A program made the position numbers and the translations under genes. The notes beneath the pieces were generated by a model, which worked only from the letters and a program-made list of their open reading frames with translations, did not search any database and was not told where the DNA came from. This document shows, one piece after another, positions 1 to 64,000 of a stretch of DNA of 64,000 nt (positions are counted from its first letter, which is position 1; each line of letters opens with the position of its first letter). Source of the stretch: Nostoc sp. 'Peltigera membranacea cyanobiont' 210A (lineage in GTDB: Bacteria > Cyanobacteriota > Cyanobacteriia > Cyanobacteriales > Nostocaceae); the NCBI RefSeq assembly GCF_002246015.1, contig NZ_NOLJ01000011.1:168079-232078 (forward strand). Reading direction: 5' to 3'.

Positions 1-89
1 CCCCAGTCCCCAATCCCCAGTCCCCAATTTAAGTTTCTCATTAGTCTGTCTGAATCAATCTTCAGACTCAGGACTTAGGACTCAAGACT

Positions 90-1940
90 TTGTTCCGTGG
101 TAATATCAGTGACACGAAACCGCAAAAAGCCGTGGCTACTGTATTAAAATCTCATCGGGCATCAAGAAGGCGTAAACATTCAGCGCATCCTCTCCAGCGT
201 TTGCTTGAGTATGGACACCAGTATCGTAAACAAATTTGGCTGGCGACTACTTATTCTACCCTCAATAAATTTTTCGACTTAGCACCACCCGGCTTAATTG
301 GCGTGGCGGTGGATGTGGTAGTCAAGCAACAGGATTCCATAATTGCACAGTTAGGGGTACGGGATGTCTTTCAACAATTTTTGATTATTTCCTTCCTGAC
401 TGTGGTCATTTGGATACTAGAATCGGTTTTTGAGTACGCCTATGCTCGACTTTGGCGGAATTTGGCTCAGAATATTCAGCATGACTTGCGTTTGGATGCA
501 TACAAACATTTGCAAGAGTTGGAATTGGCTTATTTTGAAGAACGCAGCACTGGCGGTTTAATGTCTATCCTCAGTGATGATATTAACCAATTAGAGCGGT
601 TTTTGGATGGGGGAGCGAATGATATCATCCAAGTTTCTGCAACTGTTCTAATTATTGGCGCTGCTTTCTTTATTTTGGCTCCTAGTGTAGCGTGGATGGC
701 TTTGTCACCGATGCCATTTATCCTCTGGGGTTCTTTTGCCTACCAACGATTACTTGCACCTCGCTACGCCGAAGTACGAGAAAAGGTAGGTTTCCTGAAT
801 TCGCGGTTGTCAAACAATATCAGCGGAATTACTACTATTAAAAGTTTCACATCTGAAGCTTATGAAGCCTCTCGTTTGGAATTAGATAGTGACGCTTATC
901 GCCGCAGTAATTCTAAGGCAATTACTCTTTCTGCTGCTTTTGTCCCGCTAATTCGGATGCTGATTTTGGTGGGGTTCACGGCATTACTTTTGTATGGCGG
1001 GATGGCTGCGGTTTCGGGAGCAATGTCTGTAGGTACTTACAGCGTATTAGTTTTTTTAATTCAGCGATTGCTGTGGCCTTTAACTAGATTAGGCGAAACA
1101 TTTGACCAATATCAAAGGGCAATGGCTTCTACTAATCGAGTCATGAATTTATTAGATACTCCTATCGCCATTCATACAGGTGACGTAGCGTTACCTGTGG
1201 ATGAAGTGCGCGGGGAAGTGCAATTTAACAATGTTTATTTTGCCTATAAAGATAGATTTCCAGTAATTAAAAATCTGTCTTTGGATATTCCGGCGGGGAA
1301 AACTATTGCAATTGTCGGTTCTACCGGTTCTGGTAAAAGCACTTTAGTCAAACTCTTGTTGCGGTTGTATGAGGTGCAAGCTGGAAGTATTACTCTCGAT
1401 GGTATTGATTTGCAAAGTTTGAATTTGCAAGATTTACGGCGCTGCATCGGTTTGGTGAGTCAGGATGTCTTTCTATTTCATGGCACTGTAGCGGAGAATA
1501 TTGCCTATGGCAGCTTTGAGACTAGAGAGCAAGAAATCATCACGGCAGCGAAGATAGCCGAGGCGCACGAATTTATTATTGAATTGCCCGAAGGTTATGA
1601 GACAATTGTGGGGGAAAGAGGACAAAAGTTATCTGGTGGACAAAGACAACGGATTGCGATCGCCCGTGCAGTCTTAAAGAATCCCCCCATTCTGATTTTA
1701 GATGAAGCGACCTCGGCAGTGGATAATGAGACAGAAGCGGCAATCCAGCGATCGCTAGAACGGATTACAGTAGATAGAACTACAATTGCGATCGCTCATC
1801 GTCTTTCCACTATCCGCAATGCCGATTGCATTTATGTCATGGAACATGGGAAATTAGTAGAGTCGGGAACCCATGAGCAATTGCTGGAGAAAGACGGTAT
1901 TTATTCCGGGCTCTGGCGTGTACAGTCAGGTTTAAGATAA
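90..1940 (+). CDS. ABC transporter, fused permease/ATPase (exporter, MsbA/MdlB type)
   Basis: A half-size exporter with an N-terminal transmembrane domain (about residues 40-350) and a C-terminal nucleotide-binding domain. Visible ATPase motifs are the Walker [10 protein letters not shown] (residues 410-418), the signature LSGGQRQR near 514-521, the Walker B ILILDEA and the switch histidine in AIAHRLST. Such proteins work as dimers in the inner membrane and export lipids, peptides or drugs; the substrate cannot be read from sequence. The reading frame opens with TTG at 90; an in-frame GTG at 132 is an equally plausible start, as the region before 90 is intergenic repeat with no clear ribosome site. 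About 616 residues is normal for the family. Confidence 0.93.
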
Positions 1941-1978
1941 GTTTCGCCTATTGTCTGTGTCTTCATTACGAATTATTT

Positions 1979-2407
1979 ATGTTTTTTGGTAATAGTCAAC
2001 CAGAATCAGGTGATACTAAGTGGCGTCGCCAGTTGGATAAGTTTGTCAAAGCAAATCAGCAAGAGTTGGCGGCGCTGTTTTGGGGATTGTGGTTAGCAAA
2101 TGGTGACAGTCAGGGTACTGTTGGTATTGATTTGCAGCCAACGCCGCATTTTGTTTATTGTCCGAAAGAACAGATAGAAAATTTAAATATTAAGGTTGAA
2201 AATCGGCTTCAAGAAATTTTGGGGATTGTTGAGAATCATCAGCCGGATGTAGAAGTTGTGATGATTGGGATTGGGAAGGGGGAAATTAAGTTAATTCAGT
2301 TTGCACCGGAACCAGCACCACCGATTTGTTTTGAGGAAGTTGGGAAGGATGTGGATGGGTTATTGGATGTGTTGGAAGAGAGGATGAGGGGGGAGATTGT
2401 TTTTTAA
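1979..2407 (+). CDS. ccmS: CcmS-like beta-carboxysome assembly chaperone (conserved cyanobacterial protein)
   Basis: A 142-residue soluble, acidic protein with conserved stretches such as WGLWLANGDSQGTVGIDLQP and the proline-rich FAPEPAPP near the end. I recall this pattern from the cyanobacterial family now called CcmS, which binds the carboxysome shell protein CcmK and helps shell assembly; this is recognition by memory, not a search. The call is favoured by context: ccmK3-ccmK4 and a McdA/McdB-like pair lie within 8 kb. It starts 38 bases after the ABC transporter stop and could be co-transcribed with it. If the family call is wrong, it remains a conserved cyanobacterial protein of unknown function. 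Confidence 0.55.
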   Translation: MFFGNSQPESGDTKWRRQLDKFVKANQQELAALFWGLWLANGDSQGTVGIDLQPTPHFVYCPKEQIENLNIKVENRLQEILGIVENHQPDVEVVMIGIGKGEIKLIQFAPEPAPPICFEEVGKDVDGLLDVLEERMRGEIVF

Positions 2408-2472
2408 CGCAAAGGGACGCGGAGGGAAGCGCAGAGGAACGCGGAGGAGGAGAAGAACTCTGCGCTTGTTGT
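2408..2472. repeat. Interspersed Nostoc-type purine-rich repeat
   Basis: Short intergenic stretch between convergent genes made of GGACGCGGAGG and CGCAGAGG-like words. The same style of words, on either strand, recurs at 17600-17630 and 31615-31650. No gene is visible. Confidence 0.5.
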
Positions 2473-4053
2473 TTAGTTGATTGCTTTGTGGAAATCTGGG
2501 TAAGTTAGATTTTCGGCACAATACCAGATGATGTTAAACATAGCTTCGTAGCGATAAGAACTGTTTTTGTAGAACTGTTCACTCAGATAGTCTTTTAGGG
2601 TTATGACTACTTGTGATAAATGTTCTCTTTGGAGGATTTTCGTCAAGCTTTCTGCTATATCCAATAAACAGGATTCATAAGATAGTTGATGTGTGGGTTT
2701 AAGGCTGAATTCGTTTTCGTAGTCATCATATTCCTGAAAATTCTCAATGTCCTGAACAAGAAGAAGGACAGCTTGTTTTAGCCTCTCTTTAACTAATTTA
2801 TTGCCTAGATCGAGTTGTTCTAGATTTTGAATAGCATCTACTAAACTTTGAGATGCTTGCAAACGCATGAATCTATTTTGACTACTTTCACGTATTTGGA
2901 ATAAAGTAGCGATCGCCTTTGGATTACCTGAATCAATTTTCACTAAACCTTCGGCTGCATACAAACGTTCCCATTCATCCTCAGAGGCTTGATGCTCAGT
3001 AGTTTCAAGTATCTGGAATAACATTTTAATAGCCACCTTATTACCTGTAGCGATCGCAGTTTTATATTCTGGATCGATTTTCAGTAAATACGTTGCAACG
3101 CGATTTATAAGAGATGCACTTACAGAAGTTTCGAGGATATAGGCTAAACTCTTGAGTGCGACTGCATTACCTGGATCGATTTGCCATAAAGCCTGAGCTG
3201 CATCAAAGCAGATTTTATCACCTTGGTTGATTTGCAAGAATTTTATCAGGGAGGCGATCGCAGTTTGATCGCCCACAGCAATTTTTCCCAAACCTGCGAT
3301 CGCATAACAACAATTGTCCTTATTTAGTGTCGTCTCCATAAGGTGAATTAATGCGGCGATCGCAATTGAATTACCCACAGCAATTTTTCCCAAATCCATG
3401 ATTGCGAAAAAATTTATTTCTTCGCTCAATGTTGTCTCTATGGTTTGGACTAACGAGGCGATCGCAGTTTCATCACCAACTGGTATTTCCCCAGGATTTT
3501 GACTAATCTGGCAGAATGTTTGTGTATTTTCAACAACTGGTGTTAACAAAGTTAAAGCAGCGATCGCACTTTTATTACCCGGATCGAGTGTTCCTAATTT
3601 CTCGGCTGCAACGCGGAGAATTGAACGACTTTCTGTAGTATGAACCAAATGCACAAAAGCAGCAATTACCCGTTTTCTATCGGTTAATTCCAGCGTTTTT
3701 CTAGCTGTCTTCACCAATGGTTTTGGTAATATCTGCCAATCTCGCTTATCTTGCCGAAAATAGGCATAACTCCATTTGAGCAGTTGTTCTACAATTGCAT
3801 CACCCAAACTACATTCTGGGAACTGGGATAAAGCCTCAGCCGCCAAAAAATAGGCGCGATACCGATAAAAATCGCCGCAACCGTCATCAAAATCTATTAA
3901 AGCTTGGATAAAATCTTCTTTCTGCTGCTTATCTACATCCTTTTGGCTGAACCAGTGGAGAATCTCTGCTTTCCACTCCGGCTCAAAGATGCGGTAAGTG
4001 CCTTGATTTAAATTGCTGCGATCGTGGTTAAAGAAATACTGCCAATCATGCAT
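2473..4053 (-). CDS. HEAT-like repeat protein
   Basis: A 526-residue protein built from helical repeats of roughly 40-50 residues, each with a core like LGKIAVGNSIAIAALIHLM or IDPGNKSAIAALTLL. This PBS-lyase/HEAT-like pattern is common in cyanobacterial scaffolds, phycobilin lyases and C-terminal extensions of NACHT proteins. No lyase motif, catalytic domain, signal peptide or membrane segment is visible, so a protein-protein scaffold role is the most that can be said. Many repeats are encoded around GCGATCGC octamers, a HIP1 bias typical of the host. It ends facing the CcmS-like gene (convergent). Confidence 0.8.
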   Translation of the reverse strand: MHDWQYFFNHDRSNLNQGTYRIFEPEWKAEILHWFSQKDVDKQQKEDFIQALIDFDDGCGDFYRYRAYFLAAEALSQFPECSLGDAIVEQLLKWSYAYFRQDKRDWQILPKPLVKTARKTLELTDRKRVIAAFVHLVHTTESRSILRVAAEKLGTLDPGNKSAIAALTLLTPVVENTQTFCQISQNPGEIPVGDETAIASLVQTIETTLSEEINFFAIMDLGKIAVGNSIAIAALIHLMETTLNKDNCCYAIAGLGKIAVGDQTAIASLIKFLQINQGDKICFDAAQALWQIDPGNAVALKSLAYILETSVSASLINRVATYLLKIDPEYKTAIATGNKVAIKMLFQILETTEHQASEDEWERLYAAEGLVKIDSGNPKAIATLFQIRESSQNRFMRLQASQSLVDAIQNLEQLDLGNKLVKERLKQAVLLLVQDIENFQEYDDYENEFSLKPTHQLSYESCLLDIAESLTKILQREHLSQVVITLKDYLSEQFYKNSSYRYEAMFNIIWYCAENLTYPDFHKAIN

Positions 4054-4165
4054 TGCCTCCTACCCACTGCGAGATGTGGGACGAAAGGGACTTAAATGAA
4101 TCTTGCTACATCAGATGGCTTGCTGTCAAGTCTGGATGCAATAAGGATCTGTAAAGTTTTCCCTC

Positions 4166-4573
4166 TTATGACTCAAAAAAAGCAGCAGGCGAAATATGAA
4201 AAAACTCTGCAAGTTTGCGAATATGGTTAACTGTTAGCTTCCTCTGTCCACTCAAAACTTCAGATACAATAGACTCGGTTTTAAAGATAGGAATTAAGTC
4301 TTTCTGTCGCAAACCAAATTCGGCAATCATTGCTTGAAGTAATTCTACGCCATGAATATCAGGTATAGAATGATGTTTTTGTTCATACTCATAAACCAGA
4401 GTACCTAAAACATTGAGATAGTCTTGTTCATCTGGTGTTAATTCACCTTTATCAATCAAGGAATCAATGACTTCTTGCGTAGCCACTAATTCTTCCTCGG
4501 AAGTTACAGGACGAGGAGGAAATGATTTGAGTAATTCAATATACGTTTTAGTAACAGGTGTTCCAGGGGTCAT
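4166..4573 (-). CDS. HigA-type antitoxin, XRE helix-turn-helix
   Basis: A 135-residue protein whose C-terminal 50 residues form a Cro/C1-type helix-turn-helix (LRQKDLIPIFKTESIVSEVL then SGQRKLTVNHIRKLAEFF). The N-terminal half is acidic, as in HigA antitoxins that precede or follow a HigB toxin of the Pfam HigB_toxin type. The toxin gene lies upstream on the same strand, but separated by 226 bases rather than the usual few; that gap holds a decayed CRISPR-like duplication. The protein should neutralise the toxin and repress the promoter. Confidence 0.85.
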   Translation of the reverse strand: MTPGTPVTKTYIELLKSFPPRPVTSEEELVATQEVIDSLIDKGELTPDEQDYLNVLGTLVYEYEQKHHSIPDIHGVELLQAMIAEFGLRQKDLIPIFKTESIVSEVLSGQRKLTVNHIRKLAEFFHISPAAFFES

Positions 4574-4591
4574 TTTGCCACATATTTGATT

Positions 4592-4628
4592 GTTTCAATC
4601 CCTAATAGGGATTTTGATTAATTGGAAC
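4592..4628 (-). repeat. CRISPR-like 37-bp repeat, copy A
   Basis: A 37-base unit with an internal inverted repeat (AATCCCTAATAGGGATT). Read on the minus strand it begins GTTCCAATTAATC and ends ATTGAAAC, the 8-base handle typical of cyanobacterial type I-D/III repeats. There is no cas gene in the window. The next unit starts 40 bases later, at 4669. Confidence 0.65.
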
Positions 4629-4744
4629 TCAAACACTTATGCTCATATTACTATCCAAATATCTCAGAGCTTCAATCCCTAATAGGGGATTTTAATTAAT
4701 TATAACTTAGGAATTATGTTCATATTACTATCTATATATTTGAG
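4592..4744. repeat. Tandem ~77-bp duplication containing CRISPR-like repeat and conserved 'spacer'
   Basis: Unit A is 4592-4668 and unit B is 4669-4744, with a third start (GCTTCAA) at 4745. Both units begin with the CRISPR-like repeat (B is degenerate, with one extra G and several substitutions), and the stretch after it is also related: TATGCTCATATTACTATC at 4638-4655 against TATGTTCATATTACTATC at 4715-4732. Real CRISPR spacers are unrelated to each other, so this is a duplicated segment or an array with a repeated spacer that has decayed. It lies between toxin and antitoxin genes. Confidence 0.7.
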
Positions 4745-4799
4745 GCTTCAAGGTCTAAAAATGATTTGTAAAATTGTTATCCTAAAATAATAGTTAGCA

Positions 4800-5102
4800 T
4801 CAAGCGAACCAAAGATCATTTTTCCACTCATCTTTGTCATATTCGGCATGTGTCAAGATATGGCGAATAAAGACTTTTTGGCATTTGTAATCTACTAAAG
4901 TAATAAGTCGATAATTATTACCACTTATGTTAAAAACTGTGAAATTACCGACTTGATCGGCTGAGGGAAAAGCCTGGTGTAACTCTACCAAATTCTGCCA
5001 CTCTGCTACAGATGTCAGTTTGTACCATAACCGCAGGCTGGTTTGTGCATTAGAGTGCTTTTCCCAGAACTCAACAAGTCTTGCACGACTGATAATGTGC
5101 AT
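4800..5102 (-). CDS. HigB-type mRNA interferase toxin
   Basis: A 100-residue basic protein beginning MHIISRARLVEFW and containing SLRLWYKLTSVAEWQN, the FNISGNNYRLITLVDYK core and a C-terminal ILTHAEYDKDEW segment. This is the pattern of the HigB_toxin family, RelE-fold ribosome-associated mRNA interferases. It precedes its presumed HigA antitoxin on the same strand. The reading frame looks complete, so the toxin is probably active if expressed. Confidence 0.87.
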   Translation of the reverse strand: MHIISRARLVEFWEKHSNAQTSLRLWYKLTSVAEWQNLVELHQAFPSADQVGNFTVFNISGNNYRLITLVDYKCQKVFIRHILTHAEYDKDEWKNDLWFA

Positions 5103-5212
5103 AAATTTTTAGTACATAGTATTTTTTCATGTGAGTGTTTCTTGACCGGGTACGAGATTATCTTAGCAAATTGCGAAGTTAGGATGGGCATTTTAATACC
5201 CACCCTAATTGC

Positions 5213-6595
5213 CTAAACTAGCGCTGGTGTATTTGCACGCTTAACTTGATGTGTAGCAACCATCCGCATTCCGGCTGGTGCAGCTAAAGTTAACCCACGG
5301 CGCACAGGACGCACGGGACGTTTATTCACTAGCGAAACTTGAAATTCTGACAAAACAGTTGCCAAGACAATTTTCATTTCATACTGGGCAAATGCCATCC
5401 CAATACAGCGACGATTACCGCCGCCAAAGGGTAAATATTCATAAGGTGAATATTGTCTTTCTAAAAACCGTTCTGGTTTGAACTGCTTGGATTGTGGGTA
5501 GACTTCTTCCCGATGATGCGCTAAATAAATACTGGGGACTATTAACGTTCCTTCTCGCAGTTCGTAACCCATAATTGTAATTGGGGTCTTCACTATCCGC
5601 GGGAAAGCAGTCATGACAATTGGGTAAATTCGTAGTGTCTCTTGGCAAACTGCTGTCAAATAGGGCAATTTACCTACACTACTCAAATCGTGGTTAACTC
5701 CAATGGTGTTGAGTTCCTTTAGCAACTTCTCACGCACCTCTGGTAAACGATCAATCCAGTAAAAAGCCCATGTCAATGCTGAAGCGGTAGTTTCATGTCC
5801 CGCAACTAGCAGCGTCATTAACTCGTCGTGTAATTCTTCATCTGACATCCCTTGACCATCGTCGTAACGAGCCGCCATCATCAAACTTAGGATATCTTGG
5901 CGATCTCGATCGAGTTCAGCCCGGCGTTCTCGAAGTAAAGCATAAATCAGTCGATCGATTTTTTGCCGTTGTTGCAGAACCCAACCCCACGGACTCCACG
6001 CACCGAAATCTTTTTGCATGAACTGGAAAAAGAAGGCGCTAGACATTACAGGCGAAGTGATGAAGTCTAGTAAGTCACTTAGCGATCGCCTCAGTTCCTC
6101 AAACAGTTCTCCATCATTCAAACCAAATACAACCCGGAGAATAACACGCAAGGTAATTTCTTGCATCGACTCACGGATCTTAAAAGGCTTACCAATTTGC
6201 CATTCATTAGTCACCTGTCGGGTTATTTCCCGAATTTCCTCGCCGTAAGCCCGCATCCTTTCGCCATGAAAGGGAGGAGCCAATAGTTGCCGTTGCCTCT
6301 GGTGGCGATCGCCATCCGCTAACATAAAGGAGCGATCGCCAAGTAAAAATCTTAGTCCTGTGTTCCCCCTCCCAACCTCAAAATGGCTGGAATCAGCAGT
6401 AAAAATCTGCTCAAGTGCTTGGGGTTGACTAAAATACACAAGATGGTTATCAGAGCTACTACTCCTGATCGTAAAAGTGTCACCGTAGATTTGGGCAAAA
6501 TCATCCACATATTTCACTGGCTGAGTAATAAACTTGATCATCCTTAGCCAGCGCGGCATTTGAGGCCCATCAGGTAGATTGTAAGTAGTTGTCAT
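5213..6595 (-). CDS. Cytochrome P450, CYP110-like
   Basis: A haem monooxygenase of about 460 residues when started at the ATG at 6595 (MTTTYNLPDGPQMPRW); the frame is open to an ATG at 6679, but the extra 28 residues are not family-like. Counting from 6679, visible motifs are the I-helix oxygen-binding VAGHETTAS, the K-helix ETLRIYP, and the haem loop FGGGNRRCIG with the ligand cysteine at residue 425. The PDGPQMPRWL start resembles cyanobacterial CYP110 enzymes, which act on fatty acids or terpenoids. The substrate is unknown, and no terpene synthase is nearby. Confidence 0.9.
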   Translation of the reverse strand: MTTTYNLPDGPQMPRWLRMIKFITQPVKYVDDFAQIYGDTFTIRSSSSDNHLVYFSQPQALEQIFTADSSHFEVGRGNTGLRFLLGDRSFMLADGDRHQRQRQLLAPPFHGERMRAYGEEIREITRQVTNEWQIGKPFKIRESMQEITLRVILRVVFGLNDGELFEELRRSLSDLLDFITSPVMSSAFFFQFMQKDFGAWSPWGWVLQQRQKIDRLIYALLRERRAELDRDRQDILSLMMAARYDDGQGMSDEELHDELMTLLVAGHETTASALTWAFYWIDRLPEVREKLLKELNTIGVNHDLSSVGKLPYLTAVCQETLRIYPIVMTAFPRIVKTPITIMGYELREGTLIVPSIYLAHHREEVYPQSKQFKPERFLERQYSPYEYLPFGGGNRRCIGMAFAQYEMKIVLATVLSEFQVSLVNKRPVRPVRRGLTLAAPAGMRMVATHQVKRANTPALV

Positions 6596-6785
6596 AGAAT
6601 TTTGTGGAGTTGATGGCTTCTGAATTTTATTGTTACGACTTTTCATGTTACTTAGGGTTACAGAAAGCGGTATATTCATGATTGGGGACTAGGGACTGGA
6701 AACTGGGAACTGAAAAAGAAGACAAAGAGGATAATAATGACTCTTGTACAGACGCGATTAATCGCCTCTCTACTCCTAACTCAGC

Positions 6786-6861
6786 ACTCAGCACGGGCTA
6801 AACGCCCCGCTCCCGCTAACAGTACTCAGCACGGGCTAAACGCCCCGCTACCGCTAACAAA
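6786..6861. repeat. Two tandem 38-bp repeats
   Basis: Two nearly identical 38-base units (6786-6823 and 6824-6861) starting ACTCAGCACGGGCTAAACGC and ending CGCTAACA plus two or three bases. A related single copy, with TACGCCCCGCTGCGCTAACA, is at about 10760-10785. These are interspersed Nostoc repeats and sit just upstream of the ParA-type gene, ending about 20 bases before its GTG. Confidence 0.75.
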
Positions 6862-6882
6862 AGGCAGCATCGGAAGTAAGCA

Positions 6883-7515
6883 GTGCCAAAAATCATCGCT
6901 ATTCTCAACGGTAAAGGAGGAGTCGGTAAAACGACTACCGCAGTCAATCTGGCTGCAAACTTTGCGAAGAAAAAAAAGGTGCTGCTGATTGATGCAGATA
7001 TTCAAGGTTCTGCCAGTTGGTGGTTTGGGCGCAGTCAGCAGGGAATGGGATTTGATTTATCTCAAGAAACCGATCCTGCACTTTTAGGTGATTTAGCAAA
7101 GATAACAGGTTACGATTTAGTAGTGGTGGATACACCTCCCGCCCTGCGCTCTGAAGCATTAGTGGCGGTAGTTGCGAACGCAGATTATCTAGTTTTGCCA
7201 ACACCCCCATCTGCAATGGATTTAGCAATCCTCGTAGAAACAGTCAAGGAAGCCGTCATCCCCTTGGGAACCCCCCATCGGGTATTGCTCACCAAAGTCG
7301 ATACGCGCAGTCTGGGGGAAGCACAAGAAGCAAAAAACACTCTGACTCGCTTAGGTATTCCTACTTGTAATACCTTCATCCGTGCCTATAAAGCTCATGA
7401 ACGAGCAGCACTAGAAGGTGTAGCGATTACTCAATGGCGGGGAGGAAACGCACGGGAGGCGGAATTAGACTACCGCCGTGCAGCTGATGAATTACAGCGT
7501 GATTGGAGAAAATAA
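6883..7515 (+). CDS. mcdA: ParA-type ATPase, probable carboxysome-positioning McdA (type 2)
   Basis: A 210-residue MinD/ParA ATPase starting with GTG. The deviant Walker A motif is KGGVGKTTT at residues 11-19, with the signature lysine K11; the ATPase also has [11 protein letters not shown] and [12 protein letters not shown]. Its gene is followed after two bases by a coiled-coil protein, with ccmK3-ccmK4 1.3 kb further on. This matches type 2 McdAB systems, in which McdA binds the nucleoid and McdB links to carboxysomes, spacing them along the cell. The ATPase family is certain; the McdA role is inferred from partner and neighbours. A plasmid-like partition ParA is the alternative, but no ParB or parS-like array is visible. 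Confidence 0.78.
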
Positions 7516-7517
7516 TA

Positions 7518-8156
7518 ATGGCTAGGAAACAAAGTCTCTCTGACTTACTACAAGAAGAGGCGCAAAAATTTACACCCCCAGAAGGTGAATCTGCGATCGA
7601 AGTTACAGCAGAAAAAATTGTCGAAGAACAAGCTTCAGATGATGAGGAATCGTTAGGAGAACCACTTGAGCCAACTTCTACTAAGCGCAGTCCTACTAAA
7701 GCTGATTTAGAAGCAACTGTCAAAGAGTTGACAAGTAATCTAGAAACAAGCCACAAAAAAGAAGCATCTCTTGGACAAGAAATTACTGATTTGCAATCAA
7801 AATTATCTAAACAAAAAACATTTTCATCAGAACAAAAATCATTACTAGAACAGCTAGCAAAAGAACTTGATGAGACCAAAAAAACAGCGCTGCAACTTGC
7901 AGAAGCAAATTCCCTGCTTATAGAAGAAATTAATTCTTTCAAAAAAGAAGCAGAACAAAAAGTAGAACAAAAAGCAGAAGAGAAATCTAAACTTGTTGTC
8001 AAAGAAAATAGCGCGATCAAACCAGTAAAAGACCACTACAATCCACTTAACTACAAAAAATCACATCGGTCATCGGAAACACTCGCTCAAAATCAACCTC
8101 AAAATCAACCAAATGAGTATCCCGATAGTTCTAATGAGATGTGGTTACTTGACTAG
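7518..8156 (+). CDS. mcdB: Coiled-coil protein, probable McdB
   Basis: A 213-residue charged protein. The start is the ATG at 7518 (MARKQSLSDLLQEE), two bases after the mcdA stop; a TTG at 7503 overlaps mcdA and is less likely. The N-terminus is polar and acidic, residues about 55-155 form a Lys/Glu/Gln-rich coiled coil, and the C-terminus is disordered and Gln/Asn-rich with a lone tryptophan four residues from the end (EMWLLD). A near-terminal tryptophan, a central coiled coil and pairing with a ParA ATPase are hallmarks of McdB, the carboxysome adaptor that also forms condensates. Sequence identity between McdBs is low, so the call rests on architecture and context. Confidence 0.65.
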   Translation: MARKQSLSDLLQEEAQKFTPPEGESAIEVTAEKIVEEQASDDEESLGEPLEPTSTKRSPTKADLEATVKELTSNLETSHKKEASLGQEITDLQSKLSKQKTFSSEQKSLLEQLAKELDETKKTALQLAEANSLLIEEINSFKKEAEQKVEQKAEEKSKLVVKENSAIKPVKDHYNPLNYKKSHRSSETLAQNQPQNQPNEYPDSSNEMWLLD

Positions 8157-8167
8157 CGTCAGTTAAT

Positions 8168-8221
8168 ATTGGCTTCCCTTCGCTACCAGAACCGAACAGT
8201 ATTGGGAGAAGGGAAGCCAAT
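8168..8221. terminator. Long inverted repeat after mcdB
   Basis: Two perfect 14-base arms, ATTGGCTTCCCTTC (8168-8181) and its complement (8208-8221), with a 26-base loop. It sits between convergent genes, so it can serve as a transcription end for the mcdAB operon, though there is no immediate T run. Confidence 0.6.
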
Positions 8222-8227
8222 TCAAAG

Positions 8228-8253
8228 TCCCTCTCCCAAGCTTGGGAGAGGGA
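8228..8253. terminator. 26-bp perfect palindrome, bidirectional terminator-like
   Basis: Perfect palindrome with arms TCCCTCTCCCAAG and the complement, followed by GGGTGAGGGCTTTTTAT, in the gap between the convergent mcdB and hydrolase genes. The sequence type (CCCTCTCCC hairpin then GGTGAGGG) recurs in many cyanobacterial genomes as an interspersed element. Confidence 0.6.
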
Positions 8254-8274
8254 TTTAGGGTGAGGGCTTTTTAT

Positions 8275-9183
8275 TTATGCAAGAAGTCTAATGGGTTGAC
8301 CACAAAAGTCTAAAATATGCTGCGCGGTGATTTGTGGTTGTTCCAAGTGTGGGAGATGACCACAATCTTGAATCCACGTGAGAGTACTGTGTGGAATTGC
8401 CCTTTTAAATCTTATAGCATCCTTAGTACCCAAAATTTTATCAGAATCGCCCCACAAAATTAGCGTTTGTTGCACAATTTTTGATATGGCTGTGAATCTA
8501 AAAGCACTGTAACCACCACTTTTAGTGAAAGAAATCAGAGCTTGATTCCAACTCGGCATTTGTAGATGTAATGCGCCACAACATAACGCATCGATAGAGG
8601 CAAGAGTTTGATTTTTATATCCAATGCGAGAAACGCGATCGCGCACCTTCATATTACTCAAAAACCGAGTTGCTAAATAATCTAATGGGGAAAACATGAA
8701 TTTACTCAATGGCGAACCACCTGCTAACCCCGCACTGTCAATTAACACCAGCTTTTTGACTGCTTCTGGATAAGCCAACGTAAAATCAATCGCCGTCGCA
8801 CCGCCCATCGAAGCGCCCACTAAAATTACAGGTTGGTTAATTAGGCTTTTCCAGAAATAATAAAGATGGGTTTTAATCGCAGTTGGGCTATAGGCAATTC
8901 CTGAAAGTCTATCTGTAAAGCCAAAACCCAATAAATCCACTGCCCAAGTTTCATTATCTTCAGAAAGCAGTGGCAAAAGCCGTCGAAATTCTAATACAGA
9001 ACTGTCAAAGCCGTGAATTAATAAAATCGGAGTTCCACCACACCCTTGCTTGACAAATGTTGTGGTAACTGCTTGATTAGTTAAAGGAGTAGCGATCGCA
9101 GTTGTTTGAATACTCCGAGCTAGTGCGATCGAAGTAGGTTCTGTGAGTTGCTCAACTGCCGTAGGAAGAAAATTCGGAAACAT
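8275..9183 (-). CDS. Alpha/beta-fold hydrolase
   Basis: A 302-residue alpha/beta hydrolase. The oxyanion region is LLIHGFDSS (residues 54-62), the nucleophile elbow is GASMGG with Ser125, the acid is in WGDSDKILG (about Asp247-249) and the catalytic histidine is in CGHLPHLEQP (His277). The family covers esterases, haloperoxidase-like enzymes and chlorophyll-related hydrolases, and the substrate cannot be assigned. No signal peptide is visible, so it is probably cytosolic. It is convergent with mcdB. Confidence 0.88.
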   Translation of the reverse strand: MFPNFLPTAVEQLTEPTSIALARSIQTTAIATPLTNQAVTTTFVKQGCGGTPILLIHGFDSSVLEFRRLLPLLSEDNETWAVDLLGFGFTDRLSGIAYSPTAIKTHLYYFWKSLINQPVILVGASMGGATAIDFTLAYPEAVKKLVLIDSAGLAGGSPLSKFMFSPLDYLATRFLSNMKVRDRVSRIGYKNQTLASIDALCCGALHLQMPSWNQALISFTKSGGYSAFRFTAISKIVQQTLILWGDSDKILGTKDAIRFKRAIPHSTLTWIQDCGHLPHLEQPQITAQHILDFCGQPIRLLA

Positions 9184-9486
9184 AAATTTCAGTTTATCGT
9201 ACTAGCTTGCTTCCACGCATAACTGATTTTGTTAAACAATAAAGTTACACAACCTAAGATGCTGAAGTATTATTTGTAATTTATATATAAAACATAAGTC
9301 AGGTAATATCAAAATATTCTAACTCCCAACAGACGCGATTAATCGCTTACAGGACAGACACAATTAATCGCCTCTCCACTCTCCAAAAAAAATATGGCAT
9401 CAAAGAAAGTTTTCCAAAATGTAAAAATGGGGACTAAAGCCACGTACAATTAAAATCGCTTATCCCTTAATCCAGGAGCTAATGCC
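9184..9486. promoter_or_regulatory. Intergenic region upstream of ccmK3 with interspersed GATTAATCGC repeats
   Basis: About 300 bases between the divergent hydrolase and ccmK3 genes. It is AT-rich and holds two related words, GACGCGATTAATCGC (9332-9346) and ACAATTAATCGCCTC (about 9360-9374), the same motif seen at 6751-6767. Promoters for both genes must lie here; no regulator site is certain. AGGAG at 9474-9478 is a good ribosome site for ccmK3. Confidence 0.4.
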
Positions 9487-9798
9487 ATGCCAATGGCGGT
9501 TGGCGTAATTGAAACTTTAGGTTTTCCGAGTGTCTTAGCAGCAGCAGATGCAATGGTCAAAGCTGCCGCAGTCACAATTGTGTATTATGGTCAAGCGGAA
9601 AGTGCCCGCTTGTTAGTCGCCGTCCGGGGACACGTTTCTGAAGTAAATAGAGCTGTTGAAGCCGGAATCGTAGCTGGAGAGGAAGTAAAAGTTGGTACAG
9701 TAATTACCTACTACATCGTTCCTAATCCCCCAGAAAATGTGGAAACCATATTACCAATCCATTTCACTGAGGAATCAGAACCTTTCCGTATGTTCTAA
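9487..9798 (+). CDS. ccmK3: Carboxysome shell protein CcmK3 (BMC-H family)
   Basis: A 103-residue single-domain bacterial microcompartment hexamer protein ([20 protein letters not shown]). The pore loop reads GQAES (residues 35-39) instead of the usual K/R-I/V-G-S seen in CcmK1, K2 and K4; this loss is characteristic of CcmK3, which is known to join CcmK4 in mixed hexamers. An AGGAG ribosome site precedes the ATG. It is followed 81 bases later by ccmK4, forming the satellite shell locus usual in beta-cyanobacteria, apart from the main ccm operon. Confidence 0.92.
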   Translation: MPMAVGVIETLGFPSVLAAADAMVKAAAVTIVYYGQAESARLLVAVRGHVSEVNRAVEAGIVAGEEVKVGTVITYYIVPNPPENVETILPIHFTEESEPFRMF

Positions 9799-9879
9799 GC
9801 AATTTTGCTATCAAAATCTGTAGCGAAGCTTCGTACAATTAACTTGTAGCCCCCAGTTTATTCATACAGGAGATTAATA

Positions 9880-10227
9880 ATGTCATTACAGGCAGTTGGA
9901 GCACTTGAAACTAAAGGTTTTCCTGCGGTGCTAGCAGCAGCAGATGCTATGGTAAAAGCTGGTCGAGTTACCCTCGTTGGTTATATCAGAGTAGGTAGCG
10001 CTCGCTTTACAGTTAATATTCGTGGCGATGTTTCTGAAGTAAAAGCCGCTATGGCTGCTGGTGTTGAAGCCGCAGAAAATGTTTATGGCGGTACACTTGA
10101 ATCCTGGGTAATTATTGCTCGTCCCCATGAAAACGTTGAAGCTGTTCTGCCAATTGGTTACACAGAACAAGTCCAAGGGTATCGAGAGTCTGTAGAAAAT
10201 CCCATTGTTAGAGCAAACAATCGATAG
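9880..10227 (+). CDS. ccmK4: Carboxysome shell protein CcmK4 (BMC-H family)
   Basis: A 115-residue BMC-H shell protein, [20 protein letters not shown], with an intact pore motif RVGS at residues 37-40 and a C-terminal extension after the domain. In beta-cyanobacteria CcmK4 makes minor hexamers that tune shell permeability, together with CcmK3. AGGAG precedes the start at about 9869. It is downstream of ccmK3 and probably co-transcribed with it. Confidence 0.93.
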
Positions 10228-11479
10228 ATTTAACCTCCTGCGGGGGAATTCAAAACAAAAAATTCCCATAGATGAATTTAAAGAGAAGTTTATTGTCAGG
10301 CTTCTGACTATTAAAACTTTAGAGAAATGCATTTCTGCTGTTTTTAGATTTGGCATAAGTTGAATTTGGAAGCAGAGGAAAAGTAACAGTCAGAGTCAAT
10401 AGTCAAAACCAATATTGACTGTTGACTGTTCATTTTTAGGAATATAAAACTTTTAAGAATAACTTAACCAATATGAAAGGTGTAGTTGTGACTGAAGCTA
10501 GTTTAAAAAAGATAAATTTGCCTATTAATTCCTACTATTTAGAATAGCGTAGGCGTAGCCCGCACAACTCTTGGAGACGCTTGCTTCCACAAAGTGACGT
10601 GACCATCATAGACATTGCCACATAAGATACTGAGACTAATTCCACACTATGGCGATAGTATTTATCTAAGATTTTGTACAACGACTTAACAAACAATCTC
10701 TTAAAACTCTAATTGTCGTATATATACTTATTGAAGAAGAATTCAGAAGTCAGAATGGGCTTACGCCCCGCTGCGCTAACAGGAGTCAAAATCAAGACGC
10801 TCTCTACGAGACGCTAAAAGCGTAGCTTGCTTCTCTGAAAGAGTACGCGGACTCGCTTGCCGTTAGCGCTATCCGCTTTTTCGGTCAGAAAACATTGCTG
10901 AATTCTGACTCCTGACTCCTGAATTCTGTTCGATAAAATCATAAAAGATCGCAAAAATTGACTGAACACGATTCAGTTAAAGCCCAATCCTCCTTGAAAA
11001 GCAAAAAATTAAGCCAATTTATCAAAGGGATTACGGAATCTCCAGGGCAAAATCTCATTAACACTAAGGATATTGAGATTCAACTAAATATTCTTACTAC
11101 GTAAAGTTTGTACAGAGTTGAAACTTATACTGGTGGAATAACGTCCAACTTTGAGTTAAATTAGATTCGTTCCTCGGCTCTGTTACAAAATGTCAGATTT
11201 ACCCGATCCATTTTGTGAAAGGTGTATCCTCCCCAGTTTAAGCAGATTTCTGTTCTCCACTAAAACACATAACTTTACAAAAAGTTTAAATGGGCAGAAT
11301 AACCCAAATGCTTGATATATGTTGGTTTTGGACTTTTTAAAATAAAAGCAAAACATCAATATAGAAATTTCTGCATAATTCTAATGAATTCAGACGTAAT
11401 AAAAGTAGAATCACTGAGCTATTTTCATGAAATTCATGAAATTCGTGAAATCTGGGGCAGCTGCCAGTTAAACAATTAG
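10228..11479. promoter_or_regulatory. 1.25-kb non-coding region between ccmK4 and hetZ
   Basis: No convincing gene is present. The first part is the ccmK4 trailer. Middle parts hold interspersed repeats: GCGTAGGCGTAGCCCGC near 10546, GGGCTTACGCCCCGCTGCGC near 10757 and the CTACGAGACGC family near 10803-10870. The last 500 bases are unique and AT-rich. Long leaders with distant start sites are known for hetZ in Anabaena, so this is the likely control region. I looked for a HetR-type GGGTCTAACCCC palindrome and for GTA-N8-TAC NtcA sites and found no exact match. Confidence 0.5.
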
Positions 11480-11488
11480 GTGGGACGA

Positions 11489-12676
11489 ATGGGGGTTGTA
11501 ATGCAAACTTCAAAATTGAGTTTCGAGGAATGCAATCTCACTATGACAACGGATGTGGAAAAACTGGCTCTAGATTGGCAAAAGCGCTTGGCTGTCGAAT
11601 GTCCAGACCAAAATGAAGCCGCAAGGCAAAGCATTATTCTCTGGCTGTTGGGATCTGACTCAAAACGGTTCGATCTGTATAATCCTAAAGAACTCGATAT
11701 CGCCAAGCAAGCGATGGAATATCGCTGGAGGATTTTACGTCAACGCTACTTGGGGCTGGGGCGAGAACGTGCTTATCGCAACTTGATAACCCGATTGGGA
11801 AGTTTAGTAACATTACGGAATAAGATTCAGACTTGGGTTTCCCTCAGCCGCGATCGCCAGCGCAGTGTGATGGATGTGTTACAAGAAGTACTCCAAGAAT
11901 TACTCCAAAACGACAGCCAGATGCAACAGCAAATGGCTGATATTGCCAAATATACAACCGATAGAAGATTGGGAGATGGTTTGTTATTTGCCAGTTTAGA
12001 AGAATATTGTTTGCGGCCAGTACGGAATCAACCCCTATTAGCTTACCGATTTGTGAATTATTTGCGTCGCACCCAGCGCGGTGGTTTAACCCAAGTGCCA
12101 GGGCGTGATTTGGTTCGACTAGTCTCAGAAGAAGTTCTCACAGACGACAGTGACAATCGAGTTAACTTAGTCGATAGTCAGGCGATCGCAGAATATCAAG
12201 AAGCACAACAACTAGAGGAACAACAAGGGCTACGCCAGTCAGTACAAAAAGAATTTGAAGATTATTTACAAGAAAATCTGGGAACAGATGCAGTGGAATG
12301 GCTACGACTCTATCTGCAAGGTAAGTCCCAGGAAGACATCGCCCAGAAACTGAATAAGCAGACTAAAGAGGTATATCGACTACGAGAAAAAATTAGTTAT
12401 CATGCTGTGCGTGTTTTTGCCCTCAAAGGTAAACCAGAACTCGTGGAAAGTTGGCTCTCAATTTCCTTGCAAGAACATAACTTGGGGTTAACACAAAACC
12501 AATGGCAGCAACTTGATGAAAAATTGACTCCTCTGGGGCGGCAGATTTTAGCTTTGCGGAAAGCGGGTAACTCAATAGAAGCCATAGCCGAACAGTTAAA
12601 ACTCAAAACCCATCAAGTGCTAGGCGAATGGACGAAAGTCTATCTGACAGCCCAAGCTTTAAGAACCCAGGATTAG
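11489..12676 (+). CDS. hetZ: Heterocyst differentiation protein HetZ
   Basis: A protein of about 395 residues matching HetZ, an early regulator of heterocyst differentiation that is activated by HetR and acts with it. Visible features are the N-terminal DWQKRLAVECPDQNEAARQS, the central SLEEYCLRPVRNQPLLAYRF and two sigma-region-4-like helix-turn-helix stretches: SQEDIAQKLNKQTKEVYRLR and AGNSIEAIAEQLKLKTHQVL. The start is uncertain: GTG 11480, ATG 11489, ATG 11501 and ATG 11543 (MTTDVEKL) are all in frame. The patU gene follows on the same strand, as in other Nostocales. Confidence 0.9.
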   Translation: MGVVMQTSKLSFEECNLTMTTDVEKLALDWQKRLAVECPDQNEAARQSIILWLLGSDSKRFDLYNPKELDIAKQAMEYRWRILRQRYLGLGRERAYRNLITRLGSLVTLRNKIQTWVSLSRDRQRSVMDVLQEVLQELLQNDSQMQQQMADIAKYTTDRRLGDGLLFASLEEYCLRPVRNQPLLAYRFVNYLRRTQRGGLTQVPGRDLVRLVSEEVLTDDSDNRVNLVDSQAIAEYQEAQQLEEQQGLRQSVQKEFEDYLQENLGTDAVEWLRLYLQGKSQEDIAQKLNKQTKEVYRLREKISYHAVRVFALKGKPELVESWLSISLQEHNLGLTQNQWQQLDEKLTPLGRQILALRKAGNSIEAIAEQLKLKTHQVLGEWTKVYLTAQALRTQD

Positions 12677-13163
12677 CTGGGAGCAACGCGATTTTGTGAG
12701 GTGCTGAAACCTTGGACGTATATAGCTTGTTTCAGGATGCGATCGCAACTAAAAAACCAGGTTTTGTTGAGAATATAGGGGCGTAATTGAGAACCAAACC
12801 CCGATCTCACTTTTTCGCGTTGCTCCCGGATTAGCTTGTAGTGGGAAATGGAGCATGGGGGAGTGGGGAGCAGCACTTCTCTACGAGACGCTGCGCGGAG
12901 CTTGCCGTAGGCAAGTGGTACGGCTACGCTATGTAACCCAGAAGCAGAGGAGACAAGGGGACAAGGGAATAAACAAAACTCAGCACTCTTTTGCCCAATA
13001 CCCAATCTTCAGTATTATCCCCAGTCCATAATCTAAAATTCATCTTCTACTTACATTTACTTAAGTATATATAATTTAAATTTTAACAATTTAACAAAGT
13101 ATCTTTATTAACTACCTATTGAATTAGAGGCAAAATATAAGTAAATACCAACGAATCAAATCT
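12677..13163. repeat. hetZ-patU intergenic region with interspersed repeats
   Basis: About 490 bases without a gene. The middle holds the Nostoc repeat family CTCTACGAGACGCTGCGCGG-AGCTTGCCGTAGGCAAG (12885-12915) and common AGGGGACAAGGG words (12950-12970). The last 130 bases before patU are very AT-rich (13036-13163) and probably contain a patU promoter, so patU need not depend on hetZ transcription. Confidence 0.45.
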
Positions 13164-14432
13164 ATGTTGTCTTCAAAGGGCGAACTAAATGATACCGCAG
13201 CAAATGGACAGCAAATGCTAACTGCCGCTCAAACTAGGTGGGAGCAAGGAGGCGATCGCGAACAAATGTTCCACCTAATCGATCATCTTTTGTCCTTTGA
13301 AGCTTGCCTCTACCACCAAATTTTGCCCTTTGGATTAGAAGACAAAAACCTCTTGTTAGGCATGGTTTATCCACAAGAGAGCGAAGCCCTAGATTACGTT
13401 GGTCGCATTTTGTCTTCTATCAATTGCACAATGGTGATTGAGGCGATCGCAGCCGATGCCCACCGCAGAATACTATCAGCCTACCTCAACCATAAGAATA
13501 CATCTCAGCTAGATGCCCAACAAGTGCATCAGCCAACAGTGGACTTTCCCGCAACGAATAGCCCAGCTACGATTGCTGACATACCTAGTCCTTCCTTAGA
13601 TGCCGACTCGGAATCAAATCAACAACCAGTATTGATGGTGTTTCAGACACAAAAGCGTCAAAATTCTGGACAGCGGGTAGACTTGCCTCCTATCCCAGAG
13701 TTAGACCAATCATCTCAAACTACGACGTTATTGACCCCTATTCCCAGAACTCAACCGGGAGAGGATTCTGAAGCCATATCATCAAACAATTTACCTATTT
13801 TTCCCACACAAGCTTCCGAACTACTGAGTCCGATTGAGTTGCTAACAACACTGCCACCAAAAAAATTACTAGAAGAATTACTAGGGCGAATCTTGGCTGG
13901 AGGAATTGGTCGGCTGTACTTAGAAAGACAAGCTTACGAAGGCAGAATACTGTGGAGTGACAATGGAGTTTTGCAGTCTGTATTAGACAAACTGCCGCTC
14001 TCAGTTTTTCAAGGAGTATTGAATGAATTAAAGCGGTTTGCTTCCCTGCCTGTAACCACGATTGCAGAACCAAAACAAGTAGAAAAGGAATACGTATATC
14101 AAAAAAATCGCTTATTATTACGCTTGCGAGTCATGCCGGGAATGTACGGTGAAGAGGGAACACTCCAAGTATTGCGGGGAGCAGCATTAAAATTCTATCA
14201 ACAACAGCAATTAACGCGTCTAAGCGGTGATGCTTTAGGAATTTCTCAGCAACTAAGTATAAAGTTACATGAACTACAAGAACGACTTTTACTGAATCCT
14301 AGCCTTGATTCTCAGCAATTAGAGGCTTTAGTTACCCTGAATCAATTAGTGAAAAATTTAGACCAACAGATCAAAATACTGGCACTAGATAGCAATTTAC
14401 CAACAAAGAGTAAATCATCGGTCAGTAAGTGA
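13164..14432 (+). CDS. patU: Heterocyst pattern protein PatU
   Basis: A 422-residue protein directly downstream of hetZ. The N-terminal part (about 1-110, HLIDHLLSFEACLYHQILPF) and the C-terminal part (about 230-400, LLEELLGRILAGGIGRLYLE) are conserved and joined by a Pro/Ser/Gln-rich linker. In Anabaena PCC 7120 the same region is split into patU5 and patU3; here it is one intact gene, as in Nostoc punctiforme. PatU/PatU3 interacts with HetZ and influences heterocyst spacing. No membrane segment or DNA-binding motif is obvious. Confidence 0.85.
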   Translation: MLSSKGELNDTAANGQQMLTAAQTRWEQGGDREQMFHLIDHLLSFEACLYHQILPFGLEDKNLLLGMVYPQESEALDYVGRILSSINCTMVIEAIAADAHRRILSAYLNHKNTSQLDAQQVHQPTVDFPATNSPATIADIPSPSLDADSESNQQPVLMVFQTQKRQNSGQRVDLPPIPELDQSSQTTTLLTPIPRTQPGEDSEAISSNNLPIFPTQASELLSPIELLTTLPPKKLLEELLGRILAGGIGRLYLERQAYEGRILWSDNGVLQSVLDKLPLSVFQGVLNELKRFASLPVTTIAEPKQVEKEYVYQKNRLLLRLRVMPGMYGEEGTLQVLRGAALKFYQQQQLTRLSGDALGISQQLSIKLHELQERLLLNPSLDSQQLEALVTLNQLVKNLDQQIKILALDSNLPTKSKSSVSK

Positions 14433-14452
14433 AAACGCTGATTTCGTTAGCA

Positions 14453-14467
14453 TACATAATTGTTATG
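14453..14467. promoter_or_regulatory. Small inverted repeat upstream of the Crp-family gene
   Basis: ACATAA-TTG-TTATGT, two perfect 6-base arms in the 190-base gap between patU and the Crp-family gene. It could be an operator for a dimeric regulator, but it does not match the cyanobacterial CRP consensus TGTGA-N6-TCACA. Confidence 0.25.
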
Positions 14468-14622
14468 TTGTAATGGAATCCTAGACTGATAAAGCTTAGA
14501 GATTCATCTCCAAATAAATACAAATTTTGCGATCGTCTTCTGAGTAAGATTACGGTTAAAAAAACTTACTTATAGTAGCAAAGTTAGTTTCCCCTCTTAA
14601 ATCCTATTGTTGCAAATATTTC

Positions 14623-15306
14623 ATGTTAACTGAGGTTTTTAGTGAACTTTTCCCCTTAATGAGTACAGCCAATCCACAAACTTTGGAATGGCTACTCAAC
14701 GTTGCAATTGAACATGAATACCCCTCTGGGCGAGCCGTTGTGATGGAAGATGCCTGGGGTAACGCCGTTTACTTCGTGGTTTCTGGTTGGGTCAAAGTCC
14801 GGCGTACCGTCGGGGAAGATTCAGTAGCTTTAGCAATTTTTGGTCGTGGCGATTTTTTTGGAGAAATGGCAATTTTGGATGAATCTCCACGCTCAACCGA
14901 TGTCATTGCCCTTTCACCCGTGAAGTTGCTTAGTGTCTCCAGAGAGCGGTTTATTCAAATATTGTTTAAAGACCCGCAGTTACATCACCGAATGTTGCAA
15001 CTGATGGTGCGGCGATTGCGGCAAATTAACGTGCGCTTGCAAATGCGGTCTTCACCACCAGCAGTTAAACTCGCTCATACTCTAGTGACTTTAGGTGAAA
15101 GCTATGGTCAGGAATCAGACTTAGGAAGAGAAATTTTTAACATTCCCTTTAAAGATTTAGCAGAGGTGACAGAAATCGGTGTTGAAGAAACCACCAAAAT
15201 CATGGAAAAGCTGCATGAAAAAGGGTGGATCAAAATTGATAGTGCCAACAACATCACTTATCTTGTGAACTTCAAACAGTTGATGAACTTGGCTGGCAAA
15301 GTGTGA
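14623..15306 (+). CDS. Crp/Fnr-family transcription regulator
   Basis: A 227-residue regulator with an N-terminal cyclic-nucleotide-binding beta-roll and a C-terminal winged helix. The phosphate-binding cassette FGEMAILDESPRSTDV (residues 79-94) keeps the Gly-Glu and Arg-Ser pair (R90, S91) that contact a cyclic nucleotide in CRP, so effector binding is plausible; the usual Ala after Arg-Ser/Thr is not kept. The DNA-binding helix region is FKDLAEVTEIGVEETTKIME. It lies 190 bases after patU on the same strand, which invites a link to heterocyst or nitrogen control, but that is only positional. Confidence 0.88.
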   Translation: MLTEVFSELFPLMSTANPQTLEWLLNVAIEHEYPSGRAVVMEDAWGNAVYFVVSGWVKVRRTVGEDSVALAIFGRGDFFGEMAILDESPRSTDVIALSPVKLLSVSRERFIQILFKDPQLHHRMLQLMVRRLRQINVRLQMRSSPPAVKLAHTLVTLGESYGQESDLGREIFNIPFKDLAEVTEIGVEETTKIMEKLHEKGWIKIDSANNITYLVNFKQLMNLAGKV

Positions 15307-15415
15307 TTGTTTTATTTATTCAGCAATACAAATTTTGATATTAAGTAAGTCAACCGAAGCTTCTTGTCGGTTGACTTGCTTATTAGAGGTGTAGGTACTT
15401 CACGAAATTAGCCCA

Positions 15416-17530
15416 ATGGATGACACCATTCCACCCCTGACAAAAAACGTCACACAGGCACAATTAGTAGCAGCAGAACCTAGTACTGACCCTGAACTGT
15501 TGCGCGAATTAGCATTATCTACTGACCAACAAACTCGTCAGTCCGTTGCAGGCAATCCCAACACTCCAGTTGATGTCCTGTTGCGTTTGGGAGCAGAATT
15601 TCCGTCCGAATTGCTAGATAACCCCGTGTTTCCATTACTGCTTTTGGAAAATCTCAATCTAGTTGCAGAAATTCCTTTAAGTACTTTGCGAAGCATTCTC
15701 AGACAGAAAAATGTTCCAGTATATATTTTGGAACAAGTCGCAGATCAAGCGGACTTGGAAGTACAACTGGCGCTAGTTAAAAACGTCCAAACTCCCAAAG
15801 GCGTGTTAAATCGATTAACTCAAAGCCGACATTCTCAAGTTGTGGAATCTGCTCGTTTACACATCAATCTGGCTGGAGAATTAACAGAGAAATACGAACA
15901 AAGAATTAAAGAGGTGATTAAAGGAATAATTCCTTCTGCTCGCCAAGCTGGTACTGGTTATTTAGCAGTTCTAGCTCAGATTTGCCCTGTTCCAGAATTT
16001 ATGGTTGAACATTGGGTGCAGGACTCAAGCTATAAAGACTTTTTTTGTAGAGCGATCGCTGATTCTCCGGCTACCTTTCCCAATGTTCTCAAACACCTAG
16101 CCAACCATACTGATGATTACATATGGTATAGCATAGCCCAAAATCCCAATACTCCCACAGAGACTCTACGAAAATCGTTCACTGAAAAGCAAGCTCCAAC
16201 TGCTCTTGCTCGTAATTTAAATACACCTAGTGATGTTTTGGAGAGTTTGAGTACAAATCAAGACCAAATAGTTCGTATTAGGGTTGCTGAAAATCCCAAT
16301 ACACCCCTAAATGTGGTGAAAGGACTGGCAAAAGATACAGATATACACGTTGCTAATGCTGCGGCTAGGGTAATAGGAGAACAACAAGGGGAATATACTG
16401 CCGAAGCGGTTAGGAAGAATCCTAAAACTCCTCCTTATGTGTTGGAAAAGTTAGCACAAAAAGACCCCAGAAGTGTCTGTAAACACCCAAATACACCGCC
16501 AGAACTGCTCTTAGAATTTTCCAAAAGCGTTGATGAACGACTGCGTGAATCTGTTGCTGAAAACCCCAATGCATCAGTCAGTATTTTAGAAGAGTTAGCT
16601 CAGGATGACTCTTCTGAAGTTCGTCGTCAGGTTAGTATAAATCTTAATACACCAATAAGTCTTCTGTTTAAGCAATTAGCTAGAGACGCATCTGTAAGTA
16701 GAGCGATCGCCTATCGAATGTCAAGTGAAAAATATGGTAAATACCCTGAGGTAGAGAGTATCTTAGATATCCTAGCAGAAGAAAGTACCAGTCCCCTAGA
16801 AACCATTTTGCAGCGATTAGCACAGGATGGAGGAGAAGCCGCTCGTCTTTTTCTCGCTCGGCGCTTTGATTTGCCTGCTAATTTTCTAGCACAGTTTGCT
16901 GAATCAACTAAAGTTAAGGTGTGTGAGGCTGTAGCGCAAAACCTCAACACCCCTATAAGCAGCTTGGAAAAACTAGCTCAATCACCAGACCCAAAAGTTC
17001 GTGAAGCAGTAGCCCAAAACCCGAATACGCCAATCAGCACCCTGGAAAAATTAGCCAGAGATGAAGACGGTAACGTTCGGATGAATGTTGCTTCAAAAAT
17101 TAACTTGTCCGCTGAGACTTTAGAAGAACTAGCGGTTGAGAAATCATTTAATCTAGTGCGTCGAAACGCCATGCTCAACCCCAGTTTACCGAAAGAAGCA
17201 GTGGAACGTATTCTTTGCGGCGAATATGCAACGGAGTATTTGAAACTGAATCCTGATTTTTTATCTCGTCATCCTGATAGCCTTGCTGTGACGCTCAATC
17301 ATTATGCCAAGTCCCAATTTCCCTTAGTTAGCTTTATTGCCTTAAATCAACCCCAGATTTCCCAGGAATTACTACAAGAAAAAAGCCTTTCTATCTCCTG
17401 GTTGGAACGGCTAGCCGTAGCTCAAAATCCCCAAGCTACTCAACAAATCCTCATTCAACTGGCACAAGACAGCAATCAGCTAGTTCGGGCAGCAGCAAAA
17501 AATAGATTGCAGAATCTCTCCCAATCTTAA
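15416..17530 (+). CDS. Leucine-rich-repeat-variant (LRV) protein
   Basis: A 704-residue protein made almost wholly of LRV-type helical repeats of about 23 residues with the core VAxNPNTPxxxLExLAxD (for example VAQNPNTPISTLEKLARD). LRV proteins are superhelical scaffolds; some members carry an N-terminal 4Fe-4S cluster, but no cysteine cluster is visible here. There is no signal peptide or membrane segment. It starts 110 bases after the Crp-family regulator and may share its transcript. Function is unknown. Confidence 0.82.
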   Translation: MDDTIPPLTKNVTQAQLVAAEPSTDPELLRELALSTDQQTRQSVAGNPNTPVDVLLRLGAEFPSELLDNPVFPLLLLENLNLVAEIPLSTLRSILRQKNVPVYILEQVADQADLEVQLALVKNVQTPKGVLNRLTQSRHSQVVESARLHINLAGELTEKYEQRIKEVIKGIIPSARQAGTGYLAVLAQICPVPEFMVEHWVQDSSYKDFFCRAIADSPATFPNVLKHLANHTDDYIWYSIAQNPNTPTETLRKSFTEKQAPTALARNLNTPSDVLESLSTNQDQIVRIRVAENPNTPLNVVKGLAKDTDIHVANAAARVIGEQQGEYTAEAVRKNPKTPPYVLEKLAQKDPRSVCKHPNTPPELLLEFSKSVDERLRESVAENPNASVSILEELAQDDSSEVRRQVSINLNTPISLLFKQLARDASVSRAIAYRMSSEKYGKYPEVESILDILAEESTSPLETILQRLAQDGGEAARLFLARRFDLPANFLAQFAESTKVKVCEAVAQNLNTPISSLEKLAQSPDPKVREAVAQNPNTPISTLEKLARDEDGNVRMNVASKINLSAETLEELAVEKSFNLVRRNAMLNPSLPKEAVERILCGEYATEYLKLNPDFLSRHPDSLAVTLNHYAKSQFPLVSFIALNQPQISQELLQEKSLSISWLERLAVAQNPQATQQILIQLAQDSNQLVRAAAKNRLQNLSQS

Positions 17531-17834
17531 AACTCATACCATCAATTTTAAATTTTAGACTGGGAATTCCTTCTAGTTTTCTAAATACCCTCTTATCTTT
17601 GCGTCTTTGCGCCTTTGCGAGAGAGGTTGTTTGAAAAGTCCTCTTGTCGGTAGCAAAACGTTCTAGATCCCCCTAAATCCCCCTTAAAAAGGGGGACTTT
17701 GATTCCGGTTCCCCCCTTTTTAAGGGGGGCTAGGGGGGATCTATAAGTACTTAAAATCACAACCAACCACTTTTAAAACAACCTCTAAGACTGAATTTAT
17801 CCTCTTTTAAATTCGCAATCAAAAATTCATAATT
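17531..17834. repeat. Intergenic region with a long C-rich/G-rich hairpin element
   Basis: A gap of about 300 bases. The core is an inverted repeat at 17665-17742: AGATCCCCCTAAATCCCCC with TTAAAAAGGGGG, then the mirrored CCCCCCTTTTTAAGGGGGGC ending in AGGGGGGATCT. Such hairpins are abundant interspersed elements in cyanobacteria and could also stop transcription after the LRV gene. Upstream is a CTTTGCGTCTTTGCGCC-type repeat. Confidence 0.65.
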
Positions 17835-18689
17835 ATGCTTCCAAAAAAACATACTTTAACATCATTCCGAGAAATTGGCGGCGCTGGGGGATTACTAGCA
17901 GCTTATCAACTTGGAGAACGTGATTTCACTCAGGTTAACCTCGAAAATGCTGACCTTAGTCAAGCCAACTTAACAGGAATTAATCTAGAAAAAGCTAACC
18001 TAAAAAATGCAAATCTTTCCAAGACGAATCTGAGCGAAGCCAATTTGATAGAAGCAGACTTACGTGGTGCAAACCTGACTCAAACCAACTTAAGATGCGC
18101 TCATCTTAATGGTAGTGATTTACGCCATGCAGTCATCAAAGAAGTTGATTTATATCGAGCTAATCTTAGTTGGGCAAATCTCAGCGAACAAGACTTGAGA
18201 GGAGCCAATCTAGCAAGAGTTGATTTGCAAGGCGCTGATTTGAGTGCAGCTAATCTAAGTGATGCCAATCTCAACGAAGCAAAGCTGGATGCAGCTAACT
18301 TGAAACGTGCAATTTTGGTAGGAGCTAATCTTTGTTATGCTTATATGCCTCGTGTCCAACTAGTGCAAGCCGACCTCCAAAAAGCTGAATTAGTAAGTGC
18401 CGATTTAACAGCAGCTAATTTAGAACAATGTGTTTTAGATCGGGCTAATCTAACGGGAGTTAGACTACGAAAAGCGCAACTACAACAAGCCAGCCTGCAA
18501 AAAGTTTATTTGCAGGGAGGTAATTTACAAGCAGCAAACCTGACAAATGCTAACTTGCAGAAGGCTGACCTAACTAAGACTGAACTAGAAGGGGCAATCT
18601 TAACACGATCTGACCTAAGAGGAGCAGAAATAACTCAGGCAAAGCAGGCTAACTTGGAATTAGCAATTTTGGGCGAACTGATAAAGTAA
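17835..18689 (+). CDS. Pentapeptide-repeat protein (possible N-terminal part of a split pentapeptide-WD40 protein)
   Basis: A 284-residue protein that is almost entirely A(D/N)Lxx pentapeptide repeats (for example LENADLSQANLTGINLEKAN), folding as a right-handed quadrilateral beta-helix. It ends in LGELIK just where a second frame, continuing into WD40 repeats, is open (from 18653). Adding one A to the AAA run at 18683-18685 would remove the stop and give a single 750-residue-class protein. Pentapeptide proteins of this type are soluble scaffolds of unknown role in cyanobacteria. Confidence 0.85.
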   Translation: MLPKKHTLTSFREIGGAGGLLAAYQLGERDFTQVNLENADLSQANLTGINLEKANLKNANLSKTNLSEANLIEADLRGANLTQTNLRCAHLNGSDLRHAVIKEVDLYRANLSWANLSEQDLRGANLARVDLQGADLSAANLSDANLNEAKLDAANLKRAILVGANLCYAYMPRVQLVQADLQKAELVSADLTAANLEQCVLDRANLTGVRLRKAQLQQASLQKVYLQGGNLQAANLTNANLQKADLTKTELEGAILTRSDLRGAEITQAKQANLELAILGELIK

Positions 18690-18757
18690 TTGAACACTCT
18701 CTACATTTAGAGCTAAAAGTATGGGAGTCATCTTTTGCCTTTAGTCCTGATAGTGAG

Positions 18758-20098
18758 ATGCTGGCATATACTTGGAATGAAAAAATTATCTTGGTTAATT
18801 CCAACACTGGCCAGCAAATTAATCAAATAGATTTGCAATCAGAACCAGTTGTTTCAGTCGTTTTCAGTGCAGATGGACAAAATCTCTACGAAAGTTTTTA
18901 TGTTAACGAATTGAAAATATGGAACCCGTTAACGGGGGAGTTAATTCAAAATCTCAAAAACCACTCCGCCAATTATACGGCTATTGTATTTGATGGCAAT
19001 GCCGAAGGTCTAGGTATGATGGGTACAGGAGAACCCTTTGAGTTAATTAACGTTGGTCATGAGACAAGGACATTAAAGGGTTATTCTAGCGGTATCCTCA
19101 CTCAAGCACACAGCCCAGATGGGAAATTCACTGCCCGAAGTGCCCCAGATTTAGACGGTCAGATAGAACTGCTAGACAGACAAACTGGTAAACAAATTTG
19201 CCTGCTCACCGGACACGAAGCAGCAGTGCAATCTTTGGCTTTTAGCCCTGATAGTCAGACCTTAGCCAGCAAAAGCGCTGAAGATTTTAAGCTGTGGCAA
19301 GTTACAGAGAGAAAGGAAACATATAGTTGTTTGCGATCGCAACGCAGGTACTACCCAACTATTGCTTTTACTCAAGGGAATAATCAATCAAATCCAGTTT
19401 TAATCAGCAGCGATTTCTATGGTGAATTTGAAGATAGACAGGCTACACCCGCTAACAACGACGAAGAGAAATGGAACTCTAGAAGCTCCGGTTGGTCTTG
19501 TGGCTCTCGTGTTACCCTGAGCGCAGATGGAAAAGTACTGGCAAGACGCTATGAGGAGCAACCAGTACAACTGTGGAATTTACAAACTGGCGAGGAATTG
19601 GGTGTTGTAAATTTAGGTACTGAATATGACAATCCATTAGCACTCAGTTCGACTGGAGATATTTTGGCGGCTGGGTATCGGGGAAAAATTGCACTGTGGG
19701 ATGTAAAAACAAACACGATGATTTACACTTTTACAGATCGCTCTGACTGGATGAAGCAAATTGTCTTTAGCCCAGATGATCAAATTCTTGCCAGTGGAGG
19801 TTATGACCATACAATAAAACTGTGGAATTTGCAGACAAATTGTGAGATTAAAACGCTACAAGAGTATTCTTGCATTCAGGCTCTAGTATTCAGTCCCCTA
19901 GAGCCAATCTTAGCTAGTGTCAGTAGAGACAGTACCCTCAGACTCTGGGACTTGGAGACAATGGAAGAAATCCACTGTTTCAAAACCGATCAAGAAGAAG
20001 TAATCAATTTAAAATTTAGTCCAGACGGAAAGTTGTTAGCCAGTAGTAACAAAAACAGCATTCGATTGTGGAAATTAAAGCGAACATCGCAATTATAG
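18758..20098 (+). CDS. WD40-repeat protein, N-terminus apparently missing
   Basis: A 446-residue beta-propeller protein with WD40 repeats such as IVFSPDDQILASGGYDHTIK ending in LWNLQ, and LRLWDLETMEEI near the end. The first possible start (ATG 18758) falls inside a repeat: codons upstream in the same frame read WESSFAFSPDSEM, and the frame is open back to 18653 with no ATG, GTG or TTG before 18758. This indicates that translation originally came from the preceding pentapeptide gene. It may now be translated poorly, from an internal start. A scaffold role is likely; no enzyme domain is visible. Confidence 0.8.
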   Translation: MLAYTWNEKIILVNSNTGQQINQIDLQSEPVVSVVFSADGQNLYESFYVNELKIWNPLTGELIQNLKNHSANYTAIVFDGNAEGLGMMGTGEPFELINVGHETRTLKGYSSGILTQAHSPDGKFTARSAPDLDGQIELLDRQTGKQICLLTGHEAAVQSLAFSPDSQTLASKSAEDFKLWQVTERKETYSCLRSQRRYYPTIAFTQGNNQSNPVLISSDFYGEFEDRQATPANNDEEKWNSRSSGWSCGSRVTLSADGKVLARRYEEQPVQLWNLQTGEELGVVNLGTEYDNPLALSSTGDILAAGYRGKIALWDVKTNTMIYTFTDRSDWMKQIVFSPDDQILASGGYDHTIKLWNLQTNCEIKTLQEYSCIQALVFSPLEPILASVSRDSTLRLWDLETMEEIHCFKTDQEEVINLKFSPDGKLLASSNKNSIRLWKLKRTSQL

Positions 20099-20105
20099 GC
20101 ACTTT

Positions 20106-21362
20106 TCAAACCGACAATAACCGCACTGCTTCCCCAAAAGGAAACTCCTCTAAAGTCAAACCACCAGGAGTTACCACCCACAACACAGGTAATTCCGGTA
20201 GTTTATCAGGGAAAGTACCATAACCATCTGTTAAATAAATACAAACGCCTTGAGTTTGCCCATCCCAACTTTCTGCAACTTTCTCAAAAAACGGTACAAA
20301 TGATGTGCCACCACCACCTTGAGGTTTTGGCAGAGTCAAATCGAGATTGAGTTTGTAGGGCCCGTAAGCTTCGGCATCAACGTAATAAAGCTCACATTTT
20401 AAATGAGGATAAGCACTCAAAATTCCCTGCACCTCGCCTAAAAACATCCACAATTGCTGATTATCAATAGAACCGCTAGTATCTACAGCTACATATACCT
20501 CTACATTTTCTGCTTGCAGAGTTTCCAAATACAGTTTCCGCCCAATAAAGCGGCGGTCAAAGCCTGCAAAGTCAGTAGGAGTCTGTACCAGATAACGCCA
20601 AAGGTAACTACGCCAATTAATTTGAGCAGTGGTTAATGCTCCGAGTTCCCGTTCTATCCCGGCTGGCAGTAAGCCTTGATTAACTGTACGAGCAATAACA
20701 GCAGCTTGTTGCAAAGCATTGCGCCAGTGTGCTTCTAAAGCTGCTTTTCTTGCTTCTGACAGACTATCGCTGTTTGTGTAAGAAGTTTCAGCAGTCGGAT
20801 GGGCAAAGTCGTTAGGGTGTGCTGTCTTTCCTGTTTCCTGAGCGTCTCCTGCCTGATTTCTGCTGTCATTGTTAGTCACATCTGAAGAGGATGAGGCATC
20901 AAAAGGGGCTTCATTGAGTAGATCGGGATGCAGTAGTTTTACGGAATCATTAGTATTCTTTAACAGTAATTCATAAATTTCTTCTACACTGAGATGCTCC
21001 AGTTTAGGTTCTCGCAATCTTCCCGGAGGCAGTTCAAATACACCCTGTTGGCTAATAATGCCATTAACTACAATATCTGCGGCAATATTCCACAGTTCCG
21101 CTTCCCGCACACCCCGGCGCGGCACATGCAGAAGTGCAGCGTGTAAAACTTCGTGCAGTAGCAGTCCATCCTGTTGAGTGGTGGGTAAAGAAAGCAAATA
21201 CTCTGGATTAAAAAAGATATCTTTGCCGTCAGTGGCAGCAGTTGGTAATTGCTGTGAAGGAACGAAGCGAGCAAACAATGCCAGAGTAGCGAAAAATGGC
21301 GACTTCATCCGCAAACGCAGCACAGAAGCACTGATAATCCGAGAGCTATTTTCATTATTCAT
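20106..21362 (-). CDS. Putative metallopeptidase / VWA-like protein (DUF2201 type)
   Basis: A 418-residue protein with an N-terminal zinc-peptidase-like domain (LLLHEVLHAALLH; HExxH at residues 70-74) and a C-terminal VWA-like domain beginning VYVAVDTSGSIDN, a metal-binding DxSxS site. A polar, low-complexity linker (about 150-215) separates them. The family is typically encoded next to a MoxR-like AAA ATPase, as here: the ATPase gene ends 14 bases upstream on the same strand. Such pairs are thought to act as chaperones for metal insertion or complex assembly; the client is unknown. Confidence 0.85.
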   Translation of the reverse strand: MNNENSSRIISASVLRLRMKSPFFATLALFARFVPSQQLPTAATDGKDIFFNPEYLLSLPTTQQDGLLLHEVLHAALLHVPRRGVREAELWNIAADIVVNGIISQQGVFELPPGRLREPKLEHLSVEEIYELLLKNTNDSVKLLHPDLLNEAPFDASSSSDVTNNDSRNQAGDAQETGKTAHPNDFAHPTAETSYTNSDSLSEARKAALEAHWRNALQQAAVIARTVNQGLLPAGIERELGALTTAQINWRSYLWRYLVQTPTDFAGFDRRFIGRKLYLETLQAENVEVYVAVDTSGSIDNQQLWMFLGEVQGILSAYPHLKCELYYVDAEAYGPYKLNLDLTLPKPQGGGGTSFVPFFEKVAESWDGQTQGVCIYLTDGYGTFPDKLPELPVLWVVTPGGLTLEEFPFGEAVRLLSV

Positions 21363-21376
21363 CTGTTCTGTCTCGT

Positions 21377-22378
21377 TTACAAACCCATTAGCTGTTGAAA
21401 ATCTTTCATAAACTGCTGCAATTTTGCGTCTTTCTGGACTAATTGCGCCAAAACACCCAGATGTCCTTTACTCCGCATGACTCGAAATAAATCGACTGCA
21501 AATAACTGCACCCATTCGGCTGTTGCAACTTGACTTAGCCACATAAAAGCGTTGTAGGCTTGGTTTGCGTCAGCAGCCCGCACTGTTAAACCAACTGCTG
21601 TGGCATACTTAGTACTTGGTTCTTGAGGCCAGGGAATGCGATCGCCTTTACCTGCCAAAATAGGTGTCAGATTCGGTAGTGTTTTGTAAAGCTGAATAAA
21701 AGCATGAAACTCAGTCGCTGTAGAAACCCCCACCGCCGGAGTAATATCTAATTCTGCGTGGTGTAGCGCACTTGCCATTTCCCAAGAACGAGGTGAAGGC
21801 CAAGCGGGTTGCTGGGGATCGATTTTGTGCAACAATGTGGGGCGAAAGGAAAGAAAGGCTATTATTTGCTCGTGTACGCCTGCTTCTAAGGCATAAGCTT
21901 TGAAGCTGTTAAAATCAGCTTGTGCCTCCAGATGTAAAAACCTATTTGCTAAAGGTGCAGGCATATCAAAGACAGCTGCACGGTCTTCTTTACGGTTGCC
22001 AGCAGCCCAGACAAACCAACCTGATGGTACAACGTAAGAGCCGACTTTTCGATCTAAAATCAACTGTTGAGCGACTCCCTGCATTGCTGGCGGTGCCATA
22101 TTTAGTTCATCTAAAAACAGGATGCCTTTACCGCCACGAGGCAGGAATTCTGGCGGATACCACTTTGAAATACCATCTTCGGCAACGGGTAAACCGCGCA
22201 AGTCGGTGGGCGCGAGTTGACTGAGGCGGACATCCACAAAGTCGATATCATACTCTTGAGCTATCTGTCCGACAATGCTTGATTTGCCAATGCCAGGAGG
22301 CCCCCAAATCATCGTACTAATTTGCAAGTTTTTACGGATAAGGTTGTCTAAATATGCTTTTAGATCGGAAGGTGTCAT
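21377..22378 (-). CDS. MoxR-type AAA+ ATPase
   Basis: A 333-residue AAA+ ATPase with Walker A WGPPGIGKSS (residues 25-34), Walker B GILFLDELNMAPP, and sensor-1-like WAAGNRKED. It belongs to the MoxR/ChlI-like group that partners with VWA proteins. The gene is the first of a two-gene set with the metallopeptidase/VWA-like gene (14-base gap). It probably remodels or inserts cofactors into a target complex; no specific pathway can be named. Confidence 0.88.
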   Translation of the reverse strand: MTPSDLKAYLDNLIRKNLQISTMIWGPPGIGKSSIVGQIAQEYDIDFVDVRLSQLAPTDLRGLPVAEDGISKWYPPEFLPRGGKGILFLDELNMAPPAMQGVAQQLILDRKVGSYVVPSGWFVWAAGNRKEDRAAVFDMPAPLANRFLHLEAQADFNSFKAYALEAGVHEQIIAFLSFRPTLLHKIDPQQPAWPSPRSWEMASALHHAELDITPAVGVSTATEFHAFIQLYKTLPNLTPILAGKGDRIPWPQEPSTKYATAVGLTVRAADANQAYNAFMWLSQVATAEWVQLFAVDLFRVMRSKGHLGVLAQLVQKDAKLQQFMKDFQQLMGL

Positions 22379-22747
22379 GGATTTTCGATTTTCGATAAAC
22401 GCTCAGTAGATGGAACTTCGGCTTCTGTTGAGAAGTCAAGGATACGGGTATTATATTTGAGCATCTACAGTTTGTACCTGAAAACTATATTTTCAAAATG
22501 GGTTTTCCAATCGGAGAATCTGCGCCATCCAGCTTACTTTTGACTTGGCCTTACTAGTGCGGTTTTTTGGTGCGTTGGCGTAGCCCGTCGTAGACATCGC
22601 AGCTATTAAACATCGCTGAAATACTCAAATTGCGTGTAGCATTTATGTACTATAACTTTAGTTATGGAAAATAAATAAAGTGTAATCTTTATTTGAGAGT
22701 AAGCGGATTTATCTGTAAGGTCTTAACTACGAATTACTGTCTTTTCT
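22379..22747. promoter_or_regulatory. Divergent promoter region between the AAA ATPase and M61 peptidase genes
   Basis: About 370 bases. It holds a GTTGGCGTAGCCCGTCGTAG interspersed repeat (22574-22593) and otherwise unique AT-rich DNA near 22620-22720. It must carry the promoters of both divergent units. No distinct operator was recognised. Confidence 0.35.
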
Positions 22748-22807
22748 ATGAGATGCTCCGCGATCGCAGTGGGGCCTAGCTTATTAACAATTACCTCAGC
22801 AAACAAG

Positions 22808-24589
22808 ATGACTGAAGCAACAGCAACTCGTCCCAATACCTACGTTGAGGAAACTAGGTCAACGATTCATTACCTAGTGGCAATGTCCCAACCAGAAACC
22901 CATCTGTTTGAAGTGACTTTACGCCTTGTGGATTATTCCTCACCGATTCTCGATTTAAAATTGCCCGTTTGGACACCAGGTTCCTATTTAGTCCGAGAAT
23001 ACGCCAAGAATTTACAGGATTTTGAGGCTTTTGCAGAGGATAAACCTTTAGCTTGGCGGAAGATCGGTAAAAATCACTGGCAGGTAGACAAAATAGGTGT
23101 TTCGGAATTAACTGTACGTTACCGCATTTTTGCGAATGAGCTATCGGTACGAACCAATCACTTAGATACCACTCACGGTTATTTTAACGGTGCGGCAATA
23201 TTTTTTAGAATACCAGGTTGGGATAAGCAACCCATTCGCGTCACTATCGTACCACCACACCCGGAATGGCAGGTAACTACTGCCTTACCTCCCGTTGGTG
23301 AGGAAACAAATACTTTCTTGGCTGGCGATTTTGATACTCTGGTGGATACTCCCTTTGAGATTGGTAGCCACCAATTGTATAAATTTGAGGTCTTAGGAAA
23401 ACCTCATGAATTGGCAATCTGGGGACAAGGTAATTACCAAGCCCAGCAAATGATTGCTGATATCCAAAAAATTATCCAAGTAGAAGCGCAGATGTTTGGC
23501 GGTTTGCCATATCAACGATATGTGTTTCTGCTACATTTATTTAGCCAAGCTTTTGGCGGCTTGGAGCATAAAGACTCTTGCTCTTTAATTTACCAGCGTT
23601 TTGGGTTTCGCGCTCAGGAAAAATACGATCGCTTTCTGCAATTAGTTGCACACGAGTTCTTTCACTTATGGAATGTCAAGCGAATTCGCCCAAAAGCATT
23701 AGAGGTTTTTGATTACGACCAAGAAAATTACACACCATCATTATGGTTTTGTGAAGGTACTACTAGTTACTACGACTTGTTAATTCCTTTGCGGGCGGGA
23801 ATTTATGATGTGAAGTCGTATTTGAATAACTTGGGTAAGGAAATTACCAGATATGAAATAACACCGGGGCGCAAGGTACAACCCGTTTCCGAGTCGAGTT
23901 TTGATGCCTGGATAAAACTCTATCGCCCGGATGCCAATAGCGGTAATTCCCAAATTTCCTACTATTTAAAAGGAGAAATGGTATCGTTGTTGCTGGATTT
24001 GCTGATTCGCTCTACTCACAACAATCAGCGCTCCCTCGATGACGTAATGCTGAAAATGTGGCAGCAATTTGGGCAAGATGAAATTGGCTATACCCCAGAA
24101 CAGTTGCAGGAAGTTATCGAATCTGTTGCCGGAATCGATTTGACTGATTTTTTTAAACGCTACATTGATAGTACTGATGATTTGCCTTTCAATCAGTATT
24201 TAGAACCCTTTGGCTTGCAGTTGGTAGCCGATCAGCAGGAAGAACCTTACCTGGGTGTGAGAATAAATACAGAAAATGGGCGGGAGATCGTTAAGTTTGT
24301 GGAGACTGGTTCACCTGCACAAGTAAGGGGAATTGATGCAGGTGATGAGTTGTTAGCAATTGATGGGATTAAGGTAACGGCGGGTGGCTTAAGCGATCGC
24401 CTGAAAGATTACCAACCCAACGATACCATCCAAATCGCAGTTTTCCACCAAGACGAACTCCGTACCTATTCCATCACTCTCGCGTCACCACGCCCCACTC
24501 GATATCAGGTAAAGCCTGTTGATTATCCTAACTCTACACAGCAGCAAAACTTTGCTGGATGGCTGGGGGCTGCGATCGTAACTGTTTGA
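22808..24589 (+). CDS. M61 family metallopeptidase with PDZ domain (glycyl aminopeptidase-like)
   Basis: About 593 residues from ATG 22808 (MTEATATRPN); the frame also opens at ATG 22748, but those 20 residues contain a GCGATCGC-type word and look non-coding. The N-terminal domain has LKLPVWTPGSYLVREYAKN, the catalytic domain has VAHEFFHLWNVKRIRP (zinc ligands in HExxH) and the following FCEGTTSYYDL glutamate, and a PDZ domain lies at the C-terminus (EPYLGVRI to GDELLAIDGIKV). Relatives are broad aminopeptidases preferring Gly/Ala. No signal peptide is visible. Confidence 0.9.
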   Translation: MTEATATRPNTYVEETRSTIHYLVAMSQPETHLFEVTLRLVDYSSPILDLKLPVWTPGSYLVREYAKNLQDFEAFAEDKPLAWRKIGKNHWQVDKIGVSELTVRYRIFANELSVRTNHLDTTHGYFNGAAIFFRIPGWDKQPIRVTIVPPHPEWQVTTALPPVGEETNTFLAGDFDTLVDTPFEIGSHQLYKFEVLGKPHELAIWGQGNYQAQQMIADIQKIIQVEAQMFGGLPYQRYVFLLHLFSQAFGGLEHKDSCSLIYQRFGFRAQEKYDRFLQLVAHEFFHLWNVKRIRPKALEVFDYDQENYTPSLWFCEGTTSYYDLLIPLRAGIYDVKSYLNNLGKEITRYEITPGRKVQPVSESSFDAWIKLYRPDANSGNSQISYYLKGEMVSLLLDLLIRSTHNNQRSLDDVMLKMWQQFGQDEIGYTPEQLQEVIESVAGIDLTDFFKRYIDSTDDLPFNQYLEPFGLQLVADQQEEPYLGVRINTENGREIVKFVETGSPAQVRGIDAGDELLAIDGIKVTAGGLSDRLKDYQPNDTIQIAVFHQDELRTYSITLASPRPTRYQVKPVDYPNSTQQQNFAGWLGAAIVTV

Positions 24590-24599
24590 TAAAGGGATT

Positions 24600-24680
24600 G
24601 GGGATTGGGCACAAGAGGCAGAGGGGATAAAACTTACTACAACTCCTTTGCTCCCCTGCTCCCCTGCTCCCCTGCTCCTT
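24600..24680. repeat. GCTCCCCT tandem repeat between convergent genes
   Basis: A G-rich stretch then four copies of GCTCCCCT-like units (about 24650-24678), of the same kind as the GGGGAGCA copies at 41227-41260. A common slipped-strand repeat of the host; no gene. Confidence 0.5.
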
Positions 24681-24688
24681 CCCCACTT

Positions 24689-26458
24689 CTAAGCCGTTCT
24701 CACCGCCCCAGAGTAAATCAAACCCCGTTGTAGATCCAGCGTTATAATCGCCCCATCGCGAATCACCTGCGTTGCCTGCTTCACACCAACAATCACTGGT
24801 ACACCGAGACGCAAGCCAATTACTGCCGCGTGACTTGTGAGACTTTCTTCTTCGGTAATAATCCCGGCAGCTTTCCGAATTGCCTCAACAAAATCGGCAC
24901 TAGTGCGGGATGCAACCAAAATATCTCCGGGATTAAAGTTACTCACATCCATACCAGTATTAGCCACGCGTGCGCGACCACTTACTGAACCTTGTCCCAG
25001 TCCAATTCCGTGACCTAGTACTGCCGTCACCACCTCTACCTTAATCAAATCTGTAGAGCCAGAAATCCCCTGGAGTGTACCAGCCGTCATCACTACTAAA
25101 TCACCCTGAGACAGTAACTTAAGCTCCTGAGCCACGTTAATCGCAGCCTGAAATGTCTGACCAGTGGAAGGTAATCCTAGCACCAACAACGGTTTGACTC
25201 CCCACACCATCTGTAGCTGCCGCGCCACATTTACATGGGGTGTCACTGCCAAAATTGGTGTATGAGGACGAAACTTAGAGACATTGCGAGCTGTTGCCCC
25301 CGTTTGCGTTAGGGTCATAATTGCCGCTGCACCTAGTTGTTCGGCAATTTGACCGACAGCTTGACTAATCGCATTGGGAATGGAGCGTCGGGCATCTCTC
25401 GTAGAACGTAGGTTTAGGTGTTGGGCTTCTTCCTGCTCCATACGTTCGGCAATTCGCGCCATCGTCGCCACTGCTTCTACAGGGAAGCTACCCACGGCGG
25501 TTTCGTTGGAGAGCATCACCGCGTCTGTGCCGTCTAAAATCGCATTTGCCACATCCGATACTTCAGCGCGGGTAGGACGAGGATTGCTCACCATGCTATC
25601 TAACATCTGAGTAGCAGTGATGATCGGAATCCCCAAGCGATTTGCTGTTGCAATTAACCGCTTTTGGAGTACCGGAACATCTTCCGCTGGCAATTCCACC
25701 CCTAAGTCCCCTCTGGCAACCATCACGCCATCACACAAAGCCAGAATTGCCTCCATTTGTTCAATGGCTTCGTGCTTTTCAATTTTGGCAACCACTGGCA
25801 CTTGCTTGCCTGTACTAGAAATTAGTTCTTTAATTTCGATCATGTCCTGGGGATTGCGGACAAAGGAAAGTGCCACCCAATCGACACCCTGATCTAGACC
25901 AAACATCAGATCCTCTCGGTCTTTGTCGGTCATTGCCTTAATTGACAGGTAAACGCCAGGAAAGTTTACGCCTTTATTGTTAGAAAGTTTACCAGGCACG
26001 GTGATCCGACAATGCAAATCACCTTTGTCCCGATTAATTTCCTCCACCAGCATTTCTACTCGTCCATCATCGAGGAGAATTTTTGCCCCAACTGGGACTT
26101 CTTCGGCTAAATAATCGTAGGTGACACAACTAATTTCTTGCGTGCCTACTATTGGACGATTTGTCAAGGTGAAGCGATCGCCTTTTGCCAAAACTATAGA
26201 CCCGTTGTCAAACTTCCCCAAGCGAATTTTTGGGCCCTGCAAGTCTTGGAGAATAGCCACTGGCTGATTTAATTCAAAAGCGGTTTGCCGAATTAAGCGA
26301 ATACTACGCTGATGGTCGGCATGAGTTCCGTGGGAGAAGTTTAGCCGCAGCGTCGTGGCTCCCGCTTCAATAATCGCCTTGAGCATTTCAGGACTGCTAG
26401 TGGCGGGGCCAATAGTAGCGACAATTTTTGTCCGGCGCAGAGAATCTCGTAATTGCAT
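24689..26458 (-). CDS. pyk: Pyruvate kinase with C-terminal PEP-utiliser domain
   Basis: A 589-residue glycolytic enzyme converting phosphoenolpyruvate and ADP to pyruvate and ATP. Visible features: TKIVATIGPATSSPEML at the start, LRLNFSHGTHADH, the active-site VAKIEKHEAI, GVMVARGDLGVELP and MLSNETAVG. The last 100 residues form an added PEP-utilising mobile domain with TSHAAVIGLRLGVPVIVG, the long form usual in cyanobacteria and some Bacilli. The gene stands alone, with crtR divergent upstream. Confidence 0.96.
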   Translation of the reverse strand: MQLRDSLRRTKIVATIGPATSSPEMLKAIIEAGATTLRLNFSHGTHADHQRSIRLIRQTAFELNQPVAILQDLQGPKIRLGKFDNGSIVLAKGDRFTLTNRPIVGTQEISCVTYDYLAEEVPVGAKILLDDGRVEMLVEEINRDKGDLHCRITVPGKLSNNKGVNFPGVYLSIKAMTDKDREDLMFGLDQGVDWVALSFVRNPQDMIEIKELISSTGKQVPVVAKIEKHEAIEQMEAILALCDGVMVARGDLGVELPAEDVPVLQKRLIATANRLGIPIITATQMLDSMVSNPRPTRAEVSDVANAILDGTDAVMLSNETAVGSFPVEAVATMARIAERMEQEEAQHLNLRSTRDARRSIPNAISQAVGQIAEQLGAAAIMTLTQTGATARNVSKFRPHTPILAVTPHVNVARQLQMVWGVKPLLVLGLPSTGQTFQAAINVAQELKLLSQGDLVVMTAGTLQGISGSTDLIKVEVVTAVLGHGIGLGQGSVSGRARVANTGMDVSNFNPGDILVASRTSADFVEAIRKAAGIITEEESLTSHAAVIGLRLGVPVIVGVKQATQVIRDGAIITLDLQRGLIYSGAVRTA

Positions 26459-26838
26459 AGGGGCTGAAGTTAGGGAGCTATCTGGGAAGTCATCGTAACT
26501 TAAGTGGCATCTCCTTTTCAGTCACTGCTATATCAATAAGATATAAGCAGTTAGATGAGGGTTTATGGGAGAATGGGGCTGTGGGATAGACTAGATATAG
26601 TACATCAATCTTGTATCCATCCTCCCCACGAAGGAGTTTGTTCCATAAACTTTCTGCCGATTGTCATACCCCACTTATCAGTAAAGACTAGGCTTCGTCT
26701 GGAATCATAGCGTTATTCATCTGCTGATATGCAAAGCTGTGGATAAATATTGCTATACAAAAATTTGCAAAACTTTATCATTCAATAATATTTATCGTAT
26801 ATTCGTAATGTCTGCTCAAAAAGGAGTCAATCTTAAAG
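26459..26838. promoter_or_regulatory. Divergent pyk-crtR intergenic region
   Basis: About 380 bases, unique and AT-rich near crtR, with no interspersed repeat recognised. It must hold promoters for pyk (minus) and crtR (plus). AAAAAGGAG (26818-26826) lies 13 bases before the crtR ATG, a good ribosome site. No operator is clear. Confidence 0.4.
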
Positions 26839-27729
26839 ATGATCGCATCGGAGGTACAAAAGCCACTGACAATCCCACCCAAGGAATTTTTAGCGCCTCC
26901 TGGTGATTTCAATCCGACGCTGCTGCTGTTTTCTGTAGCTGTATCCATGCTGGTGTTATCCAACTTTGGTTACTGGCTTTGGGAATGGCCGCACTGGCTA
27001 TGCTTTTGCGTTAATACTATTGCCTTGCATTGTGCTGGAACCGTAATTCATGATGCCTGTCACCAATCTGCCCATCGCAACCGGGTGATGAATGCAATGT
27101 TAGGGCATGGCAGTGCGTTGATGCTAGCTTTTGCTTTTCCAGTCTTTACGCGAGTGCATTTACAGCATCATGGTCATGTCAATCATCCTAAAGACGACCC
27201 AGATCATTATGTCTCTACGGGTGGGCCTCTGTGGCTGATTGCAGTGCGGTTTTTGTACCACGAGGTGTTTTTCTTTCAACGGCGACTGTGGCGTAAGTAT
27301 GAGCTATTAGAATGGTTCATCAGCCGCTTAATTGTCGGTGTAATTGTTTATATATCAGTGCAGTACCACTTTTTGGGTTATATTCTGAATTTTTGGTTTT
27401 TACCGGCTTTTGTGGTAGGGATAGCACTGGGATTATTTTTTGACTATTTACCCCATCGTCCTTTTGCCGAGCGCGATCGCTGGAAAAATGCTCGCGTTTA
27501 TCCTAACCCGATTCTCAATATCTTGATTATGGGACAGAATTACCACTTAATTCATCATTTATGGCCTTCTATTCCTTGGTATAATTACCAGCCTGCATAT
27601 TATGTGATGAAGCCCCTGTTAGATGAAAAAGGATGTTATCAAACTTCAGGATTGTTGCAGAAAAAGGACTTTTTTGAGTTCGTTTACGACATCTTTTTAG
27701 GAATTAGATTTCATCATCAAAAAGAATAG
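26839..27729 (+). CDS. crtR: Beta-carotene hydroxylase CrtR
   Basis: A 296-residue membrane di-iron hydroxylase of the fatty-acid-desaturase superfamily. Histidine boxes are HDACHQSAHR (71-80), HLQHHGHVNH (107-116) and NYHLIHHLWPSIPWYNYQ near 235-252, with further DYLPHRPF. Cyanobacterial CrtR adds 3-hydroxyl groups to beta-carotene or to myxol and echinenone precursors, giving zeaxanthin and myxoxanthophylls. Length matches the family. Other carotenoid genes are not adjacent, though crtQ lies in the same window. Confidence 0.93.
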   Translation: MIASEVQKPLTIPPKEFLAPPGDFNPTLLLFSVAVSMLVLSNFGYWLWEWPHWLCFCVNTIALHCAGTVIHDACHQSAHRNRVMNAMLGHGSALMLAFAFPVFTRVHLQHHGHVNHPKDDPDHYVSTGGPLWLIAVRFLYHEVFFFQRRLWRKYELLEWFISRLIVGVIVYISVQYHFLGYILNFWFLPAFVVGIALGLFFDYLPHRPFAERDRWKNARVYPNPILNILIMGQNYHLIHHLWPSIPWYNYQPAYYVMKPLLDEKGCYQTSGLLQKKDFFEFVYDIFLGIRFHHQKE

Positions 27730-27986
27730 AGTTGTTGTATGAAGCTCGTGTCAACAATCTGCTATTTCAACTGTTGCTAAGACACTGCGAACACTGGGTA
27801 TAAATGGAAGCAAATCAGGTAGGCGATTACTAGATGCCACCAGAACAACGACCGCAACTCCAGCCTGTTGCAAGTTTTGCTGATATCGACTTAGCACAAC
27901 TGTATCCAATTAAATCCTCTAGGTTATTTAAGTAAGCCCAGAGTTTTACGGTCTTGTCATAACTAGTAGAAGGGATGGTCTCTTTT

Positions 27987-28562
27987 TTAACCAACATTAC
28001 CCGCAGATAACACTTGTTCAACTGTAAGCGCAATTTCTGGGAAAGTTACAGACACAATTTGCTGACTCCCGCTAAACTCTTTTTCCTCGTACAATCCTTC
28101 TGACAACAATAAAATCGTAATTTTTGACTCTATTGGATCTACAATCCAATATTCAGGAATCTCTAACGCTGCATATTCAGAACGTTTATATCGATAATCG
28201 CGTTTTACTGAATCAGGACTGACAACTTCCACTACTAATATCGGCGCAGACTGACAAACAGCAGACTCATCAAGGAATTCCATTACCTGTTCAGTCCTTA
28301 CAACATAAACATCAGGCAATCTTGACTTCCGCCATCCCGTTCTTACCCCTGCCTCTCTAAAACATAGCCAAGGTAAACTCAAGCGATTGATTTCTGCCTT
28401 AAAGTTATCCTGAATAAAGTCAGAAATTAGTAAATGTCTAAAAGTTGGTGGATTCATGCGTTCTAGTTTCCCATCCACCAGTTCATAACGGCTATCAGTA
28501 CCATCGTTATAAGCGAGATATTCTTCAAAAGAGTATAGACGCTCTGTAGTTGTCTGTGTCAT
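27987..28562 (-). CDS. Uma2 family (DUF820) restriction-endonuclease-fold protein
   Basis: A 191-residue protein from ATG 28562 (MTQTTTERLYSFEEYLAYND); the frame extends to 28658, but that part is unlike the family. It shows the Uma2 PD-(D/E)xK core: SRLPDVYVVRTE with the Asp, ILVVEVVSPDS with the Glu, and EYWIVDP. The family is greatly expanded in cyanobacteria; activity is mostly untested and a DNA-transaction role is presumed. The gene stands alone between crtR and a small hypothetical gene. Confidence 0.88.
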   Translation of the reverse strand: MTQTTTERLYSFEEYLAYNDGTDSRYELVDGKLERMNPPTFRHLLISDFIQDNFKAEINRLSLPWLCFREAGVRTGWRKSRLPDVYVVRTEQVMEFLDESAVCQSAPILVVEVVSPDSVKRDYRYKRSEYAALEIPEYWIVDPIESKITILLLSEGLYEEKEFSGSQQIVSVTFPEIALTVEQVLSAGNVG

Positions 28563-28825
28563 CGCGCAACTTTTAAATAAAGGTTTTCTTGAGGTAGTAC
28601 TCAAAAAATCATGAGGAAGTGTACATTGGCTTGTAGTAGCGTTTAAACGTGTAGGCAAATAAAAAAACTGTATAATTTTATCCCCGACAAAGCACGATTC
28701 TATCGTTAGCTACTCAACACTTTGGAAAAAATAAAGTTGTACATACAATTTAATCATAGTACCATCCCAAAAAAATCCCAAAATTCTACTGCGGCACAAT
28801 TTTATGCGATCGCATTTGCTAAAAA

Positions 28826-29119
28826 TCAAAAGAGTGATTTATGTCTAACTGATTCTTTGTAAATATCGTAAAGCCATTTTTGAATACGTTCAAGATGAAA
28901 ACTAAACCTTACCTGACGTACCCATTGATCATAGTCATCAACAGAAGCAAACTCTTCTTGATTGAGATTTTCTACTCTTGGAAGAGCTAGCCCATGAACA
29001 TGAAAAGACCTGGGTTGGAATATCGGGAGTGATTCAATATTTAATAACTCACCCTGATCGTAAACTCTTGGGTAGCCTTGAGAGTAAAAATGCTTTACAG
29101 TTTCAGCGAAATTGCTCAT
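28826..29119 (-). CDS. Hypothetical protein, 97 residues
   Basis: A small soluble protein (MSNFAETVKHFYSQGYPRVY) with no membrane segment, cysteine motif or known domain that I recognise. It has an aromatic and basic C-terminus. Start ATG 29119 is the only good one. Neighbours (Uma2 gene and the truncated chorismate mutase) give no functional link. Codon use looks like the host. Confidence 0.6.
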   Translation of the reverse strand: MSNFAETVKHFYSQGYPRVYDQGELLNIESLPIFQPRSFHVHGLALPRVENLNQEEFASVDDYDQWVRQVRFSFHLERIQKWLYDIYKESVRHKSLF

Positions 29120-29264
29120 ATTAAACCTTTGGACTGGGATTGATTAGATATAGTTTGCCCCACAATCAACCTCAAAGTACTGCTTCACCACAAGATCAGG
29201 AGCGTTACTAATGTGGTAACTTAACTTATGCTGTTTTTGACATATATTTATTAATCTGAGTATT

Positions 29265-29660
29265 TTACACTTTTGACTTCATTGCTGGCTGTGATGCTTG
29301 TAATGACTGGGGTAAACTCCAGTCGGAACGCAAACTAGCCGCGTTGCGTAAATAGATATGATGAATTGAGGCGGAGGCTGGTAGATAGGCGTGGATTAAG
29401 AACCGAATGCAGCGCTGTAAGCTACCTTCGACGTGCATTTGCTGCACATACAACATGGCCACATTATCCCAACCAGGACGCGCTCTGGCGATCGCATCTG
29501 GAAAAATAGCATCGAAATCGCGTGTCACTGAAAAAGTCACACTAATGATGTCCGTCGGCTGGAATTGATTCTCACCAAAAAAAATAGAGTTGTTGCAAAA
29601 GCGATGCCTACGGCGGGCTACGCCAACGCCTCCAAAACGGTAGCGATGCCCCATACCCAA
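29265..29660 (-). pseudogene. aroH: Truncated AroH-class chorismate mutase
   Basis: The 95 C-terminal residues match the small AroH chorismate mutase: QPTDIISVTFSVTRDFDAIF, then ARPGWDNVAML, MHVEGSLQRCIRFLIHAY and HHIYLRNAASLR. The N-terminal third, which in B. subtilis AroH carries the catalytic Arg7 (IRGATT region), is missing; instead the first 30 codons (MGMGHRYRFGG to about NNSI) come from an interspersed repeat (29590-29660) of the GGCGGGCTACGCCAACGCC kind. The catalytic Glu78 position reads Gln (VQQM). It is therefore probably an inactive remnant, though the frame to the stop is intact. Confidence 0.75.
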
Positions 29661-29800
29661 TGCCCATAATTGAAAATCCTGCCAAACGATATGAAGGGTT
29701 CAAACTCAGGGATGATGAGTAATTAGCAATTAAATTGACAAAATCACACTATAAAGAGTGATATTAAGCGATAGATAGCGCTTGTAAAGGACTAACGGGC

Positions 29801-30274
29801 ATGATTAAATCTTGGATGGTGATTGGGGGCGTGGCTTTCTTGGTTGCTTTAGCTGCGAACGTGATTACGCCTAGCGATCGCCAATGGTTCAAGCGTTTAC
29901 AACGACCAAGATGGCTAACTTTTGAGGGCGCAATTCCCGTTATTTGGACTGTAATATTTATTTGCGGTGCTTGGTCAGCTTATATTGTCTGGGAAAAAGA
30001 CCCAGGAAGCACCTCAACCTGGTTAATCATGGGTTTATATCTGCTATTAGAAATTGTTACCATTGCCTATACGCCTGTAATGTTTAAGCTTCGCAGTCTA
30101 AAAGTGGGCACAATTCTTGGTGGCACAGGTTTGATCGTTTGTGCTTTATTAATACTTGCAGTCTTAGGTTTTTCTGGTTGGGCAGCACTATTACTGGTTC
30201 CTTATTTGCTCTGGAGTCCCATTGGTACTTATACCACTTGGCAGATGATCCGTCTCAATCCTCAAGATGCCTAA
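29801..30274 (+). CDS. TspO/MBR family protein, copy 1
   Basis: A 157-residue integral membrane protein with five predicted helices. Family marks are FKRLQRPRWLTFEGAIPVIW, GAWSAYIVWEK and PYLLWSPIGTYTTWQM. TspO proteins bind tetrapyrroles and are implicated in porphyrin export or degradation and stress signalling. A second copy lies 51 bases downstream, about 60% alike by eye. Both probably share a transcript. Confidence 0.88.
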   Translation: MIKSWMVIGGVAFLVALAANVITPSDRQWFKRLQRPRWLTFEGAIPVIWTVIFICGAWSAYIVWEKDPGSTSTWLIMGLYLLLEIVTIAYTPVMFKLRSLKVGTILGGTGLIVCALLILAVLGFSGWAALLLVPYLLWSPIGTYTTWQMIRLNPQDA

Positions 30275-30364
30275 GAATCGCACCAGAGAATGATTAAACA
30301 TATAGCTTAAATTGTCAAACTTGCAGTGTATGACTTGACAAAATACACAAAACTTGAGTGCATT

Positions 30365-30838
30365 ATGATTCCATCTTGGATAATAATTGGGGCTGTAACT
30401 TTCTTCGTCGCCCTTGGTAGTTTCTTGATCACGCCGCGTGATATTAAATGGTTTGCAAAGTTAAGTCGCCCTCGCTGGCTAGTTTTTGAGCCACTGATTC
30501 CGGTGATCTGGACTGTGATTTTTATTTGCGGTGCAGCTTCAGCTTATATTGTCTGGGAAAAAAATCCCGGAGGCATCATTACTTGGCTACTAATGGCTTT
30601 GTATCTTTTGGTGGAAATTATCACCGTCGCATACATACCTATAATGCTCAGGTTTCGCAGTCTCAAAGCTGGGGAAATTCTTGGGCTGATAGGTTTGATT
30701 TCAGGTGTTGTCCTGGCAATCTGCGTTTTACCGATTTCTTTAATGGCGGCGCTGTTACTCCTTCCCTATCTAGTTTGGACTCCCATTGGTACTTACACTA
30801 CCGACGAGTTAAAAGAACTGAATCCTCAAGATGCATAA
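30365..30838 (+). CDS. TspO/MBR family protein, copy 2
   Basis: A 157-residue paralogue of the preceding gene from ATG 30365 (MIPSWIIIGAVTFFVALGSF), the same length as copy 1; an upstream in-frame ATG at 30326 would add 13 unrelated residues and is unlikely. It keeps FAKLSRPRWLVFEPLIPVIW, GAASAYIVWEKNPGG and PYLVWTPIGTYTTDEL. Tandem copies suggest local duplication with divergence of the loops. Membrane location; tetrapyrrole binding is inferred from the family. Confidence 0.87.
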   Translation: MIPSWIIIGAVTFFVALGSFLITPRDIKWFAKLSRPRWLVFEPLIPVIWTVIFICGAASAYIVWEKNPGGIITWLLMALYLLVEIITVAYIPIMLRFRSLKAGEILGLIGLISGVVLAICVLPISLMAALLLLPYLVWTPIGTYTTDELKELNPQDA

Positions 30839-30843
30839 CGCAT

Positions 30844-31551
30844 CTATACAAGTCGCCCATAACGTGCTGTGACAGGATTGGCTGGATTAGATTGATTATT
30901 CAGCCAAGCCCACATTTGATCGCCAACAGAAAAATGCCACCATTCTCTAGGATTGCGTTGAAAACCTGCTTTTAACATTACATCTCGCAATAATTGACGA
31001 TGAGCATGATACTTTTGCGTTTCTGAGCGATCGCTATTTGCATAATAATCTGGATGCGATCGCTCTGACATTTCATCAATTGGCGAACCCATATTCACTA
31101 TCTGCCCTGCATCATCTACCAGCGTTACATCTACTGCTGCACCAGTACTATGAGGAGGCGGAGTTTTTTCATCCAAACTTGGTGCAGCCCAAATTGCATA
31201 AACCGCTTCCCAAATGTCTTGGCGTTGGTTTGGGGATAATTCCACCTTAGTCAGTCCCCTATCCTGCACTGCTTGGGCGAAGCTGTAATCTACCATAAAC
31301 TGCTGGACTGCGATCGGGCGATAAGCATCAAAAATTTGGATATGCCAGTTAGGATGCAGAACATCAAGATAATTTTGCGCTTGGATCAAATTTTCGATGA
31401 CGCTTTGACGGAGATAATAGGGGGAGCGATCGCTATAAGGCGCACCTAATTTTTCATAAGGATGAGGAGATTCCACCGCAAACAATTCTAAAGGAATTGC
31501 TATAAGCGGTTCACCACACTCAAAAATCGGAATTTGATGATAAGGTCTCAT
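30844..31551 (-). CDS. D-alanyl-D-alanine dipeptidase (M15D, VanX/DdpX type)
   Basis: A 235-residue zinc peptidase that cleaves free D-Ala-D-Ala. Visible: FDAYRPIAVQQFMV, the zinc ligands in HSTGAAVDVTLVD (His and Asp), and the catalytic EWWHFSVGD. No signal peptide is present, which fits a cytoplasmic VanX-like enzyme that recycles cell-wall dipeptide. No van genes are near. It is convergent with tspO copy 2, with only 5 bases between. Confidence 0.9.
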   Translation of the reverse strand: MRPYHQIPIFECGEPLIAIPLELFAVESPHPYEKLGAPYSDRSPYYLRQSVIENLIQAQNYLDVLHPNWHIQIFDAYRPIAVQQFMVDYSFAQAVQDRGLTKVELSPNQRQDIWEAVYAIWAAPSLDEKTPPPHSTGAAVDVTLVDDAGQIVNMGSPIDEMSERSHPDYYANSDRSETQKYHAHRQLLRDVMLKAGFQRNPREWWHFSVGDQMWAWLNNQSNPANPVTARYGRLV

Positions 31552-31800
31552 CTAGTCAGCTACACAGGACTTACGGATTTTAACGCAAACATAGCATTCT
31601 GCGTAACGAGTCTCTTCTTTTTCTGTGTCCTTTGCGCCTCTGCGTGCAATACCAATTTTTCTCAATCCTGAACAGTAAACCAAAAACTTTTTTTCTAAAG
31701 GGTAAACGCTAATAATTTGCTACGTATACAAAGTTATATAGCCTTTCCTAATCACATAAAGTACATCATAGTCCCCTCTCGAAGAACCTACGGTTTACAC
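31552..31800. other. Intergenic region before the 21-bp array
   Basis: About 250 bases. TTTGCGCCTCTGCGTG (31640-31655) belongs to the interspersed repeat family. The rest is AT-rich and unique. No gene is supported. Confidence 0.4.
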
Positions 31801-32090
31801 ACAAGTACTTTTGTCCAGAACACAAGTACTTTCATTCAGAACACAAGGGCTTTCGTTCAGAACACAAGGACTTTCATTCAGAACACAAGGACTTTCGTTC
31901 AGAACACGAGGACTTTCGTTCAGAATACGAGGACTTTCGTTCAGAACACGAGGACTTTCGTTCAGAATACGAGGACTTTCGTTCAGAATACGAGGACTTT
32001 CGTTCAGAATACGAGGACTTTCGTTCAGAACACGAGGACTTTCGTCCAGAACACGAGAACTTTCGTTCAGAACACAAGTCTTTTTTGAGT
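31801..32090. repeat. 21-bp tandem repeat array (minisatellite 1), 13 full units
   Basis: About thirteen 21-base units plus a partial one, the consensus being AACACGAGGACTTTCGTTCAG. Early units read ACAAG, middle units alternate AATACGAGG and AACACGAGG, and the last unit breaks into AAGTCTTTTTTGAG. As the unit is a multiple of three and lacks stops, several frames stay open and one reads as repeated TRTFVQN, but no start or codon bias supports a protein. It lies about 280 bases upstream of the Trypco1-type gene. Confidence 0.9.
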
Positions 32091-32372
32091 CTTTGAGGGA
32101 ATGAAACAGCTTTCGTTTTCGAGAGGAGTTGGGGGTGGGGTTATTGTACCTAACTCAACTGAGAACCGCTATATAAAATACTTAGGCTGTAATTACTGCT
32201 TATAAAGTTCTGAAACCTTTCAAAAATGAAATGAGCAAAGTGACGTATAGCATATTATTAATTCTTGCCAGATTTAAATTAATCTCGCCCGAAAAATGTA
32301 ACAATACCATATACCTTTCTCTCATTCTTTAGGAAGATCCTTGCACGAAAAATTAACAGAAAAAAAGAAAGT
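32091..32372. promoter_or_regulatory. Leader of the protease/ATPase gene set
   Basis: About 280 unique bases between the repeat array and the first gene of the set, AT-rich at 32160-32290. It should contain the promoter of the three-gene unit. GGAAGATCC (32331-32339) and AAGAAAG just before ATG 32373 are possible ribosome-site elements. Confidence 0.35.
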
Positions 32373-32684
32373 ATGGCAGATAAAACCAAAATTATTTCCT
32401 TTGAACTTTCGGACGGCAAAATAATTAAAGTAGAGGTTACGCCTATAGGAGAACAACCTGTTTCTGCTGAAACCAGGGTCTTTAAACAAGCCACAGAAAT
32501 TATTAAATCTATTGCTGAAGATGTCGCAGGTTCATTAAAAGATATTAGCCAGACAGTCAAACCAGATAAATTTAGTGTCAAACTAGGTTTACAAATTGGA
32601 GTTGAGTCAGGACAACTAACCGCTTTAATTGTGAAAGGAACAGGCACAGCTAACCTGGAAATTACGATGGAATGGGGTAAATAA
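32373..32684 (+). CDS. Trypco1-type small protein (trypsin-co-occurring domain)
   Basis: A 103-residue protein, IISFELSDGKIIKVEVTPIG then TEIIKSIAEDVAGSLKDI and FSVKLGLQIGVESGQLTALI. This matches what I recall of the Trypco1 (CU044_2847) family, a beta-rich domain that is encoded beside trypsin-like proteases and NTPases in predicted conflict systems of multicellular bacteria. Here the next gene (60 bases downstream) is exactly such a protease-NTPase. It may be the regulator or substrate of the protease. The family call rests on memory and context. Confidence 0.72.
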   Translation: MADKTKIISFELSDGKIIKVEVTPIGEQPVSAETRVFKQATEIIKSIAEDVAGSLKDISQTVKPDKFSVKLGLQIGVESGQLTALIVKGTGTANLEITMEWGK

Positions 32685-32744
32685 CAGTTGATTGTCTTAC
32701 AGTTGTGGTAATCTTTTTACAAAGATGCTAGGTGAGAGCAATTA

Positions 32745-34328
32745 ATGGGTAACGAAGACGATTTACAACGCTGTACAGTGCGTTTAAATGTTGCCAGTAG
32801 TCAGGGAACAGGTTTTTTTGTTGCACCGAATTGGATTCTCACCTGCGCCCATGTAGTCGAATCTGCAAAAGATAACCCTGTACAAGTATTCTGGAAAGCA
32901 GGAAACCAGAATTACACCGCTAAAGTTACGCAATTATGCAAATATCCCCTTGATTTAGCCCTTTTACAACTGGATGAAGATTGTTTGGATCATCCCTGTG
33001 TTGAATTGGATGACACAGAACCCAATACCAACGATGACTTATATATTTTCGGTTATCCCAAGAATAGCGAAGTTGATTATTCGCAGGGGGATTCAGCAAG
33101 CTTTAAATATGAAGGAATAAGTTTTAAACAGGATATTATTCTCTATAAGTTAAAGCAAGGGCAAGTTATCTCAGGCTTTAGTGGATCGCCTTTGTTAAAT
33201 TTACTAACAGGTAAAGTTTGTGGAATTGTACATCTTTCCCGTGATGAGAGTAACGATTTAGGTGGGCGGGCAGTTTCGGCTCAAGTTATTGTGCAACAGT
33301 TTCCCGAAATTGCCTCACTTAATACACAATTTCATCAGCTAAAGCCCAAAGGTGATAATCCATTTGAATATGGTTCTCCTGTTCCTCCACAACGTTTTTA
33401 CGGACGGAGAAGAGAGATTTTAGAGATTAAAAACCGCATTGGCGCGATTAGCCCTCAATGTGTCAATTTGATAGGATTGCGGCGCAATGGAAAAACCTCT
33501 CTATTGCGATATATCAGAGAAAGAATCAGCGAATTTTGTTCACCAGAACAAAAGCCTTTAGTTGTTGCCTTAGATTTAACGAGTGGGAATTTTCATACTC
33601 CAAAGGGGATTATTGAAGGCTTAAGGCGAGGGATTCACAAACTAACAGGGAATTTTCCTTGGTTAAAGGAAGATAATGAAGATGGCTTTGCAGTAGAAGA
33701 TGGCTTACAGGTGTTAGTAGATGAAGGGTATCGTTTAATTATTTTATTGGATGAGTTTGAAGCCATTGCTAGTAAAAAAGATAGATTGGAATTGTTTCAG
33801 GATTGGGGAGGAGATTGGCGTTCTAAGGCTTGTGCGGGTTTATTAACAATGGTAATTGCCAGCAAACGCCCTCTTAATGAAGTTTACAAAACTTTGGGTA
33901 TGGATTCTCCCTTTGACAATATTTTCAGTATGACTATTTTAGGGGCATTAGAGGACGAAGCTTGGCAAAGCATCATCCAGAAAGGACATAAAGAATTTCT
34001 GCTTAATTCTGCGGTATTACAATGGGTGGATGAGTTAGCAGGAGGGTTGCCTTATTATGTGCAGATGGCGGGCGCGATGTTGTGGCAAAATAAGAATCAA
34101 GAAATAGCTAAAAATGAGTTTAATTTTCAAGCAAAGCCTCGTTTTGAAGAACTTTGGAAAGATTTAACCAAAGGTGAACGTTTAGCATTACGTTATGAGT
34201 TGGGAGAGAGTAATTTACCTATTGCTGATCTGGCAATTATAGATAGGCTTCAGCGTCATGGTTTACTACGGAAGAATGGGGGTTTATTTAGCAGTGTGTT
34301 TGCAGAGTTTGTAAAAGGTCAAAGATAA
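32745..34328 (+). CDS. Trypsin-like protease fused to a P-loop ATPase
   Basis: A 527-residue two-domain protein. Residues 1-190 form a trypsin-fold protease with the triad His36 (TCAHVV), Asp70 (PLDLALLQL) and Ser146 (GFSGSPL). After a linker NPFEYGSPV (205-213), an archaeal-type/STAND-like ATPase has Walker A GLRRNGKTS (244-252) and Walker B LIILLDEFEA (D337, E338). No signal peptide is present, so the protease is cytoplasmic. This fits conflict systems where an NTPase senses a signal and gates a protease. It is followed 37 bases later by the membrane ATPase gene, whose linker and ATPase resemble this one. Confidence 0.87.
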   Translation: MGNEDDLQRCTVRLNVASSQGTGFFVAPNWILTCAHVVESAKDNPVQVFWKAGNQNYTAKVTQLCKYPLDLALLQLDEDCLDHPCVELDDTEPNTNDDLYIFGYPKNSEVDYSQGDSASFKYEGISFKQDIILYKLKQGQVISGFSGSPLLNLLTGKVCGIVHLSRDESNDLGGRAVSAQVIVQQFPEIASLNTQFHQLKPKGDNPFEYGSPVPPQRFYGRRREILEIKNRIGAISPQCVNLIGLRRNGKTSLLRYIRERISEFCSPEQKPLVVALDLTSGNFHTPKGIIEGLRRGIHKLTGNFPWLKEDNEDGFAVEDGLQVLVDEGYRLIILLDEFEAIASKKDRLELFQDWGGDWRSKACAGLLTMVIASKRPLNEVYKTLGMDSPFDNIFSMTILGALEDEAWQSIIQKGHKEFLLNSAVLQWVDELAGGLPYYVQMAGAMLWQNKNQEIAKNEFNFQAKPRFEELWKDLTKGERLALRYELGESNLPIADLAIIDRLQRHGLLRKNGGLFSSVFAEFVKGQR

Positions 34329-34365
34329 AGTAATAAGCCAAAAAATCAGATATTAAATATAAAAA

Positions 34366-37359
34366 ATGTTGCTGTTTTTGCGAGAAACTTGGGAACTATT
34401 TTGGTGGGCAATGTTTTGTCCTTCAAGACTTCAGCAACGAATGAATGAATGGTTTCCTCAAGAAGAAAAAGATGGGCACATACCAGACACAAGTTTTTGG
34501 GATATTTTATATTTCGGAAACTTACGATTTACTAGTCAGTATCTATTACTATTATTTATTTATAATATCCCTCTAATTTTAAGACTGATTGAGCGTAATC
34601 AATTATTAGATTGGTTACAGTTACCTTGTGTAATGTTAATTGCTTATACGACAGGAGTTTTATTTTTACCTTTAGGGCTGGTTATCTCCTTCTTGTGGTT
34701 AATAGTTGTATTAAATAAGCCTGATAGCTGGTTAAAGGGCTTAATAGAAGCTACTAAAATTTTACCTCCTTTACTTCAAATAACGATAGGTCTTGCAGTT
34801 TTGGTAGTATGTTTATCATTAACTGTTTGGTTAGTGTTGCAACGGTTAGAAAAAAAACATCTTTCCCTTACTCATAATGTAATGGTGATAGGGGGAACAA
34901 TCAGTGTGATGTTAGGTGCATGGTTAGCAACTGAAAACTGGTGGTTTCTGTTGTTAACCAGTGGGATGACAGGCTTTGCCTTATTTTTCTTAAAAGAAAA
35001 TATTACGGATAGTGATGATGCGTTTGAAGTGGTGTTCAAAGTGGCGGCAGTCGTGGCGGCAGTCGTGGCGGCAGTCGTGGCAGTAGTCGTGGCGGCAGTC
35101 GTGGCGGGAGTCGTGGCGCGAGCCGTGGCGGCAGTCGTGGCGCGAGTCGTGGCGGCAGTCGTGGCGGTAGTCGTGGCGGGAGTCGTGGCGGTAGTCGTGG
35201 CGGCAGTCGTGGCGCGAGTCGTGGCGCGAGTCGTGGCGGGAGTCGTGGCGCGAGCCGTGGCGGCAGTCGTGGCGGGAGTCGTGGCGGGAGTCGTGGCGGG
35301 AGTCGTGGCGGGAGTCGTGGCGGCAGTCGTGGCGGCAGTCGTGGCGGCAGTCGTGGCGGGAGTTGCTACTTTACCGCTTACTTGGTTTTCGGTTGTTGCA
35401 AGTTTAATCGCTTTTGCTCTTGCACCAGCAAAAGACAACAGAGTTTTTATCACCACTACAGTGATTTTAATAGCTCTTTCTGCCCAAAATTTAGGATGGC
35501 TTTCAGCATTAATTATCCCTGTAACCTTAGTCAGCTATTACAGAATATTTCCTGATTATAGCTTTAGTTTTAACTTAATCATCTCTTTAAGTGGTTATTA
35601 TACATTTCCTGATTATTTACTAAAACTTTTAAGATTTTCAGATTCAACAATTAGGCAGTTACGTCCTCAAACAACAAAAATACTTTTTAAATTACCTCCT
35701 TACACTAGCGAACTCCTGTGGATACCTTTACCTAATCATACTCAACTTCTTGTTTCTGAATTTCGTCAAAGACCTCAACAAGCCTTAACAATCTTTCAAT
35801 ACACCCAAACTTTTTCCTTACCAGGATTTCAAACAACCCTGCAAAATGCCTTACCACAAATTGTCGCCGACCAACTCAAGCAAATTCAAAGTATTCCAGA
35901 ACTAATCTTTACTGCCAACTCCGACCATCCCATATTACCCTTCCTGATTTCCCCCTTCTATCACCTCGATTCTGACAGCAACACCCCTACTCCAGAAACA
36001 CCTTTACCAAAGGTTAAACCTGAACTTTCTATCCTTCTTCCTCGCTTGCAAACTATTATTCAAGATATTCAATCTGCACTTGAAAATCAAAATATACCCC
36101 TACGAGAACGAGGATTAGAACAAATCAATAACAAGCTTGTTCGATTACAATCCCAATTACCCTCTCTGGGACTTAAAAACGAAGTCATCAAACGCTGGAC
36201 ACCTGTACTGGAACATTGGCAAAAGGTTATTGAACTGGAACAAACTGAACAACGTAAACTCTCTCAAGGCGAACTAATCAACCCGTTCCAATATGGAAAT
36301 CCGGTGCGACTTGACCAAAAAAACTTGTTTAAAGGTCGTCAGAGATTTGCCAATGAAATTGTCCGTCGAGTTTTAGACCGTGACCGACCTACCCTTGTGC
36401 TGCATGGCCCCCGTCGCTGTGGTAAAACTTCCTTTTTGTATAACTTTCCCCGCCTGCTTCCCAGTGATATCCTCCCCGTATTTGTGGATATGCAAAGTTC
36501 CGCCATTACCACCAACGAATCTGACTTTTGCTTTGGCTTAGTCCGTGCAATTCATAAAGACTGCAAAAGTCAAGGCGTTCAATTACCAAATATTCCTAAA
36601 CGCACCGATTTTCAAGCAAGTCCCTATACCACCTTAGAAGATTGGTTGGATGAAGCACCTGCCAAAATTGGCGAACGGCGCATCCTTCTCAACCTTGATG
36701 AATTTGAAAAAATCGGTACTGCCATCCAAAACGGACAGATAACTTTACGTTTATTTGACCAACTACGCCACTTAATTCAACATTATGAACAACTCGGTTT
36801 TCTCTTTTCTGGGGTGCAAACTTTAGAGGAATTAGGCCCAAATTGGAGTAACTATTTTATCAGCGTTGTCCCGATAGAAATGCTTTATCTTGAACCTAAC
36901 GAAGCCGAGGATTTACTGCTTAATCCAGATCCAGATTTTACACTGCGTTACGCTCCAGATATTGTAAAAGAAGTATTAAAGATTACCAATTGTCACCCTT
37001 ACTGCCTACAATTATTGGGCGCATCAATGGTGAATCAAGCTAACTTTAACCATACTGATTTTCTTACTGCTGAACTCTTGCAAGCTTCTATTAATGACGC
37101 ATTTGTTTCCGGTCAAGCTTATTTTACAAATATTTGGACAGAATTTACAGGAACTACACCAGAAGAAATGGTAATTGGTCAAGAATTATTATTACAAGTT
37201 GCCAAGACAGATATTTTATTACCTATAACTACTGAAATTGCTGAAAAGGTATTAACCCGCTTGTTGCGTTATCATATTTTACAAAAAATCAATGGAGGAT
37301 ATGATTTTGAAATTCCTCTGCTAAAACAATGGGTGAGAGAGCGTGCAGTAAGAAGCTAA
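34366..37359 (+). CDS. Membrane protein with variable repeat region and C-terminal P-loop ATPase
   Basis: A 997-residue protein. Residues about 45-225 hold several hydrophobic helices; residues 226-333 are a Val/Ala-rich tract coded by 27 tandem 12-base units; further helices follow to about 430. The cytoplasmic part includes a helical segment (about 540-630), the linker NPFQYGNPV and an ATPase with Walker [10 protein letters not shown] (681-689) and Walker [11 protein letters not shown] (D778, E779). Linker and ATPase resemble those of the preceding protease gene, so the two proteins may assemble through like domains. I infer a membrane-anchored sensor or effector. No named family covers the whole protein to my knowledge. 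Confidence 0.85.
35041..35364. repeat. 12-bp in-frame tandem repeat, 27 units
   Basis: Twenty-seven perfect-length units of the form GTGGCGNNAGTC (variants GGC, GGG, GCG, GGT at the middle; the fourth unit has GTGGCAGTAGTC). The units code V-A-x-V with x = Ala, Gly, Arg or Val. GC content is far above the AT-rich gene around it. Being a multiple of three, gain or loss of units changes length without breaking the frame. The reverse strand is also open here, which is a consequence of the repeat. Confidence 0.95.
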
Positions 37360-37421
37360 TTATTTTATGAATATGCTCTAATAGATTTCAAATTTTATCA
37401 TTAACGCTTTGTTTTATTTAA

Positions 37422-38891
37422 ATGTTTAATCAAAACCAAACGCCTCTATTAGATGCCTTAAAAGCCAATGCAGCAAGACCTCATGCGCCTTTTTACACCC
37501 CAGGACATAAACAAGGTGAGGGAATTTCTCAACCCTTGGCTGATTTACTTGGCAAAGCTGTCTTTCGCGCTGATTTAACCGAATTAGCAGATTTAGATAA
37601 TCTCTTTGCACCCCAAGGCGTTATTCAAGAAGCACAACAACTAGCGGCTGAGGCGTTTGGTGCTTCGCAAACATGGTTCCTTGTCAATGGTTCTACCTGT
37701 GGGATTGAAGCGGCAATTCTGGCTACCTGTGGCACAGGTGATAAAATCATTCTGCCTCGCAATGTACATTCATCTGCGATCGCAGGTTTAATTCTCTCCG
37801 GTACAATACCAATTTTTCTCCATCCTGAATACGATCCAGTTTTAGATATTGCCCACAGCATTACGCCTAATGCTGTAGAATCTGCACTGCAACAACATCC
37901 AGACGCTAAAGCAGTTTTGACAGTTTACCCCACATATTATGGTGTTTGCGGAGATTTGAGTGCGATCGCCAATATTACACATCAATATAATATCCCTCTA
38001 CTCGTAGATGAGGCACACGGCGCACACTTTGCCTTTGATCCAGAATTACCCACTCCAGCTTTAGCCGCAGGTGCAGATTTAACTGTACAATCGATCCACA
38101 AGGTACTCGGTGCGATGACACAGGCATCGATGCTGCACGTCCGAGGTAATAGGATAGATTGCGATCGCATCAGTAAAGCTTTGCAACTCCTACAATCTAC
38201 CAGTCCTAGTTATTTACTTTTAGCTTCTTTAGATGCAGCGCGTCAGCAAATGGCACTCAACGGAAAAATGCTGATGTCTCGCACTTTGCAACTTGCTGAA
38301 GAAGCTAGAACGAGAATCAGTGAAATTCCTGGATTATCAGTTTTGGAAATGCCTCAGTTGGCGGGATCTCCCGGCTTTGTAGCTTTAGACAAAACGCGAC
38401 TAACTGTCACTGTTTCTGGTTTAGGTTTAACAGGATTTGAAGCAGATGAAATTCTTGATGAAAAATTTGCCGTTACTGCTGAATTTGCCTCACTGCAACA
38501 TCTCACCTTTATCATTAGTTTGGGCAACACCCTAGCCGATATTGAACAATTAGTGCAAGGTTTCACAACTCTTGCCAAAGAATATCGACGAAGCAACTTG
38601 ACTGTTAAAAACCAGGTTTGGCTAAATCTAGACAGAACACTAGATTATGCTTTACAACTTTCTCCCCGTGAAGCTTTTTTTGCTGTCAGTGAAATACTAC
38701 CTTTGACACAAACCAATAAACGCATCTGTGCTGAAATCGTTTGTCCCTATCCTCCTGGAATTCCTGTGTTAATGCCGGGAGAAGTCATCACCAAATCAGT
38801 CCTTGAATACCTACAACAAATCCAGGCTATGGGGGGATTTATCAGCGGTTGCAATGATATTAGCGTCAAAAGTTTGAAAGTTGTGAAATAA
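37422..38891 (+). CDS. PLP-dependent Orn/Lys/Arg decarboxylase
   Basis: A 489-residue fold-type-I PLP enzyme of the Orn/Lys/Arg decarboxylase group. Visible: APFYTPGHKQG at the N-terminus, the cofactor Asp in LLVDEAHGAHF (D196), the PLP lysine in SIHKVLGAMTQ (K227) and the C-terminal PYPPGIPVLMPGE. It makes a polyamine or diamine (cadaverine, agmatine or putrescine); the short form lacks the wing domain of inducible E. coli enzymes, so a biosynthetic role is likely. It starts 62 bases after the membrane ATPase gene but is probably unrelated to it. Confidence 0.92.
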   Translation: MFNQNQTPLLDALKANAARPHAPFYTPGHKQGEGISQPLADLLGKAVFRADLTELADLDNLFAPQGVIQEAQQLAAEAFGASQTWFLVNGSTCGIEAAILATCGTGDKIILPRNVHSSAIAGLILSGTIPIFLHPEYDPVLDIAHSITPNAVESALQQHPDAKAVLTVYPTYYGVCGDLSAIANITHQYNIPLLVDEAHGAHFAFDPELPTPALAAGADLTVQSIHKVLGAMTQASMLHVRGNRIDCDRISKALQLLQSTSPSYLLLASLDAARQQMALNGKMLMSRTLQLAEEARTRISEIPGLSVLEMPQLAGSPGFVALDKTRLTVTVSGLGLTGFEADEILDEKFAVTAEFASLQHLTFIISLGNTLADIEQLVQGFTTLAKEYRRSNLTVKNQVWLNLDRTLDYALQLSPREAFFAVSEILPLTQTNKRICAEIVCPYPPGIPVLMPGEVITKSVLEYLQQIQAMGGFISGCNDISVKSLKVVK

Positions 38892-39083
38892 CTTTATAAC
38901 TCCTGAATTCTTCATAAAAGTCTAATTGATGAAGTCAATAGTAAATGTGCGATTTTTAAAATGAGTTAGGGAAAAATATACAGTATTTATACCAATGTGA
39001 AACTTCAATAAAAATAGCTAGTAGACTAGTGCAATCTTTGATTTATACCCATAGGATCATCTTGATGATTCCTAAACTATAAG

Positions 39084-40067
39084 ATGAAATCAAAAACCTA
39101 TTATATTTGGGGGCAAGTAGCAGCTCCGATTGTATTCACTTTAGCGCTGGGTTTCTCAGCAAGAGCGAATGCAGTTGAGTTAGGCGCTGCCTCTAATTAC
39201 AATGTATTTGTTTTGGGAGATATCTCTCAAAAATATACAGATATCGAAGGAAAAGTTGCTGCTGGCGGTAACATAAATTTCGTCGGCGGACTTGGAAGCA
39301 GACTTTCTGGTAATAGCGGCAACGTAGTAGTCGCTGGACAGAATTTAACTTTAAGCAACGGTCAAGTCTACCACGGTAATGCTGTCTATGGAGGCAGCGC
39401 CAATGTATCCAGCAATGTAGGATTTCCCCAAGGAACTCTCGGCCAGGGTAATCCCATCGACTTCAATGAAGCAGGGAAACAACTTCGAGGGTTATCCGAA
39501 TATTTGGCAACCTTGACTCCTACTGGTAACACAACAGTTCAACCTTGGGGTGCTATTAACCTTAGTGGCAGTGGTACTGCTTTCAATGTTTTTAATCTTG
39601 CAGGCTCATCTGTCTCCAAGACAAACTATTTTGAAATAAAGGGGGACGCAAATTCAACTATCGTTGTCAATATCAGCGGTAAGGATGTATCACTGCAAAA
39701 CTTTGGGTTTAATATCATTGGCGCAGATAAACAAAAAGTAATCTACAACTTCTATGAAGCGACAAACCTAACTGCCAGTGGAATTGGCATCCAAGGTAGT
39801 ATTCTTGCGCCTTTGGCTAATTTCAATTTCAATAACGGTCAAGTTAACGGCAATGTAGTGGTAGCTTCTTTGACAGGAAATGGCGAGTCTCACAACTATC
39901 TATTTAATGGCGATCTGCCAGATGTCCCAATAAGGTACTACAATCCGCCTAAGCGTCCCACTCGTATTCGGGTTCCAGAGCCTGCAAATCTTCCAGCTTT
40001 AGGATTAATTGCTGTAGTATTTGGTTTGTTTCGCTACAAACGCAATCGAGCAACTTGTTTAGAATAA
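39084..40067 (+). CDS. Choice-of-anchor A family protein with PEP-CTERM anchor
   Basis: A 327-residue secreted protein: signal peptide (residues 1-29, ending ARANA), a choice-of-anchor A beta domain (AASNYNVFVLGDISQ, NISGKDVSLQNF) and a C-terminal PEP-CTERM sorting tail with VPEPANLPALGLIAVVFGLF followed by RYKRNR. PEP-CTERM proteins are processed by exosortase and linked to surface or extracellular polysaccharide. Location is the outer surface or exopolysaccharide layer; role unknown. No exosortase gene is in the window. Confidence 0.9.
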   Translation: MKSKTYYIWGQVAAPIVFTLALGFSARANAVELGAASNYNVFVLGDISQKYTDIEGKVAAGGNINFVGGLGSRLSGNSGNVVVAGQNLTLSNGQVYHGNAVYGGSANVSSNVGFPQGTLGQGNPIDFNEAGKQLRGLSEYLATLTPTGNTTVQPWGAINLSGSGTAFNVFNLAGSSVSKTNYFEIKGDANSTIVVNISGKDVSLQNFGFNIIGADKQKVIYNFYEATNLTASGIGIQGSILAPLANFNFNNGQVNGNVVVASLTGNGESHNYLFNGDLPDVPIRYYNPPKRPTRIRVPEPANLPALGLIAVVFGLFRYKRNRATCLE

Positions 40068-40202
40068 TTAAAAATTTTTGGCAGCATAGCGCATGACGCG
40101 AATTTGTTTACAGATTTTCGCTCATGCGCTATTTCCTTGCTCTCTACCTTCTACAATAAAGATAGACTTTATTGAGATTTGTATAGTTGGGGATCGGCTG
40201 TC

Positions 40203-41222
40203 ATGGCTCCCGCCGTTTTCATTCAAAATTTGCAAAAGCGCTACGGTACAGTGGTTGCCGTCCAAGATGTTTCCTTTCAGGTAGAACCAGGAGAAATTTT
40301 TGGTTTGCTTGGCCCCAACGGTGCTGGGAAAACTACTACCTTGCGTGCTTTGTGTACGCTGACCACACCGGATGCTGGCAAAATTGAAGTATCTGGCATC
40401 TCTGTGTTAGATAATCCCAGAGTTGCAAGACAACGACTAGGCTATGTAGCTCAGGAAGTCGCTATAGATAAGGTGTTGACTGGAAAAGAACTGCTGCAAT
40501 TGCAAGCAGCACTTTATCACCTTCCAGGTGCAGTAGCCAAACAGCGTATTGAGACAGTATTAGATTTACTGGGTTTGCAAGAATACGCTAATAAAAAGAC
40601 AGGAACCTACTCAGGCGGTTTACGCAAGCGCCTAGACTTGGCTGCTGGATTGCTCCATGCACCGGATGTTTTAGTGTTGGATGAGCCAACTGTAGGACTT
40701 GACATAGAAACCCGTTTTGTGGTGTGGGATTTTTTAAGAAAATTACGCGCCTCTGGGACGACGGTAGTAATTACCAGCCATTACTTAGAAGAAATTGACG
40801 CTTTAGCCGATCGCGTGGCAATTATAGATCGCGGCGTTGTAATTGCCAGTGGTACACCTTCGCAATTGAAAGATCAAGTAGGGGGCGATCGCATCACCTT
40901 GCGAATCCGCGAGTTTTCCCCCATTGAGGAAGCTGAAAAAGCTAAAAACCTCCTGAAACCTTTACCCTTTGTCCAAGAAGTCATCATCAACAGCGCTCAA
41001 GGTAATTCGCTCAACTTGGTAGTGACACCTCAGAATGATGTTCTCATTAACATACAGCAAGCGCTGAATACCGCTGGCTTGCCCATATTTGGCATCGCCC
41101 AATCTCGCCCCAGCCTCGATGACGTTTATCTCGCTGCCACAGGACGCACCTTATTGGATGCAGAACTCGCAGCCGTCGCCACCCGCGATCCCAAAGCTGA
41201 AAAGAAGCAGAATATGAGATAG
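40203..41222 (+). CDS. ABC transporter ATP-binding protein (DrrA/CcmA type)
   Basis: A 339-residue ATPase from ATG 40203 (MAPAVFIQNLQKRYG); 24 bases of frame before it lack support. Motifs: Walker A GPNGAGKTTT, signature YSGGLRKRLDLA, Walker B VLVLDEPTVGLD and the H-loop ITSHYLEE. It belongs to the daunorubicin-resistance-like group and pairs with the ABC-2 permease that starts 117 bases later. Together they export a lipid, polyketide or glycan; the substrate is unknown. Confidence 0.93.
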   Translation: MAPAVFIQNLQKRYGTVVAVQDVSFQVEPGEIFGLLGPNGAGKTTTLRALCTLTTPDAGKIEVSGISVLDNPRVARQRLGYVAQEVAIDKVLTGKELLQLQAALYHLPGAVAKQRIETVLDLLGLQEYANKKTGTYSGGLRKRLDLAAGLLHAPDVLVLDEPTVGLDIETRFVVWDFLRKLRASGTTVVITSHYLEEIDALADRVAIIDRGVVIASGTPSQLKDQVGGDRITLRIREFSPIEEAEKAKNLLKPLPFVQEVIINSAQGNSLNLVVTPQNDVLINIQQALNTAGLPIFGIAQSRPSLDDVYLAATGRTLLDAELAAVATRDPKAEKKQNMR

Positions 41223-41338
41223 GGAATGGGGAGCAGGGGAGCAGGGGAGCAGGGGAGCAGTAGCAGTAAGTCTTTCCCCTCCGCCCCTCTACCTCTTGTG
41301 CCCAATCTAAAATCCAAAATCCAAAATCCAAAATTGCT
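41223..41338. repeat. GGGGAGCA tandem repeat and trailing repeat words
   Basis: Four copies of GGGGAGCA (about 41227-41260), then AATCTAAAATCCAAAATCCAAAATCC-like runs in several 8-base copies (41303-41335). Typical slipped-strand intergenic repeats of the host, separating two genes of one transporter. Confidence 0.6.
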
Positions 41339-42226
41339 ATGAGTGTTACTCCTAAATCTGATATCAATTGGCAGCCATTAGCATCGCCACAAGCAGATGC
41401 TAATACTGCACCTAACTTTTTCGGTGAATTGGTACAAGAGACGTTGGCTTTAACTCGTCGCTTGTTTATTCAGTTGCAACGCCGTCCCTCATCTTTAATT
41501 GCTGGAATTATTCAGCCAGTAATGTGGTTAGTGCTATTTGGTGCTTTGTTCCAAAATGCTCCCAAGGGTATATTTGGCAATACAACAAATTACGGCCAAT
41601 TTTTGGCTGCTGGCATCATTGTGTTTACAGCCTTTGCTGGGGCGCTGAATGCTGGTTTACCTGTAATGTTTGACCGCGAGTTCGGCTTTTTGAATCGTTT
41701 GCTGGTAGCACCGTTAGCATCGCGGTTTTCCATTGTCTTTGCCTCAGCCATTTTCATCATCAGCCAAAGTTTATTGCAAGCTGCCGTAATTGTAGCAGCA
41801 GCGGCATTTTTGGGGGCTGGACTTCCAGATTTAGCGGGTTTAAGTGCGATCGCTCTAATTGTTTTACTCTTAGCTTTGGGTGTAACAGCAATCTCCCTCG
41901 GTTTAGCTTTCGCTCTACCCGGACACATTGAATTGATTGCAGTGATTTTTGTCACTAACCTACCGTTATTGTTTGCGAGTACTGCTTTAGCACCTCTATC
42001 CTTCATGCCTCAGTGGTTACAGGTTGTAGCTACCCTGAATCCTCTTAGCTATGCGATCGAACCAATTCGCTATCTCTATTTCCACAGTAATTGGGAACTA
42101 GGTAGTGTAGTGATGCAGGCTCCTTGGGGCAATGTTACGTTTGGGGGAGCATTGCTGGTGTTGTTTGGCTTTGCCCTAGTCGCCTTAGTAAGTATTCAAC
42201 CCCAACTGCGGCGGACTCTGGCTTAA
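41339..42226 (+). CDS. ABC-2 type transporter permease
   Basis: A 295-residue membrane protein with six predicted helices, RRLFIQLQRRPSSLIAGIIQ near the N-terminus, an ABC-2 core (NAGLPVMFDREFGFLNRLLV) and the C-terminal LNPLSYAIEPIRYLY. It is the permease partner of the upstream DrrA-like ATPase. It sits in the inner (or thylakoid) membrane; the substrate is unknown. Confidence 0.92.
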   Translation: MSVTPKSDINWQPLASPQADANTAPNFFGELVQETLALTRRLFIQLQRRPSSLIAGIIQPVMWLVLFGALFQNAPKGIFGNTTNYGQFLAAGIIVFTAFAGALNAGLPVMFDREFGFLNRLLVAPLASRFSIVFASAIFIISQSLLQAAVIVAAAAFLGAGLPDLAGLSAIALIVLLLALGVTAISLGLAFALPGHIELIAVIFVTNLPLLFASTALAPLSFMPQWLQVVATLNPLSYAIEPIRYLYFHSNWELGSVVMQAPWGNVTFGGALLVLFGFALVALVSIQPQLRRTLA

Positions 42227-42265
42227 AAAGATAGAATAGATAAATTTTAGGTAGGGTCAAAACCC

Positions 42266-42664
42266 ATGAAAAAACCATTTTTACAAATTACTAGACTCTT
42301 TGTAGCTATAGCAGCAGGAATTAGCTTTGCTTCCTTGCTCACGGCTCAACCAAGTTCCGCTCAAGTCAGCAGCCCAGCGGATGCTTTCCCCAGCAATAGT
42401 ACAACAGACCAAAATACCGATCCTTTCGCCCGTTCCAATTCAGACAATTTCAATATGTTCGATCTGATTCATCGGGCAAATTTCGGGAATCTCAACTGGG
42501 ATTCTAACCAACAGAACGAAGAACTAAACTCAGCAGCAGCAGCCTTTAAAGCAAGGCAACAAAAACTAATTCAAGGTCAACAACAGCAACCAACCCTCAG
42601 TTTGCCAACGGTTACACAACCATCAGTTACGCCGCCATTGGTGACACCACAATCAGGTAACTGA
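42266..42664 (+). CDS. Secreted hypothetical protein
   Basis: A 132-residue protein with a clear signal peptide (KKPFLQITRLFVAIAAGISF, cleavage after about SSA at 31-33) followed by a polar, Asn/Gln/Ser-rich mature part and a Pro/Thr-rich tail (SLPTVTQPSVTPPLVTPQSG). No domain recognised. It follows the ABC permease by 40 bases and ends at a strong hairpin, so it may belong to that operon. Confidence 0.7.
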   Translation: MKKPFLQITRLFVAIAAGISFASLLTAQPSSAQVSSPADAFPSNSTTDQNTDPFARSNSDNFNMFDLIHRANFGNLNWDSNQQNEELNSAAAAFKARQQKLIQGQQQQPTLSLPTVTQPSVTPPLVTPQSGN

Positions 42665-42678
42665 ATTCAAATAAAGAA

Positions 42679-42702
42679 CCCCAAGCCTCTAGAGGCTTGG
42701 GG
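42679..42702. terminator. 24-bp perfect palindrome, bidirectional terminator
   Basis: Arms CCCCAAGCCTCT and its complement with no loop bases, between convergent genes (secreted protein, plus; prxQ, minus). It is preceded by AAAGAA and followed by TTTAAAAAA, which fits a bidirectional end of transcription. Confidence 0.8.
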
Positions 42703-42730
42703 CTAAGACCATTTAAAAAATCCTGAATTA

Positions 42731-43171
42731 TCAGATCAGCCCAAGTGCAGCTAAAACATCGCTAGCATGGGTGGTGGTATTTACAGCACTGTCAACATGG
42801 GTAATTTTACCGCTGGGGTCAATTACGTAGGTTACGCGCTTGGCATAACCGCCGCCATCCACATCGAAAGCTTTGATTAGGGATTTGTCGCTGTCAGTCA
42901 GTAGAGGAAAATTCAAATTATATTTTTGGGTGAATGCTTGATGGGAGACTTCATCATCTGCACTGACTCCCAAGATGACAATATCTTTACCTTGATATTG
43001 AGACTGGGCATCCCGAAAACTACAGGCTTGCTTGGTGCAGCCTGGCGTGTCATCTTTGGGGTAAAAATACAAAACAACCGTCTTTCCGGCAAAATCAGAT
43101 AACGAGACTGTGTTGCCGTTTGTATCTTTGGCGGTAAATGCAGGTGCATCCGTACCAACTGCTAGAGGCAT
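42731..43171 (-). CDS. Peroxiredoxin Q / BCP, thioredoxin-dependent
   Basis: A 146-residue atypical 2-Cys peroxiredoxin. Motif YPKDDTPGCTKQACSFRD gives the peroxidatic Cys45 and resolving Cys50, the five-residue spacing of the PrxQ/BCP group. It reduces hydrogen peroxide and organic peroxides with thioredoxin as donor. No transit or signal sequence is present. Nostocales carry several PrxQ paralogues, and which one this is cannot be decided by eye. Confidence 0.94.
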   Translation of the reverse strand: MPLAVGTDAPAFTAKDTNGNTVSLSDFAGKTVVLYFYPKDDTPGCTKQACSFRDAQSQYQGKDIVILGVSADDEVSHQAFTQKYNLNFPLLTDSDKSLIKAFDVDGGGYAKRVTYVIDPSGKITHVDSAVNTTTHASDVLAALGLI

Positions 43172-43365
43172 AATTAACCTTTCCTGTTTCAGATTGTTGA
43201 TGCACTTGAAATTTTACATTAATTTATAATGTTTAAATATAATTACTAAAAAATAGGATAAATATACTTTAGGTAACTAATTTTGGTTTAATGGGGTATT
43301 TAGTATAAGAAAAAATAGATTATTAAATTAATCTTTATTAGAAGAAAAAATTATACCCATACACG

Positions 43366-43770
43366 ATGCCTGCTGTTGATTCCCAAAACCCAAATATTTT
43401 TGTCTATACTCAAAGCACAGTAGAAAGAGCCGAGCGATCGCTAGTGTGTTCGCCTTTTAATGTATCTTTATTTGAAGTGATGGGCCACCAGAGTGTATCA
43501 GTAACTGCGATCGCTCTGGAAAATGGACTCAAGCAGGGCTATACTAAGCGCCCTTTATCAGAATTAGCCTGTGATGACGCTTTGGGCTGGTTGATTCAAG
43601 TAGGTGTATTGCGCCGAGAAGTCGATGGTCAGGGAATTACAGATAGTTTTCGTCTCACTCCCTTGGGACGCCAGTTAGTGGAACAGTACCAGGGTAAAAA
43701 TTGGCGTACTCCTTCATGGCGCGATCGTTTCTATGATGCAGTGATTCGTTGGTTACGGATACCTTTTTAG
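43366..43770 (+). CDS. Conserved cyanobacterial protein, winged-helix-like
   Basis: A 134-residue soluble protein. The middle (DALGWLIQVGVLRREVDGQG then DSFRLTPLGRQLVEQYQG) reads like a winged-helix wing of the kind found in small transcription factors or methyltransferase N-terminal dimer domains. I believe it is the Npun_F0494-type cyanobacterial family, of unknown function; that name is from memory only. It is a single gene, with an AT-rich 190-base gap before it. Confidence 0.65.
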   Translation: MPAVDSQNPNIFVYTQSTVERAERSLVCSPFNVSLFEVMGHQSVSVTAIALENGLKQGYTKRPLSELACDDALGWLIQVGVLRREVDGQGITDSFRLTPLGRQLVEQYQGKNWRTPSWRDRFYDAVIRWLRIPF

Positions 43771-44047
43771 AATAAAAAATCCCAGAGTTAGGATTAGAGA
43801 ATCAAAGGGAACAATATACACGGAAACATCACATCTATTCATGAAGTCTTTACCATAACCATCCAACTATAATTTGTGATGGTTATAGTGGGCATTGGGC
43901 ACAAAAGCCAGAGGTGCAAAGGGGCAGAGAGGCAGAGGGGAAAAACTTACTGCAACCTCGGTCACTGAGCGTAGCCGAAGTGCTGCTCCCCTGTTGTTCG
44001 CTCCTAAAAATTAACCTGTATTTTGAAAAACTAAGTGATAAGCAACT
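43771..44047. repeat. Intergenic region with interspersed repeats before cobQ
   Basis: About 280 bases with GGCAGAGAGGCAGAGGGG and GTCACTGAGCGTAGCCGAAG words (43930-43985), then 50 unique bases before cobQ. No cobalamin riboswitch pattern (GCCACTG box and conserved loops) is recognised. Confidence 0.4.
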
Positions 44048-45532
44048 ATGAAATCAATTATGGTAGTGGGGACAACATCCCATGCAGGGAAATCACTTTT
44101 AACTACAGCTATTTGTCGCATTCTGTCGCGGCGTGGTTGGCGAGTGGCTCCCTTTAAAGGTCAAAATATGGCTTTAAATGCTTATGTCACTGCCAGTGGT
44201 GGAGAAATTGGCTACGCTCAAGCAGTGCAAGCTTGGGCTGCCGGAGTCGTACCTTGGGTAGAAATGAACCCAATTTTACTCAAACCCCAAGGGGATATGA
44301 CTTCCCAAGTAATTATTAAAGGTAGGTCTGTTGGTAAAGTGAGTGCCTCAGATTACTATGAGCAATATTTTGAACTGGGGTGGCGGACAATTGAAGAATC
44401 GCTACAGCATTTAGGAACAGAATTTGACTTAGTGGTTTGCGAAGGTGCCGGTAGTCCTGCGGAAATTAACCTCAAACACCGCGACTTAACTAATATGCGG
44501 GTGGCAAAATATTTAAATGCGCCAACGATGTTAGTAGTTGATATTGACCGGGGTGGTGCTTTTGCCCATGTAGTAGGCACCCTAGAGTTATTGGAACCAG
44601 ATGAACGCGCCTTAATTAAAGGTATAGTAATTAATAAGTTTCGAGGGCAGCGATCGCTCTTAGATCCGGGGATAAAATGGTTAGAAGAACGCACAGGCAT
44701 CCCCGTTATCGGTGTTATACCCTACTTGCAAGAAATGTTTCCAGCAGAAGATTCTCTTGACCTGCTAGAACGTCAATCATCGTCGAATAAAGCCCAAACT
44801 GACCTCAACATTGCCGTCATCCGCTTACCAAGAATTGCCAATTTCACCGACTTTGACCCACTGGAATCAGAAAGTACAGTTTCAGTTAAATACTTAAGTC
44901 CTAAGCAAGATTTGGGACATCCTGATGCAGTAATTATCCCAGGTACAAAGACCACAATTGCTGACTTGCTACTGTTGCAAAAAAGCGGTATGGCAGAAGC
45001 AATCCAAAACTACGCTGCTTCTGGGGGAACAGTTTTAGGTATCTGCGGTGGCTATCAAATGCTCGGTCAAATCATCGCCGATCCAGAAGGGATAGAGGGA
45101 CAAGCTGGCAGATTCCAAGGGTTAAATCTTTTACCAATTAGAACTGTCATTACAGGACAAAAAATCGCCCGCCAGCGCCAAGTTAGCTCAAATTATCCAC
45201 AACAAGGCTTGCCAGTCAATGGCTTTGAAATCCACCAAGGGCGATCGCGCATCGAACAGCAAGGCATAGATCCTCAATCCTACCATGCCCTATTTGACGA
45301 TATTAATTTAGGGTTAGTAGATAGTTGTCAATCAGTGTGGGGTAGTTACCTCCACGGGCTTTTTGACAATGGCCCTTGGCGACGCGCTTGGTTAAATCGC
45401 CTCCGTCAACAGCGCGGTTTAAAATCTTTGCCCACCGGTGTTGCTAACTATCGCGAACAGCGAGAGCAGATTTTGGACTCTCTAGCTACTGAAGTTGAAA
45501 GCCATTTAGACTTAAGTCTGTTTTTGTCTTAA
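44048..45532 (+). CDS. cobQ: Adenosylcobyric acid synthase CobQ
   Basis: A 494-residue enzyme that amidates adenosylcobyrinic acid a,c-diamide four times in vitamin B12 synthesis, using glutamine and ATP. Visible: the P-loop-like GTTSHAGKSLLTTAICRIL, PFKGQNMALNAYVT, and the C-terminal glutaminase with the nucleophile cysteine in GICGGYQMLGQ and the WGSYLHGLFDN histidine. Length is typical. No other cob genes are near; cyanobacterial cob genes are often scattered. Confidence 0.96.
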   Translation: MKSIMVVGTTSHAGKSLLTTAICRILSRRGWRVAPFKGQNMALNAYVTASGGEIGYAQAVQAWAAGVVPWVEMNPILLKPQGDMTSQVIIKGRSVGKVSASDYYEQYFELGWRTIEESLQHLGTEFDLVVCEGAGSPAEINLKHRDLTNMRVAKYLNAPTMLVVDIDRGGAFAHVVGTLELLEPDERALIKGIVINKFRGQRSLLDPGIKWLEERTGIPVIGVIPYLQEMFPAEDSLDLLERQSSSNKAQTDLNIAVIRLPRIANFTDFDPLESESTVSVKYLSPKQDLGHPDAVIIPGTKTTIADLLLLQKSGMAEAIQNYAASGGTVLGICGGYQMLGQIIADPEGIEGQAGRFQGLNLLPIRTVITGQKIARQRQVSSNYPQQGLPVNGFEIHQGRSRIEQQGIDPQSYHALFDDINLGLVDSCQSVWGSYLHGLFDNGPWRRAWLNRLRQQRGLKSLPTGVANYREQREQILDSLATEVESHLDLSLFLS

Positions 45533-45618
45533 GCTAAAATTCCTTGAAATGTCATTAGTCATTTGCAAAGGACAAAGGACAACTGACAAATGACAACTCT
45601 ATTAAATGCATAACATTG

Positions 45619-45855
45619 ATGATTGTTCGTGTCCGCTTTTTACCAGATGATGTCACAGTAGATGCCGAAGTGGGAGAAGCCCTCTTAGATGTAGCAGACC
45701 GGGCTGGGGTGTTTATTCCCACCGGTTGTCTCATGGGGTCTTGTCACGCTTGCACCGTCGAATTAGAGGATGGAGAGATCATCCGCGCTTGTATCACCGG
45801 AATACCGCCACGCGAGGAATTGACGATTAATTTGTTTAGCGACCCTACTTGGTAA
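45619..45855 (+). CDS. Small 2Fe-2S ferredoxin-like protein
   Basis: A 78-residue protein from ATG 45619; a TTG at 45616 is directly adjacent. Cysteines at 37, 42, 45 and 58 (TGCLMGSCHACTVELEDGEI then RAC) form a 2Fe-2S site. The final spacing is short (12 residues between the last two, against about 29 in plant-type ferredoxins), closer to the 2Fe-2S domain of molybdenum hydroxylases. Likely an electron carrier of unknown partner. It follows cobQ by 86 bases. Confidence 0.82.
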   Translation: MIVRVRFLPDDVTVDAEVGEALLDVADRAGVFIPTGCLMGSCHACTVELEDGEIIRACITGIPPREELTINLFSDPTW

Positions 45856-45969
45856 TGCCACCCCTCTTATTGAATAAGGATTGGTATGCTACGTGGGTAT
45901 TATATTGTGTTATTGTGAATAAAAGAACTTATGAGTTACGTAACGCATAATATCTATCATTGTTAATGT

Positions 45970-46272
45970 ATGTCTCCGTCAGAAAAATATCCAAAGTTTA
46001 AAGATAAAAGGACGGAGCGGTTTGCTTTAGGTGAGAGGGTAAAAGAGTTTCAGGCTTTTACAGATCAAGCATACAAACGACTTGATATATTAGACGCCGC
46101 TACTAACAAAGAATCTCTGATGAAACTACCGAGCAACCATTTTGAGTCTTTGGAGGGTGATCGAAAAGGTCAATACAGCATTCGGATAAATAAGCAATGG
46201 CGAATTTGTTTCAATTGGCCAGACGAAGAATCTAAACCTTTCAACATCGAAATTACAGACTATCATTCTTAA
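45970..46272 (+). CDS. HigB/RelE-type toxin (second higBA)
   Basis: A 100-residue toxin of the RelE/HigB (plasmid killer) group: LDAATNKESLMKLPSNHFES then QYSIRINKQWRICFNW and the C-terminal ITDYHS histidine. It degrades mRNA at the ribosome. The N-terminus before about residue 28 is longer than usual and contains no motif, so a later start is possible. The antitoxin gene begins 11 bases after its stop. Confidence 0.88.
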   Translation: MSPSEKYPKFKDKRTERFALGERVKEFQAFTDQAYKRLDILDAATNKESLMKLPSNHFESLEGDRKGQYSIRINKQWRICFNWPDEESKPFNIEITDYHS

Positions 46273-46283
46273 AGAATAACAAC

Positions 46284-46595
46284 ATGGCACGGCCACCTAT
46301 CCATCCTGGAAAAATTCTTGCTGATGAGCTTCATGAATTGCAGATGAGCGCAAGCGAATTAGCACGTATCCTTCATGTACCAACAAACCGTATTACTGAA
46401 ATAATTAATGGTGAACGGGCAATTACTGCTGACACAGCATTACGATTAGGCCAATGGTTTGGTACTGGTGCCGAGTTGTGGATGAATTTACAAAAGAATT
46501 ATGAGCTTAGACTAGCTGAAGAAAAAATGGGTGAAGAAATTCAGGCAACTATTTCTCCTCGGATATTACCTGAGTACAAACAAGTCAATGCATAA
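46284..46595 (+). CDS. HigA-type antitoxin (second higBA)
   Basis: A 103-residue antitoxin: RPPIHPGKILADELHELQMS, helix-turn-helix LARILHVPTNRITEIINGER, and TALRLGQWFGTGAELWMNLQ. This is the classic HigA form whose N-terminus grips the toxin and whose HTH represses the operon. It is 11 bases downstream of the toxin, in the toxin-first order typical of higBA. Confidence 0.92.
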   Translation: MARPPIHPGKILADELHELQMSASELARILHVPTNRITEIINGERAITADTALRLGQWFGTGAELWMNLQKNYELRLAEEKMGEEIQATISPRILPEYKQVNA

Positions 46596-46691
46596 ACAAA
46601 ACCTAATCAATGATTAGATTTTTTGGATAGACAGCAAGAAAGTTTGACCCATTGTTTCTTACTGTGGCGATCGCATTTTTTCAGAAAATTA

Positions 46692-46908
46692 ATGCCAAAG
46701 AAAATCCGGGAACTGAAGCAAATGCTTTCCCAAGTATGTTTTACAGAAGTCCCAGAAAAAGGAAGTCATACTAACTGGGTGCATCCCCTCTATAGTGGAT
46801 GGAAAAATCACGATTTCAGGCAAAGACAGAGCAGATGCTAAACGCTACCAAGAGAAGGAAGTAAAACAGGCAATTGAGGAAATAGAAGGAAAAAAAGAAG
46901 ATGAGTAA
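46692..46908 (+). pseudogene. hicA: HicA toxin, frameshifted
   Basis: The first frame gives MPKKIRELKQMLSQVCFTEV with GSHTNWVHPLYSG, the HicA double-stranded-RNA-binding fold with the catalytic histidine. After LYSG the frame jumps: reading on from GAT at 46798 (after AGTG) gives DGKITISGKDRADAKRYQEK and a normal HicA end, whose stop at 46906-46908 overlaps the hicB ATG. One extra G in AGTGGATGGA (46794-46803) explains it. The original frame instead ends at 46841. The toxin should therefore be inactive unless frameshifting occurs. Confidence 0.85.
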
Positions 46909-47119
46909 GCTTAAGTACCAAATGGTTATTCAGTGGTCTGAGGAAGATGATTGCTTCTTAGTAGGATTCCCTGATTTTCCAGGACAACGCTGGCGGACTC
47001 ATGGGGATACTTATGAGTTGGCTGTGGTAAATGGAATTGAAGCCTTAGAGTCTCTAATTATTGCTTACGAAGCTACGGGTGATTCACTTCCAGAACCAAC
47101 AGTAAATAGGGTGCGTTAA
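46901..47119 (+). CDS. hicB: HicB-type antitoxin
   Basis: A 72-residue antitoxin with the RNase-H-like HicB core: YQMVIQWSEEDDCFLVGFPD, then RTHGDTYELAVVNGIEALES. The C-terminal DNA-binding domain of longer HicBs is absent, as in the short class. The ATG overlaps the intended hicA stop (ATGAGTAA), which shows the original translational coupling. The antitoxin frame is intact although the toxin is broken. Confidence 0.88.
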   Translation: MSKLKYQMVIQWSEEDDCFLVGFPDFPGQRWRTHGDTYELAVVNGIEALESLIIAYEATGDSLPEPTVNRVR

Positions 47120-47283
47120 CGCACTTTACTAGGTGGTAACTAATGTTGCACAATTTGTGCGATCGCGGATTATTTTAGTTAGTTTAAATAGTATTTTCAC
47201 GTATTATTACTGGTTTTTTACATTTAGAGAATTTTTATAGTTAAGGACTAGGAATCGTATCGTCATAACAGGCAATAGTTAAT

Positions 47284-47757
47284 ATGTCAAATCAAATAGT
47301 TGCAAAGATTACAGGTAGATTTGCCAAAATTATTTTATATATTATTACGGTTATTTTGTATATAAAAAATTTGTCTAGTTTAGTGAATAAGAAGCTTGCT
47401 GTAAAAGAAGATTTTCGCTTAAGTCAAAAAGGAATAGATTGGCTGGAGGAATGGAATACTGAAGCAGAAATAGCTAGCAGTATTTCTCAAATCGCTCAAA
47501 AAGTTGTTGAAATATTAGTCAATGTCCCAGGTATGGCTCAAGCCCACAGCAGAGATTTCAGGAGAGCAACACCTATTTTTACTCTTAAAGATGGTACTGT
47601 CATTAAAATTTTTATTAATCCAGCTAACGTAAAGCATATTTTTTTAGCTGACAACAACAACAAAATGCTTTTTGGTGGTTATGTAGGTTGGATTCACACA
47701 AAAGGATTGAATCAAGCTATAGAAAAGATAAAGCACTCTCTAACTTCTACTTCGTAA
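47284..47757 (+). CDS. Hypothetical protein with N-terminal membrane helix
   Basis: A 157-residue protein. One hydrophobic helix at about 12-28 (AKIILYIITVILYI), then a soluble, lysine-rich part with FRRATPIFTLKDGTVIKIFI and FLADNNNKMLFGGYVGWIH. No family recognised. It comes after the toxin-antitoxin cluster in an AT-rich stretch and may be accessory DNA. Confidence 0.6.
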   Translation: MSNQIVAKITGRFAKIILYIITVILYIKNLSSLVNKKLAVKEDFRLSQKGIDWLEEWNTEAEIASSISQIAQKVVEILVNVPGMAQAHSRDFRRATPIFTLKDGTVIKIFINPANVKHIFLADNNNKMLFGGYVGWIHTKGLNQAIEKIKHSLTSTS

Positions 47758-47849
47758 TAAAGACACGCGATTAAAAAATCCATATTTTTCCATCAGACAA
47801 TAAGAAACTTTTATACCTTGTTTCTTACTGCCTGGTTTTGCTATCTATA

Positions 47850-48293
47850 TCAATTAGCTTTAACATTCAGCGCGTATTCTTTAAACCTTTCCAAATCAGC
47901 TTGAATCGTTGATTCAACTATCCGCCCCAAAAACAAGTTATCCATAATTTTGCCAAGAATGCCGGGGATAGCGTAGGAAATGGTCATTTTGACAATGCTA
48001 CTATCGTGGCGATCGTAAAAGCGAATCGCTCCCTGATTTGGCAAACCATCAACCGATTCCCATTGGATAATTTGCTTGGGAATAACTTTGAGAATTCGGG
48101 ATTGCCAATTAAATTCTAGACTGCCAGTTTTTAATTTCCAAAGAGATATATCTGGATTATCTGGCGGAATTTTCACCGAATCAATCCACTTCATCCACCG
48201 GGGCATTTGCTCTAAATCAGACCAGAGGCTCCATACTAAATCTATAGGAGCCTCTACTTCTACCTGCACAGTATGCTCTAACCAGTCTGGCAT
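47850..48293 (-). CDS. SRPBCC (START-like) family protein
   Basis: A 147-residue helix-grip fold protein: EVEAPIDLVWSLWSDLEQMP, WMKWIDSVKI and IQWESVDGLPNQGAIRFYDR. It is downstream of crtQ on the same strand with a 66-base gap, an arrangement I recall as common in cyanobacteria, so it may bind or deliver a carotenoid or another hydrophobic ligand; that role is inference. No signal peptide. Confidence 0.86.
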   Translation of the reverse strand: MPDWLEHTVQVEVEAPIDLVWSLWSDLEQMPRWMKWIDSVKIPPDNPDISLWKLKTGSLEFNWQSRILKVIPKQIIQWESVDGLPNQGAIRFYDRHDSSIVKMTISYAIPGILGKIMDNLFLGRIVESTIQADLERFKEYALNVKAN

Positions 48294-48359
48294 TTCTCTT
48301 TTTCCTTCTCTACGAGATGCTTTGCGACGCGCTCTTTGCGGTAGTCTGCGGTATCTATG

Positions 48360-49799
48360 TTATTTCTTTAAACTCTCCAAAATCACTTTTGCCGCACGTC
48401 GTCCAGAAATAGTAGCACCTTCCATGCTGTCGATGTAATCTTGCTGAGTATAACTGCCTGCAAGGAAGAAATTATCTACTGGTGTTTTTTGGTTGGGACG
48501 GTACGCATCCATCCCTGGCGCTTCTCGATAGAGAGACTGAGCAAGCTTTACAACACTATACCAAGTCATATTTAGCTCCCGCGACGAGGGAAACAGTTCA
48601 TGCACTTGCTTGAGAACATGTTGTGCGATCGCTTCATTAGTTTGTGCAATAAACGGATCTCCTGGTGTCAGCACTAACTGTAATAACGACCCCTGTCCTG
48701 GGCGATAATAATCAGCAGGGCTAGTCAACGCTAAATCAGCAAAACAAGAAAAGTCAGCATCGGCTGTGTAAAGTAAATTATCGATTCCAGCCGCATGGTT
48801 TAGCTGTTTACGTTGCTCTCCATCGTTCAGTTCTGTCACCCAACCATCAAAGCGTAACTGGACTGTAGCCACTGGCACTGCATCCAGTTTGTAAATATTG
48901 TCAAATTCTGACCACTTACGCCACTCCTGGGGTAGGATGCGTTGAATTCCTGGAACATCACAGGCAAAAACGTAAGCATCAGCAGCGATCGTTTCTACTG
49001 CATCACCTTGGGCAACTACAATACCAGTGACACGGGTTTGTTCAGCTGACTCTGTAAACTGAATTTCCCGAACTTGTCGGCGCGTGTAAACTTTGGTGCC
49101 TCTAGCTTCCAAATATTCCAGAATCGGCTTGTGTAAATATTCAGATGGAGAACCTTCCAGCATTCGCAAAACTGAAGCTTCAGTTCTAACTGCAAATAGC
49201 TGGAATATGGTTAACATACAACGGGCAGACATATTTTCGCAATCAATAAATCCCAATGCGTAGGCGATGGGATTCCATAAGCGCTTAATGCTGCCATTAC
49301 TCCCACCATGACTGCGGAACCAATCGGCAAAGCTAACTTTATCTAAATTGCGGATAGTTTTCATCGCTCCATTAAAGTCTACCAACCCGCGAACTATCGG
49401 ACTAGTACCCAAAGCGATCGCATTTTGCAATTTATCCTGCAACGATAGTTGGGAAGTTGTGAAAAATGCCTTTAACCCATTGAAAGGCGCACCTGTAATA
49501 AAACGAAAATCTAAAGCACCAGTGCGCCCACCTTTATTAATAAAAGTGTGGGTATGTTCCTTGAGGCGTAAGTTTTCTAACACCCCCACTTTTTTCATCA
49601 AATCAAATAGTTGGTAGTAGCACCCGAAAAATACATGCAACCCCATTTCTAGATGGTTGCCATCTCCATCAACCCAACTGCCAACTTTACCACCGACAAA
49701 CGGACGAGACTCAAAAATCTCTATTTCACAACCAGCATCAGCTAAATCTACTGCGGTTGCTAGCCCAGCCAGTCCCGCACCTACGATTGCAACACGCAT
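48360..49799 (-). CDS. crtQ: Zeta-carotene desaturase CrtQ
   Basis: A 479-residue FAD enzyme of plant-type carotenoid synthesis, turning zeta-carotene into lycopene isomers. Visible: the N-terminal dinucleotide fold [40 protein letters not shown], and the C-terminal flavin motif [20 protein letters not shown]. Length and motifs match cyanobacterial CrtQ (ZDS type, related to phytoene desaturase CrtP). It precedes the SRPBCC gene on the same strand. Confidence 0.95.
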
Positions 49800-49948
49800 T
49801 CCGTTGTTCCTTTTCAGTTTCTTTACAGATTGTAACTGGGTTGGTGTCGGAATTTGCTACTTAATATCAACTCCAGCAGCATATTAAGGCTTGCCAATAT
49901 CGATACTAAAACTTCTTTGATTACTTTTTTTAGTCCCGGTAAATGACC

Positions 49949-49969
49949 AGACGCGATAAAAACGCGTCT
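49949..49969. repeat. AGACGCG/CGCGTCT hairpin
   Basis: Perfect 7-base arms AGACGCG and CGCGTCT around ATAAAAA. The same AGACGCG word marks interspersed Nostoc repeats. It lies between crtQ's upstream side and the small RHH gene and might stop the latter's transcript. Confidence 0.45.
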
Positions 49970-50075
49970 GTATCATCTAGACAAACTTTTGTCCATAGCG
50001 ACGGACTCTCAAAAGTATCAGAGATATTTTTTTGTTGGCAAAGCAGTTTTCTGGATAAGTTTTGAAAGTCACTTC

Positions 50076-50255
50076 TTAGTTATTTACATCTTTGCCGTCG
50101 TCGGAGATGGGCAAACTTCTAATCAGTTCACGAATCACGTCAGTTGCAGGTCTACCTGTTTGTTGGCAATATTTTTCTAGTTTTTCCGCTTCCTGCGTTG
50201 CGAGATTAACTGTTATGCGTTTAACGGCCCATTTTTTATTTGTCATTGCTATCAT
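50076..50255 (-). CDS. Ribbon-helix-helix (CopG/Arc-type) small protein
   Basis: A 59-codon gene: MIAMTNKKWAVKRITVNLAT, then QEAEKLEKYCQQTGRPATDV and IRELIRSLPI. The beta strand KRITVNL followed by two helices and the GRPATDVIRELI turn is the RHH DNA-binding fold used by CopG repressors and antitoxins. The protein probably binds DNA as a dimer and may be an orphan antitoxin: no toxin gene is next to it. Start ATG 50255; a second in-frame ATG is at codon 4. Confidence 0.75.
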   Translation of the reverse strand: MIAMTNKKWAVKRITVNLATQEAEKLEKYCQQTGRPATDVIRELIRSLPISDDGKDVNN

Positions 50256-52111
50256 GCTATCTGCTGTATATTTAGATGGTCGAAAGAGTCTAAATTAAAG
50301 AGGGAACCGATAAGGTTATCAGAGTTTGTCTCAGGAAACAAGTAATACCATTAATATTAAAAATGTTTGTTTTGTCAAAGGATTGATCATTTTCTAAAAA
50401 AATCAAAATACTACACTTTATTTGTTACTATTGTGACAGCATAAATAGCACATAGTTGCTTTTGAAGATAATAACCCTACTAACAGCATGAGTAAAGCCT
50501 GACAATGAAATTTTATAAAGGATTTCGAGACACCTACTATTGACTCAATCAAGATTTCCAAAGTTATTCTCTGTTGAAAGCATTTGACCTTCTCTCTTAA
50601 CTAAGTTCACCAAACCTGCTTGGAGAGAGCATCTGCTAGAACCCCAAAAAATAAAGCTTCAGAATCATTATCATGCTGAAATCCTGGCTTACAGGCGGGT
50701 TAGAGTGGTGTGTATGGAGCGTGAATAGTCACTCTTGTTAGTAGGCAAATAAGCGACAAACACTTATCTGTAACCATACTGCAACTAAGAAGTTAAGAGC
50801 TACTTGAACAGTTATGAATTTTGGCTTACCTCGATCAAGCTGATTGCTTTTCAGTGCCAATACAAGTGCCAATACAAGTGCCAATATAGTAGCCAGGAAA
50901 AGGGGACAATGCTCAGTCTACTGAGTGTAAAATGCCAAATATATTGGTAAATTTTGACAGCAATATCTGTAATTTCACACAGATAAATTAATCCAGAATC
51001 TATGTGATGTTACTTGACTGTTGTCGATAATAATATTTTAGTTTTGTTTCATACTTTTACAATAAATTATCGTCAGAATGCAATGAAATTTTGCATATTT
51101 TTTATCTTCATTTTAGCGATTTAGCTTGCCTTAAAATCAGCAATTTTTTGCGATTTTTAGTCTTCATCTATCTGGAGGTTATATAAATCATTTTTAGCCA
51201 AGCAGGGCGCTAGAAGTTTGACATAAAATCTTTTCCTCATCTCTAAGCCAAGAGATAAATTACTGCCAATAAAATTTTTATTACAACTATTTTTTATCTG
51301 GTAAGTATACCTATAAAAAGAATCGTATATTTTAATTTTTTCGGCAGTGTGTTTATTATAGCTATTATTTACGGACTTTAAATAATCTTCATTTAGACAC
51401 TAACTAAGCTATTTTTCATCCTTTATAAAAAAATTACAAAGAAAAATATATGCATTTGAACTTTTGCTTAATGATATTGATACATAACAGGATGCTAAAC
51501 TCAAAAACTTGTTAAAAAAAAGATTCCAATCTCTAAGTGCATCAGTTAGGTTTGATTCAAGCAGTCTTTATAGATAAATTTTTAATTTTCTGTAGTTATT
51601 TATACTGAGTAATATTTATATAAAATGACTAGAAAACGATGAAAATACAGATACTTCATGAAATTCAGGTAAAGTTACCTTCTCATGATTGGTCGCTTAT
51701 TAGTATTGACACATACATGAATATTCATTAGAAAGTGCCGCGCTCTGATAGCTAGGCGGATGACGAAGACTGAGTGGAACCGGAAACGCTCTGCTTCGGA
51801 CTAAAAGACTGCCTATAAGGTATGGGGTATATATAAAAGTGAAAATCCTGAGTACTTTTTACTTCACTGAAACAGTCAAATAATGCGCCCTTACTTCAAT
51901 CTTCCCGTTTCACTATGGGGTAAGACAGTACTCAGCACCGCAGAATTAATTACTCCGTTGGTAAAGAGAAGAGGGGTAAACGTTAAAAGGCAAAGCCTTT
52001 CCCCTTTTCCCCTATCAAATTACAGTTTCAGTCAATATGCCAATCAAATACATATCAACTTAATTTCTCATATCGATAATTTGAGATTGAGGATTGCGGC
52101 AATTCATGCAA
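50256..52111. other. 1.9-kb non-coding, AT-rich region
   Basis: No gene can be supported. Small features: three tandem AAGTGCCAATAC-like 13-base copies at about 50855-50885; a 30-codon open frame at 51639-51731 (MKIQILHEIQVKLPSHDWSL) without a ribosome site; and a GC-richer block at about 51735-51820 (AGTGCCGCGCTCTGATAGC, CGGAAACGCTCTGCTTCGG) that could fold and might be a small RNA or element end. The promoter of the RHH gene should be near 50260-50400. Confidence 0.4.
50856..50888. repeat. Three tandem 13-bp repeats
   Basis: GTGCCAATACAA repeated with a 13-base period, three copies, the last broken as GTGCCAATATAG. Alone in unique AT-rich DNA; possible iteron-like binding sites or slipped-strand expansion. 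Confidence 0.55.
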
Positions 52112-53743
52112 TTACTCAAATTTCAGTTGGGGCATAAGTTGGAGAGTGCCAATACCTAAATCTTTAGGTGAAAGCGATCGCCCTTCAAACAAAGCCATCA
52201 TATCTCGTAACTGAGGATTGCCACGGGAGGCTCCCGTTAGTCCTTTGGCAATGATTAAGCCACAGTAGCCCTGAGTATTTTTACACCGCTGATTCCATTT
52301 TTTTCGGGCTTCGACATGAATCGGATCTTCATCTAAAAATTCACCGAATAGGAACAATTCGCCATTTTGAGTTTGCAATAAACCCAGGTCGTAGCGATCG
52401 CCATCAAAAGGATTGGCACCTGGATTAAAGCAAATTGCTCTCAGTCCGCCTGCTGCTTCAATTCTTTCAATTACAGTCTTCGCCTTAGGCCGGGAGGTTT
52501 GAATCAGAATCACCGGCAAACCGTCACCCACTTGTTTGATTTCACTAGCTTGGTGGTAGCTGACCCCCTTTCGCAGAGAATCCAACATTTCCCAGGACAC
52601 TACACCTAAGCTGAGGAAGGAATCTTCTGGTATCAAGTCATCTCGCAATGATTGAAAATCAAGGTTGTCAATCTCCTCGTCATCAATATCAAAGCCTGCC
52701 ATTTCCTCTAATTCTGCTGCTAACTGCGGCATGGTAGAGACTGTCACAGGGACTGATTTAGTTGATTCTTCCGACTGCGGTAGAGAAATGCGATAGCGAC
52801 GGCCCAGAGTAGGGAAGATATCCTCATGAAGTTGGCGACGGTGATCGCGAATAAAGCGGCTCAGGCTTTCTATCGCAACCAAGATTACCAATGCCTCTTC
52901 GTCATACAAAACAGACCGTAGTCCTTCTAAGGGGTGGATATTACCAAAAGTAGGGTCAATTTCTGATAATGGCAGATCCGCCAAATCATTTTCTTCATCG
53001 TCATCTTCATCGGTTTCGTCAACGCTCTCAAAAGTGAGAAATAAGCAATCTTGCTTGAGGAACGCTTCTTCTAGATGCTCTGTTGATTCTTCATCCGTTA
53101 AAACTGCGGCGCGAAACTGTTTTAAAGATTCTTCTGAGCGATAAAACAAAATCCCATACTCCATTCCCAGCATTCCCATAACTGAGGCGTAGAGTGTGCC
53201 AACATCCCACTTATTAATCTCGATTGACAAAATTTGCTGTTCTTCCAAAAATTCCCAAGGTGCTGCTTGCCAAATTGCAAATGCTTTCTCTCGCAAGATT
53301 TGTGCATACTGTGGGGGTAAGTCGGGGGTTTGACTATCGAGGATGTCGGCGAATCCACGAAATAGTTCGTCAATTAAAGGCAGTTCTGGTGCATAGTCAA
53401 TGGCGATATCCAAATCTTGCAGCACTCCCCGCAGGTAAAATTGGATCTCGCGGTCTTTAACTACAATTCTTTGGGGTCTAGCAGGTCTTGCCGGACTTTG
53501 GGGATGCTCCATTGCTTGCATTAAGGTACGAACTATTGCTTCTGGGCCGGTATCTGAAGCTACCACGTCCATTCCTCGAACAACACCTTGGGAGAAATCT
53601 ACCCAAAGAATGCACTCTCCCTTTGCCTCTGAGTCTGAGAACTGGTTTGGTGATGACAACGGACGGCGATCGCCCTCCCATACAGAAGGAATTTGAGTTA
53701 ATTTCTTCAACCGACGACTGGTAGAGCGATTAAAACTTGTCAT
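52112..53743 (-). CDS. Conserved cyanobacterial protein (DUF6930-type)
   Basis: A 543-residue soluble, acidic protein from ATG 53743 (MTSFNRSTSRRLKKLTQIPS); 18 bases of extra frame before it are doubtful. Recognisable parts are CILWVDFSQGVVRGMDVVAS, a long mixed middle with an acidic run (DETDEDDDEENDLADL) and the C-terminal NPFDGDRYDLGLLQTQNGEL. I associate this layout with the cyanobacterial DUF6930 family; function is unknown. The gene is single and transcribed away from the Fe-S carrier gene. Confidence 0.72.
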   Translation of the reverse strand: MTSFNRSTSRRLKKLTQIPSVWEGDRRPLSSPNQFSDSEAKGECILWVDFSQGVVRGMDVVASDTGPEAIVRTLMQAMEHPQSPARPARPQRIVVKDREIQFYLRGVLQDLDIAIDYAPELPLIDELFRGFADILDSQTPDLPPQYAQILREKAFAIWQAAPWEFLEEQQILSIEINKWDVGTLYASVMGMLGMEYGILFYRSEESLKQFRAAVLTDEESTEHLEEAFLKQDCLFLTFESVDETDEDDDEENDLADLPLSEIDPTFGNIHPLEGLRSVLYDEEALVILVAIESLSRFIRDHRRQLHEDIFPTLGRRYRISLPQSEESTKSVPVTVSTMPQLAAELEEMAGFDIDDEEIDNLDFQSLRDDLIPEDSFLSLGVVSWEMLDSLRKGVSYHQASEIKQVGDGLPVILIQTSRPKAKTVIERIEAAGGLRAICFNPGANPFDGDRYDLGLLQTQNGELFLFGEFLDEDPIHVEARKKWNQRCKNTQGYCGLIIAKGLTGASRGNPQLRDMMALFEGRSLSPKDLGIGTLQLMPQLKFE

Positions 53744-54064
53744 AGAGATCAAAAGAAGCAATTTGGAAGTAAACTTTGGGGGCTAGCTAGCCTCGGATTA
53801 AATTTTTATGGCTGCACCTGAAGGGTGGTTGCTTCTGTTGCTGCCGTAGGGCTTGAATTTTAAGAATACCGAATGTATAAACACACTGAGTCTCTCAATT
53901 CTAGAATAGAAATCTTTGGCTACTTTTGACGGAGTGTTTACAATTTGGCATCTAGCAACATCTAAGCCGCTAGAATGAATACAAAAACACTTAACGAGCA
54001 ACCCAGAAGCATTAACAAGCCGATACAGGGTAACGCTTATACTAATTAAGGAGTTGAAAAGCAG

Positions 54065-54421
54065 ATGACACAAGCAATTCAGGCTCAACAACGCGGAATT
54101 CTGTTGAGCGAAGCCGCATTGCACCAGGTAAAATCCCTCCGGGACAAGCAAGGCACAGACTTCTGCTTACGGGTAGGAGTACGTCAGGGTGGCTGTTCTG
54201 GGATGTCTTACATGATGGATTTTGAAGATACCAGCAAGATCACCCCTGATGATGAAGTTTTTGACTATGATGGCTTCAAAATTGTCAGCGATCGCAAGAG
54301 TTTATTATATCTCTACGGTTTAATGCTCGATTACAGCGATGCCATGATTGGCGGTGGTTTCCAGTTTACTAACCCCAATGCTAATCAAACTTGTGGTTGC
54401 GGTAAGTCATTTGGGGTGTAA
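54065..54421 (+). CDS. Iron-sulfur cluster assembly carrier, IscA/SufA type
   Basis: A 118-residue A-type carrier: [37 protein letters not shown] (Cys44) and the C-terminal CGCGKSFGV pair. These three cysteines bind a 2Fe-2S/4Fe-4S cluster or iron for transfer to client proteins. In cyanobacteria SufA and IscA act outside the main suf operon, as here. TAAGGAG upstream (about 54046-54052) is a good ribosome site. Confidence 0.94.
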
Positions 54422-54588
54422 TATTGTCAGTTGTCATTTGTCCCTGGTTATTGGACGAAAGACAAATGACAATTGACCCTTCGGGTTCGCCAGTTGCTCA
54501 TGAGGGAAACCCCCTTGGCGCTAGCCTCTCCCTTTGGGAGAAGACCGCACTGACTCACCAATGACTCATGACTCATGATTAATTTACT

Positions 54589-55011
54589 ATGACTCAAACA
54601 GTTGAATCCCTGTTTGATACAGGCTTAGAACGCTATAAAGCAGGAGAATCAGTAGAATCTTTAATCCCTGTGTTTAAAGAAGTGTGCGATCGCGCTCCTA
54701 AAACTAGTGCTGCTTGGGTTTGTTTAACGTGGTTGTATCTACTCGATAACAAACCCAATTTGGCTTACAAAGCTGGACAGAAGGCAGTCAAGTTAAATCC
54801 ACAAGATCCCCAGGCTAGAATCAATCTCGCCTTAGCAATGCTGGAAACAAAGCAAAAAGGTTTGCGGGAACATATTGACATAGCACAGCAGTTGATTTTT
54901 GTCAACGAAGAATGGAGTGATGAAATAAAAAGTAGTATTGAGGACGGTTTAAGTAGAAAACCAGATTGGCAGAGTTTAACAAAAGTCAAAAATTGGCTGT
55001 TTGAAAAGTAG
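54589..55011 (+). CDS. TPR-repeat protein
   Basis: A 140-residue protein with tetratricopeptide repeats: APKTSAAWVCLTWLYLLDNK, then PNLAYKAGQKAVKLNPQDPQ and ARINLALAMLETKQKG. A small soluble adaptor widely kept in cyanobacteria. No partner can be named. Preceded by a 165-base repeat-rich gap. Confidence 0.85.
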   Translation: MTQTVESLFDTGLERYKAGESVESLIPVFKEVCDRAPKTSAAWVCLTWLYLLDNKPNLAYKAGQKAVKLNPQDPQARINLALAMLETKQKGLREHIDIAQQLIFVNEEWSDEIKSSIEDGLSRKPDWQSLTKVKNWLFEK

Positions 55012-55094
55012 AGGATGGGGACTGGGGACTGAGGACTAGGAGGACAAGAGGGACAAGAGGGAATTTATTGAAGTAAGTCTCTAGGTTGTCTCTT

Positions 55095-55149
55095 CCCAAT
55101 CCCCAATCCCCAATCCCCAATCCCCAATCCCCAATCCCCAATCCCCAAT
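55095..55149. repeat. CCCCAAT heptanucleotide repeat
   Basis: Seven perfect CCCCAAT copies plus one partial, ending 6 bases before the ATG of the next gene, so they occupy its ribosome-site position. The same family (CCCCAGT variant) is at 55498-55543 and at 1-30. Confidence 0.9.
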
Positions 55150-55155
55150 CCAATC

Positions 55156-55401
55156 ATGAAAGATAAATTATTAAATTGGCTAAACATGGTTTTAGTCGCG
55201 GATGTTTTTTTGGTTTTGTTTGGCTTTGGCTGGTTAGCGATCGCTGCGATCGGTGATGCCGCCGGAGTAAACCTGGGTTTGGATTTGTGGCATCAACTGT
55301 GGCAACCCTTGTTTAACCCCGCAATTGGCATTCTCATGGGCGGTGCCATTCTCAGCGGTATTATCAGTTGGGTTTCCAAAAAATTTCTTTCTAGTCAATA
55401 G
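55156..55401 (+). CDS. Small conserved membrane protein
   Basis: An 81-residue protein with two hydrophobic helices (VLVADVFLVLFGFGWLAIAA and GILMGGAILSGIISWV) joined by a polar loop. Of a type I recall as widespread in cyanobacteria; function unknown. There is no Shine-Dalgarno sequence, as a CCCCAAT repeat abuts the start codon. Confidence 0.75.
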   Translation: MKDKLLNWLNMVLVADVFLVLFGFGWLAIAAIGDAAGVNLGLDLWHQLWQPLFNPAIGILMGGAILSGIISWVSKKFLSSQ

Positions 55402-55497
55402 ACTGGGGACTGGGAATTAGGGACTGGGGACTGGGTAATGAAAAAGAAGCAGATTAGCAGGGGTAAAATTTCTCTCCTCTGCGCCTCTGCCTGTTTT

Positions 55498-55543
55498 ACC
55501 CAATCCCCAGTCCCCAGTCCCCAGTCCCCAGTCCCCAGTCCCT
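55498..55543. repeat. CCCCAGT heptanucleotide repeat
   Basis: Five CCCCAGT copies after one CCCCAAT-like copy, ending at the 3' end of the epimerase gene. Same family as 55095-55149. Confidence 0.85.
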
Positions 55544-55544
55544 T

Positions 55545-56465
55545 TTAATTAAGAATTTGTGTTAATGCGGGTTGCAAATTAGGATATTTGTACTCAAAAC
55601 CTGTTTGCACGGTGCGTTTTGGGATAACTTGCTGACCTTCTAAAACTACTATCGCCCCGTCTCCTAAAAGGGCTTCGATCGCAAAAGCAGGAACAGGCAA
55701 CCAAGAAGGACGATTCATCACTTGTCCTAAAGTTTGGCTTAAATCTGCCATCCGAACTGGATTAGGGGCAGTGGCATTGTATACACCTTCTATTTCCGGT
55801 TTAGTTAAAGCTTGCAAAATCAGGTTAACTAAATCGTCTACGTGAATCCATGAGAACCACTGCCGACCACTGCCAATAGGCCCACCAGCGAAGAGTTTGA
55901 AAGGTGGAATCATTTTACCTAAAGCGCCACCATTGCCCAAAACAATCCCAAAACGCAAAATTACTAGTCGCACACCAGCATCTTTTACTTTTCTCGCTTC
56001 AGCTTCCCACGCTTGGCAGACTTGGGCAAGAAAATCGTTACCAGATTGACTGGTTTCATCAAAGGTAGCCGTTTCACTGGTGCCGTAGTAGCCAATAGCT
56101 GAAGCGTTAATTAACACAGATGGTTTGGAGTTAGCATTGGCTATTGCTTCAACTATTTTTTGTGTACCTAACTTCCGGCTATTGAGGATTTCTTGTTTCC
56201 GTTCTGGTGTCCAGCGCCCTTCACCAATAGGTTCTCCTGCCAAATTAACTACGCCATCACAACCAGCGATGACACTTTGCCAAGAACCAGATGCATTTGG
56301 TGTGTAGGCAACAATTTCTACACTAGGGAAAGCCTCAGAGGGAAAAACCTTTTGAGCAAAAGTGGTGTTCCGAGTTAATACAACTATTGTATGACCTTCC
56401 CCCTGTAATCGTTGTACCAAACGACTACCGACAAATCCTGTTGCCCCAGTAATTGCGACTTTCAT
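55545..56465 (-). CDS. NAD-dependent epimerase, TIGR01777 family (ThyD/SulA-like)
   Basis: A 306-residue extended short-chain dehydrogenase: VAITGATGFVGSRLVQRLQG, GVVNLAGEPIGEGRWTPERK, SAIGYYGTSE and WFSWIHVDDLVNLIL. The family includes the cyanobacterial protein variously named ThyD or SulA-like, reported to affect cell division or thylakoid proteins. The true substrate is unknown. ATG 56465 is the only suitable start. Confidence 0.88.
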   Translation of the reverse strand: MKVAITGATGFVGSRLVQRLQGEGHTIVVLTRNTTFAQKVFPSEAFPSVEIVAYTPNASGSWQSVIAGCDGVVNLAGEPIGEGRWTPERKQEILNSRKLGTQKIVEAIANANSKPSVLINASAIGYYGTSETATFDETSQSGNDFLAQVCQAWEAEARKVKDAGVRLVILRFGIVLGNGGALGKMIPPFKLFAGGPIGSGRQWFSWIHVDDLVNLILQALTKPEIEGVYNATAPNPVRMADLSQTLGQVMNRPSWLPVPAFAIEALLGDGAIVVLEGQQVIPKRTVQTGFEYKYPNLQPALTQILN

Positions 56466-56534
56466 TTTCTACCTCAGCCAAACCTTTATTGTAAAGTTTT
56501 TGATCAAACTTTCAGCTTACCAAAGAAGTCAGAG

Positions 56535-56570
56535 GAGCAGGGGGCAGGGGGCAGGGGGCAGAGGAGATAT
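56535..56570. repeat. GGGGGCA tandem repeat
   Basis: Three GGGGGCA copies between GGAGCA and GAGGAGAT; the mirror CCCCCTGCC copies occur at 56870-56900, flanking the 21-bp array on both sides. Confidence 0.6.
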
Positions 56571-56604
56571 GTTTTAGAATGCAATGTTAGTGTCACTATA
56601 CTTT

Positions 56605-56835
56605 AATGAGTCTTTGATACTCATTAATGAGGCTTTGAACTCCTTTAATGAGGTTTTGATACTCATTAATGAGGCTTTGAACTCCTTTAATGAGGTTTTG
56701 ATACTCATTAATGAGTCTTTGAACTCCTTTAATGAGTCTTTGAACTCCTTTAATGAGTCTTTGATACTCATTAATGAGGCTTTGAACTCCTTTAATGAGT
56801 CTTTGATACTCATTAATGAGGCTTTGATACTTGCA
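56605..56835. repeat. 21-bp tandem repeat array (minisatellite 2), 11 units
   Basis: Eleven units of 21 bases with two alternating forms: A = AATGAGTCTTTGATACTCATT and B = AATGAGGCTTTGAACTCCTTT, the order being A B A B A B B A B A A'. The A form ends in the self-complementary ACTCATTAATGAG at unit joins. Multiple frames on both strands stay open (one reading NEALNSF, another KEFKASL), which follows from the unit length. No start, ribosome site or codon bias supports a protein. Confidence 0.93.
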
Positions 56836-57019
56836 GACGTAGCTTGGAACTTTTCCCCCTACTCCTCTGCCCCCTGCCTCCTGCCTCCTGCCCCCTGCCT
56901 CTTCATTGACTGTATATCTGGTAATACCTGCTCTCAAAAACTTTGATTTTTTAATGACTTTATATTTAGATACTTCGGTATTATAGGATGGACGGAGTGT
57001 TGCAAGGCTTGGGGCTATT

Positions 57020-57367
57020 ATGGCTCGCTATACCTGTTCATTTATTGTTTCTGTTCCTAGTGACCATCTGTTGCCGTTACTTGTAGAACTTCTACAGGAC
57101 TGTCAGTTGGATATTCAATATCACACAGCCGAATATATTATCGGTCGTGAAGTTCCTGGAAATGTTCCTTTTCCTAAATTAATAACGGTAGAAGTACTGA
57201 TTGACAAATCAAAATCTACTGAAACAGAAACCCGGATGAGTATTGTGATTAAAAATGAAGAACTACCACTTCACTTAGATAATTACTGTCGACAAATGTT
57301 TGAGTTAATCAAGCAATCTATTGAAAGTAGCCGCCATTGGCATTTGATTGAAAGTATTGCAGGATAG
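57020..57367 (+). CDS. Conserved hypothetical protein, 115 residues
   Basis: A soluble protein: ARYTCSFIVSVPSDHLLPLL, then CQLDIQYHTAEYIIGREVPG and a helical C-terminus (YCRQMFELIKQSIES). Alternating strands and helices suggest a small alpha/beta fold. I do not recognise the family; it looks like a conserved cyanobacterial protein. It is convergent with the FHA gene. Confidence 0.7.
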   Translation: MARYTCSFIVSVPSDHLLPLLVELLQDCQLDIQYHTAEYIIGREVPGNVPFPKLITVEVLIDKSKSTETETRMSIVIKNEELPLHLDNYCRQMFELIKQSIESSRHWHLIESIAG

Positions 57368-57390
57368 CTTTGGCGATTGAATTCATACTC

Positions 57391-57409
57391 CCACGGCTTT
57401 AAGCCGTGG
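57391..57409. terminator. Perfect hairpin between convergent genes
   Basis: Arms CCACGGCT and AGCCGTGG with loop TTA. Its position between convergent genes fits a bidirectional terminator, but no T run follows on either strand. Similar CCACGGCTTTAAGCCGTGG hairpins mark the ends of IS200/IS605-type elements, so a transposon footprint is an alternative. Confidence 0.55.
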
Positions 57410-57447
57410 AAGTGTCAGACTGTGATTGGTAGTTATAATTCAATATC

Positions 57448-57936
57448 CTACTCCTCTAAATCCTCGGCCATACCGGGGTTTATTAGTGTAATATCATACT
57501 CACTCGAATCCGTTTGTCCTAAACGCTGAGTGTTTCTTAAAAGGTAATAAATGGCACGTACTTGAGGCCCAAAAACGATCTCGTCTTCATTTCTGAGATC
57601 GTGGGCTGGTATCTTGCGTCCATTAATCATCAAACCGTTGGAACTAGGCTTACCTTTGGCATCGCCATCTACAATCCGGTAATAGTAGCTATGACTATTA
57701 TGCTCTCGTGGCAATCTCACTAATGTGGCATGGCGGCGGGAGACAAACTGCGACATTAAACGGATATTACATTCGCGGTCTCTACCAATAGAGTAGACGG
57801 GGTGCTCCAGAGAAAATTCTTTGCGACCTTGATCGTCTTCAATAATCAGTAGATGGTTTTCATTGGTTTCGGCTGCCATTGACAAATCGGTGGAACTGTA
57901 ATTGATTAAGATTTGTTTAGTATCGTATCTTGCCAT
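57448..57936 (-). CDS. FHA-domain protein
   Basis: A 162-residue protein with one forkhead-associated domain: VYSIGRDRECNIRLMSQFVS then RRHATLVRL and NGLMINGRKI. The GR, SRRH and NG motifs for phosphothreonine binding are intact, so it should read Ser/Thr kinase signals. It has no other domain. The start may be at codon 1 (ATG 57936) or at codon 20 (MAAETNENHLLIIED). Confidence 0.88.
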   Translation of the reverse strand: MARYDTKQILINYSSTDLSMAAETNENHLLIIEDDQGRKEFSLEHPVYSIGRDRECNIRLMSQFVSRRHATLVRLPREHNSHSYYYRIVDGDAKGKPSSNGLMINGRKIPAHDLRNEDEIVFGPQVRAIYYLLRNTQRLGQTDSSEYDITLINPGMAEDLEE

Positions 57937-58133
57937 TTTCGCGCACCATCAGTCTGTGGTGCTAATCTAAATAAGCTTTAAAATTGCATAATACCTTGAA
58001 AGAGTAGAACATGGCCGTTCTACTCCAGTAGCTATGATAGCTTTGCTAAGTGTTTTAATCTGACGATTGACTCCTGAATTCTGTTTTGATAACCAATATT
58101 TGTGGTGGCAAATTGGACGTGTAAAGGAGTATT

Positions 58134-60623
58134 CTACAGGCGATGAGCGAATCGCCGTAATAATATTGAGTTGGTGACGACGCTAACAGAGCTAAAAGCC
58201 ATTAATGCAGCAGCACCAGATGGGTTAAGTACAAAACCCAGACTAGGGAATAAAACACCTGCTGCTAAAGGAATGCCAAGTGTATTATATGCAAAAGCCC
58301 AGAATAAATTTTGGCGGATTTTGTTGAAGGTGGCGCGACTAAGCTGAATAGATTCGACGACATCGTTTAGGCGATCGCGCATTAAAATAATTTCAGCAGT
58401 TTCCATCGCCACATCTGTCCCGGAGTGTAAAGCAATTCCTACATCAGCTTGGGATAAAGCTGGAGCATCGTTGATTCCATCTCCTACCATTGCGACTACC
58501 GAGTGCTGAGTGCTGAGTCGGGAGTTAGGAGTTTTCTTTGCCCCCTTGTCTCCTTGTCCCCTTGTCCCTTCTAACTGGAGAGACTGTATTGCCGCCGCTT
58601 TTTTAGCTGGGGGAACACCTGCAATTACATCAGCGCTATCTAATCCTAATTGTTTGGCTATGGCGCTAGCTGCTTCTAGGCGATCGCCACTGAGCAACAT
58701 TACCCGTAAGCCCATCTGACGCAACTTATCTACAGTGGATCTAGCATCCGATCTGAGGGTATCAGAAACACCAATTAGTCCGGCTAAAGTTCCGCCAATT
58801 GCTACACAAACGACTGTTTTACCATCTGTTGCTAAATCCTGTGCTACCTGTTTTGCGGTTTCGTTAATGGCAATGCCGTGCCAACTCAACCATTCCCAGT
58901 TACCCAACAATACAACTGTGTCTTCTACCACAGCAGATACCCCTAGTCCTGGTTCCGTGTGAAAGTCTACAGCCTCTGGAATAGATAACTGTTGCCGCTG
59001 TGCTTCTTGCTGAATCGCTTTTGCTAGGGGATGGTGAGTACCGCTTTCTACGGCTGCTGCTAGTTGAATTAAGTAGTGGGATTCACTATTCCCCACTCCC
59101 CACTTCCTACTGCCCATTTCTGAAATTAACAGACAATCTGTGACGATGGGATTACCTGTGGTGAGAGTGCCAGTTTTATCAAATACTACGGTGTTTAACT
59201 GGTGTACTCTTTCTAAAACATCGCCACCTTTGATTAACAAACCTCGTTCTGCACCCATAGCAGTTCCAACCAGAATGGCTGTTGGTGTGGCAAGTCCCAA
59301 AGCACAGGGACAGGCGACTACCATAACTGCGATCGCTAGTTTTAAACTAATTAATAAAGGGGAATGGGGAGTCGAGAGTGGGGAGTGCTGGGCTTCATGT
59401 GTAGCGTGGCTCATCATTTCCATGCCACCAGACATGGTGATATCAGTCCAAATGTGAGTACCGAAAAAGTACCAAAATCCAAATGTTAAGACAGATGCTG
59501 TTAGCACCCCGTAGGTAAAGTAACCAGCTACTGTATCCGCTAATTTTTGTACTGGGGCTTTCCGAGTTTGGGCGGCTTCTACTAGGGCGACAATTTGAGC
59601 TAGAGTTGTATCACTTCCAATCCGGGTTGCCTGAATAGCGATCGCTCCTGACTGGTTTAGCGTCCCCCCTGTCACCATATCTCCTGGTTTCTTGATTACT
59701 GGCACTGCTTCCCCAGTTAGCATGGACTCATCGACCGTTGTTTGACCAACCACCACTTCACCATCAACGGGGATTTTATCGCCTGGTAGCACTTGTAAGC
59801 ATTCACCGATACGCACCTGTTCAGCAGGAATCTCAACACTAGAAGAACCCATTCCGGCTTTCTCTGGGTTGGCAATCAATCGCGCTAAGAGTGGCTGGAG
59901 TGCTAGTAATTTCCTAAATGCAGCAGCCGCGCGACCTCTAGCTTGTTGCTCTAATGTCCTTCCTAAGAGAATAAAGCCTAGCATCATTACTGGCTCGTCA
60001 AAAAAGCACTCCCAACCTAATTGGGGAAAAAGCAACGCTACTAAACTAGCAATGTAAGCTGTCAGCGTTCCCAATCCCACTAGGGTGTTCATGTTAGGCG
60101 CATTTCGCCGCCAGCCCAGCCAGCCATCTACTAAAATCGGGCGACCGGGAATTAACAGCGCTACTGTCGCCAGTCCACAGTGAAACCAGATGTTATTTAG
60201 CACTGGCAGCACTGAGCTACCAAGATTACCAAAATGTCCACTTCCCGACAATATCAGCAACACAGCTGCGATCGCCAACTGCCATAGAGAAGAACGCATT
60301 TCTCGGCGTTGTCGTTCTGCTGGATCTGGTAAGGTCGATATTTCGCCCGCTATGCCATTAGCTTTTCGGGGTTGAGTCGGGAATCCAACGGCTGTTAATC
60401 GCTGTGCCAGTGCATCTGCATCTATTGCACCAACTTCTGACTCTACAACTGCTACCTCTGTGGCCAGGTTCACACAGGCACTCTTGACTCCTGGATGTTG
60501 GGTCAGCTGTCGCTCTACTGCGTTCACACACCCAGCACACTTCATACCCCCAACATCTAGAATAATCTTCTCTAGGATTGGGTCAAGTTCTAGGGCTGGC
60601 TTAGTTTTCGGGACAAGTTGCAT
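58134..60623 (-). CDS. Copper-transporting P1B-type ATPase (CtaA-like)
   Basis: An 829-residue heavy-metal ATPase. N-terminal metal-binding domain [15 protein letters not shown] (Cys29, Cys32), membrane metal site CPC (438-440), phosphorylated Asp482 in DKTGT, and [12 protein letters not shown]. The N-terminal sequence resembles CtaA, which supplies copper to thylakoid plastocyanin and oxidase in cyanobacteria; PacS is the alternative. Unusually, three stretches look like intergenic repeats translated in frame: about 403-423 ([12 protein letters not shown]), 500-517 ([11 protein letters not shown]) and 686-708 ([20 protein letters not shown]). They lie in loops and add about 50 residues. Confidence 0.93.
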
Positions 60624-60893
60624 GGCTTGTGTTTAGATTCGCTACAGAAATTCAACGCCTGACTAAAAGCGTCTCTAATTCGAGCGTAGGCTAAATATGG
60701 AACTATGACTCAATGTCAACCATATTAAAATTCTTAATTTATCGTACTTTGTTGGGCATGAACGACTATCGCTGTACTTAATTCAAGGTTCCAAGTTCCC
60801 AGATTTATCTGTAGAGTTTTTAATTTTGAATTTTAAATTTTAAATTTTTAATTCCCCTACTGGGGGTTGACAGTTCCAACGTCGATAAGTAAA
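60624..60893. other. Gap between the copper ATPase and tnpB, probable right end of the tnpB element
   Basis: About 270 bases. Near 60830-60870 are TTTAAATTTTAAATTTTTAA and CCCCTACTGGGGG hairpin-like words, adjacent to the 3' end of the TnpB gene, where IS605-type elements keep their right end and guide (omega) RNA. No target-site boundary could be fixed. Confidence 0.4.
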
Positions 60894-61000
60894 CTACCTA
60901 CGCTCACCGCTTGTGGGAGTGTAGGCTTTTAGTAGCCCTGAACTGTCTGTGTGCAAAGTACAGCACAAACAGTTCGAGCCTCTGGGTGAGTTTACGAGAG
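60870..61000 (-). ncRNA. Possible omega RNA / right-end structure of the TnpB element
   Basis: In related elements the omega RNA covers the 3' end of tnpB and the adjoining right end, with the guide taken from flanking DNA. Here a near-perfect stem forms at 60897-60925 (CCTACGCTCACC against GGGAGTGTAGG, loop GCTTGT), overlapping the last codons. The extent given is a guess. Confidence 0.3.
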
Positions 61001-62090
61001 TCACCCCAATAGCAGCAATAATTTTTGCTCCGTTGAAATCAGCGTCACCACTCCAAGAGCAAGTCTCATTAGTACATTTGAAACGCTTGTCAGAACGCAG
61101 TCCAATATGTAGGCATTGATGACAGGTAAGACTAGTCCAAGCTGGAGGAACAGCAATTACTTCTATTCCAAATTGAACACCTTTGTATTCCAAAAAAGAA
61201 CGCAATTGATAAAAAGACCAAGAGTTTGAACGTCTGCGTTCTGTCTTATTTCTTGGCTTTTGATTAGTTCTTTCACGAATACCTGTTAAGTCTTCAATTG
61301 CTACTATCGCATTGTTTTTTAATGCGTCCTGAATTATGGATTTGCTAATGTTGTGGTTTAGCCATTGTTGAAATTTTCTCTCCTTACCCGACAGCCGTTT
61401 CAAAATCTGCCTTGCCCTGCGGCGAGTAGACCTTGTGCCTTTCGTGGCAATATGCTGGAGAGAAGCTCTCACCCTAGAAAACTTGTCTCTAACATCGTTA
61501 ATTTGTTTCCCATCCCACTTATTACCATTGCTAGTTACAGCAACGTTTCTGCGCCCAAAATCAACACCAATTACATTATTCGACTTCATTGGTGTCGGGG
61601 CTTCATCCTTAATTTGAATGTGGATGTAATAGTTGCCGTCACGATGCTTACATAACTGTGCTGATGTTGGTTTTCTACCTTTAAGCTTCCCTTTTTGATA
61701 ATTACCAGCATCGATTTTAATATGCTCTCTACCATTCATTAAAGTTAAGCTTACAGTCCAGTCTTTCTCTCTGAATGAGAAAATCCTGGCATCATAATCA
61801 GCCGATGTCGGCTTAAACGCTTTAACTGGTTTGTCTTTTTGTTTGGCAGTTTTGCGATTAGCTCCAACTCTGGCACAAGCGCGAACAGCTAAGTTTGCAC
61901 TCAATCCAAACAAAGTACGAATCTCGTTATAGACCATGTTTTGAATAGTGGTCTTGCTGGTTATCTGAGGTTTAACTTTCTGGTTGGCGTAGTTACACGC
62001 ATCAGCAAAAAACTTCAGTACCAGTTCGATTTCAAGAGCCTGTTTTTGAGTGGGGTTGAGTTTGCAAACCAGCGTCAATACTTGTTCCAT
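60894..62090 (-). mobile_element. tnpB: TnpB (IS605 OrfB) RNA-guided nuclease gene, lone
   Basis: A 398-residue TnpB with all RuvC catalytic residues: Asp177 (VIGVDFGRRNVAV), Glu266 (IVAIEDLTGIRE) and Asp351 (GDADFNGAKII). The zinc ribbon is CHQC (323-326) and CTNETC (339-344). It therefore looks active as an RNA-guided DNA nuclease. No TnpA transposase is adjacent, so the element is either non-autonomous or helped by a TnpA elsewhere. It ends in the IS605 style beside a hairpin. Confidence 0.93.
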
Positions 62091-62203
62091 GATTTCGACC
62101 TAATCACAGATGAGTATAATACATCAAAACAGTCGTGTTGTAACAGAGACTTATTTGTTAAAAACTCAACTGTCTTCACTCTTTCAATAACCTGCGGTTG
62201 TTA

Positions 62204-62446
62204 TTATTCGGAAGACGTTTCGTTTTTAACCCGCAATTCTTCAAGGGCACTGACCTTATCAGGTTCAGTGTGAGCCTCCTTGCGGGAATAGGTGACATAA
62301 ATAATCGCTGCCACCTGTATTGGCGCGATCGCAATCAGGTTTTTTAAGAAATAGTTGATTTCTAAATGAGACATAACACTGAAATATCCTAAGCCTAACA
62401 AGAAGAACATTGCCCAGTTAAGCTGTTTAGTTTTGAAAATAAGCAT
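62204..62446 (-). CDS. Small membrane protein, hypothetical
   Basis: An 80-residue protein with two hydrophobic segments (WAMFFLLGLGYFSVM and IAPIQVAAIIYVTY) and a charged tail (KEAHTEPDKVSALEELRVKN). No family recognised. It lies just upstream of tnpB on the same strand. Confidence 0.6.
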   Translation of the reverse strand: MLIFKTKQLNWAMFFLLGLGYFSVMSHLEINYFLKNLIAIAPIQVAAIIYVTYSRKEAHTEPDKVSALEELRVKNETSSE

Positions 62447-62622
62447 ATCAATAAAAATAAATATAAAAGGTAAAAGTGCTATATAACTTCTGCTAAGGGT
62501 GAAGCGGAAGGGAAAAAGGATCTTTCTTTGGGTTGCTGCCCTTTATCCCTGCGCTTTTGCTGCAATCCTAAGCTTGGAAGTGGGTATCATTCTCTGCTTC
62601 CAGTAAGAAAGCTATTCTTGCA

Positions 62623-62898
62623 CTAGAACCAGCCTTGCTTATTCACAAAATAGGTATTTACAAATCCTTCAGGGGATTTATTTAAGTAGATCATGCCTTC
62701 AATTAGACCTACAAGTTGCATAACTAACAAAGCAACGCCGTAGGTAAAAGAACCCCCAACGACAGAAATCACTAACATGATAAAGCCTTCCGAAGCGTAT
62801 CCTAGAATAAACTTATGAACCCCAAACGCTCCCAGGATAATGCCACAGTAACCAGATAGAAGTTGTTTGGTAGGGTGACTGGGGTTGAGATTTGCCAT
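62623..62898 (-). CDS. TM2-domain protein
   Basis: A 91-residue membrane protein with the TM2 pattern: YCGIILGAFGVHKFILGYAS, then a second helix GVALLVMQLVGLIEGMIYL. TM2 proteins are small two-helix membrane proteins of unknown function, common in cyanobacteria. GGAG lies about 10 bases before the ATG, a usable ribosome site. Confidence 0.85.
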   Translation of the reverse strand: MANLNPSHPTKQLLSGYCGIILGAFGVHKFILGYASEGFIMLVISVVGGSFTYGVALLVMQLVGLIEGMIYLNKSPEGFVNTYFVNKQGWF

Positions 62899-63649
62899 AT
62901 AAGTGCTGCTCCTTGATAAGTGAGTATAAAAATAAAGTCTTTATTGTAATGGAAGCAAATACATTTACTTGCTTAATAAATAGATTTTTAATTTTTTCAG
63001 TCTGAGTAAGTCTCAAGATGAATAATTAAAATCAGCGTGCTTTTATTCCAGAGGAGACGCCAAGATGTCTTGCAGTTTAGGCCGAACTGGCGTTCCTTGA
63101 TGACTTTTGCTGGATTTGACGATCGCAAACCCTGGTGCAGCAGTTTTGCAGATTTTTAGCTCAGGCGTTTATCTTGAGCAGAATAAATCTTAAATAATCA
63201 GCAAAAGCTGCTACATACACCACTTTTTACAAGTCCATCAGTATTATTTCCGGATTCTTTTGCGATGCTTCCAGCGAATGTGAAACGCCATCGCACCAAT
63301 GGCAAGACAATGACGTGGCTAGTGTGAATCTAGAAGCGCAAAAGGCATCTTCCATATCTTTCTAACCGCTTTTTAGTTACCGATCCCCACTTCCATGAGC
63401 GCAAACCGGAATTGCATTCCAATTTATGACAGCTAAAAATGGTTCAAGAAGACAATTAACATCTCGAAAGATGGCTAAAATCTACCTGAATGAGAATGTT
63501 AATAGCATTCTTTAATTTGCTTTTGCCATTATCGTAATTGGGTTTTCAGCTAGTATTTATGCTTATAACCAATTATCACTAGTAAATCGTCTCTACCTAT
63601 GCAGATAAAATCAGATATTTTTGTTTTTGGCAACAGTAACATACCTGTA
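62899..63649. other. 750-bp region without a supported gene
   Basis: AT-rich DNA between two minus-strand genes. At about 63050-63170 the minus strand is open for 38 codons and reads protein-like (AAPGFAIVKSSKSHQGTPVR then PKLQDILASPLE and a stop at TAA), but it has no start and a stop just upstream, so it may be the decayed end of a gene. The rest shows no clear feature. Confidence 0.4.
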
Positions 63650-64000
63650 TTAAGTGCTACCCAGAATGAATAAACTTAATAGCGTACCACTATTCCAAAG
63701 GCTGTGGAGGAGCATAGGAGCGAGAAGATTGCGCGATCGCGTGTAGACTACTCCCAACACAATGCCCAATGCGGTCAGGGGGAGAATTTCCGATAAGCTG
63801 AGGTGAGCGATCGCAAACAACAAACTACTGATCAGAATCGATCCCCACACGGGTAAGTAACGAGTTAGAGAAGGTAACAAAAAACCGCGAAATAGGATTT
63901 CTTCAAAAAATGGAGCGGCGATCGCCGCTGTGGAGAAAAATATACCAAGTGCGATACTATCTTGGCTTTCCAGGGCTAGTTGCAACAGAGGATTACTCCC
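63650..64000 (-). CDS. CPBP (CAAX-like) intramembrane protease, partial
   Basis: The C-terminal 116 residues of a type II CAAX prenyl endopeptidase/Rce1-like membrane protein, open past the window end (the first codons seen read GSNPLLQLALES). Motifs: PFFEEILFRGFLLP (Glu-Glu and Arg), FAIAHLSLSE (His) and a final LLHSLWNSGTLLSL. These glutamyl intramembrane proteases are linked to bacteriocin immunity or protein processing; the role here is unknown. Confidence 0.88.
   Translation of the reverse strand, partial: GSNPLLQLALESQDSIALGIFFSTAAIAAPFFEEILFRGFLLPSLTRYLPVWGSILISSLLFAIAHLSLSEILPLTALGIVLGVVYTRSRNLLAPMLLHSLWNSGTLLSLFILGST

Follow-up and report, generated by a model that had tools for sequence, protein, structure and literature searches.

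CRISPR-type repeats that lie outside arrays already form a known class, the "ectopic repeats" (PMC9458426, in its accessible text). In CreTA, according to the accessible text of two reports, CreT and CreA are each an RNA, the latter directing Cascade to the promoter of the toxin (PMC8501985, PMC9458426); its CRISPR-type repeats lie outside arrays and inside the toxin-antitoxin locus, where two of them, one more degenerate than the other, surround a spacer-like interval. Single intact CRISPR repeats outside arrays are also found as Racrs or solitary repeat units, and Racrs are described as phage-encoded inhibitors in the available portion of that report (PMC10651486). As far as the text of these sources extends, the CRISPR-linked toxin-antitoxin pairs found in print use RNA guides, and within the accessible text of the open-licence literature we found no report that places a CRISPR repeat within the operon of a protein toxin-antitoxin pair, whether HigBA or another.

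Here we describe CRISPR-type repeats that separate a toxin gene from its antitoxin gene in Nostoc sp. 'Peltigera membranacea cyanobiont' 210A, within a window of 64,000 nt, the whole stretch of DNA that was analyzed (NZ_NOLJ01000011.1, positions 168,079 to 232,078). The locus shares with CreTA, as far as the latter is described in the accessible text, both its setting and its repeat-interval-repeat layout. It differs in that toxin and antitoxin are proteins (HigB, PF09907) and not RNAs, and in that the interval drifts and is without a promoter match, whereas the repeat itself is conserved. Unlike the Racrs, it lies in a toxin-antitoxin operon at a conserved genomic place. It is thus apparently the repeat, and not the spacer, that has been retained within this operon for a protein toxin and its antitoxin. 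Our favored reading, to which we assign a probability of roughly 0.4, is that a CRISPR repeat unit was captured at this junction and that the copy next to higA, repeat A, may have been retained as an RNA hairpin or processing element at the higA 5' end.

The features of the locus are collected in the table. As in type II HigBA operons generally, higB precedes higA in one direction and a RelE-like toxin is followed by a HigA-like HTH antitoxin; by the protein matches, the pair is a HigBA-type toxin-antitoxin operon. The match of the higA product to Pfam HTH_3 is weak (E=0.007, under the Pfam cut-off), and the position of the gene downstream of higB in homologues too is a further basis for its identification as the antitoxin. 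From the higB stop (4800) to the higA start (4573) there is a gap of 226 nt (4799-4574, minus strand), as the original prediction had stated. This branch of HigBA is unlike most measured homologues, in which the genes overlap: 95-227 nt of CRISPR-repeat sequence stand between them. A second higBA pair is present in the same genome (G000:C6:49776-50460), with HigB 61% and HigA 66% identical to the pair in the window.

Table. Features of the higBA locus, in window coordinates.
Feature	Position	Strand	Description	Match
higB	4800..5102	minus	RelE-like mRNA-interferase toxin gene, 100 aa	Pfam PF09907 HigB_toxin E=3.1e-31
T0	4793..4826	minus	higB-end copy of the duplicated gene overlap	aligns to T3 and outgroup overlaps
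Repeat C	4781-4745 (4745..4781)	minus	third repeat, strongly decayed; clearest in the G059 orthologue	
Interval S1	4707..4744	minus	38 nt in own genome; 39 nt in NMS2, G006 and G059	
Repeat B	4706-4669 (4669..4706)	minus	degenerate, one inserted base; 5' end reads GTTATAAT	
Interval S2 ('spacer')	4629..4668	minus	40 nt	related to S1 in own genome
Repeat A	4628-4592 (4592..4628)	minus	intact 37 nt, 18 nt before the higA start codon; reads GTTCCAATTAATCAAAATCCCTATTAGGGATTGAAAC	
Leader	4574..4591	minus	18 nt from repeat A to the higA ATG	
T3	4548..4580	minus	higA-start copy of the duplicated gene overlap	
higA	4166..4573	minus	antitoxin gene, 135 aa, HTH	phmmer to PDB 5ycl and 5ifg 'Antitoxin HigA' E=2e-9

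Three tandem CRISPR-type repeats of 37-38 nt, on the minus strand and in array orientation, lie in the gap. The original prediction had described a CRISPR-like repeat duplicated with its 'spacer' between the two genes; two related 77-nt units are indeed present at 4592-4744 (38 nt at 79% and 31 nt at 84% identity, spacing 77), but the third, decayed repeat C was missed. In the orthologue of genome G059 this repeat reads GATACCAATTTTAAAAATACTTGTTAGGGATTAAAAC. The ATTGAAAC end and the internal palindrome noted on the minus strand of copy A were likewise borne out, repeat A being predicted to form a hairpin with a 7-bp stem (-7.8 kcal/mol) and ATTGAAAC at its end. In the own genome S1 and S2 align over 31 nt with a score that 0 of 2000 shuffles reach; in the two other genomes covered by this comparison the relation is weaker (p=0.05 in the genome of Nostoc sp. 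NMS2 and p=0.14 in G006). The 'spacer' of the first unit does therefore recur in the second, as had been remarked, but the recurrence reflects a duplicated repeat-plus-interval unit. A TCAGATAT-like sequence opens the intervals and the DNA that follows repeat A. The junction RNA as a whole (241 nt) is not unusually stable (z=-0.69), and the sole terminator-like match in the element is on the plus strand (4676-4688) and so is not a terminator for the operon. We also considered a derivation of S2 from the gene overlap (T2 against T0/T3), which is not claimed (p=0.05-0.13 in NMS2 and G006, 0.5-0.7 in the own genome).

Comparison with the arrays of the host genome (G000; 8.3 Mb, 30 contigs), which had been proposed as a check, revealed close kinship. 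Repeat A differs at 3 of 37 positions from the array repeat of C1, C26 and C27 (34/37 identity) and at 6 of 37 from those of C12 and C23, and a 22-nt segment comprising its hairpin and handle is identical in all five arrays (C1, 26 repeats; C12, 20; C23, 35; C26, 29; C27, 14 in the stretch read). The idea would have lost its footing had no array used this repeat; none has the identical 37-mer, but these five use sister repeats. Among the 100 places listed of 125 at which a 17-nt core occurs in the own genome, 98 belong to arrays; the other two are this locus and C25:214360. A search of 388 genomes of the order, a sample that includes only part of the genus genomes, gave repeat A with at most one mismatch in 4 of them: exactly in G000 and NMS2, at the higBA locus, and with one difference in 37 in arrays of two other genera (G423 and G393), where the matches stand in array-like rows. 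A place within two mismatches was present in 17 of 53 genus genomes, and among the matches listed there, which leave out 12 places of G002 and 3 of G074, exact copies occur only in G000, NMS2 and G006, each at the higBA locus. Judged by these comparisons, the repeats in the gap are true CRISPR repeats of the host's own repeat family. The closeness of A to the host arrays, and the recurrence of the element at one place in other genomes of the genus, speak against a chance likeness.

The own type I-D arrays (C1, and C26 and C27 with the same repeat) resemble the element in the 37-nt repeat with its identical 22-nt hairpin and handle, and the period is similar (77 in the element and about 72 in the arrays). 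The element is unlike them in having only three repeats, two of them degenerate, and intervals that in the own genome are mutual copies. Direct repeats that match a host array repeat are thus represented by repeat A, B and C being degenerate, and unique, unrelated spacers are lacking, since in the own genome S1 is related to S2 and, across species, the intervals are orthologous. By eye, no array leader was recognized before repeat C in comparison with the own array flanks; the higB end stands there. The suggestion of a mini-array relic therefore holds for the origin, a true CRISPR repeat in three units, but not for a normal array, because no leader was recognized by eye, the own intervals are mutual copies and B and C decay. 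Nor does the element look like a working array, as its intervals drift and these two repeats decay. Two further repeat-like sites were seen in the own genome. A lone CRISPR repeat at G000:C25:214357-214390, preceded by DNA that aligns to the C1 array leader region, looks like a decayed array stub. A hairpin, CCAATCCCGATTAGGGATTGAAATAATTCAGATATG, stands at G000:C27:620540-620573 directly before the start codon of a NIL-domain gene and is followed by CAGATAT, as in the higBA element; it may be either chance or a second ectopic repeat.

The element occurs at the orthologous place in five Nostoc genomes (own; NMS2, gap 226 nt; G006, 227 nt; NMS4; and G059, with three repeats), and three further genomes hold relics of it; flanking DNA on both sides is common to the window and the carrier and relic genomes. 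In NMS4 (G005) the gap is 95 nt with one hybrid repeat, whereas in G063 and G064 one repeat stands before a higA fragment and no higB was found; the G025 relic is only the last part of one repeat. Two of these cases count against the favored reading: NMS4 keeps both genes, and its repeat stem has lost one pair (-3.3 against -7.8 kcal/mol), and G006 has an early stop codon in higB, yet its repeat A is intact. The HigA proteins of the carriers fall in one clade, together with those of G022 and Komarekiella (FastTree, midpoint root, modest inner supports), and these two are apparently deletion derivatives without the element. At the four-fold sites of higA, pairwise differences range from 4/54 to 11/50. 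On these comparisons, capture of the repeat unit in an ancestor of several Nostoc species is well supported. At two loci, L186 (G011) and L096 (Komarekiella), the front of higB is joined to the rear of higA, which looks like deletions across the junction. Two other origins were considered and are disfavored. With the motif GATTGAAACNNTCAGATATNTGG (at most one mismatch) confined to higBA orthologues among 53 genus genomes, no dispersed mobile family is seen; and no exact 33-mer match was found in viral_contigs, which speaks, along with the shared flanks in several genomes, against a phage origin and a mobile origin of the Racr kind.

Overlap is the commonest junction state among the measured higBA homologues. 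In a first set of 30 loci, 27 junctions were measured (no HigA match was found at the other 3), giving 20 overlaps, 4 junctions with the element and 3 others of 17, 19 and 154 nt. A second set of 64 loci, which shares some genomes with the first and repeats some internally, gave 42 measured junctions, with 24 overlaps (the Komarekiella derivative included), 2 with the element and 16 other gaps without CRISPR-like sequence, among them L116, a misread from a broken frame; 22 of the 64 gave no gap value. Repeat-like junction sequence (a 19-mer, at most 5 mismatches) was present at 2 of the 64 loci, the Nostoc orthologues L090 and L091, and L132 and L133 have a weak repeat-like match about 450 nt from the junction. 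The overlap found in most other measured homologues is usually about 20 nt, and higB and higA also overlap in the outgroups Scytonema RU_4_4 and Tolypothrix campylonemoides.

Both the higB end and the higA start of the carriers match this outgroup overlap. In the T0/T3 test, which covered the own genome, NMS2, G006 and NMS4, an alignment as good arose in 0 of 2000 shuffles in the own genome and NMS2 and in 2 of 2000 in G006; NMS4 reached only p=0.066, which counts against the model. In an ungapped comparison with an outgroup, and counted from the higA ATG, T0 of the own genome extends to about +26 to +34 and T3 begins near -8, which gives the duplicated overlap a length of about 35-43 nt. With that length of overlap present in two copies, the insert has split the genes and left both whole.

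Conservation within the gap was assessed in the four full-length orthologues only (own, NMS2, G006 and G059); NMS4, G063 and G064, with their hybrid repeat, and the G025 relic, whose repeats differ from A, were left out of the column count. Repeat A has 1 variable column in 37, against 60 in 191 elsewhere in the gap (Fisher p=7.5e-5). In order along the minus strand, the counts elsewhere are 5/18 before repeat C, 14/38 in C, 14/38 in S1, 8/38 in B, 12/41 in S2 and 7/18 after A. The sole 37-column window with at most one variable column starts at the first base of repeat A. Its single change is an A to C in G059, and C also stands at this position in the C1 array repeats. Within A, no column of the 3' 24 nt varies (p=1e-4); conservation of the 5' 13 nt taken alone is borderline (p=0.05). 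Gene conversion from arrays that share the 22-nt core could partly mimic such conservation, but B and C did not profit from it. None of the four genomes has an array repeat within one mismatch of A; places within two mismatches besides the locus are absent from the own genome, NMS2 and G059 and number eight, all at two, in G006. We infer that repeat A has been kept by selection. That it persists while the intervals drift is evidence for a role exerted at this one site and not for a guide RNA; repeat A would then work as a signal in RNA and not in guiding a defense against viruses.

Among the three ideas of the original prediction, the RNA processing site fits best, because it is exactly the 37-nt repeat next to higA that is conserved. 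In the reading we favor, a CRISPR repeat unit was captured at the junction of an overlapping higB-higA operon and now stands in three tandem copies, oriented so that the operon mRNA carries the repeat as array RNA does; this much is well supported. Repeat A would fold in the operon RNA into the array hairpin and may serve the processing or the stability of the higA mRNA at its 5' end. The most likely cutter would be the type I-D Cas6, acting just after the stem and leaving AUUGAAAC plus 18 nt before the AUG, that is, a 5' UTR of 26 nt made up of ATTGAAAC and the 18-nt leader. With the overlap of the genes lost, such a cut would detach the antitoxin mRNA from the toxin mRNA. In Synechocystis, as the accessible text of one report has it, the I-D Cas6 recognizes both the sequence and the stem-loop and cleaves behind the stem, so that a handle of 8 nt remains (PMC10212523); another Synechocystis array is matured by RNase E, according to the available part of a second report (PMC6604393), so a host RNase is also a possible cutter. 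If Cas6 does cut the repeat in the mRNA, array repeats can be exapted to control gene expression, and a toxin switch could respond to the state of the immune system. The series of orthologues from overlapping through three-repeat and one-repeat junctions to relics makes the question directly testable.

Beside the C1 array of the sister repeat, the own genome has type I-D genes for Csc2, Csc1, Cas3', Cas6, Cas4 and Cas1d, with a Cas10d/Csc3 match (E=1.7e-7) under its cut-off; Cas2 was outside the search. C12 carries a type III-A module, whose Cas6 scored weakly, as well as another Cas6. The I-D Cas6 has a close relative in 9 of 9 other genomes checked (72-96% identity). Its presence in 10 of 10 genomes means that repeat and Cas6 cannot be compared by presence and absence, which counts against the model. 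Exact copies of the 22-nt hairpin and handle number 17 to 162 per genome in ten genomes, the higBA locus included where intact.

A more specific form of the proposal, which we consider improbable, is a guide-free wiring in which the I-D Cas6 would cut the repeat in the higBA mRNA and so set the antitoxin supply. If this were true, loss or inhibition of Cas6 would change the ratio of HigA to HigB and might release the toxin, so that the operon would guard CRISPR-Cas without any guide. Cas1-Cas2 duplicates the array repeat, here of 37 nt, on spacer addition; the duplicated target of 35-43 nt is close to this length, and stray Cas1-Cas2 integration is a possible origin of the unit.

A serious rival to a processing signal is a putative promoter in repeat B. 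On this account, which we judge somewhat unlikely, the insert would have given higA its own promoter and leader after the overlap was lost, and would act as DNA or as 5' UTR with no part for Cas proteins. Repeat B starts with GTTATAAT, which matches the -10 box perfectly, the corresponding letters of repeat A being GTTCCAAT; repeat A would then be a leader hairpin or part of the promoter or operator. TATAAT is kept in 7 of 7 genomes with a full repeat read at the locus: the own genome, NMS2, G006 and G059 have it in repeat B, and NMS4, G063 and G064 in their only repeat, the hybrid one. The first 18 columns of repeat B have 1 variable column, and where deletion has left one hybrid repeat, this combines the end with TATAAT and the end with the hairpin. 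A consensus scan, however, found no sigma-70-type promoter in the junction, and so no matching -35; its sole promoter match lies inside higB (4943-4914, minus strand). A promoter would also leave unexplained the exact coincidence of the conserved block with the CRISPR repeat at either end.

Decay without function is unlikely. The element would then be a non-functional, decaying mini-array in which A looks conserved through chance, recency or gene conversion from arrays, as the clear decay of repeats B and C, the persistence of remnants where higB is gone (G063, G064 and G025) and the changed repeats of NMS4 and of G063/G064 would allow. Yet A and its neighbors were compared in the same four genomes and differ sharply in variability, and with every array repeat there more than one mismatch from A, no donor for whole-length conversion is present in them.

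We consider it very unlikely that S1 or S2, flanked by repeats, acts as a crRNA-like guide RNA that represses higB in the manner of CreTA or targets phage; a guide RNA controlling the toxin was among the ideas of the original prediction. The layout, the presence of I-D effector genes and interval lengths of 38-40 nt, within the array spacer range of 30-42 (four arrays), are compatible with a guide. The left-hand repeats are degenerate, however, and both intervals drift. In the own genome, with no PAM required and seed positions 1-5 and 7-11, the best interval seed against the higB promoter region matched 7 of 10 positions, a level reached by 90-92% of 500 shuffles; own-genome matches of the whole gap run through array repeats, apart from two of 19-20 nt; and all gap matches with E<0.1 in the phage and plasmid collections lie on repeats, one phage match running 10 nt past A. 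The proposed check for a spacer match to a phage or to the toxin promoter thus gave nothing beyond the repeats and the shuffle level. It is just as improbable that the RNA of a solitary intact repeat binds Cas6/Cas7 as a decoy and dampens the host I-D system, as phage Racrs do in the accessible part of their report (PMC10651486), since the repeat sits in a toxin-antitoxin operon at a conserved place and not, as far as recognized, in a prophage, and the 58-123 exact hairpin-core copies per genome in the four full-length carriers, higBA locus included, would compete.

Short repeat-like matches of 88-92% were also seen at four places in Microcystis phage LMM01 (L242, 35762), at two in Nostoc phage YongM (L241, 62849) and at one in the Nostoc plasmid pNPM10 (L240, 18694), which carries a protelomerase gene; the YongM and pNPM10 places lie outside listed genes. 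They are possible solitary repeat units or mini-arrays. Elsewhere in the window, two 38-nt tandem copies, 95% alike, stand at 6782-6857 directly before a gene that we take from its sequence to encode a ParA-like ATPase, and long tandem arrays of 12-nt and 21-nt units occupy 34981-35435, 31736-32120 and 56561-56875.
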